Shown here: piece by piece, positions 1-33,289 of the stretch
How the letters are laid out: every line of letters begins with the position of its first letter
How positions within the stretch are numbered: position 1 is the stretch's first letter
Source of the DNA: Chloroflexota bacterium
GTDB taxonomy: Bacteria > Chloroflexota > Dehalococcoidia > Lucifugimonadales > Australimonadaceae
DNA length: 33,289 bases
Assembly: GCA_022561985.1 (NCBI GenBank)
Contig: JADFQE010000015.1
Coordinates: 1-33,289, forward strand
Direction of reading: 5' to 3'
Translations under genes and position numbers: made by a program
Notes under the pieces: generated by a model
The model's database searches: none
Seen by the model: only the letters and a program-made list of their open reading frames with translations
What the model was told of the DNA's origin: nothing

Positions 1-161
1 AGGCGCTCGAAGCGAAGTACCGCGCCATCGCCACGCCCGTGATCGGCGAGGAGCACGCCGGGAAGCTCCTCGCGGCCGCATGGGCGCTCGACGGCGCGCC
101 CGGCGTCGGCGAGCTGGCCTCGCTCATGGCGGCTTCTTCAGGCCAGTCTTCAGGGGCGTAA
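1..161 (+). CDS. C-terminal fragment of a probable MmgE/PrpD-family protein (5' truncated by window)
   Basis: Open frame from window start to TAA at 159-161: ALEAKYRAIATPVIGEEHAGKLLAAAWALDGAPGVGELASLMAASSGQSSGA*; resembles the C-terminus of MmgE/PrpD proteins. Short, so family call is tentative. Confidence 0.45.
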   Translation, partial: ALEAKYRAIATPVIGEEHAGKLLAAAWALDGAPGVGELASLMAASSGQSSGA

Positions 162-237
162 GAGACCATGGCAAGCACCGACAAGCGGCCACGCCCGGTG
201 GTGGAGAACGCGTAGCTCCGGGCCGCGCCCCGTCGTC

Positions 238-1101
238 CTGTGGGGCTGGATCGCCGTCGGCGTCGCCAGCGTCTCGGTCGCAGCCATCTTCATCCGCCTG
301 GCGGACACCAACCCGCTGACCTTCGCGGCGTACCGCCTGGGCCTGGGCGCAGCGCTCGTCGCCGTTCCCACGCTGCTGCGAGCGCGCCCCCAGCTACGAG
401 CGCTGCGGCGGGCCGACATGCCGTTGCTCGTCCTCTCCGGGTTCTTCCTGGCGGCCCACTTCGCGCTGTGGATCACGTCGCTGTCGCTCACGTCGGTCGC
501 GAGCTCCCTGCTGCTGGTCACGACCGCGCCCGTGTTCGTCGCGCTCGCATCGCACCTGTGGCTGCGCGAGCGGATCGGCCGGCTGACCGCCGCGGCGGTC
601 GCACTCACGCTGGCGGGAGGCGCCGTGCTGGCGGCCGGAGGCTGGGCCGGCGAGGAGCGCCGCCTCCTTGGCGACGCTCTGGCGCTGCTCGCAGCGGTCG
701 CGGTCGCCGGCTACATCCTGGCGGGCAGGAAGGCCCGCGGCCGCATCGCGAACCTGCCCTACGTCACGGTCGTCTACACGGTGACGGCGGTGGTCCTCCT
801 GGCGGCGGTGGTGGCCACGGGCGCACCGATGCTGGGGCTGCCGGCCGAGACGTACTTCTGGATCGCGATGAGCGCGGTGATCCCCCAGGCGATCGGGCAC
901 ACGCTGCTGAACTGGGGGCTCGGGCACGCCTCGGCAACGAGCGTGGCGATGGCGGTGCGCGCCGAGCCGGTGATCGCAACGCTGCTCGCCATCGTGGTGC
1001 TCGGCGAGGTCCCACCCTGGACCGCCGCACCAGGAGGCGCACTGGTCCTCACCGGCGTCTACCTAGCAACAAGGGCCAAGGGCACAGCCCTTGACCCATA
1101 A
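238..1101 (+). CDS. EamA/DMT-superfamily transporter (start uncertain)
   Basis: Continuous frame LWGWIAVGVASVSVAAIFIRLADTNPLTFAAYRLGLGAALVAVPT...; ten-TM EamA pattern. No ATG/GTG in frame upstream of the first TM; the given ORF M at 418 would remove the first TMs. Confidence 0.8.
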   Translation: MWGWIAVGVASVSVAAIFIRLADTNPLTFAAYRLGLGAALVAVPTLLRARPQLRALRRADMPLLVLSGFFLAAHFALWITSLSLTSVASSLLLVTTAPVFVALASHLWLRERIGRLTAAAVALTLAGGAVLAAGGWAGEERRLLGDALALLAAVAVAGYILAGRKARGRIANLPYVTVVYTVTAVVLLAAVVATGAPMLGLPAETYFWIAMSAVIPQAIGHTLLNWGLGHASATSVAMAVRAEPVIATLLAIVVLGEVPPWTAAPGGALVLTGVYLATRAKGTALDP

Positions 1102-1217
1102 CCGGTAGCGCCGCCGATGACGGCGGTCCCCGTCGTCCATAGCGACCCGGCCAAGCGCTGAGCCGACGGTCTCCGTTAGCCGCGTTCTGCGCTGGCGAGT
1201 GGGTCAAGGGCGTTGCC
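1077..1217. repeat. Palindrome-capped element E1 (inverted terminal hairpins CAAGGGC-ACA-GCCCTTG and CAAGGGC-GTT-GCCCTTG)
   Basis: Perfect 7-bp/3-nt hairpins at 1077-1093 and 1201-1217 region, each followed inward by ACCCA(CTCGCCAGCGCAG) in inverted orientation; shares ~65 nt with copies at 6827 and 28382. Confidence 0.85.
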
Positions 1218-2096
1218 CTTGTCGGCGGCGATGGCGGTGTTCATTGCGGAGATGGCGACCTCGATCTGGTCGTCGTCTGGGGGGCGTGTCGTCAGCTTCT
1301 GGAGGGCCAGGCCGGGGACGGCCAGTGCGCGGACGAGGGCGTTGTCCTCGTGGGCGGCCGAGTAGCGGATCACCTCGTACGCGATGCCGGCGATGACCGG
1401 GATGAGGACGATCCGCGAGAGGATACGCAGCGGCAGATCGGGCGTGCCCAGCATGGCGAACACGATGATCGCCACGATCATCACCGTGAGCAGGAACGCC
1501 GTCCCGCAGCGTGGGTGCGCGGCGGGGAACTTGCGGACGTTGTCCGTTTCGAGGGACAGGTCGTGCTCGTTCGCGTGCACCGTCATGTGCTCGGCGGCGT
1601 GGTAGGCGAAGACGCGGCGGATGCTCGGCATCAGCCCGATGGCGAGCAGGTACAGGAAGAAGATGGCGAGCCGCAGGACGCCCTCGGCGATGTTGCTCAG
1701 GATCGAGCTGTCGGTGAACCGGTCGACCACCGTGTGGGTGATGAGCAGCGGCGTGATGAAGAACAGCACCACCGACAGGCCGATGGAGAACGCCAGGGTG
1801 GCCGCGAGCATCCACTTGGGGATCGGCTCGCCGTCGTCCTCGTCCTCGCCCGCTGCCACCTGCGCCGAGTAGGTGAGCGCGCGCATGCCCATGACCATCG
1901 TCTCGCTGAGCACGAGCGTGCCGCGCAGGAAGGGGATGCGGCGCCAGCGGCTGGTCGCCCAGGGCGGGACCGGCCATGAGCGCGTGTGGATCTCGCCATT
2001 CGGGTGCCGCGCCGAGCAGGCGTAGATGGTGCGGCCGCGGATCATCACGCCCTCGACCACCGCCTGGCCGCCGTACACGTAGGGTTGTTGGGCCAC
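1176..2096 (-). CDS. DUF1385 family membrane protein (YqhQ-like)
   Basis: YGGQAVVEGVMIRGRTIYACSARHPNGEI..., conserved N-terminal motif and YHAAEHMTVHA motif; next to rpmE. Confidence 0.9.
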   Translation of the reverse strand: MAQQPYVYGGQAVVEGVMIRGRTIYACSARHPNGEIHTRSWPVPPWATSRWRRIPFLRGTLVLSETMVMGMRALTYSAQVAAGEDEDDGEPIPKWMLAATLAFSIGLSVVLFFITPLLITHTVVDRFTDSSILSNIAEGVLRLAIFFLYLLAIGLMPSIRRVFAYHAAEHMTVHANEHDLSLETDNVRKFPAAHPRCGTAFLLTVMIVAIIVFAMLGTPDLPLRILSRIVLIPVIAGIAYEVIRYSAAHEDNALVRALAVPGLALQKLTTRPPDDDQIEVAISAMNTAIAADKGNALDPLASAERG

Positions 2097-2207
2097 CTGG
2101 TTCGCTCCGATCCGGCTCGCCCTGCGTGAGCGGGCCCGTCTACGGATGTTACAGCGGCCGCGCCGCCACGCCCTCGCCCAAACGTGCCATCGCCGCCGGA
2201 CGAACAG

Positions 2208-2230
2208 AGGGGCGCACGGCGTGCGCCCCT
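2208..2230. terminator. Hairpin AGGGGCGCAC-GGC-GTGCGCCCCT downstream of rpmE; terminator or palindromic repeat
   Basis: Perfect 10-bp inverted repeat with 3-nt loop, 28 nt downstream of the rpmE stop; no U-tract. Confidence 0.55.
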
Positions 2231-2257
2231 ACGAGGTCCGAACCCTCGTCGCGCTGC

Positions 2258-2461
2258 TTACTGGAGGTTGAAGCGCCTCTTGAGGCGGTCCACCCGGCCC
2301 TCGGTGTCGACGATGCGCTGCTCGCCCGTGAAGAACGGGTGGCAGGCGCTGCATATCTCGACCTTGATCTGTGCCTTCGTGGCGCCGGTGGTGAACGTGT
2401 TCCCGCAGGAGCAGGTCACGACGGCTTCGGCGTAGTACGTGGGATGGATGTCGGTCTTCAT
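2258..2461 (-). CDS. rpmE: 50S ribosomal protein L31 (zinc-binding type)
   Basis: [67 protein letters not shown]; Cys pairs retained. Confidence 0.97.
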
Positions 2462-2623
2462 CGCGTCGGTCCTTCCAGTCTTGGGTCTGCACTCGGTCGG
2501 TGCATGCCGCGCGTTCCGGGATGGTGGCCGGGGCGCGTTCGCACCTGACTACTACCTCGCTCATTCGCGCTGGGGGCACGGATGGCTCACATCGTTATGA
2601 TGCGTGCCACGCGTCCTGAGATG

Positions 2624-2887
2624 CTAGCTGACGGCCACCGGTACGATGTTCGCGCGCTTGCGCTGCCTGGTGGCGTGGTCGAAAGCGACCGTGCCGTCGA
2701 CGAGCGCGTAGAGCGTGAAGTCGCGTCCCATGCCCACGTGGAGTCCGGGGCGGATCTTGGTGCCGCGCTGGCGCACGATGATGGTGCCCGCGCGGACCGC
2801 CTGGCCCCCGAAGCGCTTCACGCCGAGGCGCTGGCCCCTGCTGTCGCGCCCGTTCCGGCTGCTGCCGCCGGCCTTCTTATGCGCCAT
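2624..2887 (-). CDS. rpmA: 50S ribosomal protein L27
   Basis: [48 protein letters not shown]... Confidence 0.98.
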
Positions 2888-3248
2888 CGGCTGCCTTCTT
2901 GGACCGGGCCGCCGAGGGGCTTGCCCCGTCGATCACGATCTCTTTGATGGCCAGCTTCGTCAGCCACTGCCGGTGGCCTGTCTTGACCGCGTAGCGGGTC
3001 TTCGACTTGTACTTGAGGATGATGATCTTCTTGGCGCGGCCCTGCTCGGTGACCTCGGCCACGACCTTCGCGCCCTCCACCATCGGCGTGCCAACGCTCA
3101 GCTTGTCGTCTTGGGAGACGAGCAGGACGCGGTCGAGCTCCACCGTGCTGCCCGTCTCGCCCTCGATCTTCTCGATCGAGATGGACTTCCCAGGCTGCAC
3201 GCGGTACTGCTTCCCGCCGGTTTCGATGATTGCGTATGTGCTGGCCAC
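2877..3248 (-). CDS. rplU: 50S ribosomal protein L21
   Basis: [44 protein letters not shown]...; 11-nt overlap with rpmA. Confidence 0.97.
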
Positions 3249-3313
3249 GACCTATCGATTCTAGGCCGTGAAGCGCTCGCTGACAAGAGGGCCGAGGTGG
3301 ATCGCGCGGACGC

Positions 3314-5959
3314 TTAGCGCTTCTTCTCGCCGCCCGAAGCACCGTCCGGCTCGCCGTCACCGTCGGGGGCCGGCTCGTCGTCCGATGGGAGCTCCAGCGC
3401 AAGCTGCGGGTTCTCGGGCTCGTCGCCGTTCGTGCCGCTCTTGGCGGCCTTGGTGGTCTTGCGGGCGGGCGCCTTGGACGGCTCCTCCTGCTCCTTCTCC
3501 CACGAGCGCTCCTTGAACGCGCTCATGGAGATCACCTGGTCGTCCGGCGCGAGCTTGTTCATGACCTGCACGCCCTGGGTGTTGCGCCCGAGGGTGCGGA
3601 TCTCCTTGATGTGCGTGCGGTAGACCATCGCCTTGGCGGAGCCGACCATGATCTCCTCGACGTCCTCGGCCGTGACCACCGCCGCGGCCAGTGGGCCTGT
3701 TTTGTCCATGATCTTGAGCGCGATCACGCCCTGGACGCCGCGGCCGGTCTTGCGGAAGTGGTCGACCAGCGTGCGCTTGCCGTAGCCGCGCTCCGTGAGC
3801 ACCAGGAGCTGCGCGCCCGGCGTGGCCACGTCCATGCCGATGACCTCGTCCTTGTCGATCAGCCGGATGCCGCGGACGCCGCCGGCGCCCCGGGTGGCGC
3901 GCACGCGGACCTCGTCGAGGGCGAAGTGCACGGCCTTGCCGTTGCGCGTCACCATGATGACCGTCATGTCCGGGTCGGCGAGGCGCGCGCCCAGGAGCGA
4001 GTCGCCCTTGTTGAGGTCGAAGGCCGCGAGCCCGTTGCGCCTGATGTTGGCGAACTGGCTGAGCGCCATCCGCTTGACCTCGCCCTTGCGCGTCGCCATG
4101 AAGATGTACTTGTCGACGGTCAGGTCCGTGATGGGCACGACAGCCGTGACCGTCTCCTCGGCGGCGTTCATCGCGATGAGGTTCTGGATCGGCGTGCCGC
4201 GCGTCTGCCTGGTCGCGTCCTGAGCGATGTTGAAGACGCGCTCGCGGTAGACGCGGCCGCGGTCCGTGAAGAAGAGCAGCCAGTCGTGCGTCTCGCAGAC
4301 CACGAGCTGCTGGATCGCGTCCCCCTCGCGGGTCTGCTGGCCGCGGACGCCCTTCCCCCCGCGGTGCTGGAGGTGGTACGCCTCGATGGGCAGCCGCTTG
4401 AGGTAGCCGCGGTCGCTCAAGGTCACGACCGCGTCGCCGCGGGCGACCAGGTCCTCCATCGAGTAGTCGCGGGCCTCCTCGGTCGTTATCCTCGTGCGGC
4501 GGGGCTGCCCGAAGTTCTTGCGGAGCTCGGCCGTCTCGGCCTTGATGACCTCGAGCACCTGGCCCGGGTCGCCGAGCAGCCCCTCGAGCCCACCGATGGT
4601 CTTCGTCAGCTCCTGGTACTCGTTCTCGATGCGCTCGCGCTCGAGGGCGGCGAGGCGCCGCAGCTGCATGTCCAGGATCGCCTGGGCCTGGACCTCGGTG
4701 AGTCCGAACTGCTCCATGAGGCCGTTGCGCGCCGCCTCGGCGTCCTTCGACGCCCGGATCAGCACGATGACCGCATCGAGGTTCTCGAGCGCCACGCGCA
4801 AGCCTTCGAGGACGTGCGCCCGCTCGCGTGCCCGGGTCAGGTCGTATTCGGCGCGGCGCCGGATCACCGTCCGGCGGAAGTCGATGAAGTGCTGCAGGGC
4901 CGGCTTGAGGCTCAGCACCCGCGGCTGGCCGTCCACGAGGGCGACCATGTTGACGTGGAACGCGCTCTGGAGCGAGGTGTGCTTGTAGAGGTTGTTCAGC
5001 ACCTGCTCGGGCATCGTGCCCCGCTGCAGCTCCACCACCACGCGCATCCCGTCGCGGTCCGACTCGTCGCGGACCTCGGAGATGCCGGTGATCTTCTTGT
5101 CCTTCGAGAGCATGGCGATCTTCGCGACCATGGTCGCCTTGTTCACCTGGAACGGGAGCTCGTTGATCACGATGCGCTGGTGCCCGCCGCGCTCGACCTC
5201 CTCGATGACCGCCTTGCCGCGCACGACGACCCGGCCGTGGCCGGTGTGGTACGCCTGCTGGATGCCCTCGGTGCCCATGATGATGCCGGCGGTGGGGAAG
5301 TCCGGGCCTTTGACGAACTGGATGAGATCGTCGACGGTGGCGTCGGCGTGGTCCACGAGGTAGGTGATCGCGTCGCAGAGCTCGTTCAGGTTGTGGGGAG
5401 GGATGTTGGTGGCCATGCCCACCGCGATGCCCGATGCGCCGTTGGCCAGCAGGTTGGGCAGCCGCGCCGGGAGCACCGTCGGCTCGCGCTGGGAGCCGTC
5501 GTAGTTGTCGACGAAGTCGACGGTCTCGCGGTCGATGTCGGTCAGCATCGCGTCGGCGATGCGGGCGAGGCGCGCCTCCGTGTACCGCATCGCGGCCGGC
5601 GGGTCGTCGTCGACCGAGCCGAAGTTGCCCTGGCCGTCGATGAGCGGGTGGCGCAGCGAGAAGTCCTGCGCCATGCGGACGAGAGCGTCGTAGACGGGCG
5701 CGTCGCCGTGGGGGTGGTACTTGCCGAGCACCTCGCCGACGACGGCCGCGCACTTCTTGTGGGCGGAGCCCGGCCGGAGGCCCATGCCGTGCATCGCGTA
5801 GAGGATGCGGCGCTGCACCGGCTTCATGCCGTCGCGCACGTCGGGGAGGGCGCGCGCGACGATCACGCTCATGGCGTAATCGAGATACGCGGTCCGCATC
5901 TCGTCTTCGATGCGGACGACCCGGATATTGCCGCCGCTAGCCAGAACCATAAGCGACAT
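3314..5959 (-). CDS. gyrA: DNA gyrase subunit A
   Basis: [41 protein letters not shown]...[37 protein letters not shown]; GyrA-box-like QHRGGKG in the C-terminal domain; catalytic YTEARLA. Confidence 0.97.
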
Positions 5960-6077
5960 CCTTGGGGGCGAATGAAGCGGGCGGGTGGAGCGTCCGCACT
6001 ATGCCTCTCGGAGGCTCCGCGATGTTACTAGATGTTGTGGGATAACGACTTCGCACGCCGATATGTACCAGGATTAC

Positions 6078-6098
6078 CGCCTGCGATTATAGCAGGCG
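6078..6098 (-). promoter_or_regulatory. Candidate gyrA promoter: TATAAT (6091-6086, minus) enclosed in inverted repeat CGCCTGC-GATTATA-GCAGGCG
   Basis: Perfect consensus -10 hexamer on the minus strand, about 127 nt upstream of gyrA, flanked by 7-bp inverted repeats. Confidence 0.55.
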
Positions 6099-6130
6099 CG
6101 CGCGCGTGCGCATAGCGCTCGGCGGCCCAC

Positions 6131-6835
6131 TTAGGGCATGTCCCCCGCGTCGAAGCGGCCCGACCAGCCAACGAGCCAGTCGAAGAGCTTCCGGAAGCTC
6201 TTGGGCACCTCGCTCTCGCGCTCCGGGTGGCACTGCACGCCCACCAGCCACGGGTGCGCGGGGCTCTCGATGGCCTCGACGATGCCGTCTTGGGGATGGA
6301 ACGCCGAGGCCATCAGCCCCGGCGCGCGCTGCGCCTCCTTCAGCCCCTGATGGTGGAGGCTGTTGGTGCGGTAGACGGCACCCGCGCCGATGATGGCCCC
6401 GAGCTTGCTGCCGGGCGCGACGTAGACCTCGTGCCGCACCGACCCGTCGTTGTCGCCGCCGGGCTCGACGTGCCCCGGTATGTCCTGGAGCAGCGTGCCG
6501 CCGAAGGCGACGTTGATGAGCTGCATGCCGCGGCAGATGCCCAGCACGGGCATGTTGCGATCGAGCGCATCCCGCAGCAACCCCAGCTCCATCTCGTCGC
6601 GCCGGGGGTCGGTCTCGCCCGTCGCGGGGTCGCGCTCGGCGCCGTAGCGCGACGGCTCGACATCGTACCCACCGCACAGCAGCAGCCCCGAGACGCCACG
6701 CATGGCCTCGTCCACGCCCTCGAAGTGCTCCGGCGTGAGCACGCGCGCCTCGCCCCCGCGCGCGGCGAGCGCATCGACGTACGGCTGCGCCTCGCGCTCG
6801 CTCGTGGCCGTGACGGCGATCAGCGGCAAGGGCAC
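6131..6835 (-). CDS. Class I glutamine amidotransferase, gamma-glutamyl-gamma-aminobutyrate hydrolase (peptidase C26) family
   Basis: (V)PLPLIAVTATSEREAQPYVDAL...PVLGICRGMQLINVAFGGTLLQDI...GVQCHPE; GICRG nucleophile and HPE motif. Start GTG 6835-6833 or TTG 6829-6827, both within the repeat hairpin. Confidence 0.9.
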   Translation of the reverse strand: MPLPLIAVTATSEREAQPYVDALAARGGEARVLTPEHFEGVDEAMRGVSGLLLCGGYDVEPSRYGAERDPATGETDPRRDEMELGLLRDALDRNMPVLGICRGMQLINVAFGGTLLQDIPGHVEPGGDNDGSVRHEVYVAPGSKLGAIIGAGAVYRTNSLHHQGLKEAQRAPGLMASAFHPQDGIVEAIESPAHPWLVGVQCHPERESEVPKSFRKLFDWLVGWSGRFDAGDMP

Positions 6836-6905
6836 AGCCCTTGACCCACTCGCCAGCGCAGAACGCGGCCGACGGAGACCGCTGGCTGCGCGCTGGCCGG
6901 GACGC
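6827..6905. repeat. Palindrome-capped element E2 (single recognisable end)
   Basis: CAAGGGC-ACA-GCCCTTG at 6827-6843 followed by ACCCACTCGCCAGCGCAGAACGCGGCCGACGGAGACCGCTGGCTGCGCGCTGGCCGGGACGCT, nearly identical to E1 (minus orientation) and E3; right arm not recognised. Confidence 0.8.
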
Positions 6906-6935
6906 TGTGCCGGGCGGCGGCCCCTGCCCGCGCGC

Positions 6936-7970
6936 TCACGTGCTTCTCGAAGCCCTGGCCCGCCGGCGGCTTTGCTTCGCCGGGGCGAGCCGGCCGGCCA
7001 GGGCGTCGAGGTCCACGCTCCGCTCCACCATCTCGGTGAAACGCTCGATCTTCTCCGGGTGGTGCACCGTGACCGTCCCGGCGAGCGCTTCGAGCGCCTC
7101 GGCCGTCTCGTGCGTGTCGCGCTCGAGGGTGAGCAGCGGCACGTCGAGGGCTTCGGCGCGCTGGGCGACGTAGGCGGGCGGCTGCGCACACCCCGTCAGC
7201 ACGAGCGCGTTCAGCGGGAAGTTGAGCGCGGCCATCCCGATATCGGCACGCCCACCGCGCGCGATGACCGCCTGGTTGGGCAGCCGGTTGAAGTAGTTGC
7301 CCCCCCACTCGGTGACGAGGCCGCCGATGAGGAAGTGCTCGATGAGCCGGTCGAGGCCCGAGCGGCCCGCGAACAGCCTGGCCCCCAGCAGGTCCACGAC
7401 TTGGCGGACCGTCGGCGCGAGCATCAGCCGCTCCTCCGGCAGCACGGCGATCACGCTCGCGCCCGCTGCCTCAAGCTCCGGCACCAGCCGGTCGGCGGCG
7501 TCCCGCTCCGCGTAGCGCGTCCGTCGGTTGAGCACGAACCCGACGAGCGCGTCGCCGTAGGCCTCGCGCCAGGCCGCCACCGAGGCCGCGCCGAGGCTCC
7601 GCTCGTACGGCAGCACGCCGACGACCGCCGCCTTGAGCCGCTTGACCAGCGCGCCGGAGGCGGCCACGACGCTCCCGTCCGCACGGGCGAGCGGCGGCGC
7701 GTCCACGACGACGACCTCGGCTGTTTCCTCCAGCGCGCCGACGCGTTTCGCAGCCGCGGCCAGCACGGGCCGCTTCACCTTGCCATCCGGGCTCACGATG
7801 CCCGGTCCCTCCACCGCGAGCAGCGCCGCGTCGGCGTCGCCATCGGCGAGCGCCAGCGGCTTGTCGACGGCTGCCTTGCGTCCGGCGTGCCGCCAGGCGG
7901 CCGCCAGCGACGCGGCAACGGCCGTGCTGCCCACGCCGGGACGCGCGCCCACCACACACAGGACCGTCAT
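6936..7970 (-). CDS. AAA family / DRTGG-domain protein (phosphotransacetylase N-terminal-like, BioD-like)
   Basis: MTVLCVVGARPGVGSTAVAASLAAAW... degenerate P-loop; DRTGG-like domain GGNYFNRLPNQAVIARGGRADIGMAALNFPLNALVLTG. Confidence 0.75.
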   Translation of the reverse strand: MTVLCVVGARPGVGSTAVAASLAAAWRHAGRKAAVDKPLALADGDADAALLAVEGPGIVSPDGKVKRPVLAAAAKRVGALEETAEVVVVDAPPLARADGSVVAASGALVKRLKAAVVGVLPYERSLGAASVAAWREAYGDALVGFVLNRRTRYAERDAADRLVPELEAAGASVIAVLPEERLMLAPTVRQVVDLLGARLFAGRSGLDRLIEHFLIGGLVTEWGGNYFNRLPNQAVIARGGRADIGMAALNFPLNALVLTGCAQPPAYVAQRAEALDVPLLTLERDTHETAEALEALAGTVTVHHPEKIERFTEMVERSVDLDALAGRLAPAKQSRRRARASRST

Positions 7971-8059
7971 CGAGCCTCCCCGCCGTCGTCCATCGCCACG
8001 CGGCGATTATAGCAATGGCCGGGGGGAGGGAGCCTCCCCAGAGGCACCGGCACATTCGC

Positions 8060-8065
8060 TAGAAT
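8060..8065 (+). promoter_or_regulatory. Candidate -10 box TAGAAT upstream of MFS gene
   Basis: CGCTAGAATCGGGG; matches the recurrent TANAAT context seen upstream of other genes in the window. Confidence 0.45.
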
Positions 8066-8136
8066 CGGGGCAGCCGCGCGCCCGCCCCGGCTCCGCGGGC
8101 ACCGGGGCCACGAACAGCCCTCGCAGGAGCATCCCG

Positions 8137-9420
8137 ATGTGGGAAACACGACCCAACCCATCCGTGCGATGGGTCCAATTGTCACTGCTGCTCGTCCTCA
8201 CGGCCTTCCTCGGCGCGATGTGGGGGATCGAGCGCACGACGCTGCCGCTGATGGCCGAGAGCGAGTTCGGCATCACGTCGGCGGCGGTCACCCTCTCGTT
8301 CGTGGCCGGATTCGGGCTGACCAAGGCTTTCGCGAACCTCTTCGCCGGCGGCCTCATGGACCGGATCGGGCGGCGGCGGGTGCTCATGCTGGGATGGGCG
8401 GCGGGGTTGCCCGTGCCGCTGCTCATCATCTGGGCACCGTCGTGGGAGTGGGTCGTCGCGGCCAACCTCCTGCTCGGCGTCAACCAGGGGTTGGGCTGGA
8501 CCGCCACGATCCTCATGATGATGGACATCATGGGCCCCCGCCGCCGTGGCCTTTCCACGGGGCTGAACGAGTTCGCCGGCTACAGCGGCGTTGCCGCTCT
8601 CACGTTGATCGCCGGACTGCTCGCCGCCGCCTACGCGCCCCGGCCCTACCCCTTCTTGATCGGTATCGTCCTCGCGGTGCTGGGCCTCGTGATCTCCGCC
8701 GTCTGGGTGGCGGAGACGCGGGAGCGCGCACACGAAGAGGCGGCGAGCGCTCCGCGGCCGGCGCCGGCACCGAGCTTCCTGACGACCTTCGTGGCAGGCG
8801 CCCGGGACCGCGTGCTGCTGAGCTACGGACAGGCCGGGCTCGTGACCAAGATCAACGACGCTGCTGTGTGGGGGCTCCTCCCGCTCTTCCTGGCCAGCCA
8901 GGGGGTCGGCGCCGCCCAGATCGGCATCGTCGCAACGGTGTACCCGCAGGTGTGGGGCGTGGGCCAGCTGCTCAGCGGCTTCCTGGGAGACCGCATCGGC
9001 CGCAAGCCGCTCATCGTCTGGGGCATGGTGCTCCAGGGGCTGGGGATCTGGGCCCTCGCCGTCGCCGACGGCCTGCTGGAGCGTGTGGCGGGCGCCGCCC
9101 TCCTCGGACTGGGCACGGCGGCCGTGTACCCGACGCTGATCGCCGCCGTCGGCGACTACGCACCGCCCCTGCGGCGCGCCTCCGCGGTCGGCGTCTACCG
9201 GTGGTACCGGGACGCCGGTCTCATCGCGGGGGCCGTCGGCGGTGGACTGCTGGCCGACCAGTTGGGGTTCCGCTCGGCCTTCTTGGTCATCGGGGGGCTC
9301 AGTGTGGTTTCGGCGGTGTTCGTTGCCATCGCCACGGTCGAGCCGGCAGGCGCGCCGAGCGTTGAGGCCAGACAACAGCCACATGACGGCCCACCGTACC
9401 GCGAAGACACTGCGCTATAA
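8137..9420 (+). CDS. MFS transporter
   Basis: MWETRPNPSVRWVQLSLLLVLTAFLGAMWGIERTTLPLMAESEFGITSAAVTLSFVAGFGLTKAFANLFAGGLMDRIGRRRVLMLGW; MFS motif A (GGLMDRIGRRRVL) and second-half repeat GFLGDRIGRKPLI. Confidence 0.92.
   Translation: MWETRPNPSVRWVQLSLLLVLTAFLGAMWGIERTTLPLMAESEFGITSAAVTLSFVAGFGLTKAFANLFAGGLMDRIGRRRVLMLGWAAGLPVPLLIIWAPSWEWVVAANLLLGVNQGLGWTATILMMMDIMGPRRRGLSTGLNEFAGYSGVAALTLIAGLLAAAYAPRPYPFLIGIVLAVLGLVISAVWVAETRERAHEEAASAPRPAPAPSFLTTFVAGARDRVLLSYGQAGLVTKINDAAVWGLLPLFLASQGVGAAQIGIVATVYPQVWGVGQLLSGFLGDRIGRKPLIVWGMVLQGLGIWALAVADGLLERVAGAALLGLGTAAVYPTLIAAVGDYAPPLRRASAVGVYRWYRDAGLIAGAVGGGLLADQLGFRSAFLVIGGLSVVSAVFVAIATVEPAGAPSVEARQQPHDGPPYREDTAL
9415..9420 (+). promoter_or_regulatory. 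Candidate -10 box TATAAT for thrB-lysC, overlapping the MFS stop codon
   Basis: GCGCTATAATTGCCG; the TAA stop of the MFS gene (9418-9420) overlaps the hexamer; thrB GTG at 9441. Confidence 0.55.
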
Positions 9421-9440
9421 TTGCCGTTTGGCAGGACACC

Positions 9441-10400
9441 GTGCGACAGAGCTCCGCAAACGAACCCGTGATCGTCCGCGTCCCCGCTTCCACCGCGAAC
9501 CTGGGGCCCGGCTTCGACACGCTCGGGCTCGCCCTGTCCCTGTGGAACACGCTGCGCGTCGGCTGGGCCGAGGCGCCGTCGGTGACCGTCCACGGCGAGG
9601 GCGAGGGCCACCTGCGCACCGACGAGCGCAACCTGACCTACCGGGCCGCCGCACGCTTGCTCGATGAGGCCGGCGCCGGCGGGCGCCACCTCGCGATCGA
9701 GTCGTGGCAGGACGTGCCGCTGAGCCGCGGCCTCGGCTCAAGCTCGTGCGCGATCGCCGGCGGCATCTACGCCGCCAACGCGCTGCTCGGCCATCCGATC
9801 GAGGCGCACCGGCTCTTGGAGCTGGCCGCTGAGATCGAGGGCCACCCCGACAACGTCGCGCCCGCGCTGATGGGCGGCATGACCATCGCGCTCCGCGACG
9901 GAGAGTCCGTCCAGGCGGTGCCGATCCCCGTGCCGCCCGCCCTCCAGTGCGTCGTCTTCATCCCCGAGCGGCCGCTGGCCACCAAGAAGGCGCGCGAGGT
10001 CCTGCCCGCGACGGTCTCGCTCGAGGACGCCGTCCACAACGTCGGCCGCGCCGCCCTGCTGGTCGCCAGCTTCGCCCTCGACCGGCCGGAGTACCTGCGG
10101 CTCGCCACCCAGGACCGGCTGCACCAGCCGCAACGCCGCGCCATCTTCCGCGAGATGAAGGTGATCTTCGAGAGCGCGCTCCAGGCGGGCGCCCGCGGCG
10201 TGTTCCTCTCCGGCGCCGGACCCTCCGTCGTGGCGCTGACCACGAAGGGCGAGAACCGCGCCTTCACCATCGGCGTGGAGATGACCAACGCGGCCGACAA
10301 GGCAGGCCTGCCCGGCACCTTCCGGGTGCTGGACCCGGCGCCGGCCGGCGCCGAGGTGCTGCCCGAGCTCCCCCACGAGCTCCTGGCGGAGCTCGCCTGA
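9441..10400 (+). CDS. thrB: Homoserine kinase (GHMP family)
   Basis: VIVRVPASTANLGPGFDTLGLALSLWNTLRV...PLSRGLGSSSCAIAGGIYAAN...GVFLSGAGPSVVAL; GHMP motifs. Confidence 0.95.
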   Translation: MRQSSANEPVIVRVPASTANLGPGFDTLGLALSLWNTLRVGWAEAPSVTVHGEGEGHLRTDERNLTYRAAARLLDEAGAGGRHLAIESWQDVPLSRGLGSSSCAIAGGIYAANALLGHPIEAHRLLELAAEIEGHPDNVAPALMGGMTIALRDGESVQAVPIPVPPALQCVVFIPERPLATKKAREVLPATVSLEDAVHNVGRAALLVASFALDRPEYLRLATQDRLHQPQRRAIFREMKVIFESALQAGARGVFLSGAGPSVVALTTKGENRAFTIGVEMTNAADKAGLPGTFRVLDPAPAGAEVLPELPHELLAELA

Positions 10401-11665
10401 TGGCGCTCCTCGTGCAGAAGTACGGCGGGACGTCCATCGCGGACGCCGAGCGCATCCGCCACGTCGCCGGGCGCATCGTGCACGACCGTGCGGCCGGGAA
10501 CGATATCGCCGTGGTCGTCTCCGCGATGGGCAGCACGACCGACGAGCTGATCGAGCTCGCCCGCTCGATCGCCGCGGCCCCCGACCCGCGCGAGCTCGAC
10601 CTGCTGCTCTCCACCGGCGAGCTGGTCTCGTGCACGCTGATGGCGATGGCGGTCCGGGAGCTCGGCGCCGACGCCGTGAGCATGACCGGCGCGCAGGCCG
10701 GCATCCGCACGGACACCGCGCACGGCCGCGCGTCCATCGTCGCGCTCGATCCGAAGCGGGTGCGGCGCGAGCTCGACCGGGGCCGGATCGTCATCATCGC
10801 CGGCTTCCAGGGAACGACCGAGGACTCAGACGTGACCACCCTGGGGCGGGGCGGCTCGGACACGACCGCGGTTGCCCTGGCGGCGGCGCTCGGGGCCGAG
10901 CGCTGCGAGGTCTACACGGACGTGAGCGGCATCTACACGGCCGACCCGCGCGTCGTTCCGGATGCGCGGCAGCTCTCCGAGATCGGGTACGAGGAGATGC
11001 TGGAGCTCGCGAGCTACGGCGCCAAGATGCACCCGCGGGCGATCGAGCTCGCGGCGTGGTACCACGTGCCCGTCCTCGTTGCCGGCAGCGCGGAGGAGGC
11101 CGGCAGCACAGAGGAGCGCCCCGGCACGCTGATCCACGACCTGGAGACCCCCACGGGAGGCGAGATGGCAAGCACCGGCGAGATGGAGGCCCGCGATCGC
11201 GTGAGCGGCGTGACCTACGAGCGCGGCGTCGCGCGGATCACCATCCGCGCGGTGCCCGACCGCCCCGGCATCGTGGCGTCCGTGTTCGAGCCGCTGACTT
11301 GGGGCAACGTGAGTGTCGACACCATCGTCCAGAACGCCAGCGCCGACCGGCTCACCGACGTGTCCTTCACCGTGGCGAAGGCCGACGCCGGCGCCGCCCT
11401 CGACATCTCGCGCCGCGTCGCGAGCGAGATCGGCGCCGCCGAGTGCGTCAGCGACACGGACCTCGGCGCCGTCACCATCGTCGGGACGGGCATGCAGAAC
11501 GCCCCCGGATATGCCTCGCGCATGTTCCGCGCGCTGGCCGATGCGGGCATCAACATCGAGATGATCACCACCTCGCAGATCCGCATCACCTGCATCGTGG
11601 CCGAGGCGCAGCTCGATGAGGCCGTCCGCGTCCTCCACGCCGCCTTCGAGCTGGACAAGCCCTAG
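10400..11665 (+). CDS. lysC: Aspartate kinase
   Basis: MALLVQKYGGTSIADAERIRHVAGRIV...VVVSAMGSTTDELIEL...FQGTTEDSDVTTLGRGGSDTTAVALAAAL...EVYTDVSGIYTADPR; C-terminal ACT domains. TGATG overlap with thrB. Confidence 0.96.
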   Translation: MALLVQKYGGTSIADAERIRHVAGRIVHDRAAGNDIAVVVSAMGSTTDELIELARSIAAAPDPRELDLLLSTGELVSCTLMAMAVRELGADAVSMTGAQAGIRTDTAHGRASIVALDPKRVRRELDRGRIVIIAGFQGTTEDSDVTTLGRGGSDTTAVALAAALGAERCEVYTDVSGIYTADPRVVPDARQLSEIGYEEMLELASYGAKMHPRAIELAAWYHVPVLVAGSAEEAGSTEERPGTLIHDLETPTGGEMASTGEMEARDRVSGVTYERGVARITIRAVPDRPGIVASVFEPLTWGNVSVDTIVQNASADRLTDVSFTVAKADAGAALDISRRVASEIGAAECVSDTDLGAVTIVGTGMQNAPGYASRMFRALADAGINIEMITTSQIRITCIVAEAQLDEAVRVLHAAFELDKP

Positions 11666-11671
11666 CTCCAC

Positions 11672-11685
11672 GGGGCCGCGGCCCC
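11672..11685. terminator. Palindrome GGGGCCGCGGCCCC shortly downstream of lysC (possible terminator stem)
   Basis: Perfect 14-nt palindrome 7 nt after the lysC stop; no U-tract. Confidence 0.35.
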
Positions 11686-11830
11686 GGCAAACCGTCCGGA
11701 AATCCGGTCACACGGTGCTCCCAAAAGGCATTGACGGCGCTCCCACGGATGCGCAACCTAGCGCGCATCAGGTAACGGCGGCGTGGAACGCCTCCGGCGG
11801 GGCAGATCCACCTCGCCCATCGTCATATCC

Positions 11831-12253
11831 ATGGCAACGATAGAAGAGATCCTAACGAGATCGGTGGTGATAGCGGTCGTGGGGCTGTCCGACCGGGAGA
11901 ACCGGCCGAGCCACAGCGTTGCGAAGTACCTGCAGTCGCAGGGCTACCGCATCATCCCCGTGAACCCGCAGCTCACCGGCCCGGTGCTGGGCGAGCAGCC
12001 GTACCCGGACCTGGGATCGGTGCCGGAGCACATCGACCTGGTCGATGTCTTCCGGCGGGCGGCCGACGTGCCGCCGGTGGTGGAATCGGCCATCGAGGCC
12101 GGAGCGTCGGCGGTGTGGATGCAATTGGGGATCATCCACGAGGAGGCCGCCGAGCGCGCACGGGAAGCTGGGCTGGACGTGGTGATGGACCGATGCACCG
12201 CGATCGAGCACCGGCTCCTCGTCGGAGCGGGAAGGATCCCGCGAAGAAGCTGA
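11831..12253 (+). CDS. CoA-binding protein
   Basis: VVIAVVGLSDRENRPSHSVAKYLQSQGYRIIPVNPQLTGPVLGEQPYPDLGSVPEHIDLVDVFRRAADVPPVVESAIEAGASAVWMQLGI. Confidence 0.9.
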   Translation: MATIEEILTRSVVIAVVGLSDRENRPSHSVAKYLQSQGYRIIPVNPQLTGPVLGEQPYPDLGSVPEHIDLVDVFRRAADVPPVVESAIEAGASAVWMQLGIIHEEAAERAREAGLDVVMDRCTAIEHRLLVGAGRIPRRS

Positions 12254-12302
12254 ATCAAAACGCGGCGCCGAAGGGGGCGAGGCGCGGGCGATCCGGAGAA
12301 TG

Positions 12303-13157
12303 GACATGGTGTACCGAGAAGACGATGCCGTCAGGGCGCTGAAGGAGAGGACGAGGGAGGCTGTCGCCCTCGCGATGGAGGGCCGCTGGAAAGAGGCCGC
12401 CGCCATCAACCGGGAGCTCACCGAGGTGGAGCCGGCCGGGCTCGATGCGTGGAACCGCCTCGGCAAGGCCCTGCTTGAGATGGGCGACGCCAAGGGCGCG
12501 AGGGGTGCGTTCGCCAAGGCGGTCGAGATCGACCCGGCGAATGCCATCGCCCACAAGAACCTCGACCGGCTCGCCGCCCTCCCGGCGAAGGCGCGCGCCA
12601 CGAAGCGCGCCGCCACGTCCGCGGCCCCGCACCGCTTCTTCATCAACGACGGCTCGAAGACGGCGCACGTGGCGCTCATGGGCTGCGCGCACGCCAAGGA
12701 CCGCGCCCTCGTCTCGCCCGGCGCGCTGGTGCGGCTCGAGCGGAGAGGCGACTCGCTGATCGTCCACACGGAGGACGGCGAGCGCCTGGGCATGGTCCCG
12801 CCGAAGCTCGGACGCCGGCTCAGCCGCCTCATGGAGGGCGGGAACGAGTACGGCGGCGCCGTGGCCAGCACCACCGGCGACACGATACGGGTCGTGCTCC
12901 ACGAGACCTACCAGCACCCGTCGCTGCGCTCGACGGTCTCCTTCCCGGCCTCGACCGCGAGCGCCGAGCCGGTCAGGACCGCAGCCGGCCCCAGCGCACC
13001 CGTGAGCGCGCCGGCGCTTGATATGGCCCGGTGGGCTGAGGACGACCCGGAGCGCAGCGCCAGCCTGGTCGGCGCCGGCGTGGGCGCGGTGCTCGACGGC
13101 GGCATGCCGGACGACTCGACGCTGCGCGAGGTGCCCGAGCTACCGGAGCAGGCGTGA
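12303..13157 (+). CDS. Tetratricopeptide-repeat protein (hypothetical function)
   Basis: TPR-like helices EGRWKEAAAINRELTEVEPAGLDAWNRLGKALLEMGDAKGARGAFAKAVEIDPANAIAHKNLDRL followed by a small C-terminal domain. Confidence 0.8.
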   Translation, partial: DMVYREDDAVRALKERTREAVALAMEGRWKEAAAINRELTEVEPAGLDAWNRLGKALLEMGDAKGARGAFAKAVEIDPANAIAHKNLDRLAALPAKARATKRAATSAAPHRFFINDGSKTAHVALMGCAHAKDRALVSPGALVRLERRGDSLIVHTEDGERLGMVPPKLGRRLSRLMEGGNEYGGAVASTTGDTIRVVLHETYQHPSLRSTVSFPASTASAEPVRTAAGPSAPVSAPALDMARWAEDDPERSASLVGAGVGAVLDGGMPDDSTLREVPELPEQA

Positions 13158-13161
13158 GGCG

Positions 13162-15264
13162 TCAGCCGGACTGAGGTCCATCGAGGCTCTCGGCGAGCAG
13201 CTCGAGCAGGTCCTTCGCCTGCTTGGTGTCGCCCATGCCCTTGGCCCCGATCCCCTCCTCCATCATCTGGAGGCAGAAGGGGCAGGAGACGCCGACGATG
13301 TCGGCGCCGGTCTCGAGGAAGTGGTCGGTCCGGATGTGGTTGACCCGGGTGCCCTCCTCCTCCATCCACATGCGCCCGCCGCCCGCGCCGCAGCAGAACC
13401 CACGCTCGCGGCAGCGGTCCTCGCCCATCTCGACGAGCGTCAGCCCCGGGATCGCCTCCGCGATCTCCCGCGGCGGGTCGTAGATGCCGTTGTGCCGCCC
13501 CAGGTAGCACGAGTCGTGGTAGGCGACCGTGGCCTCGATGCGGGCAACGGGCTTGATGCGCCCCTCGCGCACGAGCTCCGCGACGTACTCGGTGTAGTGC
13601 AGCACCTCGAAGTTGCCCCCGAGCTGCGGGTACTCGTTCTTGATCGTGTTGAAGCAGTGGGGGCAGAGCGTGAGCACCTTCTTCACGCCATAACCCTGCA
13701 TCGTTGCGATGTTCTGCTCGGCGAGCGTCTGGTAGAGATACTCGTTGCCCATGCGCCGGGCCGGATCGCCCGTGCACGCCTCCTCGTTGCCCAGCACGCG
13801 GTAGCGCACGCCAGCGCGCTTGAGCACTGCGGCCATCGCCCGCGCGGCGGCCTGGTTGCGGGTGTTCAGCGCCGTCGTGCAGCCCACCCACAAAAGCACC
13901 TCGTGCTCCGGGTCCTCCGCCATCGTCACGGCGCCCGTGCCCTCCATCCAATCCGTTCGCGTCGCCTGCGTGCCGCGCCACGGGTGCCCTCGCTGCTCCA
14001 TCGACGCCATCGCGTCCATCGCCGTCTGGGGCGCGGCCGCCTCCTCCATCGTGAGGAAGCGGCGCATGTCGACGATGGTGTCGATGTGCTCGACGCCCGC
14101 CGGGCATGCCTCCTCGCACGCGCCGCAGGTCGTGCACGCCCACAGCGCGTCGGGCCCGATGAAGTCGTGGACCAGCGAGCGCTCCGGGTCAGCGGCCGGC
14201 TCCCCACCCGCCGCCGCGAGCAGCGCCGGGGCCCGGTATTCCATATACGCCTTGGCGTCCTGGATCACCCTGCGCGGCGAGAGCGGCTTGCCGCTGGCGA
14301 AGGCCGGACACTGGTCCTCGCAGCGCCCGCAGTTCGTGCAGGCGTCGAAGTCCAGGAGCTGCTTCGTGGTGAGCTGGCCCAGGTCGCGGGCGCCGAAACT
14401 CTCCAAGCTCTCAAGCGCGCCCATGGGCCGCAGCGCCCCCTTCGGCCGCGTGAGCGAGGTGCGCATGAGCAGGCTCAGCGGGCTCACGAAGATGTGCATC
14501 AGCGGTCCGAAGCGCACGGCCGCGTACACGAAGGTCGCCGAGAACAGCGCGGCATGCGCCCACCACAGCACGAAGTGGCTCACCTCCATCGCGTAGAGGG
14601 TCATGCCGCTCGCGCGCAGGCCAAAGGCTATCGAATAGCTCACCGGCGACCAGGCAGCCCACTCGGGGTGGTACAGCGCACTCGTCGGCTCCATCTCGGT
14701 GGCCGCCATGCGCAGCGCCTGGAGCACGAAGCCGGAGAGCGCCATCGCCAGCAACGCCCAGAGCAGCACGCCGTTCTCGAGCATGGTGTTCAGCCGGGGT
14801 GGCCGGATGACGTAGCGGCGGTAGGCCGCGAGCCCGATGCCGGCGAGGAGCATCAGCCCACCGATGTCCCACACAAGCTCGAGCTGCACGCCGATCAGGG
14901 CCGTGGGGAAGACCCAGCCCGCATAGCGCTCGACGTTGAACTCGACCGCTGCGAGCGTCGTGGCGACGAACAGCACGGCGATGCCCCAAAAGATCAGCGC
15001 GTGCATCACGCCGGGGTAGCGCTCGTGGCGCACGAGCCGCCGGTGGCCGAAGCCCTCGGCGAGCAGCGTCCGCAACCCTGCGCGCACTCGCGGGCCCCAG
15101 GGCCCAGCGTCCGGGTCCGGCGCGCCGAGCCGCCAGATGCGCGAGCGCCCGTAGAGCGCCCACGCGACCGCCACGACCGCGACGAGGGCGCTCAGGTAGA
15201 CGAGGGCGCCCAGCGGGTAGCCGATGTTCCAGAAGTCGAGGCGTCCGTTGAGGTCGGGGGGCAA
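13162..15264 (-). CDS. Fused membrane/Fe-S oxidoreductase: NarI-like TM domain + 2x[4Fe-4S] + two CCG domains (HdrBC/GlpC-like; possible ETF:menaquinone oxidoreductase EtfD/FadF type)
   Basis: N-terminal TM helices, CTNCGRCEDQCP and CTTCGACEEACP ferredoxin motifs, CCG motifs ...CPHCFNTIKNEYP...YHDSCYLGRHN...GFCCGAGGGRMW...SCPFCLQMMEEG. TTG start proposed by ORF track. Confidence 0.88.
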   Translation of the reverse strand: MPPDLNGRLDFWNIGYPLGALVYLSALVAVVAVAWALYGRSRIWRLGAPDPDAGPWGPRVRAGLRTLLAEGFGHRRLVRHERYPGVMHALIFWGIAVLFVATTLAAVEFNVERYAGWVFPTALIGVQLELVWDIGGLMLLAGIGLAAYRRYVIRPPRLNTMLENGVLLWALLAMALSGFVLQALRMAATEMEPTSALYHPEWAAWSPVSYSIAFGLRASGMTLYAMEVSHFVLWWAHAALFSATFVYAAVRFGPLMHIFVSPLSLLMRTSLTRPKGALRPMGALESLESFGARDLGQLTTKQLLDFDACTNCGRCEDQCPAFASGKPLSPRRVIQDAKAYMEYRAPALLAAAGGEPAADPERSLVHDFIGPDALWACTTCGACEEACPAGVEHIDTIVDMRRFLTMEEAAAPQTAMDAMASMEQRGHPWRGTQATRTDWMEGTGAVTMAEDPEHEVLLWVGCTTALNTRNQAAARAMAAVLKRAGVRYRVLGNEEACTGDPARRMGNEYLYQTLAEQNIATMQGYGVKKVLTLCPHCFNTIKNEYPQLGGNFEVLHYTEYVAELVREGRIKPVARIEATVAYHDSCYLGRHNGIYDPPREIAEAIPGLTLVEMGEDRCRERGFCCGAGGGRMWMEEEGTRVNHIRTDHFLETGADIVGVSCPFCLQMMEEGIGAKGMGDTKQAKDLLELLAESLDGPQSG

Positions 15265-15267
15265 GGG

Positions 15268-15323
15268 CAGGCTCCGTGCCTGGTAAGGGGTCTGGGGGTC
15301 ATGTACGCAGTGCGGACCCCCAG
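15268..15323. promoter_or_regulatory. Two hairpins in the sucD / Fe-S oxidoreductase intergenic region
   Basis: CAGGC-TCCGT-GCCTG (15268-15282) and CTGGGGGTC-N14-GACCCCCAG (15292-15323), both perfect inverted repeats. Confidence 0.6.
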
Positions 15324-15394
15324 CCGTCCAAACGCCGCGTGGCGGCCCGGCGGGTCGCGCGGCAGTGTAGCACGCGGCCGGGCGGCCGCAGGCG

Positions 15395-16273
15395 CTACCC
15401 GCCCAGCATCGCGCTCACGGTCGCGCCGATGTCGGCGGGCGTTGGGATGGTGTGGCAGCCGGCGGCCTCAAGCGCTGCGACCTTCGCCGAGGCGAGGGCA
15501 GCCTCGCCGGTGATGACGGCGCCTGCGTGGCCCATCCGGCGGCCCGGAGGCGCCGTCTGGCCGACGATGAGGCTCGCCACCGGCTTGCGGACGTGCTCCT
15601 TGATATAAGCGGCCGCCTGCTGCTCCTTCGTGCCGCCGATCTCGCCGATGAGCACGATGGCCTCGGTCTCGGGGTCGTCGTTGAAGAGCGCGAGCACGTC
15701 CACGAAGCTGGTGCCGGAGACGGGGTCGCCGCCGATGCCCACGCACGTCGACTGCCCGATGCCCGCCTTCGTGAGCTGGTCGACGGCCTCGTACGTCAGC
15801 GTGCCGGAGCGCGAGACGACGCCGACCTTGCCCGGCGTGTGTATGTTGCCCGGCATGATGCCGATCTTGGCCTTGGAGCCGGGGCTGATGAGGCCGGGGC
15901 AGTTGGGGCCGATGAGCCGCGTCGCCTTGCCCTCCAGGTAGCGGACGACGAAGGTCGAGTCGCGCACCGGCACGCCCTCGGTGATGCAGACCACCAGCGG
16001 GACGCCGGCATCGGCCGACTCCAAGATGGCATCGGCCGCGAAGGGCGGCGGCACGAAGATGAGCGCGACGTTCGCGTCCGTCTCGCGCACGGCCGCCCTG
16101 ACGCTGTTGAAGACCGGCACGCTCCCGCCGAAGGTCTCGCCGCCCTTGCCGGGCGTCACGCCGGCGACGAGGTTCGTCCCGTAGGCGGCGCAGCGCTCGG
16201 CGTGGAAGCTGCCCTCGCGCCCGGTGATGCCCTGGATGAGCAGCCGCGTGTTGCCGTCGACCAGGATGCTCAT
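15395..16273 (-). CDS. sucD: Succinate--CoA ligase [ADP/GDP-forming] subunit alpha
   Basis: [58 protein letters not shown]...[11 protein letters not shown]. Confidence 0.97.
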
Positions 16274-17418
16274 CGCGCGATCGCCTCGGCGGCCTCGCGG
16301 AGCGTGTCCACCAGCTCGATGGCGAGCCCCGAGTCGGCCAGGACCTGCTTGCCCTCGTCCGCGTTCGTGCCCAGCATCCGCACGACCAGCGGCGGGCGGC
16401 GGTCCGCCTTGGCGTAGGCGTCAACGATGCCGCGAGCCGCGATGTCGCAGCGCAAGATCCCGCCGAAGATGTTCACGAGCACCCGCTCGACGCTGGCGTC
16501 GGAGAGCATGAGGAGGATGGCGGTCGCTATCTTCTCCTCGTTGGCCCCGCCGCCCACGTCCAGGAAGTTGGCCGGATCAGCGCCCGCCGACTTCACGATG
16601 TCCATGGTGGCCATGGCAAGCCCGGCGCCGTTGACCAGACAGCCAACGTTGCCGTCGAGCTTCACATACGCGATACCAGCTTCGGACGCCTCGACCTCGA
16701 GTGGTTCCTCCTGCGCCGTATCGCGCAGCGCGGCTGCGTCCGCGTGCCGGAACAGCGCGTCGTCGTCCAGGCTCATCTTGGCATCGAGCGCCAGCAGCCG
16801 CCCGTCCTTGGTCAGCACCAGCGGGTTGATCTCGATCATGCTGGCGTCGGTGTCCATGAACGCCTTGTAGCAAGCCTCGGCCAGGGCCACGAAGGGCCGG
16901 ACGGCCGACGCCGGCAGCTCCAGCGCCTCCGCCAGCCGCCTGCCCTGGAAGGGCTGGAGGCCGATGGCCGGGTCGATGGGCTCCGTGAGGACCCGATCGG
17001 GCGTCTCGCGGGCGACCTCCTCGATCTCCATGCCGCCCGCCGAGGAGACGATGACGACCGGGCGGCGCCGCTCGCCGTCGGTGATGACGCTGAAGTAGAG
17101 CTCCCGGTCGATGTCCACGGTCTGCTCGACGAGCACCTTGTGGACCGGCGCTCCCTGGGGGCCGGTCTGGAAGGTCACGAGCGTCGTGCCGATCAGCGAT
17201 GCGGCGATGGTCCCGGCCTCCGCGGGCTCGGACGCCACCTTGACGCCACCCGCCTTGCCGCGGCCTCCCGCGTGGACCTGCGCCTTGACGACGACGCGGC
17301 CGCCCAGGCGGACGGCGGCATCGACAGCCTCGGCGGCGCTCGATGCGACGTGGGCCTCCGGCACCGGGACGCCGTACCCAGCCAGGAGTTCTTTGGCCTG
17401 GTATTCGTGTAGTTTCAT
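16270..17418 (-). CDS. sucC: Succinate--CoA ligase subunit beta
   Basis: [27 protein letters not shown]...[20 protein letters not shown]...[21 protein letters not shown]...; ATGA overlap with sucD. Confidence 0.97.
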
Positions 17419-17524
17419 GCGTGAGGGAGCGTTGGCGGACAGGCCGCCGCGGCGAGGGCATGATAGCAGACGGGGGGCCCAGGCAGCCCGGTGGCCGGCC
17501 GCTCCCTGCACAGGATCGCGCTGC

Positions 17525-17530
17525 TACAAT
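17525..17530 (+). promoter_or_regulatory. Candidate -10 box TACAAT upstream of alpha/beta hydrolase
   Basis: CTGCTACAATGCCCG, about 45 nt before ATG 17575. Confidence 0.4.
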
Positions 17531-17574
17531 GCCCGCCAGACGGGGACCCATCGAGCACGCTGAGGAGGAGATCC

Positions 17575-18444
17575 ATGCTGGTCGATCTCGTCGATACGAC
17601 AACGAGCGATGGCGTCAAGCTGCACGGCATCTTCCTGGAGCCGGAGCACCCGCGCACGGACCTGATCGTGGACGCCGTGCTCATGGTCCACGGCTCGGGC
17701 GGGAACTTCTACGCGTCGCCGTCCAACCCCCGCGCGGCCCGGCTGCGGGACGCGGGCATCCCCGTGGTGCTCTTCAACACGCGGGGCCACGACGTGGTCG
17801 GCGGCCGCTCGGGCGACGTGAAGCTGGGCAACGCCTTCGAGGTCCTCGACGACTGCCGCATGGACCTCAAGGCAGCGGTCGCGTGGCTGGTCGACCGCGG
17901 CTACCCGCGGGTTGCCATCTGGGGCAGCAGCCTGGGGGCGACGAAGGTGGTCTACGCACAGGCGCACAACCAGGACCCGCACGTCGGCGCCGTGATCGCG
18001 CTCGGGCCGCTGCGCTTCTCGCACGAGTACTACTCCGCGTGCGAGATGAAGGAGCTGCACCTGAAGCACTACGAGGAGGCCAAGGCCTTGGTCGCGGCCG
18101 GGAAGCCGAACCAGCTCATGCCCGTGGACTTCCCGAACCCCAACGCCCTCTTCTCGGCGGCGGTGCACCTGGACCGCCACTGCAGCGAGCGCTACGACAT
18201 CACCAAGGCGCACTCGGACAAGGTCACCTGCCCCTTCCTGATCCTCACCGGGAGCGAGGAGAAGCACCCGCGGATGCTGGATGTGGGACGCGACATGCAC
18301 GAGCTCGTCAAGGGCAACCCAGGGACCAGGTGGGTCCACGTCGAGGGCGGCGAGCACGGGCTGCACAACATGGACGACCTCCTGTTCGACGAGATCCTCG
18401 GCTGGCTGTCGGGCGCGAAGGCCCCGGCCGCCGTTGGGAGCTAG
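17575..18444 (+). CDS. Alpha/beta hydrolase
   Basis: MLVDLVDTTTSDGVKLHGIFLEP...VLMVHGSGGNFYAS...VAIWGSSLGATKVVYA (GxSxG)...; GAGGAGGAG Shine-Dalgarno upstream. Confidence 0.88.
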   Translation: MLVDLVDTTTSDGVKLHGIFLEPEHPRTDLIVDAVLMVHGSGGNFYASPSNPRAARLRDAGIPVVLFNTRGHDVVGGRSGDVKLGNAFEVLDDCRMDLKAAVAWLVDRGYPRVAIWGSSLGATKVVYAQAHNQDPHVGAVIALGPLRFSHEYYSACEMKELHLKHYEEAKALVAAGKPNQLMPVDFPNPNALFSAAVHLDRHCSERYDITKAHSDKVTCPFLILTGSEEKHPRMLDVGRDMHELVKGNPGTRWVHVEGGEHGLHNMDDLLFDEILGWLSGAKAPAAVGS

Positions 18445-18450
18445 CCTCCC

Positions 18451-18969
18451 ATGAGCGAGCGCGTCGTGAGCGTCTCGCCCGAGCTGTTCCGCTCGGCGTG
18501 GCGCAAGTTCGCCACCGGCGTGAGCATCGTCACGACCCGGCAGCCGGACGGCGGCGCCTACGCCACGACCGCGAACTCCGTGGCCTCCGTCTCCCTCGAC
18601 CCGCTGCTGGTGCTGGTGAGCTTCGGCAACGGCGGCACGACGCATGCCAACCTCGTGCGGGAGCGGCGCTTCGGCATCAACATCCTGCGCGACGACCAGG
18701 CCGCCATCGCGCAGCGCTACGCGGCGAGCCCACCGGAGGAGCGCCGGCTTCTCCCCCCGGCGCACCGGCTGCTGCCCAGCGGCACGGCGTTGCTTAACGA
18801 TGCGCTCGCGCGGATGGACTGCCGCGTGGTGAGCGACGTGGGCGCCGGAGACCACACGGTGTTCATCGCCGAGGTGGAGCACATCGAGGTGAGCGGCGGC
18901 GCGCCTCTCATCTTCTACGACGGCCGGTACGGCACCGTCGCCGAGGCGGGCCCGGAGCCAACGCCGTGA
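18451..18969 (+). CDS. Flavin reductase family protein (FMN-binding split barrel)
   Basis: FRSAWRKFATGVSIVTTRQPDGGAYATTANSVASVSLDPLLVLVSFGNGGTTHANLVRERRFGINILRDDQAAIAQRYA. Confidence 0.92.
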   Translation: MSERVVSVSPELFRSAWRKFATGVSIVTTRQPDGGAYATTANSVASVSLDPLLVLVSFGNGGTTHANLVRERRFGINILRDDQAAIAQRYAASPPEERRLLPPAHRLLPSGTALLNDALARMDCRVVSDVGAGDHTVFIAEVEHIEVSGGAPLIFYDGRYGTVAEAGPEPTP

Positions 18970-19613
18970 GCTGCCCGCAGTGCCAGGGGATCGAAACGTT
19001 CTTCGACCGGCGCGAGGCCGAGCGGGAGCTCCGCAGCTACCGGAAGAAGGGGCCCAGCCGGGTCACCAAGGTGCTGCTCGAGGCCATCCGGGCCGAGGGC
19101 GTCGACGGCGCGTCGCTGCTCGACGTGGGAGGCGGCGTCGGCGCGATCCAGCACGAGCTGCTGGCCTCAGGCGCCAGCAGCGCCGTCAGCGTCGACGCAT
19201 CCAGCGCCTACCTCGCCGTCGCGAAGGAGGAGGCGGAGCGCCGCGGACTCAGCGACCGCGTGGAGGCGCGCTTCGGGAACTTCGTGGACCTAGCCCCACA
19301 GGTCGAGCCTGCCGACATCGTCACGCTCGACAAGGTCCTCTGCTGCTTCGACGACGTCCAGCAGCTGGTCCACCTCTCGTCGGCCAAGGCCAAGCGGATC
19401 TATGGGCTCGTCTATCCACGCGACAACCTGCTGCTCAAGGCCGTGCTGCCGATCGCGAACCTGTACTTCAGGCTCAAGCGCTCGCCGTTCCGGGTGTTCC
19501 TCCACCCGACGGCCGTGGTCGAAGCGCTGGTCGAGGCCAACGGACTGCGGCGTACCTTCCACCGCAAGAGCGGGGCGTGGCAGGTGGCGGTCTTCACGCG
19601 AGCGCCCGCCTAG
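18966..19613 (+). CDS. Class I SAM-dependent methyltransferase
   Basis: N-terminal CPQC then ...LLDVGGGVGAIQHELLASGASSAVSVDASSAYLAVAKEEAERRGLSDRVEARFGNFVDL...; GTGA overlap with flavin reductase. Confidence 0.85.
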   Translation: MSCPQCQGIETFFDRREAERELRSYRKKGPSRVTKVLLEAIRAEGVDGASLLDVGGGVGAIQHELLASGASSAVSVDASSAYLAVAKEEAERRGLSDRVEARFGNFVDLAPQVEPADIVTLDKVLCCFDDVQQLVHLSSAKAKRIYGLVYPRDNLLLKAVLPIANLYFRLKRSPFRVFLHPTAVVEALVEANGLRRTFHRKSGAWQVAVFTRAPA

Positions 19614-19634
19614 CGACGGGCAGGGCCTCCGGAG

Positions 19635-20645
19635 CTAGCCCATGTCCCAGTAGGCGAAGCCCATGCCACACGGGGACGCATACACCGGCACGTAGTCCAC
19701 CACGGTGCCGCGATGGCCGTCCGCGACGCCCGCCGCGACGATCCAGTTCCGCGTCTCGCCGGTCCCGCCGCCGATGCCCGCGTACATCCCCGTCCCGCCG
19801 TCGATCCAGCGCGCTTTCGCCCCGTCCGCGTACTCCGGCGGCGGCTCGGCGCCCGCGGCGTCGAAGCGCTCGGCCATGCCCTTGGCGTCGCCCGAGCGCA
19901 CGGCGGCGAGCGTCGCCTCGTCGAACGCCTCGTCGATCCACGAGTCCGGCATCCCCGGCGTGTGCCAGAGCCCGCCGGAGCCGAGCACGGCCACGCGCAG
20001 ATCGAGGGGCGATGCCTCGATGACCTCGCGGATCGCCCGCCCGAAGTTGTAACAACGCATGGCGGTCGGCTGCGGGCCGTAGTAGCAGTTCACGAATACC
20101 GGCACCACGGGGATGTCGAAGGCCGGCCGTATGTAGTGCAGGGGCCGCATGAACGCGTGGCCCATGCCGTGCTCCTTGTTGGGCAGGTCCATCATGAACG
20201 AGAGGTCGAAGTCGCGGACGCCGAGGCCCACGAGAAGCTCCTTGGCGAGCTCCGGGTGGCCCTTCACGGTCACCCACGACTCCTTGGTCTTGGGCGCCCA
20301 CTCGCGCGACGTGCCCGGCACGATGCCCTGGCGGGCCAGCGTCCGGTACCCCTCGTACTCAGCGCCGGCGTAGATCGCGAAGGACGGGAAGTTGTTGAAG
20401 TCGAACTGCTCGCTCTGGTCGTCGCCGAAGACGATGAGCACGTCCGGGGCGGCGTCCGTGAGCCGCTTCTCCAGCTCCTCGAAGGCGGCCATGCAGCGCG
20501 CGTGCTGGAGGAGGTTGTCCTCCTCGGACATCGCGGGGTTGCGCGGGGCCGGGGGCCGCGCGGCCCGTACCTCGTTCCACTGCTCCGGCTGGAGGAACAG
20601 GAACGGCGAGTGGGAACAGGCCTCGACCAGCACGATCTTCGCCAT
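19635..20645 (-). CDS. Class III extradiol ring-cleavage dioxygenase (LigB-like) family protein
   Basis: MAKIVLVEACSHSPFLF...PDVLIVFGDDQSEQF...HGMGHAFMRPLHYI...VPVFVNCYYGPQPTAMRCYNFGRAI...VLGSGGLWHTPG. Confidence 0.85.
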   Translation of the reverse strand: MAKIVLVEACSHSPFLFLQPEQWNEVRAARPPAPRNPAMSEEDNLLQHARCMAAFEELEKRLTDAAPDVLIVFGDDQSEQFDFNNFPSFAIYAGAEYEGYRTLARQGIVPGTSREWAPKTKESWVTVKGHPELAKELLVGLGVRDFDLSFMMDLPNKEHGMGHAFMRPLHYIRPAFDIPVVPVFVNCYYGPQPTAMRCYNFGRAIREVIEASPLDLRVAVLGSGGLWHTPGMPDSWIDEAFDEATLAAVRSGDAKGMAERFDAAGAEPPPEYADGAKARWIDGGTGMYAGIGGGTGETRNWIVAAGVADGHRGTVVDYVPVYASPCGMGFAYWDMG

Positions 20646-20792
20646 CGGACTCACCTCTCTCGGGGGCGCATCTTCGGGGGCGCTTCGACGGGAGCCAGGG
20701 CAGCCGCCGGGCCCTCCCCAGGGAGTCTACCGCCGCGACGGCCCTTCGGCCACACCGCCGATGGGGCGGCGCAGCGTCCGCGGCGGAACCCC

Positions 20793-20798
20793 TACAAT
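20793..20798 (+). promoter_or_regulatory. -10 box TACAAT of tRNA-Ser
   Basis: CCTACAATGCACGC ends 8 nt before the tRNA 5' end. Confidence 0.55.
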
Positions 20799-20806
20799 GC
20801 ACGCAC

Positions 20807-20894
20807 GGAGGGATGCCGGAGCGGCCGAACGGTCACGTCTTGAAAACGTGCGGGTGTCACAGCCCCGTGGGTTCGAATCCCACTCCCTCCGCCA
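20807..20894 (+). tRNA. tRNA-Ser(UGA), with encoded CCA
   Basis: GGAGGGATGCCGGAGCGGCCGAACGGTCACGTCTTGAAAACGTGCGGGTGTCACAGCCCCGTGGGTTCGAATCCCACTCCCTCCGCCA: acceptor GGAGGGA/TCCCTCC, anticodon stem CACGT/ACGTG with loop CTTGAAA (anticodon TGA, 20841-20843), long variable arm, TTCGAAT T-loop. Confidence 0.97.
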
Positions 20895-20987
20895 CCACCC
20901 AAGCGGCCCGCCGCACCCCCAACGGCCCGAGAGAGACCGGCGACAGCAGCCGCGAGCGGGCTGCGCTCGCCGGACCGGCGGGCGGCG

Positions 20988-21521
20988 TCACGCCGCGCCG
21001 AGCGCAGCCTGGGGCAGCCGTTGGCGCGTGCCCAGCAGGAAGTCGGCGATGGGCAGCACGATGTTCAGGTTCGTGCCGTGCTTCCGGTGGTGCTGGAGGT
21101 GATGGGCGTTGATCCAGGTGAACGCACGCACTCCCTCGAACCAGCGGTTCCGGGGAACGTGCATGCAGTAGTGCAGATACTCGTAGCTGGCCTGGTAAAG
21201 CGTGAGAGCAGCCAGCAGGCCAACCGCCGCGGGCAGACTCACCCAGACGGCGACGGCGACGAGAAAGGGGACATGGAAAAGGACGGGGAACGGCATCGCC
21301 CACCAGGCCAACGTGAGGTCGGTGCGCGGACGGTCTCCAACGATATAGGTCGAGTCGGCCCGATACTTCCCGTGATGGATCATGGCGTGCCCGATGAAGA
21401 AGTGCCGGAACCGGAACAGGGGACGGTGCATGATCCTCCGGTGGATGACCCATTCCGCGAAGCTGGCGTAGATGAGCCCCGCGGGGAAGATAGCCAGCCC
21501 GATGACGACCGCTTCTAGCAT
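20988..21521 (-). CDS. Sterol desaturase / fatty acid hydroxylase family (carotenoid hydroxylase-like) integral membrane di-iron protein
   Basis: MLEAVVIGLAIFPAGLIYASFAEWVIHRRIMHRPLFRFRHFFIGHAMIHHGKY...YLHYCMH...NAHHLQHHRKHGTN; His-box motifs. Start position approximate (MLEAVV). Confidence 0.88.
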   Translation of the reverse strand: MLEAVVIGLAIFPAGLIYASFAEWVIHRRIMHRPLFRFRHFFIGHAMIHHGKYRADSTYIVGDRPRTDLTLAWWAMPFPVLFHVPFLVAVAVWVSLPAAVGLLAALTLYQASYEYLHYCMHVPRNRWFEGVRAFTWINAHHLQHHRKHGTNLNIVLPIADFLLGTRQRLPQAALGAA

Positions 21522-21533
21522 CTGTGTCTCCCT

Positions 21534-21569
21534 CATCTCAGAAAGAACTGGCATCTCAGATAGAACTGC
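21534..21569. repeat. Two tandem 18-bp direct repeats CATCTCAGAWAGAACTGS
   Basis: CATCTCAGAAAGAACTGG (21534-21551) and CATCTCAGATAGAACTGC (21552-21569), 16/18 identical. Confidence 0.85.
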
Positions 21570-21763
21570 AAGGCGTGGGTCGCCTGAGGCACCGTGATGG
21601 CGGCGGCAGGGTCTCACGCCGCGTGATAGTAGCACGGTGCGCCTCCGCCGCCACCTGGCTGAGCGCCCCGCGCACGGCGCGTGCCGTTTTGCCGCGTCCG
21701 TCCGCCGTCGGGTACAGTACGCAGCGCAGCCCCATCGCGCGGGGCTTGAGGGGAGGGGCGCTC

Positions 21764-22159
21764 GTGACGGAAGGCGACGAGGCGGGGGCGGTCACCGCGG
21801 CCAACGATGGGTTCTACCGCGCCTTCGAGAGCCTCGACATCGACAACATGACCGAGGTGTGGGCGCGCGACGAGACGGTGCGCTGCGTCCACCCCGGCTG
21901 GGGCATGCTGCAGGGCTGGACCGACGTCATGGCGAGCTGGGAGCGCATCTTCGACGCCGCGACGATGATGCAGTTCCGCATCACGGGCACCGAGGTCTCC
22001 GTCGAGGACGACTGGGCGTGGGTCGCCTGCACCGAGAACCTCACGCAGGTCATGAACGGGCAGGTGATCGAGACGCGCGTGCAGACCACGAACATCTTCC
22101 GCAAGCGCGCCGGCCACTGGCTGATGGTGCACCACCACGGCTCGCCCATCATGGCCTAG
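21764..22159 (+). CDS. SnoaL/NTF2-like (nuclear transport factor 2-fold) protein
   Basis: GAVTAANDGFYRAFESLDIDNMTEVWARDETVRCVHPGWGMLQGWTDVMASWERIF...NIFRKRAGHWLMVHHHGSPI; GTG start. Confidence 0.9.
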   Translation: MTEGDEAGAVTAANDGFYRAFESLDIDNMTEVWARDETVRCVHPGWGMLQGWTDVMASWERIFDAATMMQFRITGTEVSVEDDWAWVACTENLTQVMNGQVIETRVQTTNIFRKRAGHWLMVHHHGSPIMA

Positions 22160-22185
22160 CGCCACGCCCGGCACGCCTCCAAGAC

Positions 22186-22737
22186 CTAGGTCTTGGGCTG
22201 GAGCAGCCACTCCTGCTCGCGGGCGGGCCCGCTCAGCCACGACTCCACCCACTCCTGCCTGCCCTCGGCCGGCTCGACGCCCAGGCCGTCCGCCAGGCGC
22301 GTCATGAAGTTGAAGGTGCACGTGATGAGCACGACCGACAGGATCTGCTGGTGCGTGAGGCCGGCTTCCTCGAGGCGCGCGAAGTCCTCGTGGTTGGTGT
22401 CCGAAGGCGTGACCGTGAGCTTGAAGGCGTAGTCGAGCATGGCACGCGTGGGCGCATCGAGGTCGGCGTTCCGGTAGTCGTGCATCACGTGGCTTGCGAG
22501 CTCCGGGTCCTCCGAGTGCTGACGGAGAAACTCTCCGTGGGCCATCGTTCAGTACCGGCAGTGGTTGGCCACGGAGACGGTGGTGGCGATGGCCTCCTCC
22601 TGCACCCGGGTGAGCGCCGAGGCACCGAACGTGATGCCGCGGTTCATCCCGCGCACGGCCGCAAGGGCCGTCTCGTTGATGGACATGCACTTGATGATGG
22701 GCGAGAGCTTGACGTCTGCTTCCGTGATCCAAGACAC
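22186..22737 (-). CDS. Candidate selenoprotein: AhpD/carboxymuconolactone decarboxylase-family peroxidase-related protein with in-frame TGA (Sec) in a CxxU motif
   Basis: ORFs 22549-22737 (ending ...TTVSVANHCRY*) and 22186-22545 (TMAHGEFLRQHSEDPEL...LDYAFKLTVTPSDTNHEDFARLEEAGLTHQQILSVVLITCTFNFMTRLADGLGVEP) are the same frame, separated by one TGA (22551-22549) at the usual second Cys of CxxC. Downstream hairpin ACGGAGA-GTT-TCTCCGT. Confidence 0.8.
22522..22538 (-). promoter_or_regulatory. Candidate bacterial SECIS hairpin
   Basis: Minus strand TGA-ACGATGGCCC-ACGGAGA-GTT-TCTCCGT: perfect 7-bp stem; first loop nucleotide is G, 18 nt downstream of UGA. Confidence 0.65.
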
Positions 22738-22860
22738 GCGAACCCCTCCGGCCGGCGGATAACGGCAGTCTAGGGTCGGGCCGCAGACGGGTCAAACGCA
22801 CCCGCGAGGCTGGCGGCCGCGCACGTCCGAGTGGCCGCGCCGGGCGAAGTGCGGTATAAC

Positions 22861-22898
22861 GCCCGTGGCGCAGCACATCGCCCGTGGCGCAGCACATC
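22861..22898. repeat. Tandem duplication of 19 bp (GCCCGTGGCGCAGCACATC x2) in a 5' leader
   Basis: Two perfect adjacent copies between TATAAC (22854-22859) and the Shine-Dalgarno AAGGAGG of the next CDS. Confidence 0.9.
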
Positions 22899-22911
22899 CA
22901 AGGAGGACGAC

Positions 22912-24009
22912 ATGGCGGACCCGATCCGGCTCGGTATCATCGGTGCGAACGTCAACGGCTGGGCGGGGCGCGCCCACATGCCGGCGCTGGCCGCAGGCGT
23001 CCCGGGCGTCGAGCTCGTCGCCGTCTGCACGACGCGCCAGGAATCGGCGGACGAGGCGGCCAAGAAGTTCGGCGTGGGCCTCGCGTTCTCCGACCGCGCC
23101 AAGATGCTCGCGCACCCGGACATCGACGTCGTCGCGGTCGTCGTCAAGCTGCCGGCGCACCGCGAGCTCGCGATGGACGTGATCGCGGCCGGCAAGCACG
23201 TCTACACCGAGTGGCCTCTCGGGACCACCACGGCGCAGGCGCAGGAGATAGCCGACGCCGCCGCAGCGAAGGGCGTGCGGACCTGCGTCGGGCTCCAGGC
23301 CCGCCACTCGGCCGAGTACCGCCACCTCCGAGGTCTGATCGACGACGGCTACGTGGGCGACGTGCTCTCGTGCAGCATGATGCAGGTCGGCGGCGGCGCG
23401 ATGGGCGAGCGCCCTCCCGGCCGCGTCTGGCAGCGCGATGCGGCGGTCGCCGCCAACACGCTCAGCATCGGGTTCGGGCACGCCATCGACGGCCTCACGT
23501 CCGTGGTGGGCCCCATCGAGTCGGTCGCCGGCGTCGTCGGCACGCAGGTCAAGGAGTGGACCGAGGCCGGGACCGGCAAGCGCTATCCCGTGACCGCGCC
23601 CGACGACATCCTGCTCAGCGGCCGCCTGCGGAGCGGCGCGTCCGTCTCCGTGCACGTCGCGTCCGCCGGCGGCGTCGGCACGGGCTGCCGCATCGACATC
23701 CACGGCACCGAGGGCACGCTCGTCCTCGAAGCGACGGGCTCGCCGCACTCGAGCTCCCCCGCCCGCATCCTCGGCGCGCGGCGCGGCGACAAGGAGCTCG
23801 CGGAGATCGAGGTCCCGCAGGACGACTGGATCACCGCCGCGGGGCTGAAGGGCGGGTCGATCAACATCGGCAAGCTGTGGAAGAGCTTCGCCGAGTCTTT
23901 TGCGGCCGGTGATGGCTTCGCGCCGAGCTTCGAGAGCGCCGTCGAGCACCACAAGCTCATCGACGCCGTGCGCACGGCGTCCGAGACCGGCCAGACGCAG
24001 AAGCTCTAA
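22912..24009 (+). CDS. Gfo/Idh/MocA family oxidoreductase
   Basis: MADPIRLGIIGANVNGWAGRAHMPALAAGVPGVELVAVCTTRQESADEAAKKFGV...VKLPAHRELAMDVIAAGKHVYTEWPLGTT (EKP-like EWP motif); strong SD AAGGAGGAC. Confidence 0.93.
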   Translation: MADPIRLGIIGANVNGWAGRAHMPALAAGVPGVELVAVCTTRQESADEAAKKFGVGLAFSDRAKMLAHPDIDVVAVVVKLPAHRELAMDVIAAGKHVYTEWPLGTTTAQAQEIADAAAAKGVRTCVGLQARHSAEYRHLRGLIDDGYVGDVLSCSMMQVGGGAMGERPPGRVWQRDAAVAANTLSIGFGHAIDGLTSVVGPIESVAGVVGTQVKEWTEAGTGKRYPVTAPDDILLSGRLRSGASVSVHVASAGGVGTGCRIDIHGTEGTLVLEATGSPHSSSPARILGARRGDKELAEIEVPQDDWITAAGLKGGSINIGKLWKSFAESFAAGDGFAPSFESAVEHHKLIDAVRTASETGQTQKL

Positions 24010-24045
24010 GCGAGGGGCCCGCTCCAGGACGAGGGCCCGGGCCTG

Positions 24046-25320
24046 CTAGAGCTGGACTCCGGCCTCGGGCGAGAGGATCGCCACGATGTCCGGCTTGCCG
24101 ACGGGCTGGTCCTTGAAGGGGCCGCCGGTCTCCGACTCCCCCGGCCAGTAGGAGTGCTCCTGGGGCAGGGGGATCGGTCCCTCGTCCACCCGGTGGACGT
24201 TGATCGGATCGCCTCCGTCCTGCACGATCTGGATCTGCTCCTCGATCATCCGCCGGAACATGATGATGCCGACGTCCGTGACGCCGAGGGCCTCGGTCGA
24301 GCGGTCGGAGATGGCGCCCTGGGCGATCCAGGCGGTCTGGTCCTGGGCCACCACCCAGTCGTTGCGCGGCTTGCCGTGCTCGTCGAAGGTCGGGCGCTCC
24401 TCCCAGGGGATGACGTCCTGGGCTGGGTAGGTCTGGCCGACCCTCGGCACGAAGTTGCGCTGCACGATGTGCAGCGTGTGGGTGTCGTCGATGGGCACGC
24501 GGAACTGGAAGGCGTGCAGGTAGCCGGCCTCGGTGGGATGGGCCTCGCCGACGCGCAGGGTGTTGGGGAACAGGATGGGGTGGCCGATGCGCCACCACTC
24601 GTCCTCCTCCGTCTCGCCCTCCATCAGCCGGCGCTTGATGATGCCGTACTTGAACCGCTCGAAGCCCACCTTGAGCTGGTGCCTGCCCCTGGGCAGCGTC
24701 TGGCGGTTCCAGGTCTCCCGCTGCTCGGGCGATCCCGTCCGGCTCATGATCCACGTGCCCCAGTAGCGGTGCAGCCACTCGAAGTGGACGGGGTCGAGGG
24801 AGTTCTCCTGGCACTGGACCCAGTTACACGGCAGCACGCAGTAGTAGACGTCGCGCCAGGCGCTCTCCCAGGTGAGCGCGTCCCACTTCGGCAGGATCGG
24901 CGCGGGCTCCGGGCCCATGTACGCGAAGATCAGCCCGGCCAGCTCCTCGACGCGGTACGCCTTGAGCTTGACCTTGTCCTTGAAGCGGCTGCCCTCGGGC
25001 TCGGACGGCTGGTCGACGCACTGGCCGTTCACGTCGTACAGCCAGCCGTGGTAGGGGCAGCGGATGCCCTCGGGCTCCGGGATGCCGTAGGAGAGGTTCG
25101 CCTTGCGGTGCGCGCAGGACGGCTCGATCAGCCCGATCTTGCCGGCGGCCGACCGGAAGAGGACCAGGTCCTCCGAGAGGAGGCGGACCTCCTTCGTGGG
25201 GTTGTCCTCGTTGAGCTCCCCGCTGGGCGCGATGGGGTGCCAGTACCGCCGCAGCATCTGGCCCATGGGCGTGTCGGGGCCCGTCTGGGTTATCCGCTCG
25301 TTCTGCTCCTTGGTCAGCAC
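24046..25320 (-). CDS. Rieske [2Fe-2S] ring-hydroxylating/demethylating oxygenase, alpha-subunit like
   Basis: MLTKEQNERITQTGPDTPMGQMLRRYWHPIAPSGEL...CAHRKANLSYGIPEPEGIRCPYHGWLYD (CxH...CxxH) ...CQENSLDPVHFEWLHRYWG mononuclear-iron motif; GTG start. Confidence 0.93.
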   Translation of the reverse strand: MLTKEQNERITQTGPDTPMGQMLRRYWHPIAPSGELNEDNPTKEVRLLSEDLVLFRSAAGKIGLIEPSCAHRKANLSYGIPEPEGIRCPYHGWLYDVNGQCVDQPSEPEGSRFKDKVKLKAYRVEELAGLIFAYMGPEPAPILPKWDALTWESAWRDVYYCVLPCNWVQCQENSLDPVHFEWLHRYWGTWIMSRTGSPEQRETWNRQTLPRGRHQLKVGFERFKYGIIKRRLMEGETEEDEWWRIGHPILFPNTLRVGEAHPTEAGYLHAFQFRVPIDDTHTLHIVQRNFVPRVGQTYPAQDVIPWEERPTFDEHGKPRNDWVVAQDQTAWIAQGAISDRSTEALGVTDVGIIMFRRMIEEQIQIVQDGGDPINVHRVDEGPIPLPQEHSYWPGESETGGPFKDQPVGKPDIVAILSPEAGVQL

Positions 25321-25506
25321 AGGACGCCTCCCCTCGCACGCTCGTTGGGCTCCTAGCCTACTGCGGTTGCGAGCGTTCTGCCCATCGCCGGAGCGCGTTG
25401 CGCGCGGCCGCATCACCCCTCCGCATCATCATGGAATCACCCACCCGTGTGATGCCCGAGGGCTCCCCACGGCCTACGCTCCGGGTGAGAGGCGAGGAGG
25501 AGAACG

Positions 25507-25707
25507 ATGAGTATCTTGCAGGCGCAGGGCACGTCCAATGGGGAGAGCGGCGCCGCTCAGCGCGCCGCGCAGGTGCGGACGCGGATCGCGGCCTTCCTCG
25601 ACCTCTCCATCCTCGTGCGCGGCGAGGACACGGGGCTGGTCCTCGAAACGATGGAGGCCTACGCCGCGCACAACGGCGAGCCGCAGCCGGCGCCCGAGCG
25701 GGCGTAG
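25507..25707 (+). CDS. Small hypothetical protein (66 aa)
   Basis: MSILQAQGTSNGESGAAQRAAQVRTRIAAFLDLSILVRGEDTGLVLETMEAYAAHNGEPQPAPERA; strong SD GAGGAGGAGA upstream. Confidence 0.6.
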   Translation: MSILQAQGTSNGESGAAQRAAQVRTRIAAFLDLSILVRGEDTGLVLETMEAYAAHNGEPQPAPERA

Positions 25708-25779
25708 CCCGCGACTTGCGCCCCTAGCCACGTCGCGCGCGCGTTGTAACGAACGAGAATCCTCGGCTACCCTACCGGC

Positions 25780-28383
25780 GTGACGTCTCGACCGCAGACA
25801 CCCTCGAAGTCCGGGCCCGACCGGCTGCGCGCCCTGCGCAACATCCTGGCCATGGAGACCGCCAACGGCTTCGCCGATAAAGCGGTCTCCGGGGGCCTCG
25901 ACGGCTTCCTCCGCACGCTGCTCCGTGAGCCGGACGCCGGCCCCACGATCCGCTGGCTCGCGGACCACGGCCTGCTCTCGGTCGGCTACGGCGAGCTCGA
26001 CGCCACGCTGCGCGAGCGGTGGGCCCACGAGACGGCGCGCGTGCTCGCCACCGCCGGCACGACATCCGAGGAGCCGGCGGCACCACCCCCCAAGCGCCCG
26101 CCCGAGAAGCCGGCGGCGCAGCGCAGAGCACCACGGAAGCCCGCGCCTGCGCCCGCACCCTCGCCCCCGCCTCCACCGGCGCTCGACGCGCCGGTCCTCC
26201 AGCTCAAGAGCGTCACGCGCACCCACGTCACCAAGCTCGCCAAGATGGGCGTGGAGACCGTGCGGGACCTGGTTTTCCTGTTCCCCAACCGGCACCTGGA
26301 CTACAGCCAGCGCCGGAGCGTCGCGCAGGTGCGCCCCGACGAGGACCTGACCATCGTCGTCTCGCTGTGGGAGGCGCGCCAGGTGCAGATGGGCCGCGGC
26401 GGCCGCCTCCGCGCCACCGAGGCGGTCGTCGGCGACGAAACCGGGAACCTGCGCGTCATCTGGTTCGGCCAGCCGTGGCTCGCACAGACGCTCAACCGGG
26501 CGATGGCCAAGGGCTCGCAGAGCGGCAAGGGCCCCCCGAAGCTCGTGCTCAGCGGCCGGGTCAGCGTCTTCAACGGCCGTCAGCAGATGGAGTCGCCCGA
26601 GTGGGAGCCCCTGGACGACCCCGAGGCCGCCGACTTGGTCCACACCGGCCGGCTCGTCCCCGTGTACCCGTCCACGGAGGGTCTGCCCGCGCGGACCATC
26701 CGCCGCATCGTGCGCGAGGCGCTGGAGTGCGTGAGCGTCGACGGCACGCTGCGCATCGAGGACACGCTGCCCGGCTCCATGCGCGAGCGGCTCGGCTTGA
26801 TCGGGCTCGCCGAAGCCGTCGCCCAGGCACACTACCCCGACTCGGCCGAGGCCAAGGAGACCGCCCGCCTCCGCCTCGCCTTCGACGAGCTGCTGGTGCT
26901 GCAGCTCGCGGTTGCGGCGAGGCGTGGCACCGGCAAGCAGAAGGCGGCGGGCATCCCGCTCGCGCCGATGCCCGAGCCGGTCCAGGCATTCCTGCGCTCG
27001 CTGCCCTTCGCCCTCACGAAGGGCCAGGAGACGGCGCTGGCCGAGGCCATGCGCGACGTCGCGGCCGCCGAGCGGCCCATGAGCCGCCTGCTCCAGGGCG
27101 ACGTCGGCTCCGGCAAGACGGTCGTGGCGCTCGCGCTGCTGCTGACGGCGGTCGCTGCGGGTTACCAGGGCGCGCTGATGGCGCCGACCGAGGTGCTTGC
27201 GGAGCAGCACTTCCTGAGCCTGCGGCAGATGCTGGCGGGACTCGATACGCCCCCCGCCGCTCTGCTCCAAGAGCCGTCTGAGGGCCCGGGCTGGTTCTCC
27301 GTGCGGCTGGCCGGCCACCCAAGCCCCATCACCATCGCGCTGCTGACCGGGAGCACGCGCGCCGCAGCCCGGCGCGAGCTGCGCCAGCGCATCGCCGACG
27401 GGGCGCTCGACATCCTCGTCGGCACCCACGCGCTCATCCAGCAGGAGGTCGAGCTGCCCAACCTCGCCCTCGCGGTCGTCGACGAGCAGCACCGCTTCGG
27501 GGTGCTCCAGCGCGCCGCGCTCCGCGAGAAGGGGGGCCAGGGCGACCGGCGCGACCCCCACCTGCTGCTCATGTCCGCGACGCCCATCCCACGCACGCTG
27601 GCGCTCACGCTCTACGGCGACCTGGACGTGTCGACCATCCCCGAGCTCCCGGCGGGCCGCAAGGAGATCAAGACGCGCTTCGTGAAGGCCGCACAGGCCG
27701 AGGGCGCCGAGCGGTTCCTGGTCGAGCAGGCGCGCGCGGGCCGCCAGTCCTTCGTCGTCTGCCCGCTGATCGACGAGTCCGAGACGGTCCTGGCACGCGC
27801 GGCGACGGTCGAGTACGACCGGTTGCGCGAGACGACGCTGGCGGAGCTCACCGTCGGCCTGCTGCACGGACGGATGGCACTCGCCGACAAGCAGGCGGTC
27901 ATGGACCGCTTCCGCGCAGGCGAGATCGACGTGCTCGTCGCAACGCCGGTCATCGAGGTGGGCATCGACGTGCCGAACGCCACGGTCATGCTGATCGAGG
28001 GCGCGGACCGCTTCGGCCTGGCGCAGCTCCACCAGCTCCGCGGCCGGGTGGGGCGCGGCGAGCACCAGAGCTACTGCCTGCTGCTCTCCGATGCGCTCTC
28101 GGCCGATGCCAACGAGCGCCTCAACGTGCTCGTGCGCACCAACGACGGCTTCGCCATCGCCGAGGCCGACCTGCAGCTCCGCGGCCCCGGCGACTTCTTC
28201 GGCACGCGCCAGTCCGGCCTGCCGTCGCTGCACATGGCGAGCCTCGACGACCGCGACCTGCTGGCATCGGCCCGCGACGAGGCGCGCACGCTGCTGGCCG
28301 CCGACCCGACGCTCGCCACCCACCCCCAGCTCGCCGAGGCCCTTGCGCACTACACGACCGCCGTCTCCGACGACGTCGCCTGA
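25780..28383 (+). CDS. recG: ATP-dependent DNA helicase RecG
   Basis: FALTKGQETALAEAMRDVAAAERPMSRLLQGDVGSGKTVVAL...MAPTEVLAEQHF...VVDEQHRFGVLQR...LLMSATPIPRTLALTLYGDLDVSTI...GIDVPNATVMLIEGADRFGLAQLHQLRGRVGRGEHQSYCLL; GTG start. Confidence 0.97.
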   Translation: MTSRPQTPSKSGPDRLRALRNILAMETANGFADKAVSGGLDGFLRTLLREPDAGPTIRWLADHGLLSVGYGELDATLRERWAHETARVLATAGTTSEEPAAPPPKRPPEKPAAQRRAPRKPAPAPAPSPPPPPALDAPVLQLKSVTRTHVTKLAKMGVETVRDLVFLFPNRHLDYSQRRSVAQVRPDEDLTIVVSLWEARQVQMGRGGRLRATEAVVGDETGNLRVIWFGQPWLAQTLNRAMAKGSQSGKGPPKLVLSGRVSVFNGRQQMESPEWEPLDDPEAADLVHTGRLVPVYPSTEGLPARTIRRIVREALECVSVDGTLRIEDTLPGSMRERLGLIGLAEAVAQAHYPDSAEAKETARLRLAFDELLVLQLAVAARRGTGKQKAAGIPLAPMPEPVQAFLRSLPFALTKGQETALAEAMRDVAAAERPMSRLLQGDVGSGKTVVALALLLTAVAAGYQGALMAPTEVLAEQHFLSLRQMLAGLDTPPAALLQEPSEGPGWFSVRLAGHPSPITIALLTGSTRAAARRELRQRIADGALDILVGTHALIQQEVELPNLALAVVDEQHRFGVLQRAALREKGGQGDRRDPHLLLMSATPIPRTLALTLYGDLDVSTIPELPAGRKEIKTRFVKAAQAEGAERFLVEQARAGRQSFVVCPLIDESETVLARAATVEYDRLRETTLAELTVGLLHGRMALADKQAVMDRFRAGEIDVLVATPVIEVGIDVPNATVMLIEGADRFGLAQLHQLRGRVGRGEHQSYCLLLSDALSADANERLNVLVRTNDGFAIAEADLQLRGPGDFFGTRQSGLPSLHMASLDDRDLLASARDEARTLLAADPTLATHPQLAEALAHYTTAVSDDVA

Positions 28384-28548
28384 AGGGCATAGCCCTTCAC
28401 CCACTCGCCAGCGCAGAGCGCGGCTGACCGAGATCGCTGGCTTCGCGCTGGCCGGGCCGCTGAGGCTGATCGGTCCGACGAGCGCCCTGCCGGGGTCGTG
28501 GACCTGCCTCGGCCGGCGCGAGTGAGTGGGTGCAGGGCTGAGCCCTGC
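28382..28548. repeat. Palindrome-capped element E3 (inverted ends GAAGGGC-ATA-GCCCTTC / GCAGGGC-TGA-GCCCTGC)
   Basis: Left hairpin 28382-28398 then ACCCACTCGCCAGCGCAG...; right hairpin 28532-28548 preceded by CGCGAGTGAGTGGGT (inverted). Overlaps the recG TGA. Confidence 0.85.
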
Positions 28549-28556
28549 CGGGCATA

Positions 28557-29678
28557 ATGGCGGGCGTGCGTATCACCAAGCTCGAATGGAGAGGCATCCG
28601 GGTCCCGCTGCGGGACGTGCCGGCCGGGCGTGAGGCCGTGCCCGAGCGCCACGCGCTGCTGGTCTGGATCCACACCGACGACGGCCTCGTCGGCGTGGGC
28701 GAGGCATCGCCCGTCGCGCCGGGCCGTCCGGAGCACACCGGCGACGTCGCGAGGATCCTCCACGACCTCGCCCCCTCCGCCCTCGGCCTCCCACCGTCCG
28801 TCGCCCTCGGCGTGCTCCTCGCGCTCGCGCCCCAGACCGAGGCCGGGGACGCCGCGCGCTTCGGCCTGGAGACGGCGGCGCTCGACCTGATCGGCAAGCG
28901 CTCCGGCCGCCCCATCGTCACGCTCCTCGGCGGCGTCATCGACTGGGTGGGCATGCACGCGAATATCGGCTTCGAGGAGCCCGCGGAGGCCGCGCGCCAG
29001 GCGGCCGAGGCCGTCGCCCGCGGCTTCCGCTCGGTCAAGGTGACCCTCGGCTCGCACGACCCGGAGGTGGACGTCGAGGTCGTGCGCCTGGTGCGGACTG
29101 CCATCGGGCCGGCGGTGAGGCTGCGGGCCGACGCCGACGAGGTGTGGTCGCCGGAGCGCGCGATCGACGTGCTCTGCCGGCTCGGCCCCTACGACCTCGA
29201 CCTCGTCGAGCAGCCCGTCTTCGCCCAGGACCTCTCCGGCATGGCGCAGGTCCGCAGGGCGGCGCCCATGCAAGTCGCGGCCGACGAGTCCGTCGCCTCG
29301 CTGGAGGACGCGCAACGGGTGATCGACGCGGACGCGGCCGACGTCCTCGTGGTGAAGCCGTCGCGCGCCGGCGGGCTCTACGCCTCCCGCGCCATCATGG
29401 AGCTCGCCCGCGACCACGGCCTCGGCAGCATCGTGAGCTCCTCGTTCGAGACCGGGGTGGGGATCGCGGCGTCGCTGCACGTCGCGGCCTCCCTCGGCCC
29501 GGCGTCTATGAGCGGCATCGCGTCGGGAGCGGCGCTCGAGCACGACATGCTGACCCAGCCGCTGGTCCCGGTCCGGGGGCACATCACCGTGCCGCAGATG
29601 CCGGGCCTGGGCGTCGAGGTCGACCTCGATGCCGTCAACCACTACACCACCGACCTCGCCGGCGTGGTGATGGGCTGA
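28557..29678 (+). CDS. Enolase-superfamily protein (mandelate racemase/muconate lactonizing enzyme-like)
   Basis: VRITKLEWRGIRVPLRDVPAGREAVPERHALLVWIHTDDGLVGVGEASPV...RSVKVTLGSHDPEVDVEVVRLVRTAIGPAVRLRADADEVWSPERAIDVLCRLGPYDLDLVEQPV...VAADESVASLEDAQRVI. Start may be GTG 28566. Confidence 0.92.
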   Translation: MAGVRITKLEWRGIRVPLRDVPAGREAVPERHALLVWIHTDDGLVGVGEASPVAPGRPEHTGDVARILHDLAPSALGLPPSVALGVLLALAPQTEAGDAARFGLETAALDLIGKRSGRPIVTLLGGVIDWVGMHANIGFEEPAEAARQAAEAVARGFRSVKVTLGSHDPEVDVEVVRLVRTAIGPAVRLRADADEVWSPERAIDVLCRLGPYDLDLVEQPVFAQDLSGMAQVRRAAPMQVAADESVASLEDAQRVIDADAADVLVVKPSRAGGLYASRAIMELARDHGLGSIVSSSFETGVGIAASLHVAASLGPASMSGIASGAALEHDMLTQPLVPVRGHITVPQMPGLGVEVDLDAVNHYTTDLAGVVMG

Positions 29679-29888
29679 CCAGGGCCTCGCCCTGGACCCA
29701 CTCGCTCGCGCCAACTGACGCTCCTCTCCAGGCCGGTTGAGCGCTCGCCGGACCGCCACGGATGCGGCTCAGCGCTGGCCATGTACCTGTCATCCTGAGT
29801 GCGCGAAGGATCTCGTCCCCCGGCCTTGCTCGCTCGCCCGGGCTGCTGATGCTGAGCGGCAGCGAGCGGGTCCAGGGCAGTGCCCTGG
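29679..29888. repeat. Palindrome-capped element E4 (inverted ends CCAGGGC-CTC-GCCCTGG / CCAGGGC-AGT-GCCCTGG)
   Basis: Left hairpin 29679-29695 (immediately after the TGA of the enolase-family gene) then ACCCACTCGCTCGCG; right hairpin 29872-29888 preceded by GCGAGCGGGT (inverted). Confidence 0.85.
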
Positions 29889-29894
29889 TAGAAT
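29889..29894 (+). promoter_or_regulatory. Candidate argS -10 box TAGAAT abutting repeat E4
   Basis: GCCCTGG-TAGAAT-CGCCGC-ATG; 6 nt between hexamer and the argS ATG. Confidence 0.5.
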
Positions 29895-29900
29895 CGCCGC

Positions 29901-31574
29901 ATGCTCATCCGCGAGGTCATCACCCAGCGCATCGCCGATGCGATCACAGCCGCGCAGCAGCAGGGCGCGCTGCCCGCCTTCGATGTCCCGGACGTCGCGC
30001 TCGACCGGCCGCAGGACCCGGAGCACGGCGACTTCGCCAGCTCGCTGCCCCTGCGGCTCGCCAAGCAGGCGCGCATGGCCCCGCTGGCCATCGCCGAGGC
30101 GCTCGTGCCGCACGTCGCGGCGGGCGACCCGATCGATCGCGTGTGGGCCGCGCCGCCCGGCTTCCTGAACGTGGCGCTGAGCCCGGCGTGGCTCCAGCGG
30201 CAGGTGGACGACGTGCTCGCGCAGGGCGAGGCTTTCGGGAACACGAGCACGGGCAAAGGCCGCAGCGTGCAGGTCGAGTTCGTCAGCGTGAACCCGACGG
30301 GCCCGGTCCACGTCGGCCACGCCCGCGGCGCGGTGCTCGGCAGCACGCTCGCCAACACGCTCGCGGCGGCCGGCTTCGACGTCACGCGCGAGTACTACGT
30401 GAACGACGCCGGCACGCAGATGGAGATCTTCTACGCGTCGGTGTTCGCGCGGTACGCCCAGGCGCTCGGCCGGGCCGACGAGCAGATCCCGGAGGACGGC
30501 TACCGCGGCGACTACCTGGTCGTCCTGGGCAAGGAGCTTGCGGCGGAGCACGGCGACCGCTTCTTGAGCATGGAGCGCAAGCAGGCGGTGGCCGAGCTCG
30601 GCGCGGCCGGTCTGGAGCGCATGCTCGATGGCATCCGCACCGACCTCGCGCGCATCGGCGTCGAGTTCGACGTCTGGTTCCGCGAGCGCTCGCTGTTCGA
30701 GAGCGGGCAGTACGACGCGGCCATCGCCGAGCTGGAGGGGCGCGGGGCGACCGTCCAGCGGGACGGCGCGCTCTGGTTCACCTCCGCGGCGCTGGGGGAC
30801 GACAAGGACAACGTGCTCGTCCGCAGCACGGGGCAGCCGACGTACTTCGCGTCGGACATCGCCTACCACCGCAACAAGTTCGAGGAGCGCAGCTTCGACC
30901 GCGTCATCGACATCTGGGGCGCCGACCACCAGGGCCACGTCACGCGCATGAAGACGGCGATGCGGGCGCTCGGGATCGACCCGGAGCGGCTGCACATCAT
31001 CATCTCCCAGCTCGTCACGCTGCGCCAAGGCGGCGATCGGGTCCGCGCCTCCAAGCGCACGGGGCAGATCGTGACGCTCTCCGACCTGGTGGACGAGGTC
31101 GGGGCCGATGCCTGCCGCTACTTCTTCCTGGCGCGCGCGGCCGAGAGCCAGATGGACTTCGACCTGGAGCTCGCGAAGAAGGAGTCGGGCGACAACCCGG
31201 TCTACTACGTGCAGTACGCGCACGCGCGCATCGCGGGCATCCTGCGGCAGGCGAAGGAGCGCAGCGTGCGCTGGGACGACGGCGACCCGTCGCTGCTCGT
31301 CGACGACGCGGAGCTCGCGCTCATCCGCAAGATGCTGCTGCTGCCCGAGCACGTCGAGTCGATCGCGATGACGCTGGCGCCCCACGCGCTGCCGCACTAC
31401 GCCGCCGAGCTGGCGACGGCGTTCCACTGGTTCTACGACCGCTGCCGCGTGCTGTCGGCCGAGCCGGCCGAGGCGCCGCTGATGAAGGCGCGCCTCAAGC
31501 TCGTCGAGGCCGCGAAGACGGTCCTCGCCCGCACGCTCGGCCTCATGGGCATGTCCGCACCGGAGACGATGTAG
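29901..31574 (+). CDS. argS: Arginine--tRNA ligase
   Basis: VQVEFVSVNPTGPVHVGHARGAVLGSTLANTLAAAGFDVTREYYVNDAGTQMEIF... HVGH signature; ASKRTGQIVTLSDLVDEVGADACRYFFL; C-terminal DALR domain. Confidence 0.97.
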   Translation: MLIREVITQRIADAITAAQQQGALPAFDVPDVALDRPQDPEHGDFASSLPLRLAKQARMAPLAIAEALVPHVAAGDPIDRVWAAPPGFLNVALSPAWLQRQVDDVLAQGEAFGNTSTGKGRSVQVEFVSVNPTGPVHVGHARGAVLGSTLANTLAAAGFDVTREYYVNDAGTQMEIFYASVFARYAQALGRADEQIPEDGYRGDYLVVLGKELAAEHGDRFLSMERKQAVAELGAAGLERMLDGIRTDLARIGVEFDVWFRERSLFESGQYDAAIAELEGRGATVQRDGALWFTSAALGDDKDNVLVRSTGQPTYFASDIAYHRNKFEERSFDRVIDIWGADHQGHVTRMKTAMRALGIDPERLHIIISQLVTLRQGGDRVRASKRTGQIVTLSDLVDEVGADACRYFFLARAAESQMDFDLELAKKESGDNPVYYVQYAHARIAGILRQAKERSVRWDDGDPSLLVDDAELALIRKMLLLPEHVESIAMTLAPHALPHYAAELATAFHWFYDRCRVLSAEPAEAPLMKARLKLVEAAKTVLARTLGLMGMSAPETM

Positions 31575-31620
31575 GCAGGAGTCCAGCAAGATACCGAGGG
31601 ATGTGAAGCGGAGGTTCGCC

Positions 31621-31968
31621 ATGGCGGAGGGGCAAGAGCAATCCTGGCGTGAGCGAGGGAAGGAAGCCGCTCGTCGAGCGACTGAGCCCCTGACCACGGC
31701 GGCTGACGCCATATCGGGTCGGGGCATTGAGAAAGAGGTTGCTCAGTACTCCGAAGTATTTACCCAAGTGGCTCTCGGGCTTCACGAAGACCTGACGGCG
31801 GCCACCAGACAGATCGGCGAACTGGAATCGGCTGTTGCCGAGCTGAGGGTCGCGCAGAGGTCGCGGGATCGATCACTGTCTCGACTGACGAGGATCTCCG
31901 TTGCCGTCGTGGGCGCACTGGCCATAGCGGTCGCGGCACTTGGCGTGGGGACATGGGCAACGATCTAG
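31621..31968 (+). CDS. Small hypothetical protein with coiled-coil-like region and C-terminal TM helix
   Basis: MAEGQEQSWRERGKEAARRATEPLTTAADAISGRGIEKEVAQYSEVFTQVALGLHEDLTAATRQIGELESAVAELRVAQRSRDRSLSRLTRISVAVVGALAIAVAALGVGTWATI; start at 31603 or 31621. Confidence 0.7.
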   Translation: MAEGQEQSWRERGKEAARRATEPLTTAADAISGRGIEKEVAQYSEVFTQVALGLHEDLTAATRQIGELESAVAELRVAQRSRDRSLSRLTRISVAVVGALAIAVAALGVGTWATI

Positions 31969-32924
31969 ACGAAGTACGCAACCACTACGTGGACCTGTAT
32001 GGCGAGGCCGTTCGCTCGGCAAGCCGGCTGCAGGAGTTGCACGACCACTACGGACGCCGCTCCGAAGCGTCGCTGCTCGACGCGATCACGGCGACAACGG
32101 CGCTTGACGCGTTCTTTCTGAGCGACCAGGTGGACCTGGGACAGGTCACGCCGCAGATGCGAAGGGCGTTTGCACTGGCTTTCCCCAACAAGTCGCTCAG
32201 TGATCTCAACGATCTGTCGCCCGAATCCGCGAAGGGTTGGCTGGCCGCGTGGAAGGGGAAATTCTTTGAGGTAGTGGTCGAGGACAAGCTCAACGCGGGA
32301 GAGCAGGTCGGTGATCTCCGCCTTGGGCTCGGTCAGATAGCGAGGCTCGCCGACAGCCCCACCCAGCCCGGGTTCGACCTCGAAATCGTCAACAGCGACG
32401 GGAACATCGACCAGCCGCGACAACTCAAGGCAACGGAGAGCCTTGGCTACGTCAAGAAAGCGTTAGAAACGTATCCGGGCATAAGAGTCCCTGCCACGGC
32501 GGAAGCGGCGAGCGACCAGCTAGACGCCATCGTTAACAGCGGCATCGGGGACGAGGCTATCGACGGACAGGTTGCGGCGCCCTTGGCGGACTTGCTCGAC
32601 AACGCCATCAAAGAGTTATTCGAGAACATCGCACCGGGTCTGCCGTTTGTCCTCATCGCCACAACGGAGGGAGCCCGGGTTCTGATGGGCCGTCAGACCT
32701 TTCAGCAGGGAGTGGAGCGCGCATTGCGGCGAGGAACCAGGACGGGGGTGGCGATGAGTGCCGGTGCCCTAGCTGCTCTCGCCGGCGCAGGCGTGCTGAG
32801 CCTCCCGGTTGCGTCCTTAACGCGGTTGGGCATGGATCGGCACCAGATTGGCTCCACCTTGATCCGGAAGCTTCGCTCAGACCGTGCGCAACTTGAACCG
32901 CTACAGGCTCGATCCGATCGCTGA
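31953..32924 (+). CDS. Hypothetical protein with possible PD-(D/E)xK-like nuclease core (GFDLEI...QLKAT) and Gly/Ala-rich hydrophobic C-terminal segment
   Basis: GKFFEVVVEDKLNAGEQ...PGFDLEIVNSDGNIDQPRQLKATESLGYVKKAL; ...RTGVAMSAGALAALAGAGVLSLPVASL...; 16-nt overlap with the upstream gene. Confidence 0.7.
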   Translation: MGNDLDEVRNHYVDLYGEAVRSASRLQELHDHYGRRSEASLLDAITATTALDAFFLSDQVDLGQVTPQMRRAFALAFPNKSLSDLNDLSPESAKGWLAAWKGKFFEVVVEDKLNAGEQVGDLRLGLGQIARLADSPTQPGFDLEIVNSDGNIDQPRQLKATESLGYVKKALETYPGIRVPATAEAASDQLDAIVNSGIGDEAIDGQVAAPLADLLDNAIKELFENIAPGLPFVLIATTEGARVLMGRQTFQQGVERALRRGTRTGVAMSAGALAALAGAGVLSLPVASLTRLGMDRHQIGSTLIRKLRSDRAQLEPLQARSDR

Positions 32925-32935
32925 GCGCGGGGCTC

Positions 32936-33289
32936 CTACCCCTTCGTGACGCGGAAGAAGCGGCGGCGGCCCACCCGGACGACGGCGCCATAGGGCACCG
33001 TCGCCTCACGCTCGGTGAGCGCCTCGCCGCTCAGCGCTACGGCGCCCTGGGTCAGCAGCCGGCCCGCCTGGGCGGCGCTCGGCGCCAGGGCGTTCGCGGC
33101 CAGGAAGCGCGGCAGGTCCAATCGCACGTCCTCGGCCCCCACGGCGAGCACGCCCGCGTCGCCCGCGTGGACCTCGATCGACTGCACGTCCGCCGGCGCC
33201 TCGCCCCCCTGCACCACGCGCTCGAACCCGGCCTGCGCGGCGGCGGCGGCGGCGGGCGAATGGAACCACGACACCATCTCGACGCCAAG
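32936..33289 (-). CDS. tyrS: Tyrosine--tRNA ligase, C-terminal part (truncated by window end)
   Basis: LGVEMVSWFHSPAAAAAAQAGFERVVQGGEAPADVQSIEV...LPRFLAANALAPSAAQAGRLLTQGAVALSGEALTEREATVPYGAVVRVGRRRFFRVTKG; TyrS C-terminal S4-like domain. Confidence 0.85.
   Translation of the reverse strand, partial: LGVEMVSWFHSPAAAAAAQAGFERVVQGGEAPADVQSIEVHAGDAGVLAVGAEDVRLDLPRFLAANALAPSAAQAGRLLTQGAVALSGEALTEREATVPYGAVVRVGRRRFFRVTKG

Follow-up and report, generated by a model that had tools for sequence, protein, structure and literature searches.

An AhpD-like gene interrupted by one in-frame UGA codon in a SAR202/Dehalococcoidia-type bacterium: very probably a further member of a known selenoprotein family

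On the minus strand of the 33,289-nucleotide stretch of Chloroflexota DNA analysed here (the window; contig JADFQE010000015.1), two short open reading frames follow one another in the same frame, and the question they raise is whether they represent two genes, the remains of a broken one, or a single gene in which an internal UGA codon is read as selenocysteine (Sec). A standard ORF list gives them as 22737-22549 (62 aa, GTG start, ending at the UGA) and 22545-22186 (119 aa, ATG start), with only the UGA and a single Thr codon (ACG) between them. Read together, positions 22737-22186 form a single frame of 183 codons, whose only interruption is the one UGA at 22551-22549, and read-through yields a product of 183 residues with the motif ANHCRYUTMAHGEF. 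The proposal of the initial annotation, that an ORF caller had cut one gene in two at a TGA followed by one Thr codon, is borne out by this frame and by the retention of the UGA in relatives. The Chloroflexota homologues start at the same position, and in most of them Ser-Trp comes after the start codon. The features of the locus are the following:

22186..22737, minus strand: predicted AhpD-like (TIGR01926 peroxidase-related) selenoprotein gene, GTG start, 183 codons plus a TAG stop; based on the frame, the TIGR01926/PF02627 scores and homologues of the same extent.
22549..22551, minus strand: in-frame UGA, codon 63, predicted selenocysteine at the second position of CxxU (C60-R-Y-U63); based on the codon count in 109 homologues and on alignment to 3c1l, 2pfx and 2prr.
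22522..22538, minus strand: predicted bacterial SECIS hairpin with a 7-bp stem (ACGGAGA/UCUCCGU) and the apical loop GUU (22531-22529); based on the fold, the comparison of Sec with Cys members and covariation.
22745..22749, minus strand: Shine-Dalgarno-like GGAGG, preceding the GTG start by 7 nt; based on the sequence.
22186..22545, minus strand: shorter ORF of 119 aa from an internal ATG, without the CxxU; a product of standard callers and not an independent gene, as its start is not conserved.

For profile searches of the joined product, the UGA was read as Cys. The product belongs to TIGR01926 (peroxidase-related enzyme), with 115.2 bits for a cut-off of 81.8, and also exceeds the cut-off of PF02627 (CMD; 33.9 bits, cut-off 23), in agreement with its original description as an AhpD/CMD-type peroxidase-related protein with CxxU at the position of the CxxC. 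It lies outside the canonical AhpD profile TIGR00777, against which it reaches 12.4 bits for a cut-off of 191.95. The best solved relatives of the product are 3c1l, 2pfx and 2prr, and residue alignment places the UGA opposite the second Cys of the CxYC in each of them, so that the alignment to a conserved Cys, which had been put forward as a check, is found both with the TIGR01926/PF02627 relatives and with the PDB structures. The structure model, whose confidence is moderate (mean pLDDT 71.8), finds its closest folds in 3c1l/2pfx, with a TM of 0.69.

When 85,462 species genomes were scanned with the protein, 14 relatives were obtained, 13 of them from Chloroflexi, SAR202 or Dehalococcoidia and the remaining one labelled Deltaproteobacteria. 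The UGA is present in all 14 and the frame is open through it in 13, at identities of 89-91% (two relatives), 52-67% (ten Chloroflexota loci) and 50% (the one labelled Deltaproteobacteria). A sample of 400 Chloroflexota genomes contributed 95 further matches (L035-L129), in which the position corresponds to Sec at 58 sites and to Cys at 37. Across the resulting 109 homologues, the codon at position 63 is TGA in 72, TGC in 29 and TGT in 8, and no other codon occurs. Three changes suffice to explain the distribution of Sec and Cys on a quickly built tree, whereas shuffled labels require 31 on average, a clustering to which near-copies add; because so few changes are needed, the Sec/Cys state looks like an old, stable trait. 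No match was found in the two genomes sampled from the same family or in those listed from the same order, and the presence of the gene within its lineage is therefore patchy.

The UGA could be taken as a genuine stop, in a pseudogene or through a sequencing or assembly error that replaced a Cys codon. This reading can draw on the fact that UGA is the ordinary stop of 10 of the 26 listed window genes, on which ground a genome-wide reassignment of UGA was rejected, and on the relative from the Chloroflexi isolate TK10-74A (L033:2808-3306), which carries a one-base frameshift upstream of the UGA. This frameshift reflects either a recently formed pseudogene or an error of assembly, and the same copy has retained the UGA as well as a SECIS stem with compensating changes. 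Against a genuine stop, however, the homologues sharing the UGA come from many independent assemblies and have TGC or TGT as sole alternatives, and the window copy presents no frame damage besides the UGA. Moreover, against L020 and L021, the codons ahead of the UGA have a dN/dS of about 0.07-0.08 and those behind it one of about 0.22-0.35; both ranges lie well below 1, which at the level of codon comparison indicates that purifying selection is acting on both halves. The decay named in the initial annotation as the mark of a pseudogene is thus not seen in the window copy, and a genuine stop, to which scarcely any probability can be given, appears already refuted by conservation. Less credible still is an arrangement of two genes, in which a short N-terminal peptide would be followed by a separate 119-aa protein translated from the ATG after the UGA. 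Although this ATG is placed just one codon past the UGA, it is replaced by a Val codon (GTA/GTT) in four relatives (L028-L031), so the internal start is not conserved, and the short form would lack, as had been anticipated for the downstream ORF, the redox Cys, with it the CxxC/U site, and the first helices that define the family.

The selenoprotein reading calls for a hairpin after the UGA, and the sequence immediately 3' of it is ACGGAGA-GUU-UCUCCGU. When the U of the UGA is counted as base 1, the apical loop begins at base 21, and its first base is G. Its position directly 3' of the UGA and its small, G-containing loop are those of a bacterial SECIS, as which the hairpin is predicted. When a SECIS-type hairpin is defined by a stem of at least 5 pairs, a G within the first two loop bases and a loop start between bases 17 and 37, it is present in 97% of the Sec members versus 35% of the Cys members, and stem scores also differ between the two groups (p = 2e-16), both comparisons being uncorrected for relatedness. 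Within a set formed by the window and its 14 nearest relatives, two-sided changes affect three of the seven stem pairs (C-G to U-A; G-C to C-G; A-U to G-C and to C-G), paired cells make up 96.4% of the stem alignment versus 37-61% for slid partners, and the covariation score was reached by none of 500 shuffles. The folding energy of the hairpin, taken over 52 nt, indicates no excess stability over shuffled sequence (z = -0.28), and synonymous constraint over the hairpin codons, evaluated against L020/L021 and among L022-L025 on few sites, is not clearly stronger than elsewhere. In other Sec homologues the hairpin is built differently: either its loop (AGUU) is at base 29, or a CGGCGC stem carries the loop at base 21. 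At least three hairpin layouts follow the UGA among the Sec sites of the 400-genome Chloroflexota sample.

The genome to which the window belongs (2.39 Mb in 153 contigs, 88.7% complete, 3.2% contamination) encodes the machinery for Sec insertion. Profile searches of this genome found SelA (514.8 bits), SelB (335.5 bits) and SelD (390.0 bits), each above its curated cut-off, as well as a tRNA-Sec (68.2 bits, also above the curated cut-off) that ARAGORN identifies as tRNA-SeC with anticodon TCA; the four components that the initial annotation had advised seeking in the same genome are thus all present, although, because the assembly is fragmented, the link of their contigs to the window rests on the bin. 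The selD gene (L019, G000:C37:6788-7708, minus strand) has an in-frame UGA of its own, in ASCAGUAGK, which is also of the CxxU type. Among 80 Chloroflexota genomes with a homologue, selA was found in 47 of the 48 that carry the Sec form. Six of the 80 have no selA match, of which five carry only Cys forms and the sixth (G188), an 84% complete assembly, has a tRNA-Sec. In G238, a single contig that is 99% complete, a tRNA-Sec match of 70.9 bits is accompanied by no selA match and by a homologue with Cys (L062), and this genome has possibly lost the use of Sec and kept the tRNA. Within the window itself, a single tRNA was found, a tRNA-Ser (anticodon TGA) at 20807-20894.

With an intact frame, a UGA that is conserved and exchanges with Cys codons alone, a covarying hairpin, Sec machinery in the genome and membership of the family all evident from sequence, the locus is very probably one gene for an AhpD-like selenoprotein, whose UGA would be read as selenocysteine. 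The alignment of the UGA with Cys, the machinery, the hairpin and the lack of decay all support the selenoprotein reading with which the analysis started. Gene callers using table 11 split and misannotate such a gene and leave out its catalytic residue; read correctly, it gives a SAR202/Dehalococcoidia-type bacterium with a complete Sec pathway an additional redox enzyme, one that contains Sec.

From the perspective of its active site, the product can be compared with AhpD, whose proton relay is formed by Glu118, Cys130, His132, Cys133 and His137, with Tyr in place of His132 in PA0269 (PMC3141380). E48, C60, Y62, U63 and H67 of the product have the same spacing, by which Sec takes the position of Cys133, and E48, C60, U63 (read as Cys) and H67 are invariant in 14 aligned relatives; the Glu, CxxC and His elements of the canonical AhpD relay are therefore all represented. 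In the mechanism that we propose, SelB carrying Sec-tRNA(Sec) would bind the hairpin just downstream and insert Sec at the UGA of codon 63, an insertion predicted from sequence, giving an all-helical protein of 183 residues with the site E48 ... C60-R-Y62-U63-T-M-A-H67. As the counterpart of Cys133 of AhpD, Sec63 would be the likely attacking residue, reducing a peroxide or exchanging with a thiol/disulfide partner, and would then form a selenenylsulfide with C60 as the resolving residue, which a cellular dithiol would reduce, with E48 and H67 acting in the proton relay. The catalytic roles of these residues and peroxide as the substrate are thus assigned by analogy, and a peroxidase-type thiol/selenol redox function may be regarded as reasonably likely.

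A selenoprotein with this site might instead catalyse another reaction, namely selenol-dependent reductive dehalogenation, as in Bmp8, or aromatic breakdown, as in carboxymuconolactone decarboxylase. Among proteins with the AhpD fold are a debrominase (Bmp8) and decarboxylases, and deiodinases offer a precedent for Sec in dehalogenation. Bmp8 is also among the matches of the structure model of the product (6ohj, E 3e-4), and the window holds several genes of degradative type:

18451-18969: flavin reductase.
20654-19635: LigB dioxygenase.
25416-24046: Rieske oxygenase.
28557-29678: MR/MLE enolase.

Degradative genes are abundant in the window between 17491 and 29678. Nevertheless, both genes flanking the selenoprotein gene lie on the opposite strand, so that it shares no operon with degradative genes, its sequence and fold are much closer to the TIGR01926 'peroxidase-related' proteins 3c1l/2pfx, and the combination of CxxU with a Glu and His relay is that of AhpD. 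A Bmp8-like debrominase or a role in aromatic breakdown is possible, though less likely than the peroxidase type and, taken by itself, improbable. A more far-reaching version, to which we give only a very small chance, is that the SAR202-type CRYUT/CRFUT branch as a whole left peroxide reduction and that its selenol serves a different reduction in the degradation of recalcitrant organic matter, such as a Bmp8-like dehalogenation; if true, this would provide a second selenol-dependent dehalogenase fold besides that of deiodinase.

With the peroxidase type as the preferred reading, the product can be placed among known systems. The statement in the initial annotation that AhpD-like selenoproteins are a recognised bacterial family proved accurate, and the CxxU subfamily is itself published: 27 sequences of AhpD-like CxxU selenoproteins (COG2128) were described from the Sargasso Sea in 2005 (PMC1088965) and 299 sequences of 'AhpD-like 1' in GOS in 2008 (PMC2398784), one review lists the 'AhpD-like protein' with COG2128 (PMC9312934), and a 2026 review lists the 'AhpD-like protein, TIGR01926, CxxU' (PMC13188914). 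A search of the openly available literature for SAR202 together with selenocysteine returned passing single mentions only, in two papers. What the present survey adds is that the Sec form of the TIGR01926-like family outnumbers the Cys form in the 400-genome Chloroflexota sample, and the find opens no new kind of system.

NF041238 (AhpD_rel_CFYUT), a model for alkylhydroperoxidase-related (seleno)proteins that corresponds to 'hypothetical protein 1' from the Sargasso Sea, shares with the product the AhpD core and the C-x-Y-U-T motif. Membership of this group was rejected, as the product scores 56.5 bits, below the cut-off of 175, and the model spans 357 positions against the 183 residues of the product. 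The Cys-type TIGR01926 proteins 3c1l (Mlr4105), 2pfx, 2prr and 6k40 match it in sequence and predicted fold over about 120-145 residues, and differ in having CxYC where the product has CxYU. With AhpD of Mycobacterium tuberculosis and PA0269 of Pseudomonas, it shares the relay spacing E-x11-C-x-(H/Y)-C-x3-H, but lies outside TIGR00777 and has Sec for Cys133; no ahpC was recognised next to the gene. A mechanism different from that of the known AhpD-like selenoproteins (COG2128/TIGR01926) is not indicated. The gene belongs to the same family as these, with a predicted Sec second in the CxxU, a predicted SECIS downstream and widespread Cys homologues, and differs from them only as a further SAR202/Dehalococcoidia-type member, not new in kind, with the local motif C-R-Y/F-U-T.
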